Source of the DNA: Permianibacter fluminis | GTDB taxonomy: Bacteria; Pseudomonadota; Gammaproteobacteria; Enterobacterales; Permianibacteraceae | Direction of reading: 5' to 3' | Assembly (NCBI RefSeq): GCF_013179735.1 | Contig: NZ_JABMEG010000002.1 | Location: 62,001-126,000 of the forward strand | DNA: 64,000 bases | Shown: positions 1-64,000 of the stretch, piece after piece | Numbering within the stretch: the stretch's first letter is position 1 | Layout of the letters: each line of letters begins with the position of its first letter | The notes under the pieces: generated by a model | Databases searched by the model: none | What the model was told of the DNA's origin: nothing | Seen by the model: the letters and a program-made list of their open reading frames with translations, nothing else | Position numbers and translations under genes: made by a program

Positions 1-1915
1 AGCAGGCTTGTTCGAGTACCAATTTATCCAACGTTTCGATCAATCCGGTTTCTTCGGCCAGCGGAATAAATTGCGCCGGTGAAATGAGTTGCCCTCCGGC
101 ATCGCGCATGCGAATAAGGGCCTCAGCTCCTACTATTTCGCCGGTTTTCATTTGCACTTTGGTTTGATAAAAAACTTCAAGGCGGTTATTCGTGAGCGCC
201 TCGCGCAAATGCGCTTCAAGGCGCTGGCGAAGCAGTACCTGCTCCTCCAGATCGTGCGAGAAAAACCGGAAGCAGTCTCGACCTTCTTTCTTTGCTCGGT
301 ACATCGCCACGTCGGCGTGGCGCATCATGGTTTCCGGGTCGGCCGCATCGTCGGGAAACAGACTGATGCCGATGCTGAGCGATAGGTTAATGGGGCCGCT
401 TGGGCTGCTAAACGGAGGGCTCATGACTTGTTGCAGCTTCTTCGCGACCTCTTCGGCGTTTTGTGCAGAGCGAAGGTCTGGAATGAGTAGAATGAACTCG
501 TCGCCGCCAAAGCGGCTGATCGTGTCGTTGCCGCGAAGCTGTTTTTGCAATCGTATGGCGGCCTGCTGTAACAGATCATCACCAACGGCATGGCCAACAG
601 AGTCGTTGATATATTTGAAGTTGTCGAAATCCATCATGAGCATGGCGACTTTTGCGCCCGAGCGTCGAGCGGTATGCAGTGCTTGCGAGAGTCGGTCATG
701 CAGCAGAACTCGGTTAGGCAAATCGGTCAGCGCGTCATGATTGGCAAGGTGACTCATTTTAAGGGCCATTGCTCGTGCTTCGCTGACATCATGGAAAACG
801 ACGATGGCGCCGGAGAGTCGGCCTGAGTGGTCGATAATTGGTGCTGCCGAGTCTTCTATGTAGTGGTCCTGCTCACGCCCACGAAGCGTTGTATCCAATG
901 CCATGCCGACTCGTCGGCGATCCTTGATTGCCATACGGACGGGGTTGCTGATTGGATTGCCATTTTCACCATCAATCAAGGGCATCACCGTTTCAATGGC
1001 TTGCCCCAATGCCTCCTGTAGCGACCAACCCGTCATCGCCTCGGCGATCGGATTCATCAGGGTGATTTTGCTGTCGATGTCTGTCGCAATAACGGCATCG
1101 CCAATGGAGTTCAGCGTGATGTGCAGTCGTTCTTTTTGTTCTTCCAGGGCCAGTTCGGCCCTCTTTTGCGAGGAAATATCGGTTAGCAACATCAGTACGC
1201 CATGATCCTGACGCGACACCAGAGATGCTTTCGCGTAACGTCGGCTGCCGGCCTTGTCAATGAAGCTGACATCAACTGCGCTTTGTCCATGCAGGGCGAC
1301 CTGTTGTAGCGGCATTTTCAGCTGTTCGTGCAGTTCCTTTCCAACAACCACGGACATGGCGAGACCGCGCATCTCGTCAGGTGATTTGCCAAACCAGGAG
1401 CCGAGACTGTCATTGCTGAATAGATTGGTCAGGTCCGTATTCCAATAGCCAATAAACGCAGGCAGGTGATCAACCAGCATGCGAAGTTCTGTATTGGCTT
1501 TGGCAAGATCTACTGCACGTTGACGAAGCAGCAGATGATTTTGTATGCGAACCCGGCAAATCGAGGGGTCGAGCGGCTTGGTAATGAAATCGACACCGCC
1601 TATGGCCAGTGACTGGAGCTCATAGTTGATGTTCGGACTGGCGGTAACAAATATGACGGCACAATTTGCGGTGAGTGGATCTGCAGTGAGGGCAGCGAAC
1701 AGCTCATAGCCGTCCATTTCCGGCATTTCGATATCGAGCAAGGCCAAGTCAGGTGGCTGTTGGCGGGCGAGTGCTAGAGCTTCTTTTCCGGATGTTGCAA
1801 ACATCAGCTCACCGAAACCCTCCAGAATCGCGCCCAGGATTCGAATGTTGTCGATCACGTCATCAACAATCAGGATTATGGGGGGGCGGCTGCTGGTCGC
1901 CTGCAACTCAAACAT
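1..1915 (-). CDS. REC-PAS-PAS-GGDEF-EAL hybrid response regulator (3' end outside window)
   Basis: C-di-GMP turnover regulator of which about 638 residues are visible before the window edge. A receiver domain (about residues 12-130) has its phosphoacceptor at D61 in LLDIEMPEMDG. Two PAS domains follow (about 150-265 and 275-395), then a diguanylate cyclase domain with an intact RFGGDEF loop near residue 470 and the start of an EAL phosphodiesterase domain (GAEALIR near 596, PLAEETG). The ATG at 1915 has GGAG five bases upstream. Motifs for both synthesis and breakdown of c-di-GMP are present, so the net activity cannot be told. The protein should be cytoplasmic, since no membrane segment is seen. 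Its cognate kinase is not in the window. Confidence 0.93.
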   Translation of the reverse strand, partial: MFELQATSSRPPIILIVDDVIDNIRILGAILEGFGELMFATSGKEALALARQQPPDLALLDIEMPEMDGYELFAALTADPLTANCAVIFVTASPNINYELQSLAIGGVDFITKPLDPSICRVRIQNHLLLRQRAVDLAKANTELRMLVDHLPAFIGYWNTDLTNLFSNDSLGSWFGKSPDEMRGLAMSVVVGKELHEQLKMPLQQVALHGQSAVDVSFIDKAGSRRYAKASLVSRQDHGVLMLLTDISSQKRAELALEEQKERLHITLNSIGDAVIATDIDSKITLMNPIAEAMTGWSLQEALGQAIETVMPLIDGENGNPISNPVRMAIKDRRRVGMALDTTLRGREQDHYIEDSAAPIIDHSGRLSGAIVVFHDVSEARAMALKMSHLANHDALTDLPNRVLLHDRLSQALHTARRSGAKVAMLMMDFDNFKYINDSVGHAVGDDLLQQAAIRLQKQLRGNDTISRFGGDEFILLIPDLRSAQNAEEVAKKLQQVMSPPFSSPSGPINLSLSIGISLFPDDAADPETMMRHADVAMYRAKKEGRDCFRFFSHDLEEQVLLRQRLEAHLREALTNNRLEVFYQTKVQMKTGEIVGAEALIRMRDAGGQLISPAQFIPLAEETGLIETLDKLVLEQAC

Positions 1916-2401
1916 GCGGACTCCGTTGTCGTAAACGTGGGTCGCCCCTCGGCTACCTGTCTTGCTTGCGATGCGAGAGAAAAAGATATTGGCTGTCTGC
2001 GGCGGTCTGCTCAATACCCTTGCCTTGACGCCATCCTTGTCCTGATTGCTCCTGCCATTTGTTATTGTGGAGCAGTATCTCTGTTGAAGATTAGTTCATC
2101 TCTGCCGTTTTTACCGGGGCCTGCTGCGGCGCGTCAATTTGGGTGATGGCGTTTGACTGATACTGGCTGGTGGCTTTTTGCCAAGTCTTTTTTTGCTGGC
2201 AGGCAACAGTACGGAAGCGACCTCAACGTCAGCGCGGAGATTGTTGTGGGCAACGGTATGTATCCCGTGTTTAGTGACAGCAGCGGCCGAGCGAGCGAAA
2301 TGACGTAATAAAAATGTGGCTTTTTACCCTGAAAGGTAATGCGGGAGGGGGCGCTGTTATAGGGGAGGGAGGCGGCGAGCACCTCAATGTCTTGCAGATA
2401 C
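1916..2401. other. Intergenic region without a recognisable gene
   Basis: Upstream region of the GGDEF/EAL gene and downstream region of the lipoprotein gene. The short open frames on both strands have no ribosome binding site and no recognisable protein family. Nothing else was identified apart from the terminator at its right end. Confidence 0.6.
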
Positions 2402-2433
2402 AAAAACGGCGCCTGACGGCGCCGTTTTTTTTT
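2402..2433. terminator. Bidirectional Rho-independent terminator
   Basis: A perfect stem, AACGGCGCC / GGCGCCGTT, has a TGAC loop, a T9 run on the plus strand and a T5 run on the minus strand. On the minus strand it lies 18 bases beyond the stop codon of the lipoprotein gene and most likely ends that transcript. Confidence 0.85.
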
Positions 2434-2450
2434 GGCCGTCCTGCCGACAA

Positions 2451-3494
2451 TCAGTTTGTCCGCTTGAACTTGGCCGGTACTTCAAAAACGCTGTCGCGTT
2501 CCGGTTGCACGGCCATTTTCTTCACTTCATAGGTGAATTGCACCAGCGGGCCGGTTGGCGCAGTGGCCTGGCTGGCTTTGCCGGTTACCCAATCGAGCGG
2601 ATTGCTGCTGAGACTCGGGCTGGCAGCAGGCTTGTTGCTGGCGCCGCAAGTTTCGTCGGTGGCGGTCCATTCCACTTTCATGGCCAGCGGATAGCCTTTC
2701 ATTTTCTGCACTTCCTTGCCCAGCGACACCGCCCAGTTTTCCGCTTTCGGGCCGAGCGAATTGCCGAGTCCGGCCAGCGCCATGTACACGTCCTTGTTGA
2801 TCAGGTTGCGGATGTCGGTGCCGGCCAGCATGGCTTTGGCGTAATTCTGCTCAAAGTTGTTTTGCATCGCCAAGGCATCTTTCATGCCGCCTTTCAGCTC
2901 GGCATTCCAGAAATCAAAGGTGACGGTGTTGGTGGCTTTCTTGCCAGCCGGATCTTTCAGTTCCACAAACCAGACCAGGCGGTAGAGCTGGGCATCGGCG
3001 CTGGCAATGCTGCGTTTGTCGCTGAGGCTGTTGCCCTTGAACGTGTTCTTTTGCACGGTCAGTTTGCAGGACGATTCTTCCGGCTTCTCCGGCCGTGGCT
3101 GGCTCGGTGTGGTCGGCTTTTCCGGCTGGGTTGGCGTCGCTGGCAGCGGGCAACCTTTCAGCGGGCATTCGGTGTAGGTTTTTTCTTTCTGGTCGAGTTC
3201 CCAGTGCAGATTGCGGTCCAGCCGCAGGATTTCATCATTGCCGGACAGGAAGCGGCCGACGGTATTGCGCAGCAGCCAGTTATCAAACTGGAAATCGTTG
3301 GCGGTGCGACGGCGATCGGCGCGGGCATATTGCACCGACTTGCCTTTGACGTTCGGCAGCATGGCGCCGCCAAGGGTCGATTCGCTGGCGATGACCGCGG
3401 TGGGATTTTGCGGCGTGGTATCGGCTGGCTCCGGCATCACGCTGGCACAGCCGGCCAAGCTGGCGGCGAGCACGCTGAGCAATAGTCCTTTCAT
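2451..3494 (-). CDS. Predicted lipoprotein of unknown function
   Basis: A 347-residue protein starting MKGLLLSVLAASLAGC, a lipoprotein signal peptide with the lipid-modified cysteine at position 16. The ATG at 3494 was chosen because GGAGGA lies eight bases upstream and the signal peptide begins there; the open frame itself extends 37 codons further without sense. After the signal comes a globular part, then a linker rich in Pro, Glu and Thr (about residues 110-140) next to a CPLKGCPLP stretch, then a second globular part with scattered cysteines. No family was recognised. It is a single gene with its own terminator. The residue after the lipid cysteine is Ala, so outer-membrane anchoring is likely. 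Confidence 0.75.
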   Translation of the reverse strand: MKGLLLSVLAASLAGCASVMPEPADTTPQNPTAVIASESTLGGAMLPNVKGKSVQYARADRRRTANDFQFDNWLLRNTVGRFLSGNDEILRLDRNLHWELDQKEKTYTECPLKGCPLPATPTQPEKPTTPSQPRPEKPEESSCKLTVQKNTFKGNSLSDKRSIASADAQLYRLVWFVELKDPAGKKATNTVTFDFWNAELKGGMKDALAMQNNFEQNYAKAMLAGTDIRNLINKDVYMALAGLGNSLGPKAENWAVSLGKEVQKMKGYPLAMKVEWTATDETCGASNKPAASPSLSSNPLDWVTGKASQATAPTGPLVQFTYEVKKMAVQPERDSVFEVPAKFKRTN

Positions 3495-3724
3495 CGATGT
3501 AGTCCTCCATTCCGTTGTGGGCGAGTGCGGCGCCTCGTTTGCTGTTTCGGCGGTTGCAATCCAGGTTGCCGCGCCAGCAGCCAGCTGGCTGCAGCAGGGC
3601 CGCACTATAGCACCGCTGCAGCGGCCATTGTGGGCGCAGTTGCCTTTACAGAAATGGCCAATTCGGGCAGGCTTGCCGACTCATTCTTGCCTGGCGCGGC
3701 TGGCGGTTGCCCGCTGTTGCAGAC

Positions 3725-4444
3725 ATGCACTCTTGTGCTTTTTCCAACGATTCACTCAGGACGAGTATCGCTGTGTTGGATGGCCGTTTATCTCTGACGA
3801 CACCGGAAGGTGTGCGCTTGCTGTTGACCCCGGCCGGACCGGCCATTCGGGCCGCCGCGTGGGCGCTCGATTTCATTGTCTGGCTAGTCATCGCGTTTTT
3901 CGGCATCTGGATCTTTTCCGGCAGCAAACTCGGCGCCGGCGTGATCGGGCTCATCCTGTTTGTCAGTTACTGGGGCTACCCGGTGATCTGCGAGGTGTAT
4001 TTCCGTGGCCGTTCGATTGGCAAACGCGCGTTTGGTCTGGAAGTGCTGCGTGCCGATGGCCTGCCGGTGGGCTGGCGTGAATCGGCGCTGCGCAATCTGA
4101 TCGCCGTCGCCGATTTCCTGCCGATGCTTTATGCCAGCGGCCTGCTGTGCATGTTGCTTGATCGGCGCTTTCGCCGGCTGGGCGATATCGTTGCCGGCAC
4201 TCAGGTGGTGTATCACGAGAAACTGCCCGCACGCAGCCAGTTCACCGACGTTCAGCCGCTCGCGACCAGCTATCCGCTGACGCCGGAGCAGCAGCGCATC
4301 CTCATCGGCCTGTTTGAACGGGAAAAGAAATTACCGGTCGAGCGGATGCAGGAACTCGCCAGCATTGCCGAACCGATCACCGGGTTGACCGGTGCCGCGT
4401 CGCTGGCGGAGTTGCGCGGCATTGCCGCCGGGCTGACCCAATGA
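3725..4444 (+). CDS. RDD family membrane protein
   Basis: First gene of the MoxR/DUF58 operon, about 240 residues. The RDD family signature is visible: an Arg and Asp in the first membrane helix (RAAAWALDFIVW), a second membrane segment, then the conserved FRGRSIGKRAFGL stretch and RRLGDIVAGT near the end of the domain. Family members start close to TPEGVRLLLTPAGP, so the GTG at 3773, with AGGA 11 bases upstream, is a serious alternative to the ATG at 3725. The stop overlaps the next start as ATGA. The role of RDD proteins here is unknown; the fixed company of SpoIIM, DUF4129, MoxR and DUF58 suggests a membrane complex handled by the MoxR chaperone. Confidence 0.88.
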   Translation: MHSCAFSNDSLRTSIAVLDGRLSLTTPEGVRLLLTPAGPAIRAAAWALDFIVWLVIAFFGIWIFSGSKLGAGVIGLILFVSYWGYPVICEVYFRGRSIGKRAFGLEVLRADGLPVGWRESALRNLIAVADFLPMLYASGLLCMLLDRRFRRLGDIVAGTQVVYHEKLPARSQFTDVQPLATSYPLTPEQQRILIGLFEREKKLPVERMQELASIAEPITGLTGAASLAELRGIAAGLTQ

Positions 4445-5388
4445 AGCAGAAAACTTTCGAAACCGAACAAGCGGCGTTGTGGACGGGAATCGAAGCCGTG
4501 CTGAACGGCTCGGCCAAACAGCTTGATGATTTTCCGGCCCAGTATCGCCGGCTGTGTCAGTCGCTGGCACTGGCCAGGCAGCGCGGTTACTCGCCGTCAC
4601 TGACCGATTATCTGCAAAAACTGGTGCTCGATTGTCACCGCCGTTTGTATGGCGTGGAGATCGAGCGGCCGATGCTGCTGCGGCTGTGGTTGAGCCATAC
4701 TTTTCCGCAGCGGGTGCGCGAAGAGTGGCGCTTGCTGGCGCTGGCATCGCTGACATTTTTCGGCGTCGCGCTGGTGACCGGTTTGCTGGTCTGGTTCAAA
4801 CCGCACTGGGCCTACAGTTTCATGTCTGGCGCCGAGCTCAATCAATTTCATGGCATGTATCAGCCGGGCCAAACGGCGGTCGGTCGTGGCGGCAGCGAAG
4901 GCGATGTGGCGATGTTCGGGTTTTATATCTGGAACAACGTCTCGATTGGTTTTCGGACCTTTGCCAGCGGTATTTTTGCCGGCGTGCCAACCCTGATCAG
5001 TCTCGGCTCCAATGGCATGCACCTCGGCGTGGTTGGCAGCTGGCTCAGCATGGATGCCAGCACGCGACCGGTGTTCTGGTCGTTTGTCATCACCCATTCC
5101 AGTTTTGAAATCACCGGTCTGCTGTTGTCCGGCGTCGCTGGCATGCGGCTTGGTCTGGCGCTGATTCACCCGGGTCGCCTGAGTCGTCGGCATGCCTTGC
5201 TGGCAGCTAGTGAGCGGATGTTTCCGATCATTGTCGGCGCGGCATTACTGACCGTGCTGGCGGCTTTCTTTGAAGGCTTCTGGTCGGCCAGCGCCAGCAT
5301 TTCACAGCCGGTCAAATTTATTGTCGGTGGCATCTGCTGGCTGACGGTGCTGCTCTATTTCGCGTTCGCCGGTCGGGTGACGCGCTGA
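4441..5388 (+). CDS. Stage II sporulation protein M (SpoIIM/DUF95) family membrane protein
   Basis: A 315-residue integral membrane protein. The N-terminal 100 residues are soluble and helical. Several membrane segments follow (about residues 99-120, 175-200, 215-240, 262-285 and 288-312), with the family pattern NNVSIGFRTFASGIFAGVPT in the middle. Despite the family name there is no sign of sporulation here; homologues are common in Gram-negative MoxR clusters. It starts within the stop codon of the RDD gene (ATGA) and its own stop overlaps the next ATG by one base (TGATG), so translation of the three is probably coupled. The biochemical role is unknown. Confidence 0.9.
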   Translation: MKQKTFETEQAALWTGIEAVLNGSAKQLDDFPAQYRRLCQSLALARQRGYSPSLTDYLQKLVLDCHRRLYGVEIERPMLLRLWLSHTFPQRVREEWRLLALASLTFFGVALVTGLLVWFKPHWAYSFMSGAELNQFHGMYQPGQTAVGRGGSEGDVAMFGFYIWNNVSIGFRTFASGIFAGVPTLISLGSNGMHLGVVGSWLSMDASTRPVFWSFVITHSSFEITGLLLSGVAGMRLGLALIHPGRLSRRHALLAASERMFPIIVGAALLTVLAAFFEGFWSASASISQPVKFIVGGICWLTVLLYFAFAGRVTR

Positions 5389-7040
5389 TGCAACTGGATA
5401 AATTGCAACTGGATCTGCGGCCACGGCCGAACGCCCAAGCGCTGGATCTCGGTTTTGAATTGCTGCGCGTGCAAAGCAAACCGGTGCTGCTCAGTTGGCT
5501 CGGTTTGTGGTTGCCGCTGTCGGCGTTGTGCCTGCTGCTGACCGCATGGCAGCCGAAGTTGGTCTGGTTGTGGTGGCTGCTGTTGTGGTGGCTGCGGCCG
5601 CTGCTGGAACGGGCGCCGTTGTACGTGCTGTCGCGCCAGGTATTCGGCGAAGACGTCAGCACCGCAGCGGCACTCAAGGCCTGGCCGGGGCAATTGCGCG
5701 GTGGCTGGTTTCGCTTGCTGACCTGGTGGCGTCCGTTCATGCCGGGCCGCGGTCTGTATCAACCGATTTGGCAACTGGAAGGGCTGCGCGGCAAAGCGGC
5801 GGCTGACCGGCGCCAGGTGATTGGCCGTGACACGGCCAGCGCCGCGTATTGGTTTGGCGTCGCCTGTGCCCATTTTGAAATGGTCATCCAGTTTGGCTTC
5901 ATCGCTTTCATTGGATTCTTTCTCAGCGATGAAGACAGCATCAATCCGCTGTCGATGTTTTTCTCAACCAACGCAAGCAAAGAAGCGTGGCTGGCTCTGC
6001 TGTCGGTTGCCGGCAGCGTGCTAAGCGGCGCCATCATCGGGCCGATTTATACCGCCTGCACGTTCACGTTGTATCTGAATCGCCGCGCCACACTGGAAGC
6101 CTGGGATGTCGAGATCATGCTGCGCCAGCTGAAGCGGCCGGCAGCGGCCTCTTCGGCACCATCGGCGGGCGTCGCCATGCCGGCCTTGCTGGCAATGGCT
6201 GTGTCGGCGTTGCTGTTGCTGGGCAGCGCTTGGCCTGATTCGGCCAGCGCGGCGCCAGCAAAAACAGCACCCGCAAAAGCAGCACCCGCAACAACAGAAC
6301 CCGCACCAGCAACGAACCCGGCGGCAAAAACCTGTGAGCCGCCGGTGTGGCTGGCCGAGCGTTTCCAATGGTCCTCCAAGGCGCACAGTTCAGAGCAGGC
6401 CGAAATCCGGGAGGCGGTGAAAGCGGCGCTCGATACCGACGAGCTGCGCGGTTATCGCTGTGAATACATCTGGACGCTGAAAAAAGATGCGAACGAAAAG
6501 AAAAAGACCGCAGAAAAACCGGATCTGAAACTGCCGGATTTCAGTCTTTACGCAACGATAATGAAAGTGCTGTTGATCGTGGCGGCCATCTTTCTGGTGC
6601 TGTGGTTGGCGTATCGCTACCGCGGCCATTTCCCCAGCTTTTATCGCGAGCCACCAGCGCAAGCAGCAACTGAAATTGCCGGGCTGGATATTCGGCCGGA
6701 ATCGCTGCCAACCGATGTGGTGACGGCGGTTCGGCAGTTGTGGCAACGCGGCGAGCTGCGTGCGGCACTGGCGCTACTGTATCGCGCCACCCTGTCGCGG
6801 CTGGTCAGTGACGCCGGTTTGGCCTTGACTCGCGGCGCCACGGAAAACGATTGCCTGCGCGTCGCCCAGCGCGCCCATGCCGCACAGCAATTGTCTGCTG
6901 CCGGTCTCGCGGTTGCGACCGAGGTCACCGAGCTGTGGCTATACGCCGCGTTTGCCGACCGCTGGCCAGGTAACGAACAGATCGAGTCAGCGCTGGCCGA
7001 TTGGCAACAGGCGTTCATCCAGCGCGAGGTGCCCGCATGA
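5388..7040 (+). CDS. DUF4129 domain membrane protein
   Basis: A 550-residue protein with several hydrophobic segments in the first half (about residues 36-75, 165-180, 205-230 and 263-285). An Ala/Pro/Lys/Thr-rich linker (about 288-318) is followed by a conserved acidic stretch, a further membrane helix near 388-408 and a C-terminal DUF4129 domain (about 440-545; VVTAVRQLWQRGELRAALALLYRATLSRL). The start overlaps the SpoIIM stop. DUF4129 proteins go with MoxR/DUF58/DUF4350 genes in many bacteria and were linked by neighbourhood to transglutaminase-like membrane proteins; no catalytic residue can be named here. Confidence 0.87.
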   Translation: MQLDKLQLDLRPRPNAQALDLGFELLRVQSKPVLLSWLGLWLPLSALCLLLTAWQPKLVWLWWLLLWWLRPLLERAPLYVLSRQVFGEDVSTAAALKAWPGQLRGGWFRLLTWWRPFMPGRGLYQPIWQLEGLRGKAAADRRQVIGRDTASAAYWFGVACAHFEMVIQFGFIAFIGFFLSDEDSINPLSMFFSTNASKEAWLALLSVAGSVLSGAIIGPIYTACTFTLYLNRRATLEAWDVEIMLRQLKRPAAASSAPSAGVAMPALLAMAVSALLLLGSAWPDSASAAPAKTAPAKAAPATTEPAPATNPAAKTCEPPVWLAERFQWSSKAHSSEQAEIREAVKAALDTDELRGYRCEYIWTLKKDANEKKKTAEKPDLKLPDFSLYATIMKVLLIVAAIFLVLWLAYRYRGHFPSFYREPPAQAATEIAGLDIRPESLPTDVVTAVRQLWQRGELRAALALLYRATLSRLVSDAGLALTRGATENDCLRVAQRAHAAQQLSAAGLAVATEVTELWLYAAFADRWPGNEQIESALADWQQAFIQREVPA

Positions 7041-8599
7041 GCGTTGCCAGCGTGTCGTCGCGGCGAATGAAAAAAAATATCCTGCTCGGCGGACTGACGG
7101 TGCTGTTATTGGCGCTGTCGGTGTGGGCCTGGTTTCATTTCATGGAAAAGCGCTGGCTGGCGCTGCCGCATTTTTCGCCCGAGGCGGCTCGCAATCCCAT
7201 GCTGGCCAGCACGCAATTGCTGAAACGCTTTCATTACGACGTGAAAGCCGATGGTTCGCTGCAATCCTTGCTGCGGCAACCGCTGCCCGACGGCACGCTG
7301 ATCATGGCCGATGCCGGTGGCATTTTCACCGAGGAACAGGCCGATGACTTGCTGGCCTGGGTCGCACGCGGCAACACCCTGATTGTCCAGCCGCAATGGT
7401 CGTCAGCAAAAGCCGTGCAGGACGCATCGGAAGCGGACGAAGCGGATGCACAAGACCATGCCCAAGACCATGCAAAAGATCATGCCAATCCGGCTGATGC
7501 CATCCTGACTGACCCGATCGGCGACTACCTTGGTGTCTCGATCCGTTACGGGGATCGTGATAAGCACGCCGAGCTCGATCTGTCCTCCTGCAAGAGCAAA
7601 GCCCCGGTTGCCGACGACGAGGGCGGGGAGGCCACGCTGCCAGAATCTGATTCTGCCGCTGCCGATACCGGAGCCGCAGAAGACAGCGCAAGCGAACCGG
7701 ATGTCACCAATCAGGACCGTGTCAGTGCAGAGCCGCAGCAAGACTTTTCAGTCAATGCCGACGTTGCTGCCGATGTCGATGCCGATGCAGATGCAGACGT
7801 CGACGTTGACGCTGCGACGGCGGCCGATACCGATCCACTAACCGACAAGGACGGCCCGGCGGCGCAAGATGACCAGAAAAAACCGAAGATAGCGTTTGAT
7901 GAAATCGCGTTTCCGCAGCTGGCGTATCCGCTGCAAGTCGCGCGCGAGAACATTTATCTCGACAGCGAAGACGAAAGTTTTTCGCCGCTGCTGACCGATG
8001 CCAGCGGTGGCTCGGTCCGGGTGTACGAAGAAGGCGATGGCCATATCGTGCTGCTGGCCAGCAATTTCTTCAACAACGGTTCACTGGGCCATCGTGATCA
8101 CGGCGAGTTGCTGCTGACCCTGCTCAAGCTAAAGCCCGAGCACAAGCGGGTCTGGATCGTCACTGATTTGGATATGCCGGCCTGGTACGACGCGCTCTGG
8201 CAGTATTACCGGTGGCCGGTTATCGGTGTGGCGGTGTTGCTGCTGATCTGGTTGTGGCGGGCGCTGCAACGGTTCGGGCCCTTGCTGCCGGAACCGAGTC
8301 TGGCCCGGCGCGCGCAACTGGAGCATGTCGATGCCAGCGGTCGCTGGTTGTGGCAAGTGGCATGTGGTCGCGAGCGCCTGCTGCTGGCGGCCAGACACGA
8401 TGTTGAAGCGGCGCTGCAACGGCAGGCGCCGGAGCTGGGCAAATTGCAGGGCGATGCCCGCATTGCCCGAATTGCCGCGCTCTGTGAGTTGCCAACCGAT
8501 GAGGTGCAGCTGGCGCTGGTGGCGCCACCGGCACGGTTGCCGGTGGCCTTTACCCGTCAAATACAATTGTTACAGAAGATGAGACAGCACCATGACTGA
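7037..8599 (+). CDS. DUF4350 domain protein with acidic insertion
   Basis: A 520-residue protein. The ATG at 7037 forms ATGA with the previous stop and was preferred over an upstream in-frame codon at 7001. It has one membrane helix near the N-terminus (about residues 14-34), a periplasmic DUF4350 domain (FSPEAARNPMLASTQLLKRF, then GTLIMADAGGIFTEEQ) and a second helix at about 390-412, followed by a basic cytoplasmic tail. Between about residues 128 and 275 there is a low-complexity acidic insertion with DHAQDHAKDHA and alternating Asp-Val/Asp-Ala repeats, which is not part of the family core. The last codons overlap the MoxR start by eight bases. Confidence 0.85.
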   Translation: MSVASVSSRRMKKNILLGGLTVLLLALSVWAWFHFMEKRWLALPHFSPEAARNPMLASTQLLKRFHYDVKADGSLQSLLRQPLPDGTLIMADAGGIFTEEQADDLLAWVARGNTLIVQPQWSSAKAVQDASEADEADAQDHAQDHAKDHANPADAILTDPIGDYLGVSIRYGDRDKHAELDLSSCKSKAPVADDEGGEATLPESDSAAADTGAAEDSASEPDVTNQDRVSAEPQQDFSVNADVAADVDADADADVDVDAATAADTDPLTDKDGPAAQDDQKKPKIAFDEIAFPQLAYPLQVARENIYLDSEDESFSPLLTDASGGSVRVYEEGDGHIVLLASNFFNNGSLGHRDHGELLLTLLKLKPEHKRVWIVTDLDMPAWYDALWQYYRWPVIGVAVLLLIWLWRALQRFGPLLPEPSLARRAQLEHVDASGRWLWQVACGRERLLLAARHDVEAALQRQAPELGKLQGDARIARIAALCELPTDEVQLALVAPPARLPVAFTRQIQLLQKMRQHHD

Positions 8600-9602
8600 T
8601 ATCAATGAAACCGTTGCGCCGACCAGCGCGCCAAGCAATGCCGACAAGGCCGCGCAAGCCGGCGAAATTGTCCGCCGACTCAGCGAAGAAGTGCGCCGTG
8701 TGGTCGTCGGTCAGCAAGCGGTGGTGGAGCAAGTGCTGGCCTGCTTCCTGGCCGGTGGTCATGTCCTGATCGAAGGCGTGCCGGGGCTTGGCAAAACCTT
8801 GCTGGTCAAGGCGCTGGCGAAAACCTTTTCCGGCCAATTCAATCGTATTCAGTTCACCCCGGATCTGATGCCGGCTGATGTCATGGGCCATTCCATTTTT
8901 GATTTGAAAGACCAGGTATTCAGTGTTCGCAAAGGGCCGGTGTTCACCAACCTGCTGCTGGCTGACGAGATCAACCGGGCGCCGGCGAAAACCCAATCGG
9001 CATTGCTGGAAGTGATGCAGGAGCGGCAGGTGACCATTGAAGGCACCAGCCATCAACTGGCGTCGCCGTTCATGGTGCTGGCGACGCAAAACCCGCTGGA
9101 AAATGAAGGCACCTATCCGTTGCCGGAAGCGCAGCTGGATCGGTTTCTGGTCAACGTCCGGATGCAGTATCCGAATGAGCATGACGAGATTGCCATGCTG
9201 CAGCAAGTGACCGCCAACCGGATCGGTGACGGACTCGATGTCGGTGCTGTCAATGCGCTGGTCAGTGCCGACATGGTCAACAAGCTGCAGCAGTTTGTCG
9301 CCCGCATCCGGGTGGACGATTCGCTGGCCGCTTACGCGGTGCAGTTGACTCGCGCGACCCGCGACTGGCCCGGTATTGCCATTGGCGCCGGCCCGCGCGG
9401 CGCCATTGCGCTGGTGCGTATTGCCCGGGCGATGGCGTTGATCGCCGGTCGTGATTTTGTCACGCCGGATGACATCAAGTCGGCCTGCCTGCCGGTATTG
9501 CGGCACCGCATTGCGCTGTCGCCGGAAAGCGAACTCGACGGCCTCAGCACCGACAGTTTGCTGAAAGCGCTGGTCGAACAAATTCCTGCGCCGCGCAGCT
9601 GA
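8592..9602 (+). CDS. MoxR family AAA+ ATPase
   Basis: A 336-residue cytoplasmic AAA+ chaperone-like ATPase. Walker A is GVPGLGKT (62-69) and Walker B is LLADEINRAPAK, followed by the MoxR signature TQSALLEVMQERQVTIEG. Sensor 1 is ATQNPLENEGTYPLPEAQLDRF and a C-terminal lid domain is present. MoxR proteins help assemble or activate partner complexes, usually with von Willebrand A proteins. Here the partner encoded next door is a DUF58 protein. The gene overlaps the DUF4350 gene by eight bases and precedes the DUF58 gene by 15 bases. Confidence 0.96.
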   Translation: MTDINETVAPTSAPSNADKAAQAGEIVRRLSEEVRRVVVGQQAVVEQVLACFLAGGHVLIEGVPGLGKTLLVKALAKTFSGQFNRIQFTPDLMPADVMGHSIFDLKDQVFSVRKGPVFTNLLLADEINRAPAKTQSALLEVMQERQVTIEGTSHQLASPFMVLATQNPLENEGTYPLPEAQLDRFLVNVRMQYPNEHDEIAMLQQVTANRIGDGLDVGAVNALVSADMVNKLQQFVARIRVDDSLAAYAVQLTRATRDWPGIAIGAGPRGAIALVRIARAMALIAGRDFVTPDDIKSACLPVLRHRIALSPESELDGLSTDSLLKALVEQIPAPRS

Positions 9603-9617
9603 CGGATACCACGCCGG

Positions 9618-10922
9618 ATGACGCCGTCACGCCGTTTGTACGGGCTCACTGCTGCCTGGGCCGGGCTGGCCCTGATCGCCAGTTTCTGGCCGTCGGTGCT
9701 GCTGATTTGGATCAGCTGCGGCATCGCGATCGCGCTGCTGGCAATCGTCGATGCGCTGCGTTCCCGCGGCGCACCGCGTTTGCTGGTGCAGCGCCAACTG
9801 GCCGGGGTCTGGCCGGTCAATGTGGCCGGCGTGGTCAGTTTGACCGTGCAAAACCAGGATCGCCGCCAACTGCAATTTGAGCTGTTCGATGACTACCCGA
9901 CCGGTTGGCAAATCGAAGGCATGCCGCACCGGACGGTGCTGGCACCGGCGGCCAGCGTGTGCATTCAGTACCGCGCCACGGCGCCGCAACGTGGCGACAG
10001 CCATTTTGGTTCGCCGCATCTGCTGGTCAGTTCGGTGTTTGGGCTCTGGCAGTTTGGTCATAGGCTCGGGCCTGGCAGCGACGTCAAGGTTTTCCCGGAT
10101 TTTTCCAGCTTGCTGGGACACACATTGACCGCGACCGATCGGCGGGTCAGCAGTGCCGGATTGCTGCGCAAACGCCGGCGTGGCGAAGGCACTGATTTTC
10201 GCCAACTGCGCGAATACCGGCAGGGCGACAGCCAGCGCGCCATCGACTGGAAAGCCACCGCGCGCTCACGCAAGCTGATCAGCCGCGAGTATCAGGAAGA
10301 GCGCGATCAGCAGGTGGTGTTTCTGCTTGATACCGGTCGCCGGATGCTGGCGCAGGATGCGCAGCACAATCATTTTGATCATGCGCTCAACGCCATTTTG
10401 ACGCTAAGTCTGGTCGCGCAAAAACAGGGCGATGCCATTGGTTTGATGACCTTCGGTGCCAGCCAGCGCTGGCTGGCGCCACAGAAAGGTCGGGCCGGGC
10501 TGGACCGGCTGCTTGCCGGTTGTTATGACCTGCAACCGGCCGAGGTCGCGCCCGATTACACGCTGGCCGCCAGCCAGTTGTTGCGCAAGCTGCACAAGCG
10601 GGCGTTTGTCGTGCTGGTGACCAATCTGCGCGACGAAGACGACACCGCCATCCGCACCGCCTATGACATGCTGGCGCGCAAACATCTGGTCATCTGTGCC
10701 AGCATGCGCGAACGCGCGCTGGATGCCGCCATCGCCGCGCCTGTGCAGCAGTTCAGCGAGGCGCTGCGGTATGCGGCGACCAGCCATTATCTGCAGCAGC
10801 GCCGCGAAGCGATTCGGCAAATCGGCATGCGCGCCGACCATCTGATCGATGTCGTGCCGGCGATGCTCAGCGCCACGCTGACCAATCGCTATCTCGATAT
10901 CAAGGAAAGTGGGGCGTTGTAA
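9618..10922 (+). CDS. DUF58 domain protein (MoxR partner)
   Basis: A 434-residue protein with two membrane helices in the first 45 residues, then a beta-rich part and the DUF58 core. The signature is GEGTDFRQLREYRQGDSQRAIDWKATARS, in short GxxxxxxRxYxxGDxxRxIDW, followed by a VWA-like fold beginning VVFLLDTGRRM, whose DTGR resembles a degenerate metal-ion adhesion motif (DxSxS). It closes the operon started by the RDD gene; 137 bases separate it from the next gene. By family knowledge MoxR and DUF58 proteins act together at the membrane; the substrate is unknown. Confidence 0.92.
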   Translation: MTPSRRLYGLTAAWAGLALIASFWPSVLLIWISCGIAIALLAIVDALRSRGAPRLLVQRQLAGVWPVNVAGVVSLTVQNQDRRQLQFELFDDYPTGWQIEGMPHRTVLAPAASVCIQYRATAPQRGDSHFGSPHLLVSSVFGLWQFGHRLGPGSDVKVFPDFSSLLGHTLTATDRRVSSAGLLRKRRRGEGTDFRQLREYRQGDSQRAIDWKATARSRKLISREYQEERDQQVVFLLDTGRRMLAQDAQHNHFDHALNAILTLSLVAQKQGDAIGLMTFGASQRWLAPQKGRAGLDRLLAGCYDLQPAEVAPDYTLAASQLLRKLHKRAFVVLVTNLRDEDDTAIRTAYDMLARKHLVICASMRERALDAAIAAPVQQFSEALRYAATSHYLQQRREAIRQIGMRADHLIDVVPAMLSATLTNRYLDIKESGAL

Positions 10923-11059
10923 GGCGTTTTTAGGGTTGTGCTGCTTGCCGCAAGGCTGGCAGCATGTTGTGGTGGCAGTACCCGTTGGCGAGGCGCTTGT
11001 CCGTGCCGTCGCGTCAACAGCTGTATTTGCTTGCAGTTACATAAACAGGGAGTCAAAAA

Positions 11060-11809
11060 ATGGCAAATCCGTATTCGGCACCAGCAGCCGATCTCAATTC
11101 GCTGGCCGGGGAAGAAACTTACGAACCGCAGGTGTTCGCGGTAAATGGCCGTATTGGTCGCATGCGTTATCTGGCGTATTCGCTGGTGATGAGCTTGCTG
11201 GCGTATGTGGTATTCGCCGTGCTGTTCGGTATTGGCATGGCCATTGGCGGTATGGGCGTCGGCTTCATCATGCTGCTGCTCGGCTATATCCCGATGCTGG
11301 CAGTCACCTTCATTTTGGCGCGCCGTCGCCTGAACGATCTCGACAAGTCTGGCTGGTTGTCATTGCTGCTGATCGTGCCCTTGGTCAACCTTGGTCTGAT
11401 TCTCTATATGATTTTTGCTGCCGGCACCGCCGGTACCAACCAGTTTGGCCCGCAGCCGAGCCCGAACAGCACACTGGTGAAAGTTGGCGCTCTGGTCACG
11501 CCGGTGCTATTCGTCGTGGGCATCATTGCCGCTATTGCCTTGCCGGCCTATCAGGATTACGTCAATCGCGCCAAGCAAGCCGAAGCCGCTGCTCAGGAAG
11601 CCGCCCAATACGACGAGCAAGCGGACTCGCAAGAAGCGCAGTACGGTCAGGACGATGGTCAGTACGAGTCGCAGGATGGCGCTGAAGAGGTTTCTTCCGA
11701 CGATAGCCAATACGGCACTTCAGACGACGCGCAATACGAAACGCAAGATGCCTCGCAAGAAGAAGCCACTTCCGAAAGCCAGGAAGACGCTCCGACCGAA
11801 ACGCCGTAA
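11060..11809 (+). CDS. DUF805 membrane protein with pilin-like helix and acidic Q-rich tail
   Basis: A 249-residue protein with GGGAG seven bases before the start. Residues about 28-128 are a DUF805 domain (NGRIGRMRYLAYSL, RRRLNDLDKSGW, three to four membrane helices). Residues about 137-177 form a further helix, ending GIIAAIALPAYQDYVNRAK, that closely resembles the first helix of type IV pilins (AIAIPAYQDY type) but has no prepilin peptidase site (GFTLIE). The last 70 residues are almost only Gln, Asp, Glu, Ser, Tyr and Ala, with recurring QYxxQD-like units. It is a stand-alone gene and its function is unknown. Confidence 0.85.
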   Translation: MANPYSAPAADLNSLAGEETYEPQVFAVNGRIGRMRYLAYSLVMSLLAYVVFAVLFGIGMAIGGMGVGFIMLLLGYIPMLAVTFILARRRLNDLDKSGWLSLLLIVPLVNLGLILYMIFAAGTAGTNQFGPQPSPNSTLVKVGALVTPVLFVVGIIAAIALPAYQDYVNRAKQAEAAAQEAAQYDEQADSQEAQYGQDDGQYESQDGAEEVSSDDSQYGTSDDAQYETQDASQEEATSESQEDAPTETP

Positions 11810-11913
11810 CGGCGACAAGTGGGCGACCGCTGATTGACGGCGGTCGCCTGCCGGATTTTTGGAAGCCATCGCAGTCATCTGGGCGATGGCTTCTGGCTTG
11901 GCAGGGATTGCTC

Positions 11914-12276
11914 ATGTTTCGCCAAATCATGTCGATTGTTGTTGCGCTGATGCTGCTGACCGCGTGTGGTCAGCCGGTGCCGGCCGAGAAAATGGCGTAT
12001 GTCGGCCTGTGGCAGGCAAAAAACATGGTGCTGGTGATCAGTGCCGATGGCAGCGTGGCTTACAAACGATTGGCGGGCGGCGTCACGACGTCAGTCAACG
12101 GTCCGCTGAAAGCGTTTGAAGGTGACAATTTTGTCGTCGGCGTCGGGCCCGTTGCGACCACCTTTGTCGTGACCGCGCCGCCGCACCCGGAGCCGGCGTC
12201 GGCAGCAAACGAAACGGTCTGGAAAATGACTGTTGACGGCGTTGAGCTGAGCAAATCGAGTACGATGTCGCGGTGA
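11914..12276 (+). CDS. Small predicted lipoprotein
   Basis: A 120-residue protein beginning MFRQIMSIVVALMLLTAC, a lipoprotein signal with the lipid cysteine at position 18. The ATG at 11914 is preferred over a TTG six bases earlier because AGGG lies seven bases upstream of it. The mature part is short and beta-rich (YVGLWQAKNMVLVISADGSVAY) and no family was recognised. The WxxxxxxLxISxDGxVxY pattern resembles small lipocalin-like or META-like proteins, but this is weak. The next gene starts 24 bases after its stop, so the two may be co-transcribed. Confidence 0.75.
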   Translation: MFRQIMSIVVALMLLTACGQPVPAEKMAYVGLWQAKNMVLVISADGSVAYKRLAGGVTTSVNGPLKAFEGDNFVVGVGPVATTFVVTAPPHPEPASAANETVWKMTVDGVELSKSSTMSR

Positions 12277-12299
12277 GTTCCGTGTTGGGAGCAGGCAGC

Positions 12300-12824
12300 A
12301 TGTCTGAGCAAATCAAAGCCGACCAAACCCCGTCCAATCAAAACCAGTCCGAAAAACCCATCCCTACCGCCGTGGTCGCGGCTGACCTGCCGCCGCGCAG
12401 CAAACCGTCCATCTATCCGGCGCCATTTGCCGTACTGATGCAGGGCCGCGAGAAGCGGGTGCTCGGCGATGTGTTCGGCTTGGTGAATTTTGGTGTCAAC
12501 CTGACCCGATTGCAGCCGGGGGCGTTGTCTGCCTTGCGCCACGCCCACAGCAGACAGGATGAGTTCATTTACATCCTGCAAGGCCAGCCGACGTTGCTGA
12601 CCGACGAAGGCGAAACGCTGTTGACGCCCGGCATGTGCGCCGGGTTCAAACACGGCACCGGCAATGGCCATCAGTTGCATAACCGCAGCGATACCGAGGT
12701 GGTGTATCTGGAAGTGGGCGATCGCAGTGCCGGTGATGCCGTTACCTACCCGGATGATGATCTGCGCGCCGATTTTGTTGACGGTAGCTGGCGCTTTGCC
12801 CACAAGGACGGCCAGCCGTATTGA
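12300..12824 (+). CDS. Cupin domain protein
   Basis: A 174-residue protein. The ATG at 12300 has GGGAG eight bases upstream. After a polar N-terminus of about 45 residues comes a single cupin barrel. Cupin motif 1 is seen as HAHSRQDEFIYILQG (H, H and E as metal ligands) and motif 2 as PGMCAGFKHGTGNGHQL with its final His. The C-terminus (DDLRADFVDGSWRFAHKDG) matches a widespread cupin subfamily of unknown substrate, related to mannose-6-phosphate isomerase-like or sugar-binding cupins. Which metal or ligand it uses cannot be inferred. It converges with the GreB-like gene 26 bases away. Confidence 0.88.
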   Translation: MSEQIKADQTPSNQNQSEKPIPTAVVAADLPPRSKPSIYPAPFAVLMQGREKRVLGDVFGLVNFGVNLTRLQPGALSALRHAHSRQDEFIYILQGQPTLLTDEGETLLTPGMCAGFKHGTGNGHQLHNRSDTEVVYLEVGDRSAGDAVTYPDDDLRADFVDGSWRFAHKDGQPY

Positions 12825-12850
12825 TTGTGTGAGCGTGTGAGCGCAGCCGC

Positions 12851-13387
12851 TCAATCGGTCACGGCGTCCGGCCGAAAATCGATGGCTAGCAGCTCGATCT
12901 CGCGATCACCGGCCGGCCGCGACCAGCGCACGCTGTCGCCCACCTGCGCGCCCTTCAGTGCGCGCGCCAACGGGCTCAGCCAACTGATCCGGCCCTGCTC
13001 CGGATCGGCCTCGTCTTCGCCGACAATCCGGTATTGATAGCGCTGACCGTTGTCGTCGATCAGCTCGACCTTGGCGCCAAAATCAACGCGAACATCGCGT
13101 TGGCTGTCGGCACCGGCCAATACGTTCGCCGCGCGGGTATTGACCAGCCGCGCACTGCCCAGCCGGGCTTGCAGCCAGCGCTGTTCGCGCGCCAGCTCGG
13201 CGCGTGCCAGCCGGCTGTCGACCGCCGTGCTCGGCAAGGCAAGCAGTTGCTGTTCGACGCCCGCCAGCCGGCGCTGCAGCAGCGCCAGACCGCGTGCGGT
13301 GACGTAATTGGGATGTGGGCTGAGCGGCAGTTCGGGCAGCTCGTCCGGACCGTCGCCGTCACTTTCCTTGACGAATGCGCGGCTCAT
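12851..13387 (-). CDS. GreA/GreB family transcription elongation factor-like protein
   Basis: A 178-residue protein. The N-terminus MSRAFVKESD, DELPELPLSPHPNYVT and the helical part that follows (about 30-90) match the GreB-like subgroup found in many gammaproteobacteria; the C-terminal half (about 95-170) is the FKBP-like GreA/GreB domain (VDFGAKVELIDDNGQ, WLSPLARALKGAQVGD). Classical Gre factors rescue backtracked RNA polymerase by inserting acidic residues at the coiled-coil tip into the active site. Here the coiled coil is short and the tip acidic pair is not obvious, so the protein may instead act like Rnk or a Gre antagonist. Confidence 0.85.
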   Translation of the reverse strand: MSRAFVKESDGDGPDELPELPLSPHPNYVTARGLALLQRRLAGVEQQLLALPSTAVDSRLARAELAREQRWLQARLGSARLVNTRAANVLAGADSQRDVRVDFGAKVELIDDNGQRYQYRIVGEDEADPEQGRISWLSPLARALKGAQVGDSVRWSRPAGDREIELLAIDFRPDAVTD

Positions 13388-13554
13388 GGCGGTGTTCGGT
13401 CAAAAAGGGGCAGTGGCCAAGCATATCACTGGCTGGCCGGCTGCTCCGGCGCCCGGCAAGCTGCCGCAGACACGGCCGGCGGCCCCTGCCGTTTTTGCCG
13501 TTCCGCGCCTATAGTTGGTACACCTTGGGTCCGTCCACGCTGATCGCCAAACCC

Positions 13555-15471
13555 ATGTCCCTGTTCCGTCGCTTGTGGTTACTGCTGGTTGTGCTGCTGC
13601 TGCTGCTGACTTTGCTGCTCGGCGTCTACGCCCAGCGTCTGCGCGAATGGCCGGTGCTCGATGACGAGCTCAGCAGCTTGCTGGTGCATGTCCAGGCCGC
13701 TGAAAACTGGCGTGATGTCGAAGCCCGTCGGCAAAGTTTTGCCGAATTGATTGCCCGTGCGCAGCCGTATCAGCTGGTGCTGCGCAATGGTCACGGCGAG
13801 GTGCTGGAGCAATTCCCGACGTCGGCGAAATTGCTGCCACCGAATGCCCTGCAACTGCGGCTGCCGGCCAATTTGCCCGACGGCCCCGGTGAACTGGAAA
13901 TCGCCCTGAACCATCAGCAGATCTATCCGTGGGGGCGCTGGTGGCTGGCGCTCACCGGGCTGTGCTTTGGCTTGAGTCTGCTCGGCGGTTGGTGGCTGCA
14001 CCGGTTGCTGGCCGGCGAGCGCCGCGCCCGCGTCGTGGCTGAGCAAATCATTGCCGGCGAGCGCGACCCGGCGCTGGTCGCCGACGATGATGCCCGCACG
14101 GTGCTGTCGGCGTTCGCCAAGTTGCTGGTGGAGAACCGCGATTACGCCAATGCCCAGGTCAAGGCGATCGATCAGGTGCGCCGGCGTTCGTTTGTCGACG
14201 GTGACACCGGGCTTGGCAATCGCAGTTATTTCGATGCCCATCTCGATGTGCTGCTGCATGAGCGCGATGCCAATGCCAGTGGCGTGCTGGTGCTGCTGGA
14301 GCTCGGTGAGCCGTTTCAGGATGCGGTCGAGCAGGACAAGCTGGTGCGCTTGCTGGCGCAACTGCTGCATCAACACAGCGCGCAGTATCCGCAACATATT
14401 CTGGCCCGGCGTGAACGCAACAGTTTTTCGGCGCTGCTGCCCGGCATGACCGCGCGCGAAGTGCACATCTATTGCCGCAAGCTGTTGCGCGAATTGAGCA
14501 GCCATGTCGAACGCAGCCATGGCACGGATGCGAAAGACCCGCACGAAAGCCGGCTCGCCCACATTGGCGCCGTTTGTTATCGCGCCGGCGCCGATGCCTA
14601 CAAACTGCTGGCTGAGGCCGACATGGCCGTGCGTTTTGCCCAGCAGGAAGAGCAGGCCACCGGCTGGCACATGTTTGAAAGCGGCGAAGTGCAGGAAGCC
14701 GGGCTGATGGGCCGGGTGCGCTGGCGCTCCTTGCTGGAGCGGATCATCGAGCAGCGCAAGGCCGTCTTGCATTACCACCCGGTGGTGATTGGCGCCGACC
14801 GGCGCATTGCCTTTCATGAGGTGTTGTCGCGTGTGCCCGGCGACAATGGCGAATTGTTTACCGCCGCCACGTTTTTGCCGATGGCGCAGCGGGTGGGACT
14901 GGCGGTGCCGTTTGACCGCATGGTTTGCGATCAGGTGTTGAAGTCACTGCTGTTCGGGCCGCTGGCGGGACAAATGCTGTCAGTGAATCTGAGTCACGAT
15001 GCGGTTCAGGATCCGACTTTCCGGATGTGGCTGCTGGAGCATCTGGCGCAAAACCGGCCGCTCGCCGAGCGGCTGGTGTTTGAAGTCGGTGAGCATGTGG
15101 CCTGCCAACTCAGCAGCGGTGAGCAGCAGTTTTTCGAAGCACTGAATCGCTGCGGTGCCGCGCTGGCGGTGGAGCATGTCGGCCAGCCACAGTACTCGGC
15201 CAATTATCTGCAACCGGGTTTGTATCGCTTCATCAAGCTGCATCGCAGTCTGACCCGCGGCATCGAAACCGATCACAGTCATCAGGATTTTGTCCGCGGT
15301 CTGGCAGCGGTCGGCAGCGCCGCCGGCGCCACGGTGTTGGCCGAATGCGTCGAAACCGACAGCCAATGGCAAATGCTGTTGTCGCTTGGGGTCAGCGGCG
15401 GCCAGGGTTATCTGTTCGGTCGGCCGGAAGCGAAAATTCAGACGGAGGCAGCGACCGCCAACGTCGCCTGA
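13555..15471 (+). CDS. LapD/CsrD-like protein with degenerate GGDEF and EAL domains
   Basis: A 638-residue inner-membrane protein. It has a first membrane helix at residues 5-25, a periplasmic part to about 125, a second helix near 128-148 and a HAMP-like linker. A GGDEF-fold domain follows (about 190-360; GLGNRSYFDAHL kept), but the active loop reads RERNSF instead of GGDEF. The EAL-fold domain (about 395-630) has EVL in place of EAL. It keeps VNLS, FEVGE and AECVE, but the catalytic DDFG loop is replaced by EHVG and the lysine segment reads IKLHR. It is therefore probably a c-di-GMP binder or an RNA-decay adaptor like CsrD rather than an enzyme. The ATG at 13555 was chosen because the signal-anchor helix begins there. 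Confidence 0.88.
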   Translation: MSLFRRLWLLLVVLLLLLTLLLGVYAQRLREWPVLDDELSSLLVHVQAAENWRDVEARRQSFAELIARAQPYQLVLRNGHGEVLEQFPTSAKLLPPNALQLRLPANLPDGPGELEIALNHQQIYPWGRWWLALTGLCFGLSLLGGWWLHRLLAGERRARVVAEQIIAGERDPALVADDDARTVLSAFAKLLVENRDYANAQVKAIDQVRRRSFVDGDTGLGNRSYFDAHLDVLLHERDANASGVLVLLELGEPFQDAVEQDKLVRLLAQLLHQHSAQYPQHILARRERNSFSALLPGMTAREVHIYCRKLLRELSSHVERSHGTDAKDPHESRLAHIGAVCYRAGADAYKLLAEADMAVRFAQQEEQATGWHMFESGEVQEAGLMGRVRWRSLLERIIEQRKAVLHYHPVVIGADRRIAFHEVLSRVPGDNGELFTAATFLPMAQRVGLAVPFDRMVCDQVLKSLLFGPLAGQMLSVNLSHDAVQDPTFRMWLLEHLAQNRPLAERLVFEVGEHVACQLSSGEQQFFEALNRCGAALAVEHVGQPQYSANYLQPGLYRFIKLHRSLTRGIETDHSHQDFVRGLAAVGSAAGATVLAECVETDSQWQMLLSLGVSGGQGYLFGRPEAKIQTEAATANVA

Positions 15472-15481
15472 AAGCATTTCG

Positions 15482-15512
15482 AAAAAAGGTCGACATCTGT
15501 CGACCTTTTTTT
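15482..15512. terminator. Bidirectional Rho-independent terminator
   Basis: Stem AAAAAAGGTCGAC / GTCGACCTTTTTT with a 4-base loop lies between the converging EAL-type and DUF2057 genes. It has T-runs on both strands and can serve both genes. Confidence 0.9.
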
Positions 15513-15519
15513 ATTGCGG

Positions 15520-16149
15520 TCAGTGTGTGATCTGGCGCAAAAATTCCGCGCGCTGCTCTGCTGAGGCCTGTTGCCACCAATAGCTCAGCATCTGCAGGGC
15601 ATCCGGTGCGGCGGCGGTTTTGCTGGCAACCGGGCCGGCCAGATCCGAGGCCATCACGGGCGCTGCAGTGATCGTTGTGGCCGCGCCCTGTTCCGCCTTG
15701 TTTTCCACCCGGTTGTCTGCCACCAGCAGGCCATTCAATTCGGTCACCGGCAGTTGCTGCAGCGCGACGGGTTGGTTTCCGGCTGTCAACAGTTGCACCG
15801 TTGGTGCTTTGACGTAGCGCTTGGCGTCGGCACCGGAATTCAGTTCCGGCCCGAACAATTGCAGCTGATCGGTTGCCGCGGCATTGAACACCAGCGCGAA
15901 TGGCGCCGAGTGCACGCGATCATGGCTGTCGCCATAATCGGCATCGTAAATCTTGTCGAATTCGATAATCACGACATTGCGGCCGGTGCTCAGCGCCACC
16001 GTCTTGGTCCGACTGAGCGTGGCCGGAAACTCTTTGCCGTTGACCATCAGCACATCAAACTGCTCCGGCACTTGCAGTTCGCCCGCCAGAGCAAGGCCGG
16101 GATGCAGCCAGGCTGCCAGCAGCAGCGCAGTCAGTAAATGTTTTGTCAT
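15520..16149 (-). CDS. DUF2057 family secreted protein
   Basis: A 209-residue protein with a cleavable signal peptide (MTKHLLTALLLAAWLHPGLALAG). The ATG at 16149 has GGAG eight bases upstream. The mature N-terminal part follows the DUF2057 (YccT-like) pattern: a short hydrophobic strand VLMVNGKEF, then STGRNVVIIEFDKIYDADYGDSHDRVHSAPF, typical of this periplasmic family. The C-terminal 70 residues are variable, Ala-rich, and end in a helical segment (MLSYWWQQASAEQRAEFLRQ). E. coli YccT has been linked to curli control; whether this holds here is unknown. It is a single gene between terminators. Confidence 0.72.
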   Translation of the reverse strand: MTKHLLTALLLAAWLHPGLALAGELQVPEQFDVLMVNGKEFPATLSRTKTVALSTGRNVVIIEFDKIYDADYGDSHDRVHSAPFALVFNAAATDQLQLFGPELNSGADAKRYVKAPTVQLLTAGNQPVALQQLPVTELNGLLVADNRVENKAEQGAATTITAAPVMASDLAGPVASKTAAAPDALQMLSYWWQQASAEQRAEFLRQITH

Positions 16150-16225
16150 TGCAGCAACTCCGTAGTGGGTGCAGGCCAGGTCGGGCGGATCGTGTCGGCC
16201 GTCATGTTCGCTGTTTTCGGTCAAC

Positions 16226-16251
16226 AAAAAAAGCGCCCCGAAGGGCGCTTT
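16226..16251 (-). terminator. Rho-independent terminator of porin 1
   Basis: On the minus strand AAAGCGCCC TTCGG GGCGC is followed by a T-run. It lies 36 bases beyond the stop codon of porin 1. Confidence 0.85.
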
Positions 16252-16286
16252 CAACCGGGGAGAACCGGGTCAACCAACAGCCTTGC

Positions 16287-17303
16287 TTAGAACTTCACTT
16301 CCAGGCCGCCGGCCAGGAAGGTTTTTTCCGGGTAGGTTGCGCTCAGCACATCGAAGGTTTGCTCGCCGTAGAAAGCGAACACCATGATGTTCTTGGCCAG
16401 TTTGTGATCCCAGCCGAGGAAGGTTTGTTCGCCGCCTTCAGCGCCGATCTGGCCTTTGCTGCCAATGTCCGACTCGCCATGTTGCAGCTTGATGGTGTTG
16501 TCTTCGTTGACGTTGTAGGCAACCGACAGCAGCATGCCATCTTCATCGAAATCGGCACCGTCTTCCTGCTTCTGATACAGACCGCCGAGTTGGAAATCGC
16601 CGAGCTTGTAGGTGGCGACCAGACGGGTGGTCTTCGAGTCTTCGGCATAGGTGCCAGTGTTGTGATCCTGGTCCATGGCCAGAGCCAGGAACAGGTTCGA
16701 ACCTTGCCATTCAACCGAAATCGAGGTGGCATCCAGCGGGCCGTCCTGGTTTTCGGTGCTCGGGGTGCCGGCGTCGACTTTCTCTTGCAGAATGCTCGAC
16801 ACGTTGAACACCAGACCGCCGGCGATTTTCGGCGACGAGTAGGAGACGATGTTGCTGGCGCGGGTTTCGCCGGTGAAGATGGCCTTGATATCGCCATCCA
16901 GATCGTTGAACAGGTCAACCTTGCCTTGCGCCAGTTTCAGCGGTGTATCCCAGCGGCCAACCAGAATCTGACCAGCACGGCCGCGCAGGCCGACGCCGAT
17001 GTTGCGGCTCTTGAACGGGGTCGAGGCGCCACCGGTTTCGGTGCTGTCCACTTCCCATTCGGCTTGGTAGAACGCCGAGAAGCCGTCGTCGATGCCGAGT
17101 TCGCCCTTGACGCCCAGACGCGAGGCGTTGCTCTTGGCTTCCCAGACATCACCGTCTGCGTTGGCATCGGTGTCGCCCGTGTCGAGGTCGGTGTTTTGCA
17201 CGGTGACGTTCAGCTTGCCGTACAGTTCCAGTGCGGACGCGGCGAAGGTCGGGGCGCTCAGGGTGGCCATTGCAGCGGCCAGCAGGGTCAGACGCATCTT
17301 CAT
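16287..17303 (-). CDS. Gram-negative porin (porin 1, likely Pho-controlled)
   Basis: A 338-residue outer-membrane beta-barrel of the general bacterial porin type. The signal peptide is MKMRLTLLAAAMATLSAPTFAAS. The mature start ALELYGKLNVTVQNTD and the stretch NASRLGVKGELGIDDGFSAFYQAEWEVD are typical of these porins, GRWDTPLKLAQGKVDLFNDL marks the constriction-loop region, and the last residues LAGGLEVKF end in Phe as expected for barrel assembly. The ATG at 17303 has GAGGAG six bases upstream. It lies next to the pst operon and has an array of PhoB-like boxes about 340 bases upstream, so phosphate uptake across the outer membrane is a fair inference; it is not a close OprP relative by motif. 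Confidence 0.92.
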   Translation of the reverse strand: MKMRLTLLAAAMATLSAPTFAASALELYGKLNVTVQNTDLDTGDTDANADGDVWEAKSNASRLGVKGELGIDDGFSAFYQAEWEVDSTETGGASTPFKSRNIGVGLRGRAGQILVGRWDTPLKLAQGKVDLFNDLDGDIKAIFTGETRASNIVSYSSPKIAGGLVFNVSSILQEKVDAGTPSTENQDGPLDATSISVEWQGSNLFLALAMDQDHNTGTYAEDSKTTRLVATYKLGDFQLGGLYQKQEDGADFDEDGMLLSVAYNVNEDNTIKLQHGESDIGSKGQIGAEGGEQTFLGWDHKLAKNIMVFAFYGEQTFDVLSATYPEKTFLAGGLEVKF

Positions 17304-17630
17304 TACAAACTCCTCGTTCTCTTGGGTCAGGGTGTTTTGTTGTTTATCGACGGCTTGCGAATTGCTGCGCGCCGTCGTTCTGTTGCTAAAGCGGCCGTTG
17401 TTTGCAACGGTTTTGTTGCCGTCACTGCCTTGCCAACAGGGCTCGGCCAACAGCGGGGTACTGCGAAAGACTTCGTCCCCCGCGGGCTGCGACTGCATCA
17501 CCAAGACCGGTGTGGCAGTTCAGTCATCCAGTACGGATGCCGGCAGGCATCGCGTGAGGAGCGAATCGGTGATGTCAGTGCGGAGGGTTCGGAACCGGTG
17601 AACCCAGCAGCACGACATCCATGGCCGGGC
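17304..17630 (-). other. Long predicted 5' leader of porin 1
   Basis: If transcription starts at the PhoB-type promoter at 17631-17686, the mRNA has an untranslated leader of about 320 bases. An in-frame extension exists up to 17504 but has no ribosome binding site and reads as nonsense. No known riboswitch was recognised. Confidence 0.45.
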
Positions 17631-17686
17631 ATGCTAGGGCGGGCGGGTGACAGCTCTGTGAATCGGCCATGACAGAAATGTGACGA
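17631..17686 (-). promoter_or_regulatory. PhoB box array and -10 element for porin 1
   Basis: On the minus strand four 7-base units repeat every 11 bases: TCGTCAC, CTGTCAT, GATTCAC, CTGTCAC (17686 to 17647). This matches the Pho box consensus CTGTCAT spaced by 4 bases. After exactly 10 bases comes TAGCAT (17636-17631), a plausible -10. The same geometry occurs before pstC. Confidence 0.8.
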
Positions 17687-17727
17687 CGATGCGGCGGACC
17701 GTGACGGCACGATGACGCAGAAATGCA

Positions 17728-17751
17728 AACGCCCCGCAGGGCGGGGCGTTT
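17728..17751. terminator. Hairpin terminator downstream of porin 2
   Basis: Stem AAACGCCCCGC / GCGGGGCGTTT with a 2-base centre lies 41 bases after the porin 2 stop (minus strand). The T-run is short, so strength is uncertain. Confidence 0.65.
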
Positions 17752-17792
17752 GTTGCAAGACTCAGCGCGACAATCGTCGCGCTAAATTGCCA

Positions 17793-18941
17793 TCAGAACT
17801 GATAACGGACACCCGCCGACAAGCCACTGTTGTTGGCGCCGGCTGCGCTGTTGATTTCGCCATCATGGCCAACGCCGACCACTTTGAACGTGGATTCGTC
17901 GTCGTTGCTGACCGAGGCGGCGGTGACATACAGCACCGTGTTCTTGCCATAGAGGTGGTCCCAGCCCAGCGACAGTTGCGAGGCACCTGACTCATCGTCA
18001 GTGTCGTCGCTCAGATCGTCGGCGACGTAGTAGGCCGCCTTGAACACGTTGTCGCCAGTCTTGAAGCTGTAGCCGACGCCGTAGACATCGCGGTCCCGAT
18101 CCGGGGTGCCGCTGACGTTGTCCACGGTTTCAAAGAAGCCCGTGACTTTCTGGTTGCTGCCGTCGCCGAACTTGAAGCTGGCGGCAACCCGAATGGCTTT
18201 GGTGTCATCGAGGGCACTATCGCTGTCACGAACGGTATTGGCATAGCTGCGCTGCTCATAGCCACCACCGACAAACCAGGCGCCTGACTCCCAGGTCACA
18301 GCCGCTGACAGGCCGTCGTTGTCATTGTCATCGATGGCATCGGTACCGCGGTCAGCGGAGTAGATGAACAGGCCGTGCACGGCGCCGGTGCCGAGATCGA
18401 ACTGCACCGAGTTGTCCCAACGGCTGTCGATGCCGCTGATGTTGGTGATGGTCCGGGTCTCGCCGAGCTGGTCGGAATAGAACAAATCGACCTTGCCGCG
18501 GATGTTTTTCAGCGGCGTGTCAAACCGGCCGATGCGCCATTCGCCGTAACTGGTCTTCAGGCCCAGCCATTGGTTGCGGCGCGACAGGTTGTTGTTGCTG
18601 CCGGCACCGGTACCGGCGTTGGCGCCGCTGCCGCTCTTGCTTTCTTCGGTGGCGCCAATCTGCCATTCGGCCAGATAGCTCAGGGTCAGGCTGTCGGACA
18701 GGGCTTTCTCGCCGCGGATGCCGAGCCGTGAGGAGTTCGATGACACCGCCAGATTGGTCTCATCCTCATCGTCGGTCAGGTTGCCGGCAGTGCCCCGGTC
18801 ATCGGTGTAGTCGAGCAGGTCGGCCGACAGGTGAACGACACCGTACAGGGTCACGGTCGGGGCGGCGGCCTCATCGGCAGCGAAGCTGGGGCTGGCGAGT
18901 ACCAGGGCAGTCAAGGCAAATGGCAGGAGGTTCTTGGTCAT
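17793..18941 (-). CDS. Gram-negative porin (porin 2)
   Basis: A 382-residue outer-membrane porin, paralogous to porin 1. The signal peptide is MTKNLLPFALTALVLASPSFA; then VTLYGVVHLSADLLDY begins the barrel. NSSRLGIRGEKALSDSLTLSYLAEWQ and GEWRIGRFDTPLKNIRGKVDLF match the corresponding parts of porin 1, and the protein ends SAGVRYQF with terminal Phe. Acidic inserts (DDEDE, DDNDND) lie in loop positions, and a Gly/Ser/Asn-rich insert is near residue 105. The ATG at 18941 has AAGGA eight bases upstream. The gene is divergent from pstC; no convincing PhoB array faces it in the shared 330-base region. Confidence 0.92.
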   Translation of the reverse strand: MTKNLLPFALTALVLASPSFAADEAAAPTVTLYGVVHLSADLLDYTDDRGTAGNLTDDEDETNLAVSSNSSRLGIRGEKALSDSLTLSYLAEWQIGATEESKSGSGANAGTGAGSNNNLSRRNQWLGLKTSYGEWRIGRFDTPLKNIRGKVDLFYSDQLGETRTITNISGIDSRWDNSVQFDLGTGAVHGLFIYSADRGTDAIDDNDNDGLSAAVTWESGAWFVGGGYEQRSYANTVRDSDSALDDTKAIRVAASFKFGDGSNQKVTGFFETVDNVSGTPDRDRDVYGVGYSFKTGDNVFKAAYYVADDLSDDTDDESGASQLSLGWDHLYGKNTVLYVTAASVSNDDESTFKVVGVGHDGEINSAAGANNSGLSAGVRYQF

Positions 18942-19122
18942 CGTGAGGGTCCTTGTTGTCAGAAAAGGGAGCAGCCCAGAGGATTCCGACCGCGGCAGCT
19001 ATGATCACCCGGCCAAGTATTAAACTTTTTTGACAATAATCAATTCCAGCGCGTTACACCCTTATGTCTTTTGCGGCTCGCCAATGGCGGGTCAGTAGCA
19101 GATTGCTGTGTGGCGTGGCCGA
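18942..19122. other. Intergenic region between divergent porin 2 and pstC
   Basis: Left part of the 330-base divergent region. An A/T-rich patch near 19018-19050 (minus-strand TTGTCA, TTTAATAC) may hold the porin 2 promoter, but no hexamer pair with good spacing was found. Confidence 0.4.
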
Positions 19123-19168
19123 TTGTCACAAAGACTGTCACATTTCCTTCACATGCCGCGCATAGCAT
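19123..19168 (+). promoter_or_regulatory. PhoB boxes and -10 element for the pst operon
   Basis: CTGTCAC (19135) and CCTTCAC (19146) are 11 bases apart, with a further TTGTCAC at 19123, one base out of phase. Ten bases after the last box comes TAGCAT (19163-19168) as -10. The arrangement is that expected for PhoB-activated promoters, where the boxes take the place of the -35. Confidence 0.8.
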
Positions 19169-19271
19169 GGCGGCACTGAAAAAAGCGGCCTTGCCACGGG
19201 CTCCCTGCCGGGGTGTTGCGCTGCATGGGGCATTGTCATGAACCGGGTACCCGCATGAACTGGTCACTGTC

Positions 19272-21545
19272 ATGAATAAAACTGTCGATGTCCGCCAAAG
19301 CGTGCGGGCCCTGCTGGATGCGCAGACCGCCAGCGGCCGCCATACCTTGCGTACCGCCAAGGACAAGCTGGCTCGCTATGCCATCGCGTTTGGCGGCTGG
19401 CTGGTGATCGCAGCGGTGCTGCTGATTTTCTTTTACCTGCTGTCGGTGGTGTATCCGGTTTTCAAGTCGGCCAGCATCGAGGCGCACGACAGCCACAACG
19501 GCAGCGTGCCGGTCAGCTCGGTGCTGATGCGCATGGACGAGTACGGCGAGCTGTCGACCCACATTGGCAGCGATGGCGTCATTCGGGTATTGCGTAACGC
19601 CAGCGGTGCGGTCGAGCTGGAGCAGCCTTTGCCGCTGCCGGCCGGCGTCAGCGTCACCAGTGCTGCCGAAATCAATGCCAGTGCCGGTCTGCTTGCGGTG
19701 GGGCTCAGCAATGGTCAGGCGCTGCTGCTGACCTATTCATTCAGCACCAGCTACGACGCCAACAACAAACGCCAGTTGAAGCCGGTCATCGCCTTCCCGT
19801 TTGGCGAAACGGCGCTGGCAGTGGCACCGGATGCGCGCGCGCTGGAGCATCTGGCGGCAGCGGGCGATGAGGAAAGTTTTGTTCTGGCCGCGCAGGTCGG
19901 TAGCCAGGACATCCTGATCAGCAAGTACGAAAGTAAAACCTCGATGATGGATGACAGCGTCACGCTGGAACAGCAGACGCAGGAAGTCATCAGCACCGAA
20001 AAACCCAGCCAGTTCCTGCTGATCGATGGCGAGGGCCAGTGGCTGTACGCCGCCGGCGCCGACGGTGCGATTGAAGCTTGGGACCTTCGTGGCGAGGCGG
20101 CCCGCCGGGTCGAGCGAATTTATCTGACCACGGCCGGGGTCAAGCTGACTGAACTCAAGTTCTTGATGGGCAGCATCAGCTTGCTGGCCGGTGACAGCAG
20201 CGGCCAGATCAGCCAATGGTTCCGCCAGCGTGACGAGCACAACGAGTTTCGTTTGCAGCTGGTGCGCAGCTTCAAGTTGGCCGACGCGCCCATCAGCCTG
20301 ATCGGTGTCGAGCACCGGCGCAAAGGTTTCTACGCCGTTGACAGCAACAATGAACTCGGCATTTTCTACACCACCTCGCAGCGCAAACTGCTGGAGCAGA
20401 AACTGGCGGCGGCGCCGGTCAAGATGGCGCTCAATGCCAATGCCACCGAGCTGGTGCTGTTGAACAGCGACGGCAGTTTCGGTCGCTATCACATCGAAAA
20501 CGAGCACCCGGATATTTCCTGGAGCGCGTTGTGGGATGAAGTCTGGTACGAGAGCTACGACAAGCCCGGCTACACCTGGCAGTCGTCATCAGGCAGTGAC
20601 GAGTTCGAACCCAAATTCAGTCTGATGCCGCTGGCATTCGGCACCATGAAAGCCGCGTTCTACGCCATGCTGTTTGCCTTGCCCATCGGCATCAGCGCAG
20701 CGATTTACACCGCCTACTTCATGTCGCCGGCGATGCGCCAAATGGTCAAGCCGGTAGTGGAGATCATGGCGGCCTTGCCATCGGTGATTCTCGGCTTTAT
20801 CGCCGGATTGTGGCTGGCGCCGATAGCCGAGGCCAATCTGGCCGGTATTTTCTGTTTGCTGCTGCTGATGCCAGCAGTATTCATCAGTTTTGGTTGGCTC
20901 TGGCATCACGCGCCGATGTCGCTGCGCAGTCGCGTTGCCGAAGGCTGGCAAGCGGCGCTGCTGGTGCCGATCATCGTGTTGGCGGGCTGGGGCTTGTTCG
21001 GTCTTGGCGATGGCCTGGAAGCGGTATTTTTCCACGGTGATTTCCGCAGCCACCTGACCAATGTCTGGGGCATCGATTTTGAGCAGCGCAACGCCCTGAT
21101 CGTTGGCATCGCAATGGGTTTCGCAGTGATCCCGAGCGTGTTCTCGATTGCCGAAGATGCCATTTTCGGCGTACCAAAATCCCTGACCAACGGCTCCCTG
21201 GCGCTCGGCGCTTCACCGTGGCAAACGATGGTCCGTGTGGTGCTGCCGACCGCCAGTCCGGGCATTTTCTCGGCGGTGATGATCGGCCTCGGTCGCGCGG
21301 TCGGTGAAACGATGATCGTGCTGATGGCGACCGGCAATACCCCGGTCATGGAAGCCAATATTTTTGAAGGCCTGCGGACGCTGTCGGCCAATATCGCGGT
21401 GGAAATGCCGGAAGCCGAAGTCGGCGGCTCGCATTACCGCATCCTGTTCCTGTCGGCGCTGGTGCTGTTCACGTTCACGCTGGTATTCAACACCGTCGCG
21501 GAAGTGGTGCGGCAGCGCTTGCGGCGCAAATATGGCTCGCTGTAA
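19272..21545 (+). CDS. pstC: Phosphate ABC transporter permease PstC, long form
   Basis: A 757-residue inner-membrane permease, more than twice the length of E. coli PstC (319). A membrane helix at about residues 35-63 is followed by a periplasmic region of about 380 residues with repeated beta-propeller-like strands (GSQDILISKYES, GEGQWLYAAGADGAIEAWDL). The permease domain starts near 453 and contains the EAA loop (VPKSLTNGSLALGASPWQTM, then RAVGETMIVLMATGN). The long form is known in other gammaproteobacteria. It pairs with PstA to form the channel for phosphate delivered by PstS. No strong ribosome site precedes the ATG at 19272; it is the only ATG that suits the frame. Confidence 0.95.
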   Translation: MNKTVDVRQSVRALLDAQTASGRHTLRTAKDKLARYAIAFGGWLVIAAVLLIFFYLLSVVYPVFKSASIEAHDSHNGSVPVSSVLMRMDEYGELSTHIGSDGVIRVLRNASGAVELEQPLPLPAGVSVTSAAEINASAGLLAVGLSNGQALLLTYSFSTSYDANNKRQLKPVIAFPFGETALAVAPDARALEHLAAAGDEESFVLAAQVGSQDILISKYESKTSMMDDSVTLEQQTQEVISTEKPSQFLLIDGEGQWLYAAGADGAIEAWDLRGEAARRVERIYLTTAGVKLTELKFLMGSISLLAGDSSGQISQWFRQRDEHNEFRLQLVRSFKLADAPISLIGVEHRRKGFYAVDSNNELGIFYTTSQRKLLEQKLAAAPVKMALNANATELVLLNSDGSFGRYHIENEHPDISWSALWDEVWYESYDKPGYTWQSSSGSDEFEPKFSLMPLAFGTMKAAFYAMLFALPIGISAAIYTAYFMSPAMRQMVKPVVEIMAALPSVILGFIAGLWLAPIAEANLAGIFCLLLLMPAVFISFGWLWHHAPMSLRSRVAEGWQAALLVPIIVLAGWGLFGLGDGLEAVFFHGDFRSHLTNVWGIDFEQRNALIVGIAMGFAVIPSVFSIAEDAIFGVPKSLTNGSLALGASPWQTMVRVVLPTASPGIFSAVMIGLGRAVGETMIVLMATGNTPVMEANIFEGLRTLSANIAVEMPEAEVGGSHYRILFLSALVLFTFTLVFNTVAEVVRQRLRRKYGSL

Positions 21546-21575
21546 AGCGCCCGGTCGGATGAAGGCAGACAAGAA

Positions 21576-23198
21576 ATGAGAGAACCGTTCTTCAAAAGTG
21601 GCGAACACTGGGTCTGGTTGAATGCCGGTGGCATCGCGCTTGCGCTGGTCATGGTGCTGGGCTTGCTGTTGCTGATCGTGGTCAATGGCATGAGCCATTT
21701 CTGGCCGCGTGACATCGCGCAACTGCAGATCCAGCAGGCCGACAGCACCGAAGTGGTGCTCGGTGAGCTGGTCAATAACCACGTTGCCGTGATCGAAGGC
21801 GTGAAAGTGCCGCAAACCCTGATCCGGGTCGGCAATCGCGATATCTACGGTCAGGATTTCCGCTGGGTCAATGACCGTGCCATCAGCAGCCGTGAGCTGC
21901 CAGCAGAGGCGGTAGCCATCGAGCGCACTGAGTGGGGCAATTTTTACGGCTTTGTCGATGCCATCAAGCAAGGTGACGAGCTGGTGGCGTCGGTCGCGTC
22001 CGGCAACGTGATGACCGAACTGGCGCAGCGGCTGGAACGTGCCGAGCAATTGCGGGCGCGGATCGACGCGCTGGAAAAAGATACCGTCGGCGACATCAAT
22101 TTTGCGTTGGAAAAACTGCGTCTGGAAAAACGCCGCTACGAATTGCACGGTGGTGGCAGCGCGGAGCGGCTGGCGGAAATCGGCGCCGAAGAGAGCGCGC
22201 TGAAAAGCCAGTTCGAAGGCCTGCAAACCGAACTGGGCGGCATCTATCAGGAACTGAATCGCGACAAGCTGGTGCTGAAGCTGGTCAACGGCGATAACCG
22301 CGAACTCGCGCTGGCCAAGGTTGTTCGGCTGTATCAGCCGAACAAGATGGGCCTGCTTGACAAGTTTGGCCACTACGCCAGAAAAGTCTGGGAATTCCTG
22401 ACCGCGCAGCCGCGCGAATCCAACACCGAAGGCGGCGTGTTTCCGGCAATTTTCGGCACCGTGATCATGGTCATGCTGATGTCGGTGATCGTGACGCCAT
22501 TCGGCGTCGTGGCTGCAGTCTATCTCAGTGAGTACGCCAAACAGGGCACGGTGGTCCGGATGATCCGGATTGCGGTCAACAACCTCGCCGGTGTGCCTTC
22601 GGTGGTGTACGGCGTGTTCGGTCTCGGCTTTTTTGTCTACTTTCTCGGCGGCAGCATCGACAACGCCTTTTTCGCCGAAGCCAAGCCCGCGCCGACCTTT
22701 GGCACTTCCGGCCTGCTGTGGGCGTCGCTGACGCTGGCCTTGCTGACCTTGCCGGTCGTGATCGTGTCGACCGAAGAAGGTCTCGCGCGGATTCCGAAAG
22801 CGATACGAGAAGGTTCGCTCGCGCTTGGCGCCACCAAGATCGAAACGCTGTGGCGAACCGTCTTGCCGATGGCAAGTCCGGCCATGATGACCGGCTTGAT
22901 CCTGGCCGTCGCCCGCGCCGCCGGTGAAGTCGCGCCGCTGATGCTGGTCGGTGTGGTCAAGCTGGCGCCGACCTTGCCAGTGGATCTGAATGCGCCGTTC
23001 CTGCATCTCGAACGCAAATTCATGCACCTCGGCTTTCATATTTACGATGTCGGCTTCCAGAGCCCGAACGTCGAAGCGGCCCGGCCGCTGGTGTATGCCT
23101 CGGCGCTGTTGCTGGTGCTGGTCACCATTCTGCTGAACATCGCCGCCATCAAGATCCGCAACCGGCTGCGAGAAAAATACAAGTCGCTGGAACACTGA
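21576..23198 (+). CDS. pstA: Phosphate ABC transporter permease PstA, long form
   Basis: A 540-residue partner permease, compared with 296 residues in E. coli. A first membrane helix (about residues 13-35) is followed by about 250 periplasmic residues, including a predicted coiled coil (about 145-225; ELAQRLERAEQLRARIDAL). The permease domain begins near 287 with GVFPAIFGTVIMVMLMSVIV, and the EAA loop reads IPKAIREGSLALGATKIETL, then RAAGEVAPL. It starts 30 bases after pstC with AAGG upstream. The extra periplasmic parts of PstC and PstA probably contact each other or PstS. Confidence 0.95.
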   Translation: MREPFFKSGEHWVWLNAGGIALALVMVLGLLLLIVVNGMSHFWPRDIAQLQIQQADSTEVVLGELVNNHVAVIEGVKVPQTLIRVGNRDIYGQDFRWVNDRAISSRELPAEAVAIERTEWGNFYGFVDAIKQGDELVASVASGNVMTELAQRLERAEQLRARIDALEKDTVGDINFALEKLRLEKRRYELHGGGSAERLAEIGAEESALKSQFEGLQTELGGIYQELNRDKLVLKLVNGDNRELALAKVVRLYQPNKMGLLDKFGHYARKVWEFLTAQPRESNTEGGVFPAIFGTVIMVMLMSVIVTPFGVVAAVYLSEYAKQGTVVRMIRIAVNNLAGVPSVVYGVFGLGFFVYFLGGSIDNAFFAEAKPAPTFGTSGLLWASLTLALLTLPVVIVSTEEGLARIPKAIREGSLALGATKIETLWRTVLPMASPAMMTGLILAVARAAGEVAPLMLVGVVKLAPTLPVDLNAPFLHLERKFMHLGFHIYDVGFQSPNVEAARPLVYASALLLVLVTILLNIAAIKIRNRLREKYKSLEH

Positions 23199-23265
23199 GT
23201 GGCAGTAATGCAGCCCGGCCAGTGACAACACGAATTAACCAGCACCTCCGGTGCGGGAGAGCGTA

Positions 23266-24099
23266 ATGAACAGTACGAGCAAGAGTTACGAAATTGATGT
23301 CAGCGGAGTCCGCGGTGTCCGTGAGCGGCGCAGCATCCGTGATGAAAAAATCGCGATCAACGTTCGCGATCTGAAGCTCTATTACGGCGAGAAGCAGGCG
23401 CTGAAGGGCGTCAATCTGCCGATCGCAGAGAAACGGGTGACCGCGTTCATCGGGCCGTCGGGCTGCGGCAAGTCGACCCTGCTGCGCTGCTTCAACCGGA
23501 TGAATGATCTGGTCGATGGCGTGCGTATCGAAGGCGCACTGGAAATCAATGAAAAGAACATCTACGCCAAGGACGTCAATGTTGCCGAGCTGCGGCGCAA
23601 CGTCGGCATGGTGTTCCAGAAGCCGAATCCGTTCCCGAAATCGATTTATGAGAACGTTGCCTACGGTTTGCGCCTGCAAGGCATCAACAAGCGCCGGGTG
23701 CTCGACGAGGTGGTGGAATGGGCCTTGAAAGGCGCCGCGCTGTGGGAGGAGGTCAAGGACCGCTTGCACGACAACGCGCTCGGCCTGTCCGGCGGCCAGC
23801 AACAGCGTCTGGTTATTGCCCGTGCCATTGCCGTGCAGCCGCAAGTGCTGCTGCTGGATGAGCCGGCCTCGGCGCTCGACCCGATCTCGACACTGAAAAT
23901 CGAAGAGCTGATCAACGAACTGAAAAGCGATTACACCATCGTGATCGTGACCCACAACATGCAGCAGGCAGCGCGGGTGTCCGATTACACCGCCTTCATG
24001 TTCATGGGCGATCTGATCGAGTACGCCGACACCGACACGATTTTCACCAACCCGCAGCAGAAACAAACCGAAGACTACATTACCGGCCGTTACGGCTAA
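23266..24099 (+). CDS. pstB: Phosphate ABC transporter ATPase PstB
   Basis: A 277-residue ATPase that drives phosphate import through PstCA. Walker A is GPSGCGKST (63-71), the Q-loop lies in [11 protein letters not shown], the signature is LSGGQQQR, Walker B is [12 protein letters not shown] and the switch His is in [16 protein letters not shown]. The family's phosphate-specific pattern FNRMNDL follows Walker A. The ATG at 23266 has GGGAG six bases upstream; an in-frame GTG at 23251 is less likely. It is followed by a REP-like hairpin before phoU. Confidence 0.97.
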
Positions 24100-24127
24100 A
24101 CCGGGATGGAGCCAGAAAATGGCGTAG

Positions 24128-24153
24128 CCCGGATTAGCGAAGCGTAATCCGGG
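24128..24153. repeat. REP-like palindrome between pstB and phoU
   Basis: Perfect 9-base arms CCCGGATTA / TAATCCGGG surround GCGAAGCG. The wording GGATTAGCGAAGCGTAATCC is a palindromic element widely scattered in proteobacterial intergenic regions. It sits inside the operon and could stabilise the pst part of the mRNA or lower phoU output. Confidence 0.7.
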
Positions 24154-24219
24154 TTCGCGAAGCGAACGATACGGTCGGACAATTGAAGAATCCCGAACGC
24201 AAACAAGGGGAGCAGAACA

Positions 24220-24939
24220 ATGGATAGCAGTCACGTTACCCAGCATATTTCCCGCCAGTTCAATGAAGAACTGGAGAACGTCCGTCAGCGCGTGCTGGCC
24301 ATGGGCGGGTTGGTCGAAGAGCAGATCGGCGCGGCACTCGATGCCTTGATCAACTTTGATACCGAAGGTGCGCTCGCGGTCATTCGCCGTGACGAGCAGG
24401 TCGACAAGTTCGAAGTCGAGATCGATGACCAATGCACCAAGATTCTGGCCAAGCGGCAACCGACCGCTGGCGACTTGCGCTTGATTGTCGCAATCCTGAA
24501 AACCATTACCGATTTGGAACGAATCGGCGATGAAGCGGAGAAAATTGCCCGCATGGGTCGGCATATCGCTGAAAACAGCGACCCGAGCCGGCCGGTCAAG
24601 CAGCATTACGGCGCAGTCAATCATCTGGGTCAGCATGTCAAGAACATGCTGCACCTGACGCTGGATGCCTTCGCCCGGATGGATGTGACGGCGGCGATTC
24701 AGACCATCAAGGACGAGCGCCAGTCCGATGCCGAATACGATGCCATTTCCCGGCAGATTCTGACTTACATGCTGGAGAACTCGCGCAACATTTCGCCGGG
24801 TCTGGACGTGATGTGGTCGGCGCGCGCGCTGGAACGCATTGGCGACCATGCCCGGAATATCTGCGAATACGTGGTGTACATGGTGGAAGGCAAGGACGTG
24901 CGCCACACCAACATTGATAAACCGGACAGCGCCACCTGA
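24220..24939 (+). CDS. phoU: Phosphate signalling complex protein PhoU
   Basis: A 239-residue, all-helical cytoplasmic protein made of two PhoU three-helix repeats (about 15-115 and 118-220). The family metal-binding motifs are seen in the ATITDLERIGDEAEKIA-like stretch (here KTITDLERIGDEAEKIARM) and in ARALERIGDHARNICEYVVYMVEGKDVRH. It links the Pst transporter to PhoR and keeps PhoR in its inhibitory state when phosphate is plentiful. It lies between pstB and phoB, whereas E. coli keeps phoBR elsewhere. AGGGGAGC upstream gives a good ribosome site. Confidence 0.97.
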   Translation: MDSSHVTQHISRQFNEELENVRQRVLAMGGLVEEQIGAALDALINFDTEGALAVIRRDEQVDKFEVEIDDQCTKILAKRQPTAGDLRLIVAILKTITDLERIGDEAEKIARMGRHIAENSDPSRPVKQHYGAVNHLGQHVKNMLHLTLDAFARMDVTAAIQTIKDERQSDAEYDAISRQILTYMLENSRNISPGLDVMWSARALERIGDHARNICEYVVYMVEGKDVRHTNIDKPDSAT

Positions 24940-24978
24940 GCGCACCGACGAGCGGATAACTAGGATAAGACCAACGCC

Positions 24979-25674
24979 ATGAGTGCGAAATTGCTGGTTG
25001 TGGAAGACGAGCGCGACATCCGCGACATGCTGTTGTTCGCGCTCGAAGAAGCCGGATTTCAGGTAACCGAAGCGAGCACCGCCGAGCGCGCCTTGTCGCT
25101 GCTGGCCGAGGGTTACAAGCCGGATCTGTTTCTGGTCGATTGGATGTTGCCGGGCGCCAGTGGTGTCGAGCTGGCGCGGCGGGTCAAGCAAAAGCCGGAG
25201 CTGCAGGATACGCCGCTGATTTTGCTAACCGCGCGTGGTGAAGAAGACGATCGGGTGCGCGGGCTTGAGGCCGGCGCCGATGATTACGTGGTCAAACCGT
25301 TTTCACCACGGGAACTGATCGCGCGCATTCGGGCGGTGCTGCGCCGCGCCGGTGGCACGGTCAGCACCGAAGCGGCCATCGAAATCGGCGGCATCCGGCT
25401 TGACACCGCCAGCCACCGGGTAACGGTAAAAGGCGAGACGGTCAAACTTGGTCCGACCGAATACAAGATTCTGCTGTTTTTCATGGAGCATCCGGAGCGG
25501 GTGTTCTCTCGCACCCAAATGCTCGACGCCGTGTGGGGCCATCAGGTTGTGGTGGAAGAACGCACCATCGATGTCCACATGCGGCGCTTGCGCAAAGCAC
25601 TTGAACCGTTCGGTGTTGAAGAATATGTGCAGACGGTACGTGGTTCAGGCTACCGGTTTTCCCATCGTAATTGA
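24979..25674 (+). CDS. phoB: Phosphate response regulator PhoB
   Basis: A 231-residue OmpR-type response regulator. The receiver domain (1-120) has the acidic pocket ED (9-10), phosphoacceptor D54 in LFLVDWMLPGASG and the conserved KPFSPREL. The C-terminal winged helix (about 130-230) has GPTEYKILLFFMEHPERVFSRTQMLDAVWG and VRGSGYRFS. PhoB binds CTGTCAT-like repeats of the kind seen before porin 1, pstC and pstS in this window, which supports the assignment over other OmpR family members. Confidence 0.97.
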   Translation: MSAKLLVVEDERDIRDMLLFALEEAGFQVTEASTAERALSLLAEGYKPDLFLVDWMLPGASGVELARRVKQKPELQDTPLILLTARGEEDDRVRGLEAGADDYVVKPFSPRELIARIRAVLRRAGGTVSTEAAIEIGGIRLDTASHRVTVKGETVKLGPTEYKILLFFMEHPERVFSRTQMLDAVWGHQVVVEERTIDVHMRRLRKALEPFGVEEYVQTVRGSGYRFSHRN

Positions 25675-25771
25675 GTGAAATGCGGTGGCCGATTGCCTGC
25701 AGGCAATCGCAGCAGGCCGCGCCTGTCCCCGGGCAGCGCGGACATCATGGACAACACGGAACTCAGCGCGC

Positions 25772-27082
25772 ATGCAACGCTTTCAGCCCTGGCTGACCGA
25801 ACTCTGGTTGATTGGCACGGCGACCTTGCTGGTCTGGCTGCCATTCAACTGGTTTGGCTATGGCGCCGAGTTTCTGATTGTTGCCTTGGCTGCCTATCTG
25901 GCCTGGCATTTGTACCAGCTGCGGCAATTCGTGTTTTGGCTGAGCCAGAATGCACGCGCGGTGCCGGACAATGTTCCGGGTGTCTGGCACGAGATTTACC
26001 ATCAGATCTATCTGGCGCAAAAACGGCGCCGCCGAACCAAGCGCCGGCTGACCCAGATCATCGGCGAGTTCCGCGACTCGACCAATGCCCTGCACGATGC
26101 CGCGGTCACCCTCGGCAGTTACGGCGAAATCATCTGGTTCAATCATGCTGCGCGCGAGTTGCTCGGGCTGCGCACGCCGCAGGATGTCGGCCAGCGCATT
26201 TCCAATTTGTTGCGCCATCCCAAGTTCGTCGAGTTTGAAGCGCGCAGCGAATCGGAAGCCGTGCTGGAAATCCCGTCGCCGCTGGACGTCAACCTGACCT
26301 TGAGTTTCCAGATTTTGCCGTATCGGCAGGGGCAGCGTCTGTTGATGGTGCGTGATGTCACCCGGGTGCACAAACTGGAGCAGATGCGGCAGGATTTCGT
26401 CGCCAATGTGTCGCACGAGCTGCGCACACCGATCACGGTATTGATGGGTTATCTGGAAACGCTGTCGTCGGGTGGCGAAGAGAAACTGGGCCGCTATGCC
26501 CGGCCGGTGTCGCAAATGCAGCAGCAGGCGCTGCGCATGCGTGCGATTGTCGATGATCTGTTGCTGTTGTCCCGGCTCGATACCGAACATAACCGGCTGA
26601 AGTACGAGCCGGTGGATGTCCCGGCGCTGCTGAAAACCATGGCCGATGATGCCCGGGTGTTGTCCGGCAACCAGCAACATGAGATTCAAACTGAACTGGA
26701 TGACAATCTGGGGCTGATGGCGGCGCCGAAAGAGCTGCAAAGTGCTTTCGGCAATCTGATCGCCAATGCTGTGCGTTACACCCCGGCTGGTGGCCAGGTC
26801 ACGCTACGCTGGCAGTGCGAGCCCGGTGGCGGTGCCCGGTTCGAGGTTGTCGATACCGGCCCCGGCATCGAGGCCCAGCACCTGCCGCGGCTGACCGAGC
26901 GGTTTTACCGGGTTGACGCCGGCCGCTCGCGGGAAGTGGGCGGCACCGGGCTTGGCCTCGCCATCGTCAAACATGTGCTCGAGCGCCACGGCGCCCGGTT
27001 GCAAATCAGCAGCACGGTCGGTGTCGGTAGCCGCTTCGCCTGCCTGTTCCCGGCCAGTGTGATAACGGTACTGAAACGCTGA
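25772..27082 (+). CDS. phoR: Phosphate sensor histidine kinase PhoR
   Basis: A 436-residue kinase. Two close membrane helices occupy residues about 8-50 with almost no periplasmic loop, as in other PhoR proteins. A basic patch (QKRRRRTKRRL), a PAS domain (about 100-190), the H-box DFVANVSHELRTPITVL with the phosphorylated His, and ATPase boxes N (NLIANAVRY), G1 (DTGPGIE), F and G2 (GGTGLGLAIVKHV) follow. The ATG at 25772 was chosen because the first helix follows at once; the open frame runs further upstream without sense. It phosphorylates PhoB when phosphate is low and PhoU/Pst do not inhibit it. Confidence 0.96.
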   Translation: MQRFQPWLTELWLIGTATLLVWLPFNWFGYGAEFLIVALAAYLAWHLYQLRQFVFWLSQNARAVPDNVPGVWHEIYHQIYLAQKRRRRTKRRLTQIIGEFRDSTNALHDAAVTLGSYGEIIWFNHAARELLGLRTPQDVGQRISNLLRHPKFVEFEARSESEAVLEIPSPLDVNLTLSFQILPYRQGQRLLMVRDVTRVHKLEQMRQDFVANVSHELRTPITVLMGYLETLSSGGEEKLGRYARPVSQMQQQALRMRAIVDDLLLLSRLDTEHNRLKYEPVDVPALLKTMADDARVLSGNQQHEIQTELDDNLGLMAAPKELQSAFGNLIANAVRYTPAGGQVTLRWQCEPGGGARFEVVDTGPGIEAQHLPRLTERFYRVDAGRSREVGGTGLGLAIVKHVLERHGARLQISSTVGVGSRFACLFPASVITVLKR

Positions 27083-27173
27083 TCCGGCTTGTGTTCCAGC
27101 GGTGGGCCTGCACCGGCGGGTCGGTCCCGGAGGGGGGCAGCGGCTATCTTGGTTTGGTCATTTATGCTGGTGG

Positions 27174-27229
27174 CTGTCATAAAAGCGCAAACTTGCCGTC
27201 ACAGAGTTGCAAGCCAAGCCCACCACAAT
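27174..27229 (+). promoter_or_regulatory. Probable PhoB boxes for pstS
   Basis: CTGTCAT (27174), a poor unit GCGCAAA (27185), CCGTCAC (27196) and a weak TTGCAAG (27207) follow at 11-base steps. Ten bases after the last comes CACAAT (27224-27229), a possible -10. The two good units are clear; the promoter reading is weaker than at pstC. Confidence 0.6.
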
Positions 27230-27342
27230 GGCGCCGCACCTGATGTTCACAACGATGTGTGTCTACAGGGCCGTGTCTAGATGGCAATGACTACCTCACC
27301 GTGCCTGGACAGTCCGATCACACCTTCTCGAAGGAGAGCTAC

Positions 27343-28311
27343 ATGAAGCTGGGTAATAAATTGCTGCTGGCCGTCGGCGTAGTTAGCGCCGCCGTCGCTG
27401 GCGTTGTGCAGGCCGATGTCGACGCCGCATTGCCGACCTACAACAAAGTCAGCGGCGTCTCGGGCAACCTGTCCTCGATCGGGTCCGACACCCTGAATAA
27501 CCTGATGACTTTCTGGGCCGAAGAGTTCAAGAAGCAGTATCCGAACGTCAACATCCAGATCGAAGGCAAGGGTTCATCCACTGCGCCGCCGGCGATCACC
27601 GAAGGCACCGCCAACCTCGGCCCGATGAGCCGGGAAATGAAGTCGAACGAAATCGCCGCGTTTGAAGCCAAGCACGGCTACAAGCCGACCAAGATCGCCG
27701 TCGCCATCGACGCGCTGGCCGTGTTCGTGCACAAAGACAACCCGCTGAAAGGCCTGTCGATGCAACAGGTCGACGCCATGTTCTCGAAGAGCCGCAAGTG
27801 CGGTGCCGACAAGGACGCCGTAGTCTGGGCTGACGTTGGCGCGGTCGGTTCGCTGGCCAACCAGAAGATTGCGATGTTTGGTCGCAACTCGGTCTCGGGC
27901 ACTTACGGTTACTTCAAAGAGCACGCGCTCTGCAAAGGCGACTACAAAGACACCGTGGCGGAACAGCCGGGTTCGGCGTCGGTCGTGCAATCGGTCGCCA
28001 ACCAGATCAATGCGGTCGGTTACTCGGGTATCGGTTACAAGACCTCGGGCGTTCGCGCACTGCCGATTTCCGACAAGCCGTTTGGCGCCTATGTCGAAGC
28101 GACCGAAGCCAATGCCATCAGCGGTGACTACCCGATGGCACGTTACCTCTACATCTACGTGAACAAGAAGCCGAACCAGCCGCTGAGCCCGCTGGAAGCC
28201 GAGTTCATCAAGATGATCCAGAGCAAGCTCGGTCAGGAAATCGTCGTCAAGGACGGCTATATCCCGCTGCCGGCCAAGGTTGCCGAGAAGCAACTGGCGC
28301 TGATCAAGTAA
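27343..28311 (+). CDS. pstS: Phosphate-binding periplasmic protein PstS
   Basis: A 322-residue periplasmic binding protein. The signal peptide is [24 protein letters not shown], and the ATG at 27343 has AAGGAG six bases upstream. Phosphate-pocket motifs of the PstS family are present: [30 protein letters not shown] and [14 protein letters not shown]. The extra cysteines (SRKCGAD, HALCKGD) may form a disulphide. Here pstS follows phoR instead of leading the operon and has its own PhoB boxes and terminator, which fits its need for a higher copy number than the permeases. Confidence 0.96.
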
Positions 28312-28344
28312 GCGTAATTGCAAGCGCAAGTGGCAGACAGCAGA

Positions 28345-28378
28345 CAAGACCCCGGCCTCGCGCCGGGGTCTTGTTTTT
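28345..28378 (+). terminator. Rho-independent terminator of pstS
   Basis: Perfect 12-base arms CAAGACCCCGGC / GCCGGGGTCTTG are followed by TTTTT, 34 bases after the pstS stop. Confidence 0.92.
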
Positions 28379-28521
28379 GGGCGACTGTACAGACCGTAGA
28401 CCTTGAACACATGGCGCTGGCGTAAAACGCGTCAGACCGGTTCGATTTGTATCGCCATGTATCCGCCTGCCTCGGTCTGACCGAGCTCCTGATGTTTTTT
28501 TCTACCGCACTGCCCTTATTG

Positions 28522-28536
28522 GTACAGTTTTTGTAC
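28522..28536. promoter_or_regulatory. Small inverted repeat upstream of the BACON-like lipoprotein
   Basis: GTACA / TGTAC arms are separated by five T-rich bases, about 55 bases before the start. It may be an operator or part of the promoter; no partner regulator is known. Confidence 0.3.
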
Positions 28537-28589
28537 ACTCGCCCGCTGGCCGATTGCCATAGCCAATTCAACAAATAAGGGGACACGGA

Positions 28590-30845
28590 ATGCAGTCATT
28601 GTGGCGATATTGTGGTGCGTTGTTGATATCGACGCTGGCCGCGTGCAGCGGCGGTGGCGGGAGTGGCGGTAGTGACAGCAGCGGTGGTGCCAGCTTGTCG
28701 GTCAGCACTTCTTCGATTTCAGTCGATAGCGTGTTCGGTGCCGGTCAAATCAATCGGCAGGTGACCGTAACGTTTTCCGGCAATGTTCTGGTTGCGGGCA
28801 GCCCGCCCGGCTCCAGTTTACCCAATTGGATTACGATCAATGGTGGCGGCTCATCATCACCGGCAACGGTGACATTGAGCATCAGTCCCGATGTGATTGG
28901 CACACAGACCGCAACAGTGCGCTTTGGTACCGGACCTACGGCAGGTGACATAAAAGCGACCAAAGATGTCGTTGTTACCATGCGGGTCAGCGACGGTTTT
29001 GGTTTTCCGCAACATCAGCTTGATGCGTCGGGTTATTGGAAGAGCCCCTATCTCGGCAGCGAAACCATTGTCCTGAACAATAACAACCTGAACTGGCAGC
29101 TCAGTAGCGATGCCGCCTGGCTCAGTGTGGGTCAAACCAGCGGTACCGGCAGCGCGCTGCTGAATATCAGCTTGGATACGGCGGAGTTGCCGGTTGGCCA
29201 GCATACCGGCCACATCAATGTGCAAACGCCGGATGGCAGCAAAACGGCAAGCTTTCCGGTGGTGTTTACCCAATTGGCGCCGACGTTAACGCTGACTCCG
29301 GAGCAGCTCAAGGTTTCGGCCAATGAACTGGAAAAGCTCAGCGACAGTTTGCATGTGTATATCGGCGGACCCGGTGGGACGATTGCGGTGCCATTCACCC
29401 TGGATGCCGTCAACGACCTGCAGTTCAGTGCCAGCAATGGCACGACTGGCAGCACCGATATCACAGTGACGGCGGCGGCCTCGGCGGCGGCGTTGGCGCC
29501 GGGCATCTACAGCCGGCAGATCACTGCTCACGCCAGCGTGCCGGGCGCCGTGCTGACCGGCACGACGACGGTGCAATTGCGGGTCGAGGCACGTGAGTTA
29601 TTGATTCAAAATCCGGGCGTAGCACTGACCCATGGCCCTGATCATGATCGGCTCAGTGCCAGCATTCCGGTACTCGCCAGTGATGGTCAGTCGGCAAATT
29701 TTGATGTGGCATCCGATCAGCCGTGGTTAACGGCGACGCGCAGTGGCATGCAGGTTAGCGTCGTCGCCAATCCGACCGGCTTGAGCAACGGGCTGCATTT
29801 CGCCGAGGTCGCCATCAGTTCGGCAATGGATGCCCAAGTCGACTCGATTCGGGTCGGTTTCTATGTGTTTGATCAAGCCGTTGCGAATGGCGACAAGCAA
29901 ACGTTCGAGAACTATGAGTCGATAATTCTCGTTGACCCTGTCCGACCCTACATGTATTTCCGTGCTGGCTTCGGTGGCGTCTTGGGCTACAACATTTATA
30001 CCGGCGAAAAAGTGCTGGATCTGGATCTGAAAGCCGCTTTGGACCTGTACGTCACCGAGTATGCCGCAATCAGTTCGGATGGCCGTCGGGCATGGCTGCT
30101 CTGCCGTAACAACAGCGCTGATCGCATCGTCACCATCGATCTCGAGCAGGGCGCCCTGCTTGATGAAACCTGGCCAGCATTCCAGTCCGGCGGCAGCAAC
30201 TATTCGCTGACCCGACTTCGGCTGTTGGATACCGATTATCTGCTGACAGGAAACGGCGAATTGTTCAATGCCGATACCCGCACTGCTGTCAGCTACAGTG
30301 GCGGCGTGAGCTACGACTCCAGCATGGTGCTCAATGCATCGGAGGACGGTCGCTGGCTGATGGCTTACGGGAATAATCACGCGTCGACGTTCCGTTTGCT
30401 GCAATTCAAACCGAGCCGCAACCAGCCCTTTGCCGTCAGCCAAAAAGCACTGGTCTCGTTCGACTATCCAGACTATGTCACGGGCTCAACGATTTCGCCG
30501 GACGGCGACAATCTATTGGTCAGTCACTACATCGGCACTGCGGACAACGAACGCTACCATCAGGACGGCAGCGGCACCCTCGCAGATGCGGCCGCACCGA
30601 CACATTATGTCAGGCAGGCCTCGATGTTGAATGACGGCCGCTTCTATGCCTCGCGGTCGAGCTATGACACGCCAAGCAACGCCGTGGTGCTGTACAGCGA
30701 CGCGGGTGTCGAGCAGGGCCGGATCGATACCGCCGATGAAGTCTGGTACATGAAACCGTCGAGTGATGGTCTGCGCCTGGTTCTGGAGATAGGTCGCAAT
30801 ACTCAGCCTGGTTTTATCTTGCAGTCGTATCCGACCTTGCATTGA
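28590..30845 (+). CDS. Lipoprotein with BACON-like repeats and a beta-propeller-like C-terminus
   Basis: A 751-residue surface or periplasmic lipoprotein. The signal is MQSLWRYCGALLISTLAAC with lipid Cys19, followed by a Gly/Ser linker. Residues about 30-430 hold four immunoglobulin-like units of BACON type, for example WLSVGQTSGTGSALLNISLD and WLTATRSGMQVSVVANPTGL. From about 440 on, repeated blades (YAAISSDGRRAWLLCR, GSTISPDGDNLLVSHY, KPSSDGLRLVLEIG) suggest a YVTN-like propeller. BACON domains bind carbohydrate or protein in other bacteria; the ligand here is unknown. AAGGGG upstream is the ribosome site. It is a single gene with its own hairpin downstream. Confidence 0.85.
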   Translation: MQSLWRYCGALLISTLAACSGGGGSGGSDSSGGASLSVSTSSISVDSVFGAGQINRQVTVTFSGNVLVAGSPPGSSLPNWITINGGGSSSPATVTLSISPDVIGTQTATVRFGTGPTAGDIKATKDVVVTMRVSDGFGFPQHQLDASGYWKSPYLGSETIVLNNNNLNWQLSSDAAWLSVGQTSGTGSALLNISLDTAELPVGQHTGHINVQTPDGSKTASFPVVFTQLAPTLTLTPEQLKVSANELEKLSDSLHVYIGGPGGTIAVPFTLDAVNDLQFSASNGTTGSTDITVTAAASAAALAPGIYSRQITAHASVPGAVLTGTTTVQLRVEARELLIQNPGVALTHGPDHDRLSASIPVLASDGQSANFDVASDQPWLTATRSGMQVSVVANPTGLSNGLHFAEVAISSAMDAQVDSIRVGFYVFDQAVANGDKQTFENYESIILVDPVRPYMYFRAGFGGVLGYNIYTGEKVLDLDLKAALDLYVTEYAAISSDGRRAWLLCRNNSADRIVTIDLEQGALLDETWPAFQSGGSNYSLTRLRLLDTDYLLTGNGELFNADTRTAVSYSGGVSYDSSMVLNASEDGRWLMAYGNNHASTFRLLQFKPSRNQPFAVSQKALVSFDYPDYVTGSTISPDGDNLLVSHYIGTADNERYHQDGSGTLADAAAPTHYVRQASMLNDGRFYASRSSYDTPSNAVVLYSDAGVEQGRIDTADEVWYMKPSSDGLRLVLEIGRNTQPGFILQSYPTLH

Positions 30846-30924
30846 GCCGGCAGCTTGTGATGCGCGGGAGACGGCGCGAGACGCCGGTCCCCCGTAACGG
30901 TTTTTGCTTTCGCCAATCAAAACC

Positions 30925-30952
30925 GCAAACGGCCCTGTGACGGGCCGTTTGC
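30925..30952 (+). terminator. Hairpin, possible weak terminator
   Basis: Arms GCAAACGGCCC / GGGCCGTTTGC lie 79 bases after the lipoprotein stop. Only a weak T-rich tail follows, so termination is not certain. Confidence 0.5.
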
Positions 30953-31051
30953 ATTGGTTTGCCAGTCTGGGCGCTATTTGTCGTTCAGGGAATTGGGCCT
31001 ATTTGAGCGTCTCGCCAATAAAATCTGTCCGTTAAATCAGTGGCAATTTCA

Positions 31052-31345
31052 TGGTTTGCGGTGCGGAAGCTGGCGCGACCGATTTGCTAGCCCAAGAAGA
31101 TGGCGATGTTTGGTCGCAATTCGGTCTCGGCCACCTACGGTCGCTTCAACGAGCGCGTGCTCCGTAAGTGTGACTGCAAATACCCCGTGAGATAACGGCC
31201 GGGTTCGGCTGCGGGTCGTGTAGTCGGTCACCAACCCGCTCAGTGCGACCGGTGACTCGGGTATCGGTTACAAGGTCGCGAGTAGCCGTTCAGCGCCCAT
31301 GTCGACGTGATCGAAGTGATGTCGTCAGCGGTTGACTCGCAGGTC
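31052..31345 (+). pseudogene. Decayed fragment of pstS
   Basis: This stretch aligns to the middle and later part of pstS, with short indels and stops. Its GATGTTTGGTCGCAA TTCGGTCTCGG matches pstS near 27872-27899, and GACTCGGGTATCGGTTACAAG matches pstS near 28023-28043 in the same order. CGCCCATGTCGA and AGCGGTTGACT also follow the pstS order. No open frame survives. It is a relic of a second pstS copy or of an aborted local duplication, 2.7 kb downstream of the intact gene. Confidence 0.82.
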
Positions 31346-31422
31346 CAAAAACCGCCGCCAGTGTTAGTGCTTACTCCGCGCTGACCAATCTTTAGCTGGT
31401 TTCAATCCGCTTGCCGGTGTCA

Positions 31423-31468
31423 TTGTCCTGTCATAGAGTTGCGTCAATATATTTCCATATTTCTGGAA
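31423..31468 (+). promoter_or_regulatory. Putative arsR promoter/operator
   Basis: TTGTCC (31423) and AATATA (31446) could serve as -35/-10 with 17 bases between. The inverted repeat TTCCA N6 TGGAA (31453-31468) lies directly downstream, just before the ribosome site GGAAGGG, as expected for an ArsR-type operator. Confidence 0.55.
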
Positions 31469-31475
31469 GGGTGAA

Positions 31476-31859
31476 ATGGATTCGACTCTCGCTGTTCGCC
31501 GGCTGGCCGCGCTGGCCCAGGACTCCCGCCTGGCGATCTTCCGGGCGCTCGTGGTCGCCGGTCCCACCGGTCTGGTCGCCGGCCAGATTGCCGAGCAACT
31601 GGCATTGCCGGCGGCGACGCTGTCGTTCCATTTGAAAGAGCTAAGCCAGGCCGGCTTGATTGCCGGCCGGCAGCAGGGTCGGTTTATCAGCTATTCGGTG
31701 CAAGTGATGGCGATGAATGAGCTGCTCGGTTTTCTGACCGACAACTGCTGTGGCGGTGAGCCCTGCGGGCTGGGATCGCCGGCGACGGCGGGTTGTTGCC
31801 CAACACCGGAAAAAGAGCTTGCTAGGGCAAATCAACAGGAAGGGATGGGGAGCGTGTAA
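31476..31859 (+). CDS. arsR: ArsR family arsenite-responsive repressor
   Basis: A 127-residue winged-helix repressor. The helix-turn-helix lies in [29 protein letters not shown] (about 34-62). The metal site of classical ArsR (ELCVCDL) is absent; instead the C-terminus carries NCCGGEPCG (Cys91, Cys92, Cys97), the arrangement known from the Acidithiobacillus type of ArsR where three C-terminal cysteines bind As(III). The last stretch has another Cys pair. GAAGGG lies seven bases before the ATG. It heads an operon with the GAPDH and arsJ genes. Confidence 0.94.
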
Positions 31860-31863
31860 AAAC

Positions 31864-32868
31864 ATGACGGTAAGAATCGGAATCAATGGCTTCGGCCGCA
31901 TGGGCCGGTTGGCGCTGCGCGCCGGTTGGGGGCGTGACGACGTCCAGTTTGTTCAGATCAATGATCCGGCTGGCGATGCCGCGACCTTCGCCCATTTGCT
32001 GGAGTTCGATTCGGTGCATGGCCGCTGGCCGCATGCGGTCGCAAGCGAAAAAGATGCACTGATCATTGATGGCAAATCGCTTGCGTTTACTGGCAACAAA
32101 GCGCTCACGGATACCGATTGGTCTGGTTGCGATGTGGTGATTGAAGCCAGCGGCAAAATGAAAACCACGGCGGCGCTGCAGGGCTATCTCGACCAAGGCG
32201 TCAAGCGGGTGGTGGTGACCGCGCCGGTAAAAGAAAAAGGTGTGCTGAATGTGGTGATGGGCGTCAACGATCACTTGTTCAACCCGGCCGAGCATCGCAT
32301 CGTCACTGCCGCCAGTTGCACCACCAATTGTCTGGCGCCAGTAGTCAAGGTGATCCACGAATCACTTGGCATCAAGCACGGCTCGATGACCACCATTCAC
32401 TGCCTGACCAATACCCAAACCATCATCGATGCGGCGCACAAGGATTTGCGCCGCGCCCGCGCCTGTGGCGAATCATTGATTCCGACCACGACTGGCTCGG
32501 CCACTGCGATCACCGAAATTTTCCCCGAACTGAAAGGCCGTCTGAACGGTCATGCCGTGCGGGTGCCGCTGACCGTTGCGTCATTGACTGATTGCGTGTT
32601 TGAAGTCGAGCGCGCCTCCAGCGCTGCAGAAGTCAATGCGCTCTTGAAAGCTGCCGCTGACGGATCGCTGCGTGGCATTCTCGGCTATGAAGAAAAACCA
32701 CTGGTATCGATTGACTACCGCACCGATCCGCGTTCGAGCATCGTCGATGCGCTGTCGACCATGGTGGTCAACGGCACCCAGGTCAAAATCTACGCCTGGT
32801 ACGACAATGAATGGGGTTACGCCAATCGTGCGTTAGAGTTGGCGGTGAAAGTCGGCAAAGCGGCTTGA
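31864..32868 (+). CDS. ArsJ-associated glyceraldehyde-3-phosphate dehydrogenase
   Basis: A 334-residue GAPDH with the NAD-binding start [16 protein letters not shown], catalytic Cys152 in [11 protein letters not shown], and the C-terminal [14 protein letters not shown]. It differs from housekeeping GAPDH in details ([21 protein letters not shown]) that are typical of the enzyme encoded beside arsJ. By family knowledge it uses arsenate instead of phosphate to make the unstable 1-arseno-3-phosphoglycerate, which ArsJ exports. It starts four bases after the arsR stop. Confidence 0.95.
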
Positions 32869-32880
32869 GGCTCTTTCCAT

Positions 32881-32906
32881 TGTGGGTGCAGCTTTAGCTG
32901 CAACGC
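32881..32906. repeat. REP-like palindrome between GAPDH and arsJ
   Basis: TGTGGGTGCAGCTTTAGCTG CAA contains the arms TGCAGCT / AGCTGCA. The sequence belongs to the GTGGGxGCxGCTTxAGCxGC type of scattered intergenic repeats. A partial head of the same kind (CCATTGTGGGCGCAG) occurs near 3627. Confidence 0.6.
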
Positions 32907-32987
32907 TTCATCTGGCGGTTGCACGCGCTGACGGATTCGCGACCAAGGCCGCTCCGACAAAAACATAACCATTCACAGAAGTGTTAC

Positions 32988-34223
32988 ATGACTGCTCTCA
33001 CCAATCTGTCTGCCGACGTCCGCCAATACCTGCTGATCACCGGCAACTACTGGCTGTTCACCTTAAGCGACGGCGCGCTGCGCATGTTGGTGCTGCTGCA
33101 TTTTCATCAGCTCGGCTATTCGCCGCTACAACTCGCGACGCTGTTCCTGTTTTACGAAATTTTTGGCGTTGTGACCAATCTGTTTGGCGGCTGGCTCGGT
33201 GCCCAATTCGGTTTGAACCGGACCATGCACATCGGTCTGCTGTTGCAGGTGTTCGCCTTGCTGATGCTGGCGGTGCCGACTGGCTGGCTCTCTGTGCCGC
33301 TGGTGATGGCGGCGCAGGGTTTGTCCGGCATTGCCAAAGATCTGAACAAAATGAGCGCCAAGAGCAGCATCAAGCTGCTGGTTAAACCCGACGCCCACAG
33401 CACGCTGTATCGCTGGGTGGCGTTGCTGACCGGCTCCAAGAACGCCCTGAAAGGCGCCGGATTTTTCCTCGGCGGCGTGCTGCTGACGGTGCTGGAATTT
33501 CGCGGCGCGGTGCTGGCGATGGCGGCCGTGTTGGCGGTAGCGGGCCTTGCTTGTCTGCTGCTATTGCGCAGCGATCTCGGCAAGGCAAAAACAAAACCGA
33601 AGTTCCGCGAGCTATTTTCCAAGAGCCGCGCGATCAATGTGTTGTCGGCGGCGCGCTTGTTTTTGTTTGGCGCGCGGGATGTCTGGTTTGTTGTCGCTTT
33701 GCCGGTGTATTTGAGTGCGCAGCTCGGTTGGGATTTCTGGCAGGTCGGTGGATTTCTGGCGGCCTGGGTGATCGGCTACGGAGTTGTGCAGGCTCTGGCA
33801 CCGGCTGTTACCGGACGTAGCGGTCAGCGCCATGACGGCAAGGATATCTTTGGCTGGGCAGCGGTGCTGGCGCTGGTGCCGGCCGCGATCGCCGGCGCGC
33901 TGCTGCACGGCTGGCCGCCCGGCGGCGTGCTGCTGTCCGGGCTACTCATGTTCGCGGTGCTGTTCGCGATCAATTCTTCGCTGCACAGCTATCTGATTGT
34001 CAGTTATGCCAGCGCTGATGCCGTGTCCCTTGATGTTGGTTTTTACTACATGTCGAACGCGCTTGGCCGCTTGCTGGGTACGTTGCTGTCTGGCTGGCTG
34101 TTTCAGCAATTTGGGTTGCTGAGCTGTCTTGTCGTGTCGGCAGGGTTTATTGCGGTCGCGGCGCTGATCTCGCTGGCATTGCCCAAAACGCGATTGGCAA
34201 CAGACAACGCGGCAGTGGAATAG
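32988..34223 (+). CDS. arsJ: Organoarsenical efflux MFS permease ArsJ
   Basis: A 411-residue major-facilitator membrane protein with about 12 hydrophobic segments. The family stretches YLLITGNYWLFTLSDGALRM near the start and QGLSGIAKDLNKMSAKSS in the middle identify ArsJ. The ATG at 32988 was chosen because homologues begin close to LSADVRQYLLITGNYW; the upstream in-frame region carries a REP-like repeat. It exports 1-arseno-3-phosphoglycerate made by the neighbouring GAPDH, giving arsenate resistance without reduction to arsenite. Confidence 0.95.
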   Translation: MTALTNLSADVRQYLLITGNYWLFTLSDGALRMLVLLHFHQLGYSPLQLATLFLFYEIFGVVTNLFGGWLGAQFGLNRTMHIGLLLQVFALLMLAVPTGWLSVPLVMAAQGLSGIAKDLNKMSAKSSIKLLVKPDAHSTLYRWVALLTGSKNALKGAGFFLGGVLLTVLEFRGAVLAMAAVLAVAGLACLLLLRSDLGKAKTKPKFRELFSKSRAINVLSAARLFLFGARDVWFVVALPVYLSAQLGWDFWQVGGFLAAWVIGYGVVQALAPAVTGRSGQRHDGKDIFGWAAVLALVPAAIAGALLHGWPPGGVLLSGLLMFAVLFAINSSLHSYLIVSYASADAVSLDVGFYYMSNALGRLLGTLLSGWLFQQFGLLSCLVVSAGFIAVAALISLALPKTRLATDNAAVE

Positions 34224-34238
34224 CTTCAGCAAGCGCCA

Positions 34239-34592
34239 TCAGCGCGCGTTCGCACGCTTGCTGTTCAGCAGCAAACTCAGCAGCAGCACGCTGTCGCTCT
34301 GGGCGTGCAGGCTGTGGCGAACGTTGCCGGCGAGAAAGACCCAGTCACCCGCATTCAGTTGCCGTTCTTCCTGAGCAATGTGCAAGCTCACCGCACCGGA
34401 CAGGCATTGCAAGGTAAGTTCACCGGTGACCTGATGTTCTGCAATGTGCTTGCCGGCCGGCAGCAGCAATCGCGCGACTTCCAGGCTTTCGGTTTTGATC
34501 AGAGTCTGACCGTATACGCGGGTGAAGTGATCATCGTCATCGGTGAGCACGTTCAGCACGTCACCCGAGGCAAGGCGTTTGGTCGCCATCAT
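34239..34592 (-). CDS. Small cupin protein
   Basis: A 117-residue single-cupin protein (VARLLLPAGKHIAEHQVTGELTLQCLSG, then LNAGDWVFLAGNVRHSLHAQSD). Metal ligands are seen as His/His/Glu in motif 1 and His in motif 2. Its start is ATGATG; the first ATG (34592) overlaps the stop of the hemerythrin gene as ATGA and AGGAG lies just upstream, so translation is coupled. It is the third gene of an operon with DUF2249 and hemerythrin genes. Such small cupins near hemerythrin/DUF2249 genes occur in loci tied to nitric oxide and anaerobic respiration; no enzyme function can be assigned. Confidence 0.85.
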   Translation of the reverse strand: MMATKRLASGDVLNVLTDDDDHFTRVYGQTLIKTESLEVARLLLPAGKHIAEHQVTGELTLQCLSGAVSLHIAQEERQLNAGDWVFLAGNVRHSLHAQSDSVLLLSLLLNSKRANAR

Positions 34593-35029
34593 GTCGCTCC
34601 TGTTGTTGCCAGGGCCGCTGCGACCGCTTGCCATTGCCCGGCGGTCAGTCGTTGCTCCAATAGCGGAAACAATTGCCGCTCTTCAAAATGCACATGCGCA
34701 CGCAATTGTTCGCCGAGCGCGCGGCAGCTAACGCCGGTTGCCGGGTCGGTTGTGGCGGCGTCCGCACAGTTTGCCAATGCTTGGCGAAGCGCGACGTGGT
34801 CCTGCTGCAAGCGCAGGCCGTCGGCGCTTTCCTGCAGTTGCACGAGCAGCGGCAGCAACACCGATTCCTCATCGGCAAAATGCTGCAGCAGATCGCGGTG
34901 CCAGCGGCGCAAGGCGTCCTGCGCTACCGCGATGCTCGCTGGCGCGTCGGCTTGCAACAGCCGACGCGCCAGCGTCAGTGCCGGACTGTGTTCACGTGAC
35001 AAACGGTGCAGGGCGGGGTGGCGTCGCAT
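34589..35029 (-). CDS. Hemerythrin HHE-domain protein
   Basis: A 146-residue four-helix di-iron protein. Probable iron ligands: His in LSREHSPAL, His and Glu in LQHFADEESVLLPLL, His in QQDHVALR, and His and Glu in HVHFEERQLFPLLE. This is the HHE arrangement found in YtfE/ScdA-related proteins that handle nitric oxide damage, though the N-terminal ScdA domain is missing. It is the second gene of the operon; the ATG at 35029 lies 42 bases after the DUF2249 stop. An NsrR-like site upstream of the operon supports a nitrosative-stress role. Confidence 0.88.
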   Translation of the reverse strand: MRRHPALHRLSREHSPALTLARRLLQADAPASIAVAQDALRRWHRDLLQHFADEESVLLPLLVQLQESADGLRLQQDHVALRQALANCADAATTDPATGVSCRALGEQLRAHVHFEERQLFPLLEQRLTAGQWQAVAAALATTGAT

Positions 35030-35071
35030 GTGGGTGACTGTCGGCGAAGTGCAAATCAGACGCCAGTCGAT

Positions 35072-35335
35072 TCAACCGGCGCTGCGGCCAAAGTCGATCA
35101 CGATCTGACCCGGCTCGCGGCTTTGGTAGTTGATCTCGACCGCATCGCCGTAGCGGCTGCGAAATTGTGCGAGCAGCGGAATCGGATCATGGTCATTGAC
35201 AAAGCGCATGATTTCGCCAGCTTGCAGACTGTCGAACGCACCAAAAATGGCGGCGTGACGGAACCGTCTGGCGATGCCGCGAGCGTCAAAAACATGGGTG
35301 GTTTGGCCCAGAACGGGCAGGCTGCAATCGTGCAT
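35072..35335 (-). CDS. DUF2249 domain protein
   Basis: An 87-residue protein. DUF2249 is recognised by FDARGIARRFRHAAIFGAFDSLQAGEIMRFVNDHDPIPLLAQF followed by VEINYQSREPGQIVIDF, in short the DP(x)PLLxxF and W/YxxxEPGxxxxxI pattern of this TusA-like fold. The ATG at 35335 has GGAG six bases upstream, so a TTG two codons earlier was not used. DUF2249 proteins often stand beside hemerythrin and denitrification genes. It is the first gene of a three-gene unit. Confidence 0.87.
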   Translation of the reverse strand: MHDCSLPVLGQTTHVFDARGIARRFRHAAIFGAFDSLQAGEIMRFVNDHDPIPLLAQFRSRYGDAVEINYQSREPGQIVIDFGRSAG

Positions 35336-35400
35336 GAGCAACTCCGGGAACAGGGCGACCGGGTGGTCGCGACAGACACAGTTTACGCCGGAATCGCTTA

Positions 35401-35423
35401 AAGATGAAAAATAAATGAATCTT
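35401..35423 (-). promoter_or_regulatory. NsrR-like operator of the DUF2249-hemerythrin-cupin operon
   Basis: A 23-base site with half-sites AAGATTCATTT and TTTTTCATCTT on the minus strand fits the NsrR consensus (AAGATGCATTT, 1 base, AAATGCATCTT): 10 of 11 matches in the first half, 7 of 11 in the second. It ends 66 bases before the start codon. A TATAAG element overlaps its upstream edge and could be the -10. NsrR is a nitric-oxide-sensing repressor. Confidence 0.65.
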
Positions 35424-35677
35424 ATAAAGAGGCGCCGTACCGAGCCCGCAAACCATGTTTGGAAATCAGGGCCCTGTGGTTGGGGCGCGTAGCGGGAGGG
35501 GGATGACTTCGGTCTGTTTCGGCTTGGCGGGTTCTGAATGCCGCCGAATGTGCCTTGCCAAGCATGGCAGCGCCGCCGACGTCCGAACCGATATTGAGCT
35601 ATTGGTGCACACCAGACTGCAGCTATCTGCTTATTCGTTTGATTCCTAACGGGTTTTCAGGCAATACTGAACACTAC

Positions 35678-35713
35678 TTGACATTTAAGACGACTGGTCA
35701 TATTCTTTCCGCC
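35678..35713 (+). promoter_or_regulatory. TetR-family promoter with operator 1; predicted leaderless start
   Basis: TTGACA (35678) and TATTCT (35701) are spaced by 17 bases. The spacer holds TTAAGACGACTGGTC, the first of three copies of this operator. The expected transcription start, about seven bases after the -10, falls at 35713-35714, on the A of the ATG, with no ribosome site in between. Confidence 0.78.
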
Positions 35714-36301
35714 ATGAACGCAAGCACAGACAAAAAGCAGCACCTACTCGAATCCGGCATGGCGGTGATCTTCCGTCAGGGTTACAACGGAACGGGTGTG
35801 CAAGACATCGTGGATGCCGCAGGCGTCCCGAAGGGCTCGTTCTACAACTATTTCGACAGCAAGGAAGCCTTTGCGGTCGAGGGCCTGACCCGGCTGGCGG
35901 AGCAGTCGCAAGCCTGCGCCCGGGCGGTGCTGGCGGATGCGGCGGTAGCGCCGCTGACCCGCGTACTCAATTACTTTGACGGCGCCATGAAGTACCAGAC
36001 CGAAAACGGTTTCTCGGGCGGCTGCATCATCGGCAACCTGTGTCAGGAAATGGCCGACGGCAGCGAGATGATGCGTGAGCGCATCAACGAATTGATGTGT
36101 GCCAAGGTCAAGATGATTGGCCAGTGTCTGGCCGAAGCGCAGCAGCGCGGTGAGTTTCCAGCGGATCGCAGCGCCGAGGACTCGGCCGAGTTTATCTTCT
36201 ACGCTTGGGAAGGTGCGCTGATGCGAATGAAAGCCACCAAGAATGATGAGCCCCTGCAGGCGTTCTTGCGGGTGCTGAAGGGAGTTTGTCTGGTCCACTG
36301 A
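35714..36301 (+). CDS. TetR family repressor, NemR-like
   Basis: A 195-residue repressor. The TetR DNA-binding domain is at about residues 10-56 (FRQGYNGTGVQDIVDAAGVPKGSFYNYFDSKEAFA). The ligand domain has GGCIIGNLCQEMAD, where the first cysteine corresponds to the redox-active position of E. coli NemR, with more cysteines nearby (ELMCAKVKMIGQC). A start at 35714 is supported by the promoter directly upstream; an upstream in-frame extension exists but overlaps the promoter. It is followed by an LpxR-type gene and an Old Yellow Enzyme gene, the latter being the usual NemR target, and by two more copies of its likely operator. Confidence 0.88.
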   Translation: MNASTDKKQHLLESGMAVIFRQGYNGTGVQDIVDAAGVPKGSFYNYFDSKEAFAVEGLTRLAEQSQACARAVLADAAVAPLTRVLNYFDGAMKYQTENGFSGGCIIGNLCQEMADGSEMMRERINELMCAKVKMIGQCLAEAQQRGEFPADRSAEDSAEFIFYAWEGALMRMKATKNDEPLQAFLRVLKGVCLVH

Positions 36302-36382
36302 TTGGATGCGCCCGCCTCTGGCGGCCCGCTCCTTCGGTGGAGTGGGAGCCAGGGATGATGGCGCAAAATTTTTTGCTACAAC

Positions 36383-36397
36383 TTAAGACGACTGGTC
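36383..36397 (+). promoter_or_regulatory. Operator 2 (TetR-type)
   Basis: TTAAGACGACTGGTC, a 15-base identity with operator 1, lies 82 bases after the repressor stop and before a terminator. TTGCTA at 36373 and CATTTA at 36399 are weak promoter candidates with poor spacing. Confidence 0.7.
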
Positions 36398-36437
36398 GCA
36401 TTTATGCGCTGCAGCATTGGCGCGCCACCGGTCTTGC

Positions 36438-36459
36438 AGAGCCCTCGGGCTCTTTTTTT
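36438..36459 (+). terminator. Rho-independent terminator between operators 2 and 3
   Basis: AGAGCCC TC GGGCTCT is followed by a T7 run. It may end the repressor transcript, or a very short RNA started at operator 2. Confidence 0.88.
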
Positions 36460-36470
36460 GAAGACCACAC

Positions 36471-36483
36471 AAGACGACTGGTC
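36471..36483 (+). promoter_or_regulatory. Operator 3 (TetR-type) upstream of the LpxR-like gene
   Basis: AAGACGACTGGTC, identical over 13 bases to operators 1 and 2, lies 23 bases before the ATG of the LpxR-like gene. TTGAAG at 36458 could be a -35. Confidence 0.78.
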
Positions 36484-36506
36484 ATCTGAATCGGATTGAA
36501 TGACGT

Positions 36507-37580
36507 ATGAAAGCCCAACTAACCGCGCTGAGCCTGTTGATTGCCAGCGCACTGACCCAACCGGCCTTGGCCAACAGCGGCGCCAGCGAGCGTTTCGCCA
36601 ATGAGCCGGACAACACCGGCTGGGCGATTTACATCGACAACGATGTGCTGTCGCCGGGTAGCTCGGATCGCGATTACACCGGCGGCTTCTCGGTGACGCT
36701 GTCGGGCAAGTCTGCGCAAAACGCGCTGTTGTCGGTCGACGATTGGCGCGCCGGTCTGGATCGGTTCAGCGGCCTTGCCGACGTTTATTCCGATGCGGCG
36801 TTCAGCCGACACAGCCTGGAAATGGGCGTGACGGTGTTCACCCCGCAGGAGTTGTCGAATCGCGCGCTGCAAGTGGGTGATCGGCCGTATGCGAGCCTGC
36901 TGTATCTGGCCAACACCGCGATCAACGTGGTGCCGGAGCGCGAGGTCGCGTACCTGTCCACGCTGACCATTGGTGTGCTCGGTGCACACGCGGTAGCCAA
37001 TCTGCAACAAGGGCTGCACGAAGTGCTGGGTTCGGAAGAACCGGTGGGCTGGGACAATCAAATCAGTGACGGTGGCGAGCTGACGTTTCGTTACAGCGTG
37101 GCGCGCGCCGACCGCAGTTGGGCCGGCACAATCGGCGGCACTGCCGGCGAACTGACCACGACCATGCGCGCCAGCGTCGGTTACCTGACCGAAGCGAGCA
37201 TTGGTTTTGCGACCCGGTTCGGTGACATCCGGACACCGTGGTGGAGTTACAACCCGCAGATCGCCGATTACGCCGAAAAATCGGTGCCGATTGCCGCCAG
37301 CGAAGGCAGTGGCCCGGAGCAATACGTTTGGGCTGGCGTGAACATTCGGGCCCGTGCGTATAACGCGTTTTTGCAAGGCCAGTTTCGTGACAGCGACGTG
37401 ACGTTTTCCCACAACGAGCTACGGCCGTTCGTGTTCGAGGCTTGGCTCGGTTACACCTTTGCAACGGCACATGGCTGGCGCTATTCGTATCTGCTGCGTG
37501 GGCAGAGCGCCGAAATTGAAGACGGGCCGGCAGATCGTTCCGTGCTCTGGGGTGGTCTCATCATCAGCCAGAGTTTTTGA
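36507..37580 (+). CDS. LpxR family (DUF2219) lipid A deacylase-like outer-membrane protein
   Basis: A 357-residue predicted outer-membrane beta-barrel with signal peptide MKAQLTALSLLIASALTQPALA. The LpxR signature is clear: YIDNDVLSPGSSDRDYTGGFSVTLSG, then VGDRPYASLLYL, the TIGVLGAHAVANLQQGLHEVLGSEEPVGWDNQI region and the C-terminal RSVLWGGLIISQSF ending in Phe. LpxR removes the 3'-acyloxyacyl chain of lipid A in a calcium-dependent way; the Asn-Asp pair near residue 45 corresponds to its active-site region. It is placed directly after TetR operator 3 and before the OYE gene, so it is probably induced by the same stress. Confidence 0.88.
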   Translation: MKAQLTALSLLIASALTQPALANSGASERFANEPDNTGWAIYIDNDVLSPGSSDRDYTGGFSVTLSGKSAQNALLSVDDWRAGLDRFSGLADVYSDAAFSRHSLEMGVTVFTPQELSNRALQVGDRPYASLLYLANTAINVVPEREVAYLSTLTIGVLGAHAVANLQQGLHEVLGSEEPVGWDNQISDGGELTFRYSVARADRSWAGTIGGTAGELTTTMRASVGYLTEASIGFATRFGDIRTPWWSYNPQIADYAEKSVPIAASEGSGPEQYVWAGVNIRARAYNAFLQGQFRDSDVTFSHNELRPFVFEAWLGYTFATAHGWRYSYLLRGQSAEIEDGPADRSVLWGGLIISQSF

Positions 37581-37647
37581 TGGCAATGCCTTGGTGTCTG
37601 ACGCTTTGCCGTGACGTTGGCAATGGCAATGGCGCCAATATGAATCG

Positions 37648-37745
37648 CATTACCGATTTTCGTATCAATAACAAGCGTATTACCAGCAACCGTAACAACA
37701 AATGTAACAACAATCGTAACGACAATCGTAACAACAACTGCAGCC
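37648..37745 (+). repeat. AAC-rich trinucleotide tract
   Basis: Imperfect repetition of CGTAACAACAA-type units (CGTAACAACAAATGTAACAA and relatives) lies between the LpxR-like and OYE genes. C and A dominate and T is sparse. Frames across it give only Asn-rich or Val/Thr-rich nonsense. It may act as an unstructured mRNA spacer. Confidence 0.75.
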
Positions 37746-37809
37746 AGGGTGAGTCGCAATGTTCTGGCTAATGGCAACAGGCAAAGCCGGCAACGGCGGG
37801 GAGCGAAAG

Positions 37810-38976
37810 ATGACTGAAGCAGCGAAAAAATTTCTCAGCAATGATCCGGCTGGTGAACTGTTCACCCCGATCACGGTCGGCCGTTGGCAGTTGCCGCATC
37901 GGGTGGCGATGGCGCCGATGACGCGTTCGCGCGCCGGTCAGCCGGGCAACGTGCCTACCGACATGATGACGGAATACTACCGTCAGCGCGCCGGCGCCGC
38001 TTTGATCATCACCGAAGCCACTCAAGTGTCGGCAACGGCGCAGGGTTACGCCTGGACGCCCGGCATCCATACCGCCGAGCAAGTCGAAGGCTGGAAGAAA
38101 GTCACCGACGCGGTGCATCGCGAAGGCGGCAAGATTGTCGTGCAGCTGTGGCATGTCGGCCGGATCTCGCACCGCGCCCTGCAACCGGGCAAGCAATTGC
38201 CGGTCGCACCGAGCGCGATCAAACCGGAAGGCAATGCCTTTATTGTCGACGATCAGGGCAATCCGGCGTTTGTGCCGTTTGAAACCCCGCGTGCGCTCGA
38301 TCGCAACGAGATTCACGGCATTGTCGCGGATTTTGTCAATGCCGCCCGTAACGCCATTGATGCCGGTTTCGACGGTGTCGAAATCCATTCTGCCAACGGC
38401 TATTTGTTGGACCAATTTCTGAACACCGCCAGCAACCAGCGTGACGACGAATACGGCGGCACCATCGCCAACCGGGCGCGTCTGACGTTGCAAGTGGTGG
38501 ATGCGGTGCTGGCGACGATCGGTGCAGACCGGGTCGGTGTACGCATCAGCCCGATGGGCCATTTCAACAGCATGGGTATGGATGATCCGGAAGCCATGTA
38601 CAGCTACCTGAGTGAAGAGCTGAACAAGCGCGGTCTGGCGTATCTGCATGTCATTTCGCCGCGCTCGCAAGTGCCGGCCGATTCCGCCGACAAGGAAACC
38701 GGCAAGCAGATGCAACTGGCCGACCGCATTCTGAAAGCCATTCGCAGCCGCTACGACGGTGTGCTGATGCTGGCGGGCGGCTTTGACCGCAGCAGCGCCG
38801 AGACTTCGCTCGCCAGTGGCGAAGCTGATCTGCTGGCATTTGGCAAACCGTTCCTGGCCAATCCGGATCTGCCGAAACGCTTGCAATTGCGCGCGGCATT
38901 GAATGAGCCGAACCCGCAGACCTTTTACGGCGGAGGGGCATCCGGCTACACGGATTATCCCTTTCTCGTTGCCTAG
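37810..38976 (+). CDS. Old Yellow Enzyme family alkene reductase (NemA-like)
   Basis: A 388-residue FMN enzyme. The N-terminus LFTPITVGRWQLPHRVAMAPMTRSRA, the substrate-binding His-Asn stretch EIHSANGYLLDQFLNTASNQRDDEYGG, and the C-terminal flavin site MLAGGFDRSSAETSLASGEADLLAFGKPFLANPDLP identify the OYE family. It reduces activated double bonds of electrophiles such as N-ethylmaleimide, quinones or nitrate esters with NADPH. The ATG at 37810 has GGGGAG six bases upstream. It probably belongs to the NemR-like regulon with the LpxR-type gene 230 bases upstream. Confidence 0.95.
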   Translation: MTEAAKKFLSNDPAGELFTPITVGRWQLPHRVAMAPMTRSRAGQPGNVPTDMMTEYYRQRAGAALIITEATQVSATAQGYAWTPGIHTAEQVEGWKKVTDAVHREGGKIVVQLWHVGRISHRALQPGKQLPVAPSAIKPEGNAFIVDDQGNPAFVPFETPRALDRNEIHGIVADFVNAARNAIDAGFDGVEIHSANGYLLDQFLNTASNQRDDEYGGTIANRARLTLQVVDAVLATIGADRVGVRISPMGHFNSMGMDDPEAMYSYLSEELNKRGLAYLHVISPRSQVPADSADKETGKQMQLADRILKAIRSRYDGVLMLAGGFDRSSAETSLASGEADLLAFGKPFLANPDLPKRLQLRAALNEPNPQTFYGGGASGYTDYPFLVA

Positions 38977-39320
38977 GAGTTGGTTGCGAGCGGCGAGCTG
39001 AAGATGACTGGTTGGCGGTCAAGGCCGAGCGCTAAGCATTGACTGCTTGGCCTTGACCGCCGCGTCTTTGTCCACGCGCAGCGCGCATCGGCAAGGGGCG
39101 TTGCGAGCGCCATGTCGATGCCAGCGTCGGCGTGGGGGTAAACGGCGTTTGACCGCGCTATTTGCTTATTGTGTTTTCCCACAGCATCGGTTCGCCTTGG
39201 CGCGGGCCGGTGTTTTTTTCTTCACTGCGGTGGCAGCGCTGATGAAGCGCCGCAAGCGACTTCACCGGCGCTGTTATCGCATCACGTAAATGGTTGTCGG
39301 ATGGCGACGGGTGAGGGGAT
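38977..39320. other. Intergenic region with a large hairpin
   Basis: No gene is seen. It contains the inverted repeat at 39014-39061, and the rest shows no promoter with good hexamers. A short plus frame (39047-39289) is Arg/Ala-rich nonsense. Confidence 0.5.
39014..39061. repeat. 13-base inverted repeat hairpin after the OYE gene
   Basis: GGCGGTCAAGGCC / GGCCTTGACCGCC, with a nested AAGCA / TGCTT stem inside, lies 38 bases after the OYE stop. There is no T-run, so it could be an RNA-stabilising end or a Rho-type end. Confidence 0.75.
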
Positions 39321-39794
39321 ATGTCGACCTGGATTTCGCAATTTGCATTGTTCTTCGCCTTGATTGCAGGTGCCGTGGTGCCGATGCAGGCCGGTGCTAA
39401 TGCTGCGCTCGGTAGAAACCTTGGTCATCCGTTGTGGGCAACGCTGGTGTCGCTGACGGTCAGCGTGGTGCTCGGCATTGCGGTATTGAGCTGGCTGCGT
39501 TTGCCGATGCCGAGTGCGGTCAGTGCTATCCGGGGGCCGTTCTGGACCTGGTTTGGTGGCATTGCCGGCATCATCTATGTCAGCTCGGCAGTGGTGTTGG
39601 CGCCCAAACTCGGGCTGACCACGTTCATGGCTGCCGTGGTGACCGGTCAGGTGCTGATCTCCTTGTTGCTTGATCACTATGGTTTGCTGGGTCTGGCGGT
39701 GCGCCCCATTACTCTGTTGCGCGTACTCGCAGCAGCGCTGATTGTCAGCGGCGTGGTGCTGCTGCATTTCAGTAGTGCGCCGGCAACGCGCTGA
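39321..39794 (+). CDS. YdcZ/DUF606 family DMT-type membrane transporter
   Basis: A 157-residue membrane protein with about five hydrophobic segments. The family start FALIAGAVVPMQAGANAALGRNLGHPLWATLVSLTVS and the later AGIIYVSSAVVLAPKLGLTTFMAAVVTGQVLISLLLDHYGLLG are typical of the YdcZ half-size transporters of the drug/metabolite superfamily. GAGGGG lies just before the ATG. The substrate is unknown. The gene is single, with no regulator assigned; the AraC-type gene that follows is convergent. Confidence 0.88.
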   Translation: MSTWISQFALFFALIAGAVVPMQAGANAALGRNLGHPLWATLVSLTVSVVLGIAVLSWLRLPMPSAVSAIRGPFWTWFGGIAGIIYVSSAVVLAPKLGLTTFMAAVVTGQVLISLLLDHYGLLGLAVRPITLLRVLAAALIVSGVVLLHFSSAPATR

Positions 39795-39989
39795 CCGGGT
39801 TGCGCGGCGCTGCCGAATCAACTGACGTGGTTGCCGGAAAACAGATTGAGTACGCTTTTCAACGCCGCTCAGGCTCGCGCGCAGCGAAATGACCTGCAAA
39901 CTGGTCAGGCATTTTGCCGTACACGAGCAATCACATCACATGACATCGCAGCGCAGCGCGAAGCGTTCAGGCTGTTGGCACGGTGTCGG

Positions 39990-40871
39990 CTATTGCAGCG
40001 GCAGAAAAATGTCGACAATGGCTTCGTGCTCAGGCACGTCCGGGAAGAAGCGAACGCGCTGCAGAAACAATGGATAATCGCGCAGCTCTTCACCGCTTTG
40101 TGGCAACCATTCCGAATACAGAAAGCGGATGCTGGCGCCGAGCGTGTCGTCGGTGCCGGTATGGCGTAGCACGGCGCAGCGGCCGGCGGGAATGGTCTTG
40201 GCAACGATGCCGAAGTCGTTGGCCGGGATATCGCGGTCCGTAGCGGCACACAGATCGAGCCGAAACGCGGCCGGAGCGGTAGTTTCCGGGTCGTCATACA
40301 GCACATTGAACGTTGCGCTGAGCCGTGGTGGCAGTTGCTGCTGTTTGCGCCAAGCAATGAATTGCCGAATGGAATCGCCCAGCAGGCGCGGATCGCCACG
40401 GTGTTCCAGGACCGCGACACGGGTTGTTGGAAATGCGATCAGTTGTACGTGATCATAGAGATATTCCGCAGACATATGCTGGTTCCTTAGCGCGTTGACG
40501 GGCTCGTAGACGGATTGCCAAGGCGCCCATTGCGGCGCTTTCCGGAATGCGGACGGGCTTTGTCCGGTGCTGCGTTTGAACGCCCGGCTGAACGACTCCG
40601 GATTTTCGTAGCCGCTGGCCAGGGCAATGTCGGTAATCGCTGGCTGCTCACGAAAGGCCAACTGATAGGCCGCCCGTTTCAACCGGACCACTTGCACATA
40701 CTGGGCAATGCTGATGCCAAACAACTCGGAAAACTGCCGATGAAAATGGAATTTTGAGAATGCAGCGACCGCAGCCAGCTGTTCAAGGTTCAGTTCCTCG
40801 TCCAGATGGCTGTCGATATGGCGCAGCACGGCATGGAATCGGGCGAGATAAGAATTGGTGTTGACCGACAT
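39990..40871 (-). CDS. AraC family regulator with GyrI-like ligand domain
   Basis: A 293-residue regulator. The AraC DNA-binding domain comes first (about residues 8-108) with both helix-turn-helix units (LEQLAAVAAFSKFHFHRQFSELFG; ITDIALASGYENPESFSRAFKRSTGQSP), followed by a GyrI-like/SOUL effector domain (about 125-293; VAVLEHRGDPRLLGDSIRQF, PAGRCAVLRHTGTDDTLGASI). This is the layout of Rob/MarA-type multidrug regulators. The ATG at 40871 has AAGGAG nine bases upstream and suits the DNA-binding domain start; the open frame runs on upstream without sense. Confidence 0.9.
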   Translation of the reverse strand: MSVNTNSYLARFHAVLRHIDSHLDEELNLEQLAAVAAFSKFHFHRQFSELFGISIAQYVQVVRLKRAAYQLAFREQPAITDIALASGYENPESFSRAFKRSTGQSPSAFRKAPQWAPWQSVYEPVNALRNQHMSAEYLYDHVQLIAFPTTRVAVLEHRGDPRLLGDSIRQFIAWRKQQQLPPRLSATFNVLYDDPETTAPAAFRLDLCAATDRDIPANDFGIVAKTIPAGRCAVLRHTGTDDTLGASIRFLYSEWLPQSGEELRDYPLFLQRVRFFPDVPEHEAIVDIFLPLQ

Positions 40872-41117
40872 TTGCGAAAGCTCCTTGGCGACCAGCAGCG
40901 TAACCCGTTCTGCTGTAGTCGTCCTGACCGTTCTTGCTGAATGGCGAGTCATGGTGCCGGGAGCGGTGCAGTCACGTTGGCATTCCAGCTCTGCCGGCGG
41001 GATCCTTTCACTCGAGCCGAGCGGGTAAACACACGGCCGGCTCTTGCTTCTGGCCATGCACTGGCAGTGAGCTATGAGGTGTGCGGTCACCGAGGTGGGC
41101 AATGACTGCGGCGCAAA

Positions 41118-41148
41118 AACAAAGGGCGCTGAATCAGCGCCCTTTGTT
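41118..41148 (-). terminator. Rho-independent terminator of the PEP-CTERM gene
   Basis: Arms AACAAAGGGCGCT / AGCGCCCTTTGTT, with a T5 run on the minus strand, lie 52 bases after the stop of the PEP-CTERM gene. Confidence 0.85.
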
Positions 41149-41199
41149 CTACTTATTTGCCAGTGGCTCGGCGTGTCGTGCCGCGCCGTTGCGATGAGG

Positions 41200-41805
41200 T
41201 CAGTTCCGTTTCCGACGCAGCTGGCTCATGCCCAGTATGCCGAGGCCGAGCAAGACAACACCGGCCGGCTCTGGCACCGAGACCGATTCGTTGACATGGA
41301 TATTGTCGAGCGAAAAGCCGGAGGTGCGACGGAAGTCACCCGCGACGCTCTCCGAAAAGCTGATGCTGACCAGATTGGAAAAGCCCGAGCCGAGGTCGTA
41401 GAACGAGAAGTCGGAGAAAATATCGAAAAACGAACTGATGGTGGTGGCATCGGCAAAGGTGCCGACCACAACCAGCGTGCCGGTGAAATCCGGGAACATG
41501 GTTGCGCCATCAAAACCGCTCACCGAGAACAGGCTGGCGTCGTCTGCAGTCATGGTGACCGAGCCCGGGCTGCCGCCAGCGGCAACCAAACGGGCCGTGC
41601 CGTTCTGCACATACGGCGCACCGCCGCCGACGAAACTGTCTTCAAAAATGCCCCAGCCCTGAGCCGAGAAGGTAAACGTGAAGCCATCCTGATGCTGCAC
41701 GACATCGCCATCATTGGTCGGGGTGTGGCCTTCAAAATCAATGAGATCGGCGCGCGCCGCACCGACTGAGGCGGCCAGAATCAGTGTTGCCAGCAACTTG
41801 TACAT
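41200..41805 (-). CDS. PEP-CTERM sorting-domain protein
   Basis: A 201-residue exported protein. The signal peptide is MYKLLATLILAASVGAARA. The mature part is beta-rich (DLIDFEGHTPTNDGDVV, then FSLDNIHVNE), similar to other short PEP-CTERM proteins with a jelly-roll-like fold. The C-terminus is SVPEPAGVVLLGLGILGMSQLRRKRN, that is, the VPEP motif, a membrane helix and a basic tail. Such proteins are cut and sorted by exosortase (EpsH), which is not in the window. The ATG at 41805 has AGGGA eight bases upstream. Confidence 0.92.
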   Translation of the reverse strand: MYKLLATLILAASVGAARADLIDFEGHTPTNDGDVVQHQDGFTFTFSAQGWGIFEDSFVGGGAPYVQNGTARLVAAGGSPGSVTMTADDASLFSVSGFDGATMFPDFTGTLVVVGTFADATTISSFFDIFSDFSFYDLGSGFSNLVSISFSESVAGDFRRTSGFSLDNIHVNESVSVPEPAGVVLLGLGILGMSQLRRKRN

Positions 41806-42332
41806 AGACGTAGTCCCTGTTGTGGTTGTCGGAAAAATCCAGACGCGAGCTAGCAGCAAAAGCCAGGCCATGGAGCCTATTCCGTTACCCTTCAAAGACT
41901 TGGCTCGCAGCCAGGCGCGAGTTGGTGTCCGGTTGTAAAGCACGGCGACAGCCACTGTGCAGGTGGCGCTCAACATCGGTTGAGTCCGAATGGTAACGGG
42001 CTGCTTTGCCGCAATGACCTGACCAGAACCGTCGGTGTTGACCGGCGCCCCTGCGGCGGCTTTCGGCCAGAAGCAGCCATTCAGTATCGTAGGCCCGAAC
42101 CGCGCAGCGTTTCGGACGCATGGGAATTCATTCGTACGAAGCCGCTACGCGGATTCGTACCTACGCTCGCTAGATTTGATTAGGCGGCAACTCTCCCCAG
42201 CAACACGGCCATGGCGTGTAATCAAAGCTGAAGGTTTCCAAGTGTTCACGCTAAATGCTTGAGTCGAAACCGAAATTAGGTCAGATTCCAAGCCATTCAA
42301 AATCTGTTAGGAGGCGTGCCTCCTAATCATTA
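41806..42332. other. Intergenic region upstream of the cassette-like module
   Basis: No gene is seen. It holds a copy of a 33-base element (42050-42082, minus orientation), a strong hairpin (42134-42160) and, at its right end, overlapping palindromes (GTTAGGAGGC / GCCTCCTAAT, 42305-42327) directly before the GTTAGGC that bounds the cassette-like module. Confidence 0.5.
42134..42160. repeat. REP-like hairpin
   Basis: Arms GTACGAAGCCGC / GCGGATTCGTAC (11 of 12 pair) have a 3-base loop. It is of the scattered intergenic repeat type and differs from the element after pstB. Confidence 0.65.
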
Positions 42333-42333
42333 G

Positions 42334-42726
42334 TTAGGCATCTGAAGGAGGTCAACGATGTGGCTACTTCCGTGGGAGAAACTTCCGCCACTCATCCTCG
42401 GGCCTTTGATGTTGGCCGTTGGGGTCTTTGTCTTCTTAGTTCCAGAGCAACCCAATCCTGATAAGCATCGCGAGGCCTTGCTTTGGGGCGTGGCCTATGT
42501 TGTCGCTGGTGTTGCAGTTACCGGATACGGCATTTGGAAGCAGTGCAAGTCGAGAACTGATTGAAGCGGTCTTCAATGGAATACGTACCAAAGCAAAAAT
42601 TAATTCGGCTGTCCCTACCTCCAGTCATAGATGCCTCGGGATGGCAGTGAAGCGGCGCCAGCTGCCTAACCCTTCCATCGAGGCGACAGCCACCGGCAGG
42701 CCGGTGGCTGCGCCTCATGTCAAACG
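42334..42726 (+). mobile_element. Isolated integron gene-cassette-like module
   Basis: A 393-base unit bounded on the left by a GTTAGGC core (42333-42339; crossover after the G) and on the right by an attC-like site (42664-42732). It carries one small gene close to its left end, in the plus direction, as in most integron cassettes. No integrase gene is visible within the window, so it would be an attC cassette without integrase. Confidence 0.7.
42358..42564 (+). CDS. Small two-helix membrane protein (cassette-borne)
   Basis: A 68-residue protein with a perfect ribosome site (AAGGAGG, six bases before the ATG), which makes translation likely despite its size. Two membrane helices are seen: PLILGPLMLAVGVFVFLV (about residues 11-28) and ALLWGVAYVVAGVAVTGYG (about 42-60), joined by a short polar loop with EQPNPDKHRE. 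No family was recognised. Base composition is lower in GC than in neighbouring genes, as usual for cassette genes. It starts 25 bases after the GTTAGGC core. Confidence 0.72.
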   Translation: MWLLPWEKLPPLILGPLMLAVGVFVFLVPEQPNPDKHREALLWGVAYVVAGVAVTGYGIWKQCKSRTD

Positions 42727-42732
42727 TTAACT
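42664..42732 (+). repeat. attC-like recombination site
   Basis: It begins GCCTAAC (core R'') and continues with CCTTCCATCGAGGCG. An imperfect hairpin follows with GAGGCG..AGCCACCGG / CCGGTGGCT.CGCCTC arms carrying unpaired bases on one side (AC against G), as attC folding requires. It ends ATGTCAAACGTTAACT, where the final core is GTTAACT instead of GTTRRRY. The wording CCTTCCATCGAG...CCTCATGTCAAACGTTA is that of attC sites in environmental chromosomal integrons. Confidence 0.72.
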
Positions 42733-42736
42733 CATC

Positions 42737-43144
42737 GAATGGCCGCTTCGGGTCGATTGCCGTCAAAGGTACCGACCAGCTGACCAGCGCCAGCCGACAT
42801 TGCGGTCAATGCCTTCCGATGCCTGCAGGCTGGAGTTCTGAGGCGCCGACATCTCACCGATATTTGACGGGCAGCGACCTGCCAGCTTTTTCGCAGGCAA
42901 AAAAAAAACGGGAACTGCAGGGCAGTTCCCGTGTTAGCAGTGTTGATGCTGGGGGACCAAAATACGGAGGGATGGACCACTCCAGCCACGCTAAGCAACG
43001 CTAAGGAGACAGAAGTAAAACCTCGAAACTCCAGCTGGCATGCTCGGGGGGGGAACATGACAACTGAAACCCAGGGCTTTCAATTTCGTAACGAAACCAA
43101 ACCCTGTTTCAACCGACGTTTCGAAAACCGGTCGAAGCTGGCAA
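42737..43144. other. Intergenic region downstream of the cassette-like module
   Basis: No supported gene. The first 33 bases (42737-42769) are the second copy, in opposite orientation, of the element at 42050-42082. The terminator at 42908-42932 follows. A 35-codon frame at 43057 was considered and set aside. Confidence 0.45.
42908..42932 (-). terminator. Rho-independent terminator, minus strand
   Basis: Arms ACGGGAACTGC / GCAGTTCCCGT, with a long T-run on the minus strand, lie about 210 bases beyond the stop of the small secreted-protein gene, which it may end. Confidence 0.82.
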
Positions 43145-43447
43145 TCAGTCCGCTTGCGGGCTGACCACTGGCATCCGGGTCACCATGGCAACGCTGGTGT
43201 CGTCGATGCTGCTGTCGGACAGCATCAAGGACATTTGTTGCTTCAGCGCGGCCGGGTTAAGGGCGGCGTTGATGGCGTCCCGGTTGATTTCCTTGGCCGC
43301 ACGGATCGCATTGCTGCGGATACCGGCCGACCATTCGCGGACCACCTGCGCCTTGTTCGGCAGATTCGCATCAACCGACTGGGCGTTGGCGGCACTGGCC
43401 GCGACCATAAGCAGCGAGCACAAAGCAATTTTTGCAGACTGATTCAT
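43145..43447 (-). CDS. Small secreted protein of unknown function
   Basis: A 100-residue protein with a clear signal peptide (MNQSAKIALCSLLMVAASAANA) and AGGGGAAAG just before the ATG at 43447. The mature part (about 78 residues) is helical and polar: LPNKAQVVREWSAGIRSNAIRAAKEINRDAINAALNPAALKQQMSLMLSD has a regular Ala/Ile pattern that suggests an amphipathic helix. No family was recognised. It is divergent from the LysR gene, with a large palindrome between them, which suggests control by that regulator. Confidence 0.75.
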   Translation of the reverse strand: MNQSAKIALCSLLMVAASAANAQSVDANLPNKAQVVREWSAGIRSNAIRAAKEINRDAINAALNPAALKQQMSLMLSDSSIDDTSVAMVTRMPVVSPQAD

Positions 43448-43553
43448 AAACTTTCCCCTGCGTGTTCATTCCATCGAACGCCGGATTCGAAGCAGTGAAT
43501 GACCACTGACCTCGGCGGGGTGGCGACGGGCTTGCCCTGGAGTGCAAACCGGC

Positions 43554-43593
43554 CCCGCCAGCGATGTTGCGATGCAGCAACATCGCTGACGGG
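43554..43593. repeat. Large palindrome between divergent small secreted-protein and LysR genes
   Basis: The core arms GCGATGTTGC / GCAACATCGC around six bases are extended outward by CCCGCCA / TGACGGG with one mismatch, 17 pairs in total. There is no T-run. It could be an operator region or an RNA hairpin in the leader of either gene. Confidence 0.75.
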
Positions 43594-43635
43594 GCGCATT
43601 CTGGGCATTTGCTGACCAAGCAGCAAACGATCATT

Positions 43636-43641
43636 TATAAT
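43636..43641 (+). promoter_or_regulatory. Likely -10 element of the LysR gene
   Basis: A perfect TATAAT lies 37 bases before the ATG at 43678. CTGACC at 43612, 18 bases upstream of it, is the only -35 candidate. Confidence 0.5.
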
Positions 43642-43677
43642 GCCAGCCATTATATTTTCTAATGCATGATTATCCCG

Positions 43678-44625
43678 ATGAGCCGAAGATTACCCCCCCT
43701 GACCAGCCTGCGCGCCTTCGAGGCGGCGGCCCGTAACCTAAGTTTCACAAGGGCTGCCGAGGACCTACATGTGACGCAGGCCGCAATTTCGCACCAAGTG
43801 AAAGCATTAGAAGATTTCTTGGATGTGAAATTGTTTACACGCAGAAGCCGCGAACTGCTCTTGACAGAGGAGGGCCAGATGTATTGGCCCCAAATCCGCG
43901 ACCTGTTCGAGCGGCTGGCTGATGCCACCGAGAAAGTCCGGGCCAAGGCCCGCAAGGCGGCCGGGCCACTGTCGGTGTCGGTGGTGCCGACCTTTGCGGT
44001 GCAGTGGCTGGTGCCGCGGCTCAGCGCGTTCAACAGCGAGTTTCCGGATATCGACGTACGGCTGAAGGCGTCTGATGACGAGGTCGACTTTCTGGCCGAC
44101 AACGTTGACATCGCCATCTACTTCGGCGACGGCAAATGGCCGGATCAGGCAGTCGATTTGCTGCTGGAGGAGTCGTTGTTTCCGGTCTGCTCACCGGCGT
44201 TGCTGAAAGGCCGCAAGCCGCTGAAGACGCCGCAGGATTTGGCCCAGCACGTGCTGCTGCATGATGGCAGCCACGAAGCCTGGCGCAGCTGGCTTGAATA
44301 CGCCGGCGTCGGCAATGTCAAATGGCAGAACGGTCCGGTGTTCTCGCATACCGCGATGGTCTTGCAGGCGGCAGCGCACGGTCAGGGCGTGGCGATTGGT
44401 CACTCGGTGCTGGCGCAAACGGATCTGCGCAGCGGCCGTCTGGTGCGTCCGTTCGAACAACGATTGTTATTGGACGAAGGTTATTTTTTGGTTTGCCCGC
44501 CGGGCGCGGCCGAGCGGCCAAAAGTCGCGGCCTTCCGGCAGTGGCTGCTGGCCACCATTCATCAGGAGCAAGCCGAAGCGGAAGCGGCACTGCAACCGGT
44601 GCCGGCCTCAGCGCCGCTGAGCTGA
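43678..44625 (+). CDS. LysR family regulator, GcvA-like
   Basis: A 315-residue regulator. The helix-turn-helix lies in LSFTRAAEDLHVTQAAISHQVKALEDFLDVKLFTR (about 21-56), and the effector domain of GcvA type follows from about 90 (GPLSVSVVPTFAVQWLVPRLSAF). MSRRLPPLTSLRAFEAAARN is the usual start of this subgroup, hence the ATG at 43678 and not the one at 43666. The first 250 bases are more A/T-rich than the rest. The likely target is the divergent gene on its left; its ligand is unknown. Confidence 0.93.
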   Translation: MSRRLPPLTSLRAFEAAARNLSFTRAAEDLHVTQAAISHQVKALEDFLDVKLFTRRSRELLLTEEGQMYWPQIRDLFERLADATEKVRAKARKAAGPLSVSVVPTFAVQWLVPRLSAFNSEFPDIDVRLKASDDEVDFLADNVDIAIYFGDGKWPDQAVDLLLEESLFPVCSPALLKGRKPLKTPQDLAQHVLLHDGSHEAWRSWLEYAGVGNVKWQNGPVFSHTAMVLQAAAHGQGVAIGHSVLAQTDLRSGRLVRPFEQRLLLDEGYFLVCPPGAAERPKVAAFRQWLLATIHQEQAEAEAALQPVPASAPLS

Positions 44626-44661
44626 ATCAGAGCACCGCCTGACGGCGATTTGCTGGCGGGC

Positions 44662-46722
44662 TCAGAACCGGAGTGTGTAGCGAAGCGCGGCGCTGGCCTC
44701 GTCCGGCCCGCCGGGCACCAAGCGGCTGGGAACCTGATCCTGGACATCGGCGTGCTGTTGATCATCGGCGAGCAGGTTGCCGAGACCGAATGCCAACTGC
44801 CAGTGCGGTTGTTCGTATTGGTAGTGCAGTGCGAGCAGTGACACGACATCGGCCGCTGCGCGTGCGCCGATGTAACGCAGCGAGCCGCCGAGCAAGTGAT
44901 TGTTGCGGCGATATTGCCCGCCCAGACTGAATTGATATTTTGGGGTCAGCAGAGCAAAACCGTCGTCATCGGAGTTGCCTTCGCGTTGCCAGCTGGCGCT
45001 GCCATACCATTGCCAGCGTGCTTGCCGCCAACGCCATTCGGCTTCGACTCCGTTGCGGGTGAAGGGGGCGACATTGACGAAGGTGATCGTGGTGCTGTTC
45101 GGGATTAACTGGCGCCGGATGGCGTCGTCGATATCCAGATGATAACCGGTCAGCGTCAGCGATTGCGGACCCTGTTGCCAGCTCCAGGCCAGTTCCAGAT
45201 TCTTGATCCGTTCCGCGCGCAGATCCGGATTGCCGCGAATGGCATTGGGCGGAATGGCGACGTTCAATTGCAGGAACGTCGGCGCGTTGTAGCCTTCGGA
45301 ATACACCAGTCGCCAGTTTTGTTCGGTCGACACATTCCAGCCGATCGAAAAGCGGGGCAGCCACTCGGCGTCGAATTGATCGCTGTCGACGCGGCGCGCA
45401 CCGAGCACGGTGCGCCAGTCGCCAAAGCGGGCATCCCACTGGCCGTAACCGGCCAGCTCGGTGGTTTTATCGGCCGGCATTTGAATGGCGGCGAGGCTGC
45501 CGGTGCTGCGATTGAACAATTGGTATTCGTCGCTGCGTCGTTGCTCGCGGACGATGCCGGCTTGCAAATACTGTTCGGGGCCAACGGTCCATTGCCAGCG
45601 GGCGCCGAGCCGGGTCCGCGTATTCCCTTCACCATCATCTGCAAAGGTTTGCAGGCCGTCGGTGACGCCGGCAAACAAATTGTCAGTCGGAATGCGCAGC
45701 GTGTATTGGGTGCCGTCGGCAAACAGCTGCAAGCGGTGCGCGTCGCCGAGATCAAACCGGTAATCGGTGCTGAGTTGTTGGCCTTGGTATTCCAGCGTCG
45801 AGCGGTTCAACAAGCTGGCGGCCGCCGCCAGACCTTCACTGTCACTTTCAAAGCCATGCCAGTGCACATTCAGTTCGTGATAGCGATAGCGAAAGAACGC
45901 CGACTGCTGCTCTTTGTGTCGCGGTACGGCGCCATCGCGCGGGGTGTCTTGCGGGAAGCTGCCCGGCAGCGGCCGGTTGGTAAATTCGCCGTCGTAATCC
46001 GGGCCATTGCTACTGGCCACCGCCAAGGTCAGATCGCTGTCATCGGTTAGCGAATAGTGCTGATAACTTTCACCGCGCCAGCTGTGCTGGCTGCCGCCGG
46101 TCAATTCGGCGTCGCGTTTGTCATCGCGCCGGGTGACCACGTTGATGACGCCAGCGGTGGCATTGGTGCCGTAAATGACGCCACCGGGACCGCGAATGAC
46201 CTCGATGTGCGAAATCAGGCTCAGCGGAATGGCGGGCAGCGGAATGTCGCCGTGAGTCGGTTGCCAGTAGGGCACGCCGTCAAGCAGAAACAGCACTTTC
46301 TGATTAAAGCCTTCAACCAGCCCGCGCATCATCACCGCTTCGGTGCCGATGGCGGTGTCCTGAACAATGACGCCCGGCAAAATCGACAACCATTCGGCCA
46401 GCGTCTGCAAACCGTATTGGCGCGCTTCACTGGCATCGAGTCGTGACACCAGCACCGGTGTTTCGCGCAGGGTTTCGCCGCGGGCGCTGGCCACCGTGAC
46501 GTGAATGTTGCTCAGCGCTTCCAGATCCAATGCGAACAAATCGGCTTCGTCGGCCAGCTTGGTTTTTTGCTCGGCAACGCTATCGGTAGTGCGATCCGTT
46601 TCATCAATGGCTGCACGATCGGCAGCAGTCGCGACGCCAGCCAGCAGCGTCAGCAGTGCCATTGTCAGCACACTGATCCGATGCGGACGGATTGTTCTGG
46701 CCGGCAGCCTCGTGTGTCGCAC
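44662..46722 (-). CDS. TonB-dependent outer-membrane receptor
   Basis: A receptor of about 686 residues. The plug domain has ETPVLVSRLDASEARQYGLQTLAEWLSILPGVIVQD, MMRGLVEGFNQKVLFLLDG and VIRGPGGVIYGTNATAGVINVVTRR. A 22-strand barrel follows, with YSEGYNAPTFLQLN and RGNPDLRAERIKNLELAW typical of the family, and the last strand ends RYTLRF. The start is uncertain: the GTG at 46722 gives a basic N-region before the signal LTMALLTLLAGVATA, whereas the first ATG in frame there (46662) lacks it. The substrate is unknown; no Fur box or cobalamin riboswitch was found upstream. Confidence 0.88.
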   Translation of the reverse strand: MRHTRLPARTIRPHRISVLTMALLTLLAGVATAADRAAIDETDRTTDSVAEQKTKLADEADLFALDLEALSNIHVTVASARGETLRETPVLVSRLDASEARQYGLQTLAEWLSILPGVIVQDTAIGTEAVMMRGLVEGFNQKVLFLLDGVPYWQPTHGDIPLPAIPLSLISHIEVIRGPGGVIYGTNATAGVINVVTRRDDKRDAELTGGSQHSWRGESYQHYSLTDDSDLTLAVASSNGPDYDGEFTNRPLPGSFPQDTPRDGAVPRHKEQQSAFFRYRYHELNVHWHGFESDSEGLAAAASLLNRSTLEYQGQQLSTDYRFDLGDAHRLQLFADGTQYTLRIPTDNLFAGVTDGLQTFADDGEGNTRTRLGARWQWTVGPEQYLQAGIVREQRRSDEYQLFNRSTGSLAAIQMPADKTTELAGYGQWDARFGDWRTVLGARRVDSDQFDAEWLPRFSIGWNVSTEQNWRLVYSEGYNAPTFLQLNVAIPPNAIRGNPDLRAERIKNLELAWSWQQGPQSLTLTGYHLDIDDAIRRQLIPNSTTITFVNVAPFTRNGVEAEWRWRQARWQWYGSASWQREGNSDDDGFALLTPKYQFSLGGQYRRNNHLLGGSLRYIGARAAADVVSLLALHYQYEQPHWQLAFGLGNLLADDQQHADVQDQVPSRLVPGGPDEASAALRYTLRF

Positions 46723-46927
46723 CTGCCCCCCAGCGTACGGTAAGCGAACATGCAGGGAGTATAGACAAGCGCTCGCACCCGGCCGGCGGCGTGGGCTAAT
46801 CGGGAGGGGCGTGAGTGGGGATGGAGCAAGACAAGACGGTAACAATTGGGGCCGATCTCCGGCCTGTTGCAGCGGCGCCCGCCAATTATTCTGCGCCGGT
46901 CACGCCAGGGTGCTGATCGCACCACGG

Positions 46928-46981
46928 CTCCCCGACACGGACGTTGCGCCGGCAAGGCGCTTCGCCCGGGTCGGGGTTTTT
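46928..46981 (+). terminator. Branched hairpin with T-run on the plus strand
   Basis: CCCCGAC at 46930 pairs with GTCGGGG at 46970 and TTTTT follows; inside sits a GCGCC / GGCGC stem. It has terminator shape on the plus strand, although both neighbouring genes are on the minus strand. Confidence 0.55.
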
Positions 46982-46986
46982 GGCCT

Positions 46987-47562
46987 TCAGCGGCTCAGGC
47001 CAAAGAAATCGACGATGGTCCGGGTCGCTTCGACTACCCGGATAATTTGCCCGTCGACATGCACGGTAATCGTGCCGGCCGGGCCTGCAGGCAACTGGGC
47101 GATCAAGGCCGGCGGCAAGACCTCGGCGACGGCAAAGATATCCGGCGGGACCTTGCTGCCGATTTTCAATTTCTTCTGCCAGCCCGGCGGTAAGCGGCCC
47201 TGTTCAGCCTGCTTTTGCAGGCCGGGTGGCAGGGCTTTGTCGCTGTGTTTGTTGCCGTCCTTTTTGCCCTTGCTGCTTTCGTGGTACTGGGCATATACCT
47301 CGGCATCGTGCTGGCGGGCGGCGTAGTGACTCAGAATGGCATTGCGCTCGCGCTCGCTGAACAGCGTGCTCGCCGGTTTGCCGGCGGTTGCATGACTGGC
47401 CGCAGCTTTGCCGCCGTTGGCGACAGCGTCGACTGCGTTGTTGGCAGCGTGGCTGCTGGTGCCGAAGGACAGCAGCAAGACACCAAACAGCGACGCCAGC
47501 AACGGTTGGGCGAATGCTCGGCGAGCGGTGGTGGTGGCGGTACGAGGCAGGTATCGGTGCAT
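46987..47562 (-). CDS. CigR/RcnB-like periplasmic protein
   Basis: A 191-residue exported protein. The ATG at 47562 has AGGAG eight bases upstream. An N-terminal basic stretch and membrane signal (AFAQPLLASLFGVLLLSFGTSSHA) are followed by a low-complexity Ala/His/Lys-rich part and the C-terminal domain with LPPGLQKQAEQGRLPPGWQKKL and DGQIIRVVEATRTIVDFFGL. The LPPGxxKxxxxGxxLPPGWxK repeat is the mark of the CigR/RcnB family; CigR restrains a virulence regulator in Salmonella and RcnB helps nickel/cobalt control in E. coli. The role here cannot be inferred. Confidence 0.82.
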   Translation of the reverse strand: MHRYLPRTATTTARRAFAQPLLASLFGVLLLSFGTSSHAANNAVDAVANGGKAAASHATAGKPASTLFSERERNAILSHYAARQHDAEVYAQYHESSKGKKDGNKHSDKALPPGLQKQAEQGRLPPGWQKKLKIGSKVPPDIFAVAEVLPPALIAQLPAGPAGTITVHVDGQIIRVVEATRTIVDFFGLSR

Positions 47563-47674
47563 GAGGCAGGCTCCTGTGACAGCGGAATGGACGCAGTGTA
47601 GGCCTTTACCTTGCTTCGCTGCTGTGGCGACCGGCACAATGCCGGCTCAAATCCCGGCCAGGTGCAGAAGACCG

Positions 47675-48757
47675 ATGGTGCAAGCAAGGAGCTGGCGCAG
47701 CTGCTGGTTGGCATTCGCCTTGTGGTTGCCGGCACTGGCGCTGGCCGACACCCTGGCCCAGGTTGCGTTGCCGCCGTTGCCGCAACCGCTCAGCAATAAC
47801 GCGGTGGCCCAGCTGTCAATTGCCGGTCGGCCACGGCTATACAGCTTTCTTGGCATCGGCGCGGCCCGCAATGCTGCCGCCATCAGCCGCAGTGCCTACG
47901 AGTTTGATCCGGACACCAATCGCTGGCACCTGATGCCGGCGGTGCTCGGCAGCGGCCGGCTGGCCAGCAGCGCGATTGGTCTCGGCCGTTCGATTTTCCT
48001 GTTCGGCGGCTATACCGTCTCGTCGGCGGGCGCCGAAGTCACCACCCCGGATCTGTTCCGCTTTGATCCGCTGCAGCAAACCTATGAACCGCTGGCACCG
48101 ATGCCGATCCCGGTCGACGACAGCGTGGCGCTGGCCTGGCAGGACCGCTACATCTTGCTGGTGTCCGGCTGGAACAATGTCGACAACACCGATCAGGTGC
48201 AGTGGTTCGATACGGTTCGTGAACAGTGGCTGCCCGCCAAGACCTTCCCCGGTACCGCCGTATTCGGTCACGCCGGCGGCATTCTCGACAACGAACTGGT
48301 GATCTGCGGTGGTGTTTATGTTGCCGGCAGCCGCAATGGCAAACGCGATTACACGCTGTCCGACGCCTGCTGGTACGGCAAGCTCGATGAAAAGCAAATT
48401 GGCAGCATCAGCTGGAAGCAACTGGCGACAATGCCCGGCCCCGGTCGCTATCGTGCCGCTGCCATGGGTACCCGCCTGCGCGGTCGCCACATTGTTTTCG
48501 TTGGCGGCACCGATACGCCTTACAACTTCGATGGCATCGGTTACAACGGCCGCACGGCCGAACCGCTCGACACCGTGGTGGCGTACAACCTGAATGCCCG
48601 GCGCTGGGAAGAATGGGGCCGGTTGCCGACGGCCGGCATGGATTTTCGCGGCTTGCTGGAACTCAATGGTGGTCTGGTCACGGTCGGTGGCATGGAAAAA
48701 GGCCCGAAAGTGACACCGGTGGTGCGCCGGTTTGTGCCACCGTCGCGCCGGCACTGA
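47675..48757 (+). CDS. Exported Kelch-repeat beta-propeller protein
   Basis: A 360-residue protein. The signal peptide is MVQARSWRSCWLAFALWLPALALA, and the ATG at 47675 was chosen for it. At least five Kelch-type blades follow, with GG doublets and spaced Tyr/Trp: SIFLFGGYTV, YILLVSGWNN, ELVICGGVYV, HIVFVGGTDT and GLVTVGGMEK. It resembles the galactose-oxidase/Kelch-like superfamily but without catalytic residues. It is related in layout to sialic acid mutarotases (NanM), though no sialic acid genes are near. It is divergent from the CigR-like gene. Confidence 0.86.
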   Translation: MVQARSWRSCWLAFALWLPALALADTLAQVALPPLPQPLSNNAVAQLSIAGRPRLYSFLGIGAARNAAAISRSAYEFDPDTNRWHLMPAVLGSGRLASSAIGLGRSIFLFGGYTVSSAGAEVTTPDLFRFDPLQQTYEPLAPMPIPVDDSVALAWQDRYILLVSGWNNVDNTDQVQWFDTVREQWLPAKTFPGTAVFGHAGGILDNELVICGGVYVAGSRNGKRDYTLSDACWYGKLDEKQIGSISWKQLATMPGPGRYRAAAMGTRLRGRHIVFVGGTDTPYNFDGIGYNGRTAEPLDTVVAYNLNARRWEEWGRLPTAGMDFRGLLELNGGLVTVGGMEKGPKVTPVVRRFVPPSRRH

Positions 48758-48886
48758 GTGCAGGCAACTGACTCTGTACGCTGCGAGCATCGATTGAAAC
48801 TACCGGCTGACTGAAAAACCAGCAGTCGGCGCCAGCGCAGTATCGGTAAGGCTTGGCCACGGCTTTGCGCGCACCGTACACACAGT

Positions 48887-48907
48887 TGTCCACAGCTGAT
48901 GTGGACA
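48887..48907. promoter_or_regulatory. Inverted repeat, possible operator
   Basis: TGTCCAC / GTGGACA arms are separated by seven bases, in the 284-base gap before the hydrolase gene. The symmetry and 14-base spacing of arm centres suit a dimeric regulator. Confidence 0.45.
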
Positions 48908-49041
48908 GTGCACAAGGCTGACAATGTTCACGCATTGGCCAAGGTAAATGCGGAGCAATGACAACACGCCGCGGCGCGGCGATGAACAGGGATTGACCAG
49001 ACATTCGCGTCCGGCCGACGACAACAAGGAATGCAAGCAGC

Positions 49042-49917
49042 ATGTCAGACGTACTGACAACCCAGGAAACCGAAATCGAATGTGCCGATGGCACCCGTTT
49101 GCGCGCCTCGGAATGGCATCCGGCGCACAGCAACGGCTGCGTGGTGCAAATCAATTCGGCGCTCGCGGTGCCGCGTCGCTACTACGCCAAGTTCGCCCAC
49201 TTTTTGGCTGAGCAGGGTTTCGCTGTCGTCACCTACGATTATCGCGGAACCGGTGACAGCTTGCGCGGCCACCATCGTGACAGCAAAGCCACCTTTCGCC
49301 AGCTTGGCGAATGCGACATGGCCGCCGCCACTCGCTATGTCCAGCAAAAATTTCCGGGCCAGCGCCATGTGGTCATCGGTCATTCGGCTGGCGCGGCACT
49401 GTACGGCTTGGCGCCGAATTGCGCTGAGGTTGATGCCTTGCTCGCCGTGGCGGCGCCGTCGGCCTTTCAGGGCAACTACCGTTATCCGCATCGCTTCCTG
49501 ATCAGCTTGTTTTTCAACATCTGCATTCCCGTCGCGACACCGGCGTTCGGCTATTTTCCGGGCCAGTATTTTGGTATCGGCCCGTTGCCACGTGATATCG
49601 CCCTGCAATGGCAGCGTTGGTCCAAGCATCAGGACTATGTCGTCGAAGCCGATGGCACGCCACTGCGCGAGCACTATCACCAGTTCCGCTCACCGGTGCG
49701 TTTTCTGCACATTGCCGACGACAAATTGTATGGCCCGCTGAAGTCGGTGCAGTCGGTCGCCAGTTTCTATGCCAATGCGCCGCGCCAGATCGTGACCGTA
49801 GCGCCGCGCGATGTCGGCATGCGCAAGATTGGCCATTTCGGGTTCTTTCGCAGCACGATGCCGCAGCGGGTCTGGCAATCGGCCGCGCGCTGGTTGCTGG
49901 ATCCGCAAACGCCCTGA
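49042..49917 (+). CDS. Alpha/beta hydrolase
   Basis: A 291-residue serine hydrolase without signal peptide. The nucleophile elbow is GHSAGAALYG, preceded by FAVVTYDYRGTGDSLRGHHRDSK. The catalytic His is probably in IGHFGFFR and the acid in HIADDKLYGP. The layout (nucleophile region then a long helical cap with PRDIALQWQRWSKHQDYV) matches a widespread family of predicted hydrolases of unknown substrate related to lysophospholipases. AAGGA lies 11 bases upstream of the ATG. The GST-like gene starts 60 bases after its stop and may be co-transcribed. Confidence 0.9.
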   Translation: MSDVLTTQETEIECADGTRLRASEWHPAHSNGCVVQINSALAVPRRYYAKFAHFLAEQGFAVVTYDYRGTGDSLRGHHRDSKATFRQLGECDMAAATRYVQQKFPGQRHVVIGHSAGAALYGLAPNCAEVDALLAVAAPSAFQGNYRYPHRFLISLFFNICIPVATPAFGYFPGQYFGIGPLPRDIALQWQRWSKHQDYVVEADGTPLREHYHQFRSPVRFLHIADDKLYGPLKSVQSVASFYANAPRQIVTVAPRDVGMRKIGHFGFFRSTMPQRVWQSAARWLLDPQTP

Positions 49918-49977
49918 GCCGGGCTGCGATAAGGCTTGCGGTTCACTACCAGGCAGTTCACGGCAATGGAGGCCAGA

Positions 49978-50580
49978 ATGTATACCCTTTACGAGATGGC
50001 GCTCAGCGGCAACTGCTACAAGTGTCGGCTGGCCTTGCAGCAACTCGGCATTCCTTACGAGCGGGTGGCGGTGGATGTCAGCGGCGGCGAGCAATACCGT
50101 GCGCCGTTCCGGCAAATGAATCTGAACAGCAAGGTACCGGTGCTAAAAATCAGTGAGACCGAGGCGTTGCCGGAATCCAATGCCATCCTGTTTTTTCTGG
50201 CCGAACGCAGCCGGCTGATGCCGCAGGCGTCGCTGGCGCGGGCTCAGGTGATGCAGTGGCTGTTCTTCGAGCAATACAGTCACGAGCCCTACATCGCGAC
50301 AGTCCGGTTCTGGAAAAAATTCACCGCCAATCCGGACGCCTATCGCGCCGACATCGCGCGCTGCATGCCGAAAGGTGAAAAAGCCTTGGCCGTGATGAAC
50401 GAGCATCTTGGTCAGCACATTTTCTTTGTTGACAATCAATACAGCATTGCCGATATCGCGCTCTATGCTTATACCCATGTTGCCGAGGAAGGTGGCTACC
50501 AGCTGAGCCGCTATCCGGCCGTGCAGGCGTGGCTGCGTCGGGTGGAACAGACCCCGGGGTTTGTGCCGATTACGGCGTAG
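49978..50580 (+). CDS. Glutathione S-transferase family protein
   Basis: A 200-residue cytoplasmic GST. The N-terminal thioredoxin-like half starts MYTLYEMALSGNCYKCRLALQQLGIPY, with an NCYKC pair that could serve as the catalytic or redox site. KVPVLK carries the cis-Pro, ESNAILFFLAE the glutathione-binding Glu-Ser. The C-terminal half is helical with the N-capping box YSIADIALYAYTHVAEEGGY. The ATG at 49978 has GGAGG five bases upstream. The substrate is unknown. Confidence 0.93.
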   Translation: MYTLYEMALSGNCYKCRLALQQLGIPYERVAVDVSGGEQYRAPFRQMNLNSKVPVLKISETEALPESNAILFFLAERSRLMPQASLARAQVMQWLFFEQYSHEPYIATVRFWKKFTANPDAYRADIARCMPKGEKALAVMNEHLGQHIFFVDNQYSIADIALYAYTHVAEEGGYQLSRYPAVQAWLRRVEQTPGFVPITA

Positions 50581-50681
50581 TTGGTTCTGAACACGCGGGC
50601 GCCACGTTTCTTGAGCCCGCCATTTGTGCTCGGCTTGTTCGCGTCAGTTGAATTCCTTTTTCACGTTGAGGTACCGCCGCC

Positions 50682-51188
50682 GTGTTCCGCACCGTCATCA
50701 AAACACTGCAACTGCTGAACTCCGAAACCGGGCCCTGGCAGCTGGCGTTCGGCGCCAGCTTTGGCTTGATTCTCGGGCTGACGCCGCTGCTGAATCTGCA
50801 CAATCTGCTGGTGTTGCTGCTGATCTGTCTGCTGCGGGTCAACATCAGTTTTGTGCTGCTGTTCATGGGCCTGTCGGCCGGTTTTGCCTATCTGTTTGAC
50901 AACCAGTTTCATCAGCTTGGCTATCAGCTGCTGAATAGTCCGACGCTGCTGCCATTGTGGACCGACTGGTACAACGATGCGCTGCTGCGCTGGAGCCGGT
51001 TCAACAACACCGTTGTGCTTGGCAGTCTGGTGGCATCGCTGCTGCTGTTCTTCCCGGTTGCCATCGTCGTCCGCTTTGCCATCAGCCAGTATCGGCAACG
51101 GTGGCAGAAAAAACTGGAGCAGACCCGGTTCATGCAGCTGCTGAAAGCATCGCGCTGGACCGAAGCATTTACCAAGCTGGGGGAATGA
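50682..51188 (+). CDS. TIGR03546 family membrane protein
   Basis: A 168-residue membrane protein starting at GTG 50682 with GAGGT nine bases upstream. It has about four hydrophobic segments; LNSETGPWQLAFGASFGLILGLTPLLNLHNLLVLLLICLLRVN is the family hallmark. TIGR03546 and TIGR03545 proteins are encoded next to each other in many gammaproteobacteria, as here (three bases apart). Their job is unknown; the small protein probably forms a membrane complex with the large one. Confidence 0.88.
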   Translation: MFRTVIKTLQLLNSETGPWQLAFGASFGLILGLTPLLNLHNLLVLLLICLLRVNISFVLLFMGLSAGFAYLFDNQFHQLGYQLLNSPTLLPLWTDWYNDALLRWSRFNNTVVLGSLVASLLLFFPVAIVVRFAISQYRQRWQKKLEQTRFMQLLKASRWTEAFTKLGE

Positions 51189-51191
51189 GTG

Positions 51192-53036
51192 ATGAGCCAC
51201 ATTCGTCATGACGCCGACCAGCCGGCACCAGCTGCACCAGTTACCGGCCAAACGGAACCGGAAAAAAAACCGGCACCGAAGAAAACCGTCGGAAAAATTT
51301 TCCGTTGGCAGGGGGCGCTGGTGTTTTTGCTGGTGCTCGGGCTATTGGTGGGGCTGTACTGGCTGTTTGCCGATTGGCTGATCAAACGCAGCATCGAACA
51401 GATTGGCAGCAGCTTCGTTGGCGCCAAAGTGGAGCTGGACAAAGCCGAACTGAAATTGCTGGACGGCACGCTGAGTCTGCAGCACCTGCAAATCACCAAT
51501 GCCCGCGCCCCGATGCGGAATCTGATCGAGCTCGGCGAAATCGAAGCGGCCATCGACGTCCATCAGCTGTTCTGGCAGCGCATCCATCTGAGCAATGTCG
51601 CGGTGAAAAATATTCGCTTTGATACTGCAAGGCAAAGCAGTGGTGCCATTGCCGGATCGGAGCCGTCCGGGGTGATGAAACTGTTGCCGGACATGGCCCA
51701 GCTGGATTGGTCCCAGCTGTCGAGCAAAGAAGGTGGCGCCGCATTGCTGCAATCGCTGGATCTGGAATCCCTGAAGTCGGTGGAGAAATTGCGCAGCGAT
51801 CTGGACGCGGCCAAAGCCAGGTTTGAGCAGCGCCGCGCCGCGCTGCCGGATCAGTCCCGGCTGGACAGTTACCAGGCGCGAGCCAAGGCACTGAAAATTG
51901 ATCGCGATGCCAGCCGCACCGAACAGGCGCTGGCGCTGATCAAAAGTGCCAAAGAGATCGAGGCGCTGCGCAAGGACATCAAGCGCGATATCGAGGCGGT
52001 GAAAGCGCTGCGCGATGACGTCAAGCAAAGTCGCGACAACCTGAAAGCGCAGTACGAGGCGGTCAAGGCCGCACCGAAGAAAGACATGGACAAAGCGCTC
52101 AGTCAGCTAACGGTCAATGTGCCGGGCACTGACAAGCTGGTGTCCAATCTGCTCGGGCCGGAATTGGAGGCGCGTTTGAATCAGGGCGCCGGTTTCTATG
52201 AGACCGCCGCACCGTGGATTAACAAGGCCCGTGTGCTGGCGGGCCAAAATCCGGATGCACCGCCGGCACCGGCGCGTTTTGCCGGAGTCACTGTGCATTT
52301 CCCGGAACGGGATCCGCAACCGGATTTCTGGCTGAAAAAAGCCGCACTCGACGGCGCGCTGGATGTGCTCGGCTGGCAGGGCAGTTTTGCTGGCCAGCTG
52401 ACTGACGTTAGCGATGCGCCGGCGATGCTGGCCGAACCCACCCGGCTTCAGCTCGATGGCAAGGGCAATGCCGGCGGCACGCTGGCGCTGACCGCGGCAC
52501 TCGATCGCCGCACCGCGATCGCCGTCGCCGATGCCGCACTGAAAGTGGATGCGCTGCGCTTTCAGCCGCAGGTGTTGAGCAGCCAGTCGGCCTTGCAGCT
52601 GGCTGCCGAACAGGGTTTGCTGGCCGGGGAATTGACCGTGCATCAGCAGCCGGAACAATTGCGGCTGGAGACCCAACTGCGGTTTTCGGCGCTGCAATTG
52701 AAAGTCGCCAGCGACAATGACAACGCCATTGTTCAGGCCATCCTGAAAGAGCTGGCGCAAACCGATGCCATGCAGCTGTCGCTTTTGTATGAACAGAGCG
52801 CGGCCGGGACCCGTCAGGAACTGCACAGTTCGCTGGACGAGATCGTCAAGAATGCGGTCCGCAAGGTGCTGGCCGCCGAGCTGGACAAGAAGAAGGACGA
52901 GTTGCGCGCCAAGGCCGAAGAAAAGGTCAGGGCCGAGCTCGGCAAACTCGATGCTGCATGGCAGCAATTGTTGGCGCTGGACGGCCCGCTGGCCGAGCAG
53001 CTCAAGCAACTCGAAGGCGTGTTGCCGAAGAAATAG
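51192..53036 (+). CDS. TIGR03545 family AsmA-like membrane protein
   Basis: A 614-residue protein. A polar N-terminus with Lys/Pro (residues 1-35), one membrane helix (about 42-64) and a large periplasmic part follow. The beginning of that part (VGAKVELDKAELKLLDGTLSLQHLQITNARAPMRNLIELGEIEAAIDVHQLFWQRIHLSNV) is AsmA-like. A long coiled coil (about 175-305) and a C-terminal beta region with helical end complete it. The ATG at 51192 has GGGG eight bases upstream; a GTG at 51189 is possible. AsmA-like proteins move or organise lipids at the envelope, which makes an envelope role likely but unproven. Confidence 0.87.
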   Translation: MSHIRHDADQPAPAAPVTGQTEPEKKPAPKKTVGKIFRWQGALVFLLVLGLLVGLYWLFADWLIKRSIEQIGSSFVGAKVELDKAELKLLDGTLSLQHLQITNARAPMRNLIELGEIEAAIDVHQLFWQRIHLSNVAVKNIRFDTARQSSGAIAGSEPSGVMKLLPDMAQLDWSQLSSKEGGAALLQSLDLESLKSVEKLRSDLDAAKARFEQRRAALPDQSRLDSYQARAKALKIDRDASRTEQALALIKSAKEIEALRKDIKRDIEAVKALRDDVKQSRDNLKAQYEAVKAAPKKDMDKALSQLTVNVPGTDKLVSNLLGPELEARLNQGAGFYETAAPWINKARVLAGQNPDAPPAPARFAGVTVHFPERDPQPDFWLKKAALDGALDVLGWQGSFAGQLTDVSDAPAMLAEPTRLQLDGKGNAGGTLALTAALDRRTAIAVADAALKVDALRFQPQVLSSQSALQLAAEQGLLAGELTVHQQPEQLRLETQLRFSALQLKVASDNDNAIVQAILKELAQTDAMQLSLLYEQSAAGTRQELHSSLDEIVKNAVRKVLAAELDKKKDELRAKAEEKVRAELGKLDAAWQQLLALDGPLAEQLKQLEGVLPKK

Positions 53037-53153
53037 CGGCCCGCGCCCGGTCTGCTGGCAAAAATACCGGATGGCGGTTTCGGAAAAAGCCAGCCGCAGC
53101 CAGCATGCTAAACTGCCGCTCCGTGTTCCCCTGTGAGCCTGACCGGAGCGGCC

Positions 53154-53636
53154 ATGCCGTCTTTTGATGTGGTGTCGGAAATCGACCGGCACGAATTGAC
53201 CAACGCCATCGACCAAGCCAAACGCGAGCTGGAAACCCGGTTCGATTTTCGCGGCACTGCCGCCGCCATCGAACCCAAGGAGCTGGTAATCAAGCTGATT
53301 GCCGATTCCGAATTTCAGCTGCAGCAGCTCGGCGAAATCGTCACCCAAAAGCTGACCAAACGCGGCATCAGCCTTGGCAGCGTCGAATTCTCCGATCCGG
53401 AACCGTCCGGCAAGATCGTCCAGCGGAACCTAACCCTCAAAGAAGGTATCGAACAGGCGCTGGCCAAAAAACTGAGCGGCCTGATCAAGGACGCCAAGCT
53501 CAAGGTCCAGACCCAGATCAACGGCGACAAGCTGCGCGTCACTGGCAAGAAGCGCGACGATCTGCAGGAAGTGATTGCGCTGCTGCGCAGTTCGGACATT
53601 GAACAGCCTTTGCAGTACAACAATTTTCGCGACTAG
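53154..53636 (+). CDS. yajQ: YajQ family nucleotide-binding protein
   Basis: A 160-residue cytoplasmic protein, full family length, with MPSFDVVSEIDRHELTNAIDQAKRELETRFDFRG at the start and LLRSSDIEQPLQYNNFRD at the end, both nearly invariant in YajQ. CGGAG lies five bases before the ATG at 53154. YajQ of Xanthomonas (XC_3703) binds c-di-GMP and acts with a LysR regulator; other YajQ proteins bind RNA or nucleotides. Two other c-di-GMP genes are in this window, so a signalling role is possible but not shown. Confidence 0.96.
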   Translation: MPSFDVVSEIDRHELTNAIDQAKRELETRFDFRGTAAAIEPKELVIKLIADSEFQLQQLGEIVTQKLTKRGISLGSVEFSDPEPSGKIVQRNLTLKEGIEQALAKKLSGLIKDAKLKVQTQINGDKLRVTGKKRDDLQEVIALLRSSDIEQPLQYNNFRD

Positions 53637-53671
53637 TCTGTTGTCATTGGTGACTATCGGAGTGTGTTCAG

Positions 53672-54445
53672 ATGCAAGCTATTAACATCCGCGCTGTTGT
53701 CATGCCGAAATGGTCTCGGCTGTGTTCGCTGATACTGCTCGCCGTCGCTGGCAGCAGCCAGGCTGCGCAACCGTATTGTCTGGATGAAATTTGTCTCGGT
53801 GCCACTATTGACCAGTTGCAGGTCAAGTGGAAAGACTTGCCGCCGACCACTCAGGAAACGCTTGATTTTGAGTCGATGCTACAAGACAAGAAAATCAAGG
53901 ATGTTTACTTCGAAAGCAACGAATTGATGATCGCCAGCGAGGCCACCTTGCGGCAATTGTTTCCCTATGTGATTCGGCGGCAGGTGTTTGACAACCATGT
54001 CCTGAGCAAGCTGCGGGAAGTCAAAGCCTACTGTTCGTCGACCACGCTGACTGGTGAAGTACTGCATGAAGGCAAGGACAAGTTGTTTGTCACCGTGCGC
54101 GCGGTGCCGGACAATGGCGGCGTTGGCAAGCTGCGCGTAGTCGGTATCGAAAAACAGTTTGATATCATGGCGTCGTCGCTGCGGCCGCAAGACAAGCCGC
54201 GTGACAAGGCCATGCGCGCCGAAATGAAAGCGCGCTATCCGGATCTGGTCGAAGTGCGTGATCTGGATTCGACCCGGGTGTCGTCGGTTGATATCAGCAT
54301 GGCTGGTGCCCAGATGGGCTATCGTTTCCATTCCGAGGTGTCGATTCCGCTGACCCTGCGGCTGCGCGATACCGCCGATATCACCACGCTGGAAGAATCC
54401 GACCAAGCCAGCCCGCTGTGCAAGAAGAGCGCGGAACCAAAATAA
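53672..54445 (+). CDS. Secreted protein of unknown function
   Basis: A 257-residue protein. GGAG nine bases upstream favours the ATG at 53672; another ATG at 53702 begins the hydrophobic signal (MPKWSRLCSLILLAVAGSSQAA). Right after the signal come PYCLDEICLGATIDQLQVKWKDLPP, a cysteine pair and a pattern seen in small periplasmic proteins with a repeated DxxLGxxxxxL unit. The rest is mixed alpha/beta with two more cysteines (KAYCSST, SPLCKKS), so one or two disulphides are likely. No family was recognised. Confidence 0.78.
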   Translation: MQAINIRAVVMPKWSRLCSLILLAVAGSSQAAQPYCLDEICLGATIDQLQVKWKDLPPTTQETLDFESMLQDKKIKDVYFESNELMIASEATLRQLFPYVIRRQVFDNHVLSKLREVKAYCSSTTLTGEVLHEGKDKLFVTVRAVPDNGGVGKLRVVGIEKQFDIMASSLRPQDKPRDKAMRAEMKARYPDLVEVRDLDSTRVSSVDISMAGAQMGYRFHSEVSIPLTLRLRDTADITTLEESDQASPLCKKSAEPK

Positions 54446-54482
54446 TCGCGGCGCGCTTGACGCGTCAGCTTGAGGACGACTG

Positions 54483-55274
54483 ATGGATCTGCGCGGCAAA
54501 ACCATCTGGCTGACCGGCGCCTCATCCGGTATTGGTGAAGCTCTGGCGATTGCCTTGGCTGCCGCTGGCGCCAAACTGCTGCTGTCGGCGCGTTCGCTCG
54601 ACAAACTGGAAGCGGTGCGACAGCGCTGTGCCTCGCCTCATCTGCACCGGGTGGCGGCACTTGATCTGTCCGATGCCAGCGCCGTTCCGGCCCGGGCTGT
54701 TGCCATTCTGGCCGAACACGGGCCAATCGATGTGCTGATCAACAATGCCGGTATCGGCCAGCGCGCCAGTGTGCTCGACACGGCATTGCCGGTGGACCGG
54801 CAAATCATGGAAGTGAATTATTTTGCGGCCGTTGCGCTGACCCGGGCCGTGTTGCCGGGTTTGCTGAACCGGCCGGAGGCCATGGTGGTGTCGGTTGCCA
54901 GCGTCATGGGCAAATTCGCCACGCCGCGGCGCTCGGCGTATTGCGCCTCCAAACATGCGCTGGTCGCGTTCATGGATTCGCTACGGGCCGAACTGTCCGA
55001 TAGCCCGCTCAACGTGTTGACCGTTTGCCCCGGCTACATTCATACGCCGTTCTCGATTTCTGCACTCAAAGGTGATGGCAGCGCTCAGGGCCAGATGGAT
55101 GCCGGCCAATTGCAGGGTATGGCGCCGGAAAAATGCGCCGCTGGCATCGTCCGGGCCATGCAGCGCAATAAGGCCGAATTGTGGATTGGCGGCAAGGAAA
55201 TTTTTGGTGTTTACTTGAAGCAAATCTGCCCGCCTTTGCTGCGTCATCTGGTCAGCCGGGTTCGGGTGACCTGA
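54483..55274 (+). CDS. Short-chain dehydrogenase/reductase
   Basis: A 263-residue classical SDR. The cofactor motif TGASSGIG is at 11-18, NNAGIG is near 87, the catalytic Ser lies in VVSVASVMGK, and Tyr-Lys are in YCASK. The C-terminus after PGYIHTPFS and the late stretch ELWIGGKEIFGVYLKQICPPLL resemble the DHRS7-like group of membrane-associated reductases acting on lipids or retinoid-like substrates. It has GAGGAC upstream, and the next gene starts 54 bases after its stop. The substrate is unknown. Confidence 0.92.
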   Translation: MDLRGKTIWLTGASSGIGEALAIALAAAGAKLLLSARSLDKLEAVRQRCASPHLHRVAALDLSDASAVPARAVAILAEHGPIDVLINNAGIGQRASVLDTALPVDRQIMEVNYFAAVALTRAVLPGLLNRPEAMVVSVASVMGKFATPRRSAYCASKHALVAFMDSLRAELSDSPLNVLTVCPGYIHTPFSISALKGDGSAQGQMDAGQLQGMAPEKCAAGIVRAMQRNKAELWIGGKEIFGVYLKQICPPLLRHLVSRVRVT

Positions 55275-55328
55275 AGCGGATGTCGCCGGCGCCGTTGTCG
55301 ACCTGCTGCAACCTGATATGGAGTTCTC

Positions 55329-56066
55329 GTGCACAGCCTGATTGCCAGTCGTTTTCCCCGTGACAAGCTGCAGCCGGTGCTGCTCGGCTTGCCATTCTTC
55401 CGCGAGCTCGCCGAGCAGGCGCCGGCCGAGCTTGAGCGGTTGCTGCCGCATACCCGTTTGCTGCTTGCCGATCCGGGTGAGCTCATCATGCGCAAGGGCG
55501 AGTTTGATTCCTGGTGCTATTTCCTGCTGAAAGGCCAGCTGGCGGTGCAGGCCGGTGAAGACGACAGCAGCGGCAAAACGGTGGGCTACATCCAGCCCGG
55601 TGACATGTTTGGGGCGCTGGCGATCATGCGTGACAGCGATCGCAGTGCCAGCATCGTCGTTCGTGGCCGCAGTGCCGATAAAAGCGATCTGGAAAAAGAT
55701 CGCGCCATTTTGTTTGGGCTCGATTTTTCCCCGTTTGGTGAACTCGATGATTTCAGCCAGATTTCGCTGGCGACTAAGCTGCGGTTTTTTCAGCTGGTGG
55801 TGGAGCGGACCGAGGCGCGACTGCAAGCCTATGAGCGGGAAATGCCGGGCACCGATCTCGGTGTTCGCCTGGCCAGTTTGCCGAGTTTCCATGGCGCTCA
55901 GGAAAGTCTCGAACGTCTGCAATACCTGCATCAACGCGCCGATGCGCTGGCGGAACTGTTGACCGAATGGAATCTGACCCTGGAAAGTCTGGATGACTAC
56001 CATCCGGTGCGTGAGTTGCCACGGGCTGATGTCTTGGCCGATCTCGAACGGCTCTATTTCGGTTGA
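55329..56066 (+). CDS. Cyclic-nucleotide-binding-domain-like protein without DNA-binding domain
   Basis: A 245-residue protein starting at GTG 55329 with GGAG five bases upstream. Residues about 20-140 form a CNB fold (LPFFRELAEQAPAELERLLPH, YFLLKGQLAVQAGED, PGDMFGALAIMRDSDRSASIVV). In Crp the phosphate cassette reads FGExAL..RxA; here the Glu is replaced by Ala while the Arg is kept, so cAMP binding is doubtful. The C-terminal 100 residues are helical (LRFFQLVVERTEARLQ, LQYLHQRADALAELL) and no helix-turn-helix is seen. It is therefore probably not a transcription factor. Confidence 0.83.
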   Translation: MHSLIASRFPRDKLQPVLLGLPFFRELAEQAPAELERLLPHTRLLLADPGELIMRKGEFDSWCYFLLKGQLAVQAGEDDSSGKTVGYIQPGDMFGALAIMRDSDRSASIVVRGRSADKSDLEKDRAILFGLDFSPFGELDDFSQISLATKLRFFQLVVERTEARLQAYEREMPGTDLGVRLASLPSFHGAQESLERLQYLHQRADALAELLTEWNLTLESLDDYHPVRELPRADVLADLERLYFG

Positions 56067-56080
56067 GCCGTATTCCCGCC

Positions 56081-57106
56081 ATGCGCCGGCAGTGTGTGTC
56101 GCTTCGGCGAGGACAACGAGCCCTGTTGTGGCTGATCGGTTTGGGCTGGCTTGTTTGGTCAAGCGTCGTCAGTGCCGAAGCGGCTCAGTTGAATGCCGCG
56201 CCGTTATCAACTGATGCCGAGCAAGCTCGGCTGCGTCAGCGTGGTGAATACCTGAGTCATGTTGCTGGTTGTCATGCCTGTCATACCGATCATCGTCAGT
56301 CGTCTCGCTTGCACGGTGGTCCTGTTCCGTCAGTTCCTGATCCACAAACGGCCGAGCTCGCTGGTGGCGCGCCAATTCAGACTCCGTTTGGCATTTTTTA
56401 TCCGCCCAATATCACACCCGATCCAGACACCGGCATTGGCGGCTGGAGCGATGCTGAATTCGCCAAGGCTTTGCAACACGGTATGGCGCCGGACGGTCAT
56501 CGCTATTACCCGGTTTTTCCCTATACCAGTTATGCGCGCTTGCGTGCCGATGATGTGCTGGCGCTGAAACGCTATCTCGATCAGGTCACGCCGGTGTCGC
56601 GAGTCAATACTGCTCATGAATTGAAAGGCTTTGCCTGTCTGCCAGCCCTGCTCGGTGTCTGGCAATGGCTCAATGTCAAACCGGCGTGGACCGCGCTGCC
56701 GGCAACGGCGTCCGCAACCGAGCGCGATGGCGCGTATCTGGTTGAGGCGGTTGCGCATTGCGGTGAATGTCACAGCCCGCGCGACGGTATCGGTGGCCTG
56801 CAACTGGCGCATTGGCTGCGCGGTGCCCGGCTGGCCAGCGGCCATCAAGCCAGCAATCTGACGCCACATCCCGACGGCATTGCCGCCTGGAGTGCTGACG
56901 AACTGGCCGAATATCTGCAGACCGGTCATACCGACATGGGTGCCAAAGCCCATCATGAAATGCGCGAGTTTGTCGATTACGCCGGGCGTTATCTGACCGA
57001 GCCGGATCGGGCTGCGATCGCGGCGTATTTGTTGGCGCTACCCGCGCGACCCGAGCGCAAGCCCTGCCCGCAAACCGGACCGCGTTTGCGCCGTTGCCTG
57101 CAATAG
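56081..57106 (+). CDS. Di-haem cytochrome c
   Basis: A 341-residue exported cytochrome. A basic N-terminus and a hydrophobic segment (ALLWLIGLGWLVWSSVVSA) form the signal. Two CXXCH haem sites are seen, GCHACH (about residue 66) and CGECH (about 218), each in a cytochrome c domain, with PPNITPDPDTGIGGWSDAEFAKALQHGMAPDG and NLTPHPDGIAAWSADELAEYLQTGHTDMG as paired repeats carrying the Met ligand. This matches cytochrome subunits of membrane alcohol/sugar dehydrogenases, though those usually have three haems. A TTG at 56063 overlaps the previous stop; the ATG at 56081 was used. Confidence 0.88.
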   Translation: MRRQCVSLRRGQRALLWLIGLGWLVWSSVVSAEAAQLNAAPLSTDAEQARLRQRGEYLSHVAGCHACHTDHRQSSRLHGGPVPSVPDPQTAELAGGAPIQTPFGIFYPPNITPDPDTGIGGWSDAEFAKALQHGMAPDGHRYYPVFPYTSYARLRADDVLALKRYLDQVTPVSRVNTAHELKGFACLPALLGVWQWLNVKPAWTALPATASATERDGAYLVEAVAHCGECHSPRDGIGGLQLAHWLRGARLASGHQASNLTPHPDGIAAWSADELAEYLQTGHTDMGAKAHHEMREFVDYAGRYLTEPDRAAIAAYLLALPARPERKPCPQTGPRLRRCLQ

Positions 57107-57420
57107 CAAATGACCGTCGGCTGATGCCTGCTCGTTGCGCGCCAGTTGCCGCGCGAGCCATTGACTAGTCGGATGAGCCAATCCGCTGCCGTCACATTTT
57201 GAAACACCTGCTCTGGTAATCCTTCGCTTGGCCCTGCCGGTCCGCATTGCTACCATCGCTCGCTTGTCGACCCCCGCCCCAAGGCTAAGCAAGGGGTCTT
57301 ATGCGTTGTGTGAAGCCAGCGCGGATCGGCAATAAGTTAGTTACGGCTCGCAAGCTTGCTATCAAGAGGTGCTTCCTCAGCAGGTTCTTCATGAGCAGCT
57401 TCTTCTCGAACAAGGATTTT
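57107..57420. other. Intergenic region upstream of the S9 peptidases
   Basis: No separate gene. GACCCC / GGGGTC arms (57269-57298) with an inner GCCCC / GGGG pairing give a hairpin that could end the cytochrome transcript. The in-frame extension 57301-57420 has further ATGs but no signal-peptide sense. Confidence 0.5.
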
Positions 57421-59370
57421 ATGAACAAGATCATCACGGCGCTGCTGGCCGCTGCGCTGCTCAAGACGACTGCCGTGCTGGCCGCCGAGGTCGAGCGACG
57501 CGAGCAGGGCCAGCTGGTGCTGGAAAATATTCCAGCCATTCCCGCCGAGATTCGTGACCGACTGAGCCAATACAGCAATGCCCGCAGTGCCGCGCTGGCC
57601 GACTGGCTGCCCGACGGCAAAGGCCTGCTGATACGCACGCGTTTTGCTGACACCATGCAATTGCATCAGGTCAGTCAGCCGCTTGGCATGCGCAAACAAC
57701 TGACGTTTTTCAACGAGCCGATCGCCGGTGGTCAATATCAGCCGGGTCCTGGCAGCCGTGGCTTCATTTACAGCCGCGACAACGGTGGTGATGAAAATTA
57801 TCAGCTGTATTTTTTTGACAGCGCGACGGGAAAGAGTGCGTTGCTGAGCGATGGCAGTTCACGCAACCAATCCGTCTGCTGGGCGCCGAGCGGGCAGTTT
57901 TTCATTTATTCCAGCACCCGGCGCAACGGCACTGATTTTGATTTGTACTTGCACGACATGGCAACCGGCACCGAGCGCGCCTTGTATAACAGCGCCGGTT
58001 CGTTCAGCACGCTCGACATCTCCCGTGATGAAAAAACCGCACTGCTGATGCAATATGTGTCGGCGACCGAGTCACGCTTGTTCAGCCTCGATATCGAAAC
58101 CGGGCAGGCCACCTCCCTGAATATCGGCACCGGCCGGGTTTCCTATGGCGAAGCACTGTTCAGCAAGGATGGCAAAGGCATCTATCTGACGCTGGATGCC
58201 GGTGGTGAATTTCAGCAACTCGGCTATTACGATCTGGCGCGCGGTCGCCTGCATAACCTGACCCCGGATCTGCGATGGGATGTTGGCAGCATTGCGCTGT
58301 CAGATGACGGCAATCTGTTGGCTTACAGCGTCAATGAAGACGGTCTGGACAAGCTGTACATTCTGGATGTCAACGCGCGCAAGCAAATGAAGGCGCCAGT
58401 CTTGCCACCGGCGGTCCTGACCGGCTTTGCCTTCAGCCCTGACAGTCAGCGGCTGGCGCTGAGTTTCAGTGCTGCCGATGCACCCTCTGACGCTTATGTG
58501 TTCGATCTGAAATCCGGCACGTTGAATCGCTGGACCGAAAGCGAAGTCGGTGGCCTCGATCGCAGCCAATTCCTGTTGCCTGAGTTGGTGCATTTTCCGA
58601 CTTTTGATCAAGTCAACGGCAAGCCGCGGCAGATTCCGGCATTTGTCTACAAGCCACAGCATGGTCAAGACAAGTTGCCGGTTGTGATCAGCATTCATGG
58701 CGGCCCCGAATCACAGTATCGGCCGTCGTTTTCCGAGTTTGCCCAGTACCTGAGCAGTGAAGTTGGCGTGGCGTTTATCGCGCCGAATGTGCGCGGCTCC
58801 AGTGGCTACGGCAAGAGTTATCTGGAACTCGACAACGGTTACAAACGTGAAGATTCGGTTCGCGATATTGGCGCGTTACTGGACTGGATTGCGACTCAGC
58901 CGGATTTGGACAAGGATCGGGTGCTGGTAATGGGCGGTTCATACGGTGGCTACATGACGCTGGCTTCGCTGACCCATTACAACGCCCGACTGAAAGCCGG
59001 TATCGACATTGTCGGCATCAGCCATTTTGTCACTTTCCTGAATAACACCAAGGGCTATCGCGCCGATTTGCGCCGGGTTGAGTACGGCGACGAGCGTGAT
59101 CCGGCCATGCGTGAACATCTGGAGACGATTTCGCCGTTGAACAACGCGGCCCGGATTACTGTGCCGCTGTTTGTCGCGCAGGGGCTCAATGATCCGCGGG
59201 TGCCGGCGTCGGAAGCGGAGCAGATTGTCAGTAAGGTACGCGCCAACCAGGGCGAGGTCTGGTATTTGCTGGCCAAGGATGAAGGCCATGGCTTCAACAA
59301 GAAAGGCAATCGCGAGTTCTATCAAGCGGCTGCCGTCACTTTCATCCGTAAGCATCTGCTGGGACCGTGA
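57421..59370 (+). CDS. S9 family prolyl oligopeptidase, exported
   Basis: A 649-residue peptidase with signal peptide MNKIITALLAAALLKTTAVLA. The N-terminal beta-propeller (about 40-370; blades such as GFIYSRDNGGDENYQLYFF) is followed by the alpha/beta hydrolase domain. Catalytic Ser lies in GGSYGGYMTLASL, Asp in VAQGLNDPRVP and His in DEGHGFNKKGN. It cleaves short peptides after Pro or acyl-blocked residues by family rule. The ATG at 57421 was chosen for the signal peptide, with AAGGA four bases upstream. It is directly followed by a second S9 gene. Confidence 0.95.
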   Translation: MNKIITALLAAALLKTTAVLAAEVERREQGQLVLENIPAIPAEIRDRLSQYSNARSAALADWLPDGKGLLIRTRFADTMQLHQVSQPLGMRKQLTFFNEPIAGGQYQPGPGSRGFIYSRDNGGDENYQLYFFDSATGKSALLSDGSSRNQSVCWAPSGQFFIYSSTRRNGTDFDLYLHDMATGTERALYNSAGSFSTLDISRDEKTALLMQYVSATESRLFSLDIETGQATSLNIGTGRVSYGEALFSKDGKGIYLTLDAGGEFQQLGYYDLARGRLHNLTPDLRWDVGSIALSDDGNLLAYSVNEDGLDKLYILDVNARKQMKAPVLPPAVLTGFAFSPDSQRLALSFSAADAPSDAYVFDLKSGTLNRWTESEVGGLDRSQFLLPELVHFPTFDQVNGKPRQIPAFVYKPQHGQDKLPVVISIHGGPESQYRPSFSEFAQYLSSEVGVAFIAPNVRGSSGYGKSYLELDNGYKREDSVRDIGALLDWIATQPDLDKDRVLVMGGSYGGYMTLASLTHYNARLKAGIDIVGISHFVTFLNNTKGYRADLRRVEYGDERDPAMREHLETISPLNNAARITVPLFVAQGLNDPRVPASEAEQIVSKVRANQGEVWYLLAKDEGHGFNKKGNREFYQAAAVTFIRKHLLGP

Positions 59371-59372
59371 TC

Positions 59373-61778
59373 ATGATGGCGAAAATTATTCCTCTTATCG
59401 GTTTGTCTGTGCTGACTGCGCTCGGTAGTGCCGCAGTCGTGGCCGCTCCCGAGCTGACCCTGGAACAGATCATGGCGCATCCGGATTGGCTCGGTACCGC
59501 ACCGGAGCAGCCATTCTTCAGCGCGGATGGCAAGCAGGTGTACTACCAGCGCAAAGCGGTAGGCAGTGAATTGCGCGATCTGTATCGCATCAGCGTCAGT
59601 GGTGGCGATGCCAGCAAACTGGACGCTCAGGCGACCGTTAGCGCAGAAACCGACGAGCGGATTTTCAGTGCGGATCGGCGCAGCGTGGCCTGGCTGCGCG
59701 ACGGCAATCTGTTTGTCAGTCAGGACGGCAAGCGCCGGCAACTGCTGCGCACCGGCGAAGCCGGCGAATTGCTGACCTTTGTTGGCAACGACCAGCTGGC
59801 GTTGCGCGATGATGGCAAGTTGCTGCTGCTGGATTTGCGCAGCGGTGCCCAGAGCCTGCTGGCGACCCTGAAAACCGAAGACGACCCGGCGGCGGAACAG
59901 GATGAGGACGATTACCTCAGTGCCGAGCAATCGCGCCTGTTTGACATCATCAAGAAGCGTGAGCAGCGCAAAGCCGAGCGCGAAGCGCGGCAAAAAGCGC
60001 TGGCTGCACAGGCTGGCAGCGTGCCGGCGCCGATTTACCTCGGCAAGAATCGGGAATTGAAAACGGTTAGCCTGGCGCCCAATGGCCGTTATCTGATCGT
60101 TGGCACGATTGCGCCGAAGCGCGATGGTCGGGCTGATAAGATGCCGCATTACGTCAGTGCTGATGGTTACGTCAAAATTGAAGATGTGCGAAGCAAGGTG
60201 GGTACGGATCAGCCGGATGATGAAACGCTGTATCTGATCGAACTGGCGACGGCGAAAGTCAGCAAACTGGGTTACGACAAACTGCCCGGCATCAACGACG
60301 ATCCGTTGCTGGCGTTGAAGGCGGAGGTCGCCAAACGGGCTGGCAAGGAAGCGCCGAAGGCGGCCGCGCCGCGCGCGGTGTATGTGCAAGATGACTGGTC
60401 CAATGGTGCCAAAGGGGTGCAGTGGAGCCGGACCGGCAAGCGCGTCGCGATCGATCTGTTCAGCTACGACAACAAGGACCGCTGGCTGGTGGAAGTGGAT
60501 CTGGCCGAGGCTGAGCTCAACACCGTGCATCGGCTCACCGACAACGCCTGGGTCAATGACAGCGAGTTCAACGAATTTGGCTGGTTGGCCGATGAGCAGT
60601 CGCTGTGGTACCTGTCGGAAGAAAGTGGCTACAGCCAGCTGTATGTGCACCATGATGGCAGCAGCAAGGCGCTGACCAGCGGCAAGTTTGAAGTGAACCG
60701 GGTGCAGCCAACCGCCACTGGCGACTGGTTTTATTATCGCGCCAACAAAAAGCATCCCGGCCTGCACGAAGTTTATCGGGTCAGCCGTGACGGCGGCCGC
60801 GATGAGGCAATAACGGATCTCGGCGGCGGCATCGAGTTTCAATTGGCACCCAGTGATGATCGGTTGCTGCTGGTGCATTCCAAAACCACCCAGCCGCCGG
60901 AACTGTTCGTGCAAGCGGCGGCACCCGGCGCCAAGGCCAAACAGCTGACCCATACCGTTACGCCAGCGTTTTCGGCAATCGACTGGGTCAAACCGGAAAT
61001 TGTCGCGGTGCCATCCAAGCACGGTGCAGCGCCGATTTACTCGCGGCTGTATCGCGATGAAACGACCAAGAGCGGCGCCCGCAAACCGGCTGTCATGTTT
61101 GTCCACGGCGCCGGCTATTTGCAGAATGCGCATTACGGCTGGTCAACCTATTTCCGCGAATACATGTTCCATAACCTGTTGCTGAAACAAGGTTATGTGG
61201 TCATCGACATGGATTACCGCGCTTCCGAAGGTTATGGCCGTGATTGGCGTACCGCGATCTATCAGCGCATGGGCACGCCGGAGCTGGAAGACTATCTCGA
61301 CGGCGTCGATTGGCTGGTCGACAACGCCAACGTCGATCGCAATCGGATTGGTATTTATGGCGGCTCTTACGGCGGCTTCATGACCTTCATGGCGCTGTTC
61401 AAGACGCCCGAGGTGTTTGCGGCCGGTGCGGCGCTGCGGCCGGTGGCGGATTGGGCGCATTACAACCATGGCTACACCGCCAACATCCTGAACACCCCGC
61501 AAGTCGATCCGGACGCTTACGCGCGCAGCTCGCCAATCGAGTTTGCCGCCGCGCTGAAACGGCCCTTGCTGATTTGCACCGGCATGCTGGATGACAACGT
61601 GTTCTTTCAGGACAGCGTGCGGTTGGTGCAGCGCTTGATCGAATTGAAGAACCCGAATTTCGATCTGGCGGTGTATCCAATCGAGCCGCACGGCTTCCGC
61701 GAACCGGAAAGCTGGCTGGACGAATACCGGCGCATTTACCGCCTGATGGAACGCGAAGTCAAAAATCGCGGGCACTGA
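59373..61778 (+). CDS. S9 family dipeptidyl/acylaminoacyl peptidase, exported
   Basis: An 801-residue peptidase with signal MMAKIIPLIGLSVLTALGSAAVVAAP. The propeller part (to about residue 530) holds a charged insertion (about 165-215; DEDDYLSAEQSRLFDIIKK, EQRKAEREARQKAL). The catalytic domain has FVHGAGYLQNAHYG, Ser in GGSYGGFMTFMAL, Asp in TGMLDDNVFFQD and His in EPHGFREPESW. It is distinct from the preceding S9 protein and closer to the dipeptidyl-peptidase IV-like group. The start lies two bases beyond the previous stop, so the pair is an operon for peptide breakdown in the periplasm. Confidence 0.95.
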   Translation: MMAKIIPLIGLSVLTALGSAAVVAAPELTLEQIMAHPDWLGTAPEQPFFSADGKQVYYQRKAVGSELRDLYRISVSGGDASKLDAQATVSAETDERIFSADRRSVAWLRDGNLFVSQDGKRRQLLRTGEAGELLTFVGNDQLALRDDGKLLLLDLRSGAQSLLATLKTEDDPAAEQDEDDYLSAEQSRLFDIIKKREQRKAEREARQKALAAQAGSVPAPIYLGKNRELKTVSLAPNGRYLIVGTIAPKRDGRADKMPHYVSADGYVKIEDVRSKVGTDQPDDETLYLIELATAKVSKLGYDKLPGINDDPLLALKAEVAKRAGKEAPKAAAPRAVYVQDDWSNGAKGVQWSRTGKRVAIDLFSYDNKDRWLVEVDLAEAELNTVHRLTDNAWVNDSEFNEFGWLADEQSLWYLSEESGYSQLYVHHDGSSKALTSGKFEVNRVQPTATGDWFYYRANKKHPGLHEVYRVSRDGGRDEAITDLGGGIEFQLAPSDDRLLLVHSKTTQPPELFVQAAAPGAKAKQLTHTVTPAFSAIDWVKPEIVAVPSKHGAAPIYSRLYRDETTKSGARKPAVMFVHGAGYLQNAHYGWSTYFREYMFHNLLLKQGYVVIDMDYRASEGYGRDWRTAIYQRMGTPELEDYLDGVDWLVDNANVDRNRIGIYGGSYGGFMTFMALFKTPEVFAAGAALRPVADWAHYNHGYTANILNTPQVDPDAYARSSPIEFAAALKRPLLICTGMLDDNVFFQDSVRLVQRLIELKNPNFDLAVYPIEPHGFREPESWLDEYRRIYRLMEREVKNRGH

Positions 61779-62055
61779 GTCCGGCGTTTTTTGAATGAGA
61801 CACGGTTGAGCAGGACGTCAGTGTCCAAGGCGTAATGGAAGCAAACGTTGGAGGCCGGTCTAGGGTCGGCCTCCCGCATCCGGCCCCGAGTGGGACCGGC
61901 GGACTGCTCTACAAACTGATACCAAAGCATGACGATTTAGCACTGGAGCCGGCCCAGTCGCCGGCCCAGACTGCACGTGGCGCGCCACTTGTGCGTGCCC
62001 GGGCTCAACGGACGACCCGTTTTGCGTCATAATCCTTTCTTCGCAGGCAACTCCC

Positions 62056-62781
62056 GTGCTTTTGAACGACATGCCGGAAAATCCCCATCTGTTGTTGGTC
62101 GATGACGACATCAAGCTGACCGAGCTGGTCGCGGCGTTTCTGCGCGACAACGGTTATCTGGTTCAGGTCGAGCATCGTGGTGACACCGCCATCGACCGCA
62201 TTCTCAAGGAACAGCCCCGGCTGGTGGTGCTGGACATCATGCTGCCGGGCGCCGATGGTCTGGCGGTCTGCCGGGCCGTGCGGCCGAAATACGGCGGTCC
62301 CATCATCATGCTGACCGCACTCAATGACGACATCGACGAAGTGGCCGGTTTGGAACTCGGTGCCGACGACTACCTCGGCAAGCCAATCAAGCCCCGGCTG
62401 CTGCTGGCCCATATCCGGGCCCTGCTGCGCCGGTTTGATGAAGGCGAGGCCGAGGCGGGTGGCAAGCCGGTGGCCAATCGCCGGTTGACGGTCGGTGACA
62501 TCGTGCTCGACCAGGGCCAGCGGCAAGCGTCGCGCCAAGGTGTCGTGCTGGATCTGACCACGGCGGAATTCGATTTGTTGTGGCTGCTCGGTCAGCATGC
62601 CGGCGAAGTCCTGAGCCGGGAAGAAATTCACCAGCGCATTTTCCGGGTCGAATACGACGGTGTTGACCGGACCATCGACTTGCGCATTTCCCGCATCCGC
62701 AAGAAGATAGGCGACGACCCGCGCTCGCCCCAGATCATCAAGACGGTGCGCGGTAGCGGTTATTTGTTCGCGGCACGCTGA
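62056..62781 (+). CDS. OmpR family response regulator, RstA-like
   Basis: A 241-residue regulator. The receiver domain has LLLVDDDIKLTEL, phosphoacceptor D60 in VVLDIMLPGADG, the Thr in MLTAL and the Lys in GKPIKP. The winged helix (about 140-240) has LTTAEFDLLWLLGQHAGEVLSREEIHQRI and RTIDLRISRIRKKIGDDPRSPQIIKTVRGSGYLF, close to RstA. The start is GTG 62056; ATG 62071 (MPENPHLL) is a good alternative. It is encoded with the kinase that follows. Confidence 0.93.
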   Translation: MLLNDMPENPHLLLVDDDIKLTELVAAFLRDNGYLVQVEHRGDTAIDRILKEQPRLVVLDIMLPGADGLAVCRAVRPKYGGPIIMLTALNDDIDEVAGLELGADDYLGKPIKPRLLLAHIRALLRRFDEGEAEAGGKPVANRRLTVGDIVLDQGQRQASRQGVVLDLTTAEFDLLWLLGQHAGEVLSREEIHQRIFRVEYDGVDRTIDLRISRIRKKIGDDPRSPQIIKTVRGSGYLFAAR

Positions 62782-62925
62782 GCGTGATGGTCGGCCGGGC
62801 CGGCAACACCGGCCCGCTCTCACGGTTTACAGCGAGCTCGGGGTAACGGGCGCGCGCCAGCCTGACGGCGCGCAGCCGCTTTGAAGATGCCAGCCCGCGA
62901 ACGCCTTGCCTTTGGATGAGAGCAC

Positions 62926-64000
62926 ATGACCCGTACCTTTTTGCGCTGGATCGGCTTGCTGGCAGTGGCCAACGCGCTGGCCTACTTCGCTTTCGGCTGG
63001 ATCAATATCTACCTGATTGAAAACTACCAGCTGCGCCGGGTTCGTGAAGAGGCGCACGCCATCGTCACCTCGGAGTTGCCGCGTTTCGACATCCTGCCCG
63101 AAGCGCAATGGGAAGAAGCCGCCCGGACCCTGCATCAACGTTGGAAAGTGCCGGCCCGGCTGAGCAACGTTCAGATGCTGCCGCCCACCGCCTGGCAAAA
63201 CCTCGGCGTTTTCGATAACCGCATCGGCTACGACTACAACTTTCCCGGCGGTGCGTTCGCCTACCTCGTGCTGAAAGACAACAACACCGTGCTGGAAGTC
63301 GGCCCGCTGCCCGGGTTGATGGTGTTGACCGGCATGGACAATTTCTTTGCCATGTTCCTGTGGGCTGGTTTCAACGGTGTGGTCTTGCTGTCGCTGCTGT
63401 ATCAGCAACACCGCCGCAGCGTCGCTATCGAACGCGCCACCACGGCGTTTCTCGCTGACGGCACCGCCCGTCATATTCCCGATGATGCGTCCGACAGTTA
63501 CGGCCCGGCGGTGCGTTCGGTCAATGCCATGGCCAGCCGCGCCGAGCAATTGATCCGGCAACGCCAGCAAATGATTTCCGAGCAGCGCGAGTTGCTGCAT
63601 GCGGTGGCGCATGAATGCCGGGCGCCACTGGCGCGGGTCAGTTTTGCCCTGGAAATGCTTGAGCACTCGGAAAGTCCGGGTCAGCGCAAACAGTTGTCGC
63701 GCGACATGGAAAGCGCGATTGGTGAAATTGATGGCTTGGTCCGCGAGCTGCTGACCTATGCCCGGTTGCAGCATGGTGCCCAGCGGCTGGAGCTGGCCGA
63801 AACCGACCTGACCGGCGCCATCGAGGATGTGCTGACCAAGACCAAGACGCTGTATCCAACCATTGCTTTCCGCAGCGTGCCGGCGCCCGATGCCCCAGCC
63901 AAATCGCTGGTCGACAATCGGCTGTTCAATCGCGCGCTGACCAATCTGGTCCGCAACGCCGCCTGCTTTGCCCAGCGTAGCGTCGAGGTGTCACTGAGTC
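62926..64000 (+). CDS. Sensor histidine kinase, RstB-like (cut by window edge)
   Basis: The first 358 residues of a kinase. The membrane helices are at about 8-28 and 138-158, and the periplasmic sensor between them holds LPEAQWEEAARTLHQRW and YDYNFPGGAFAYLVLKDNNT. A HAMP-like linker leads to the H-box LLHAVAHECRAPLARVSFAL, where the usual HELRTPL reads HECRAPL. The N-box NLVRNAACFAQRSVEV is reached before the window ends. It pairs with the RstA-like regulator 144 bases upstream. Confidence 0.92.
   Translation, partial: MTRTFLRWIGLLAVANALAYFAFGWINIYLIENYQLRRVREEAHAIVTSELPRFDILPEAQWEEAARTLHQRWKVPARLSNVQMLPPTAWQNLGVFDNRIGYDYNFPGGAFAYLVLKDNNTVLEVGPLPGLMVLTGMDNFFAMFLWAGFNGVVLLSLLYQQHRRSVAIERATTAFLADGTARHIPDDASDSYGPAVRSVNAMASRAEQLIRQRQQMISEQRELLHAVAHECRAPLARVSFALEMLEHSESPGQRKQLSRDMESAIGEIDGLVRELLTYARLQHGAQRLELAETDLTGAIEDVLTKTKTLYPTIAFRSVPAPDAPAKSLVDNRLFNRALTNLVRNAACFAQRSVEVSLS

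Follow-up and report, generated by a model that had tools for sequence, protein, structure and literature searches.

Organisation of the tetR–lpxR–OYE locus

The window analysed here, a 64,000 nt stretch of the Permianibacter fluminis genome, harbours on its plus strand a TetR-family repressor gene, an lpxR-like gene and an OYE gene, with three copies of the 13-mer AAGACGACTGGTC distributed around them (Table 1). An earlier, sequence-only reading of this DNA had described three identical copies on the same strand, the first two being alike over 15 bases, and a search of the window returned precisely this arrangement: three exact plus-strand matches, with TTAAGACGACTGGTC present at both copies 1 and 2. 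Its placement of copy 1 inside the promoter of a NemR-like tetR gene, and of copy 3 directly upstream of the lpxR-like gene, was likewise borne out, as copy 1 fills the 17 bp spacer between TTGACA and TATTCT, and the lpxR ATG (36507) is found 23 nt beyond copy 3.

Table 1. Features of the repressor locus and their positions within the window
Feature	Position	Strand	Remarks
tetR promoter, sigma-70-type	35678–35706	+	TTGACA, 17 bp spacer, TATTCT; consensus match 10/12; encloses operator copy 1
Operator copy 1, AAGACGACTGGTC(AT)	35687–35699	+	Kept in the congener (L061) and most homologues
TetR-family repressor gene (tetR)	35714–36301	+	TetR_N and TetR_C_13; NemR/AcuR-like
Operator copy 2	36385–36397	+	Exact match; upstream member of the pair before lpxR
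Intrinsic-terminator-like hairpin and T run	36438–36459 (hairpin 36438–36453)	+	Between copies 2 and 3
Operator copy 3	36471–36483	+	Directly 5′ of lpxR
lpxR-like gene	36507–37580	+	Outer-membrane lipid A 3′-O-deacylase family
OYE gene, N-ethylmaleimide reductase subfamily	37810–38976	+	FMN ene-reductase; right after lpxR in the congener (L061)

The tetR ATG (35714) lies 7–8 nt past the −10 element, and so coincides with the expected transcription start, and no Shine–Dalgarno sequence is visible before it; due to these two features the tetR mRNA is predicted to be leaderless. Promoter geometry around the operator is alike at most homologues, with the ATG falling 11–14 nt beyond the operator core at 36 of 56 homologue sites. 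Around copy 2 there are no good promoter hexamers, and its flank reads GTCGC, departing from GTCAT. The hairpin and T run that separate copies 2 and 3 probably end the tetR transcript. The OYE gene begins 230 bp beyond lpxR, has no operator of its own, and is probably the second gene of the lpxR transcript; in the congener the corresponding gap is only ~40 bp, which suggests one transcript for both genes. Within the 230 bp gap of the window, a 12 bp unit, CAATCGTAACAA, is repeated in tandem (4.2 copies, 37687–37737). Just upstream of the tetR promoter, the minus strand (34239–35341) encodes a protein with a weak cupin match, an unclassified small protein (34589–35029), which we take to resemble hemerythrin-type proteins, and a DUF2249 protein.

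Operator copies in the genome and among homologues

The palindrome at each of the three sites, GAC-N5-GTC, is imperfect, its two flanks being unlike, and the flanking bases also vary from copy to copy. Across the 64 kb window, AAGACGACTGGTC is the only 13-mer with three copies inside 800 bp, and it has five matches at up to two mismatches, compared with 0.84 ± 0.96 in shuffled sequence. Near-matches at 60388, which falls in an apparent peptidase coding region, and at 39001–39013 (AAGATGACTGGTT), which has no GTC half, follows closely on the OYE stop and is probably due to chance, were rejected as operators.

Extending the search to the whole genome (4,359,061 bases) reveals four exact copies of GACGACTGGTC, three of them at the tetR–lpxR–OYE locus and the fourth within a long open reading frame, a TonB-receptor-like gene. 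The 15-mer AAGACGACYGGTCRT occurs at 0–1 mismatch only at the three locus sites; when scanned to three mismatches, its next best matches are twelve with two mismatches, which are mostly in coding frames and whose number is not above chance. From these genome-wide word scans it therefore follows that the operator copies are real and confined to this locus in the Permianibacter genome, and the 13-mer, with its one stray copy in an open reading frame, is not scattered over coding regions. The sequence-only reading had also presented the operator as a key to the full regulon. No regulon beyond this locus emerged: the alternative flavour TAGACGAYYGGTCTA is absent from the genome, with a single 2-mismatch match only, and scanning with both operator flavours produced no further good site. 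As the genome lacks any other such site, the regulon is probably local, consisting of the tetR–lpxR–OYE locus rather than extending genome-wide.

With regard to conservation beyond this genome, the congener displays the same TetR-LpxR-OYE order, with a TetR that is 62–63 % identical, and carries GACGACCGGTC three times, once ahead of tetR and twice ahead of lpxR. Amongst the 24 closest TetR homologues from relatives, which were picked by protein similarity alone and without regard to any site, GAC-N5-GTC is present in the 250 bp upstream of 21 (chance expectation roughly 6 %), whilst none of five remoter TetRs has it. A scan of 84,980 species genomes, using a four-sequence alignment as the query, returned 80 loci, many of which have TAAGACGACYGGTCATAT ahead of tetR, frequently with a further copy ahead of the following gene; these span the Alpha-, Beta- and Gammaproteobacteria, the Desulfobacterota and a few other phyla. 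Two flavours can be distinguished, AAGACGACYGGTCAT in the window and TAGACGACYGGTCTA in more distant relatives, the latter being carried with one extra base by Escherichia coli nemR. Comparison of orthologous loci, in both the congener and other homologues, thereby finds the operator conserved, and the proposal of a selected TetR-type operator with a GAC-N5-GTC core is supported by this conservation together with the uniqueness of the site in the genome. Its distribution marks the site as the operator typical of a broad TetR_C_13 (NemR/AcuR-like) subgroup, rather than one private to the window genome. In two Rhodospirillaceae loci (L187 and L192) paired AGACCG(TT/AA)CGGTC elements of longer spacing replace the usual operator upstream of tetR, and the next gene is an OYE.

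The repressor, its partner proteins and the linkage to lpxR

The repressor of the window belongs to the TetR family and to the C-terminal class TetR_C_13, scoring 51.2 bits for TetR_N (PF00440; cut-off 24) and 80.9 bits for TetR_C_13 (PF16925; cut-off 27). Its best NCBIfam model is AcuR, at 148.6 bits, which is under the equivalog cut-off of 247, and the CurR equivalog (99.6 bits against a cut-off of 300) is not reached either. There is no acuI beside the gene, the neighbours being lpxR and OYE. NemR ranks third among the PDB matches (82.7 bits). The redox cysteine of that protein, Cys106, has its aligned counterpart in Cys104 of the window repressor, which 119 of 122 homologues retain.

Operators within the homologue set end in either GTCAY or GTCTA, and two residues of the helix–turn–helix vary with this ending. 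Of 41 regulators with GTCAY operators, 40 have V, T or A at position 33 and all 41 have N at position 45, whilst the 33 regulators with GTCTA operators all have L at position 33 and are variable at position 45 (mostly H, Y or F, otherwise N); in the window TetR positions 33 and 45 are encoded at 35810–35812 and 35846–35848, respectively. Leu33 is also seen together with GTCAY or GTCGT sites in a small number of regulators. Together, residues 33 and 45 form a candidate code for GTCAY versus GTCTA specificity, which is a lead and not proof, as phylogeny separates the two operator classes as well.

The lpxR product matches Pfam LpxR (PF09982) over its full length (residues 11–354; 153.2 bits, cut-off 26), although a single-sequence phmmer search with it against the PDB gave no match. 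At the catalytic positions it has N45, D46, T58, Q167 and H171. The last three correspond to T34, Q118 and H122 in a weak profile alignment to 3fid (E 0.0036), and N45-D46 are assigned to N9-D10 by their position in the family. N9, D10, S/T34, Q118 and H122 are needed for deacylation in Yersinia LpxR and are located in the Salmonella active site (PMC3486919). The window LpxR is a putative lipid A 3′-O-deacylase. The OYE exceeds the cut-off of the N-ethylmaleimide reductase model NF007899 (453 bits against 403).

An lpxR gene downstream of tetR, with TetR and operators, occurs at 14 non-duplicate loci, and all five catalytic-position residues are invariant across them. A perfect or 1-mismatch operator precedes tetR in 13 of these loci, and at least one such site precedes lpxR, again in 13. 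Two sites before lpxR (at up to two mismatches) are found in 9/14, separated by 29–33 bp in five loci and by 59, 59, 68 and 86 bp in the remaining four. The 14 lpxR-linked proteins all group inside a single 17-member clade (support 99/92) of a maximum-likelihood tree built from 98 TetRs; for the other three members of this clade, one contig ends 126 bp past tetR, and the other two have a glutathione S-transferase and a CysE-like gene, as named from their sequences. Mapped onto this tree, lpxR linkage requires 4 changes, compared with 13.2 in shuffles, none of 500 of which was as low. The window genome and its congener are alone in having an OYE alongside lpxR, and elsewhere in the clade detoxification neighbours with sites include OYE, glutathione S-transferase and a YhdH/AcuI-like reductase. 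In a Spongiibacteraceae MAG (L133), lpxR is followed by an apparent thioredoxin, an AhpD-like protein and a glutathione S-transferase, and a transferase similar to the latter follows tetR at another locus (L144). What stands out from these gene neighbourhoods is the conserved pairing of lpxR with a NemR/AcuR-like repressor.

Proposed regulation and comparison with known systems

The three 13-mers are very probably operators of the TetR_C_13 repressor that is encoded between copies 1 and 2, with both binding by the local TetR and the sign of regulation being what we infer. It is hardly credible that they instead represent a small repeat of mobile origin or a piece of promoter kept by conservation: whilst copy 1 does overlap a promoter, the flanks differ among the copies, the 15-mer recurs nowhere else in the genome at up to one mismatch, and in several phyla it is the TetR gene, not promoters at large, that the word accompanies. 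Recognition by a TetR-family protein from some other locus of the genome is similarly improbable, as the remaining TetR matches there are distant ones (E about 1e-5 to 1e-7) and homologues bear the site before their own gene, even if a neighbouring position is by itself no proof of the binder. A tentative case can be made that only copies 1 and 3 operate, and that copy 2 is decaying or auxiliary, with little effect. Its lack of nearby promoter hexamers, the terminator-like hairpin downstream of it and its divergent flank would all fit, but the recurrence of a second site before lpxR in 9 of the 14 loci, at 29–33 bp spacing in five, counts against this reading.

Assuming that all three copies are used by the local repressor, a TetR dimer on copy 1 would cover the tetR promoter spacer and block RNA polymerase, resulting in autorepression, whilst dimers on copies 2 and 3 would shut the lpxR promoter; OYE would be silenced via this same promoter, by read-through. 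Electrophiles or oxidants would modify Cys104, such that the repressor leaves the DNA. Once released, LpxR would strip the 3′-acyl chain from outer-membrane lipid A, and OYE would reduce electrophilic alkenes. The electrophile step is less certain than the operator and repressor part, and electrophiles are put forward as the inducer with a modest degree of confidence. Cys104 is no proof of thiol sensing, because it is near-universal in a family that may include ligand sensors, such as AcuR, which responds to acrylate. The neighbours found in related loci (OYE, GST and a YhdH/AcuI-like reductase, along with the thioredoxin and AhpD-like protein of L133) fit electrophile/thiol stress.

The same operators and repressor could also serve a small ligand, for example acrylate or another unsaturated acid, or else a lipid/fatty-acid signal from the envelope. 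This is in keeping with the acrylate sensor AcuR being the best, albeit sub-cut-off, NCBIfam model, and with the constant partner being an outer-membrane lipid enzyme whilst OYE is restricted to the window and its congener. Conservation of Cys104, and the electrophile-detoxifying genes that adjoin relatives, weigh against it, and we consider a ligand of this kind rather unlikely. For electrophile sensing, the broader proposition, that a widespread gammaproteobacterial circuit has a NemR-type thiol electrophile sensor directly controlling lipid A deacylation via tandem operators, seems to us evenly poised. If true, it would tie cytoplasmic electrophile sensing to outer-leaflet remodelling, and were the sensor electrophile-responsive, lipid A deacylation would join the chemical-stress response, beyond being a host-interaction trait. 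It is conjecture that 3′-deacylation under such stress changes how the outer leaflet packs and, with it, how readily reactive compounds enter. For a TetR subgroup that is large and mostly unstudied, the analysis supplies an operator that can be tested, and it gives the lpxR of many environmental gammaproteobacteria a direct candidate regulator; the lpxR control that we found described is by global regulators such as PhoPQ and RovA.

The kind of operator is already known, whilst lpxR as its target is apparently unreported: within the open-access literature we found no report of lpxR as the target of a dedicated TetR repressor. The operator 11-mer and its reverse complement appear in open-access text in seemingly incidental occurrences, with no title or abstract on such an operator, which is weak evidence of novelty. 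The lpxR of Yersinia enterocolitica belongs to the same lipid A 3′-O-deacylase family and shares its catalytic positions with the window LpxR; it is controlled by RovA, PhoPQ and PmrAB, and a dedicated TetR neighbour is not described in the excerpts available of that study (PMC3486919). AltR of Pantoea ananatis, like the window repressor, is NemR-related, with an inverted-repeat operator in its own promoter and a conserved cysteine, which is required for AltR/NemR derepression (PMC13178969). Its operator, CAATCTAC-N6-GTAGATTG, is unrelated to that of the window, however, and its targets also differ.

AcuR of Rhodobacter sphaeroides (acuR-acuI-dddL), the best curated family match, represses its own leaderless operon via TAATAGAC-N6-GTCTATTA (PMC3017554), and a leaderless repressor mRNA is likewise predicted in the window. 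In contrast to that system, the window repressor scores below the AcuR cut-off, has neither acuI nor dddL as a neighbour, and has other target genes. The E. coli NemR-nemA(-gloA) system resembles the window in that a TetR_C_13-type repressor gene lies directly upstream of an NEM-reductase-type OYE. The nemR operator, TAGACCGACTGGTCTA as read from MG1655, is similarly located in its own promoter and has the core GACTGGTC in common with the window. The two repressors have low sequence identity but an aligned redox cysteine. GAC and GTC are separated by 5 bases in the window and by 6 at E. coli nemR, and the outer operator bases are AAGAC/GTCAT and TAGAC/GTCTA, respectively. Unlike the NemR system, the window has lpxR, with operators of its own, between the repressor and OYE.
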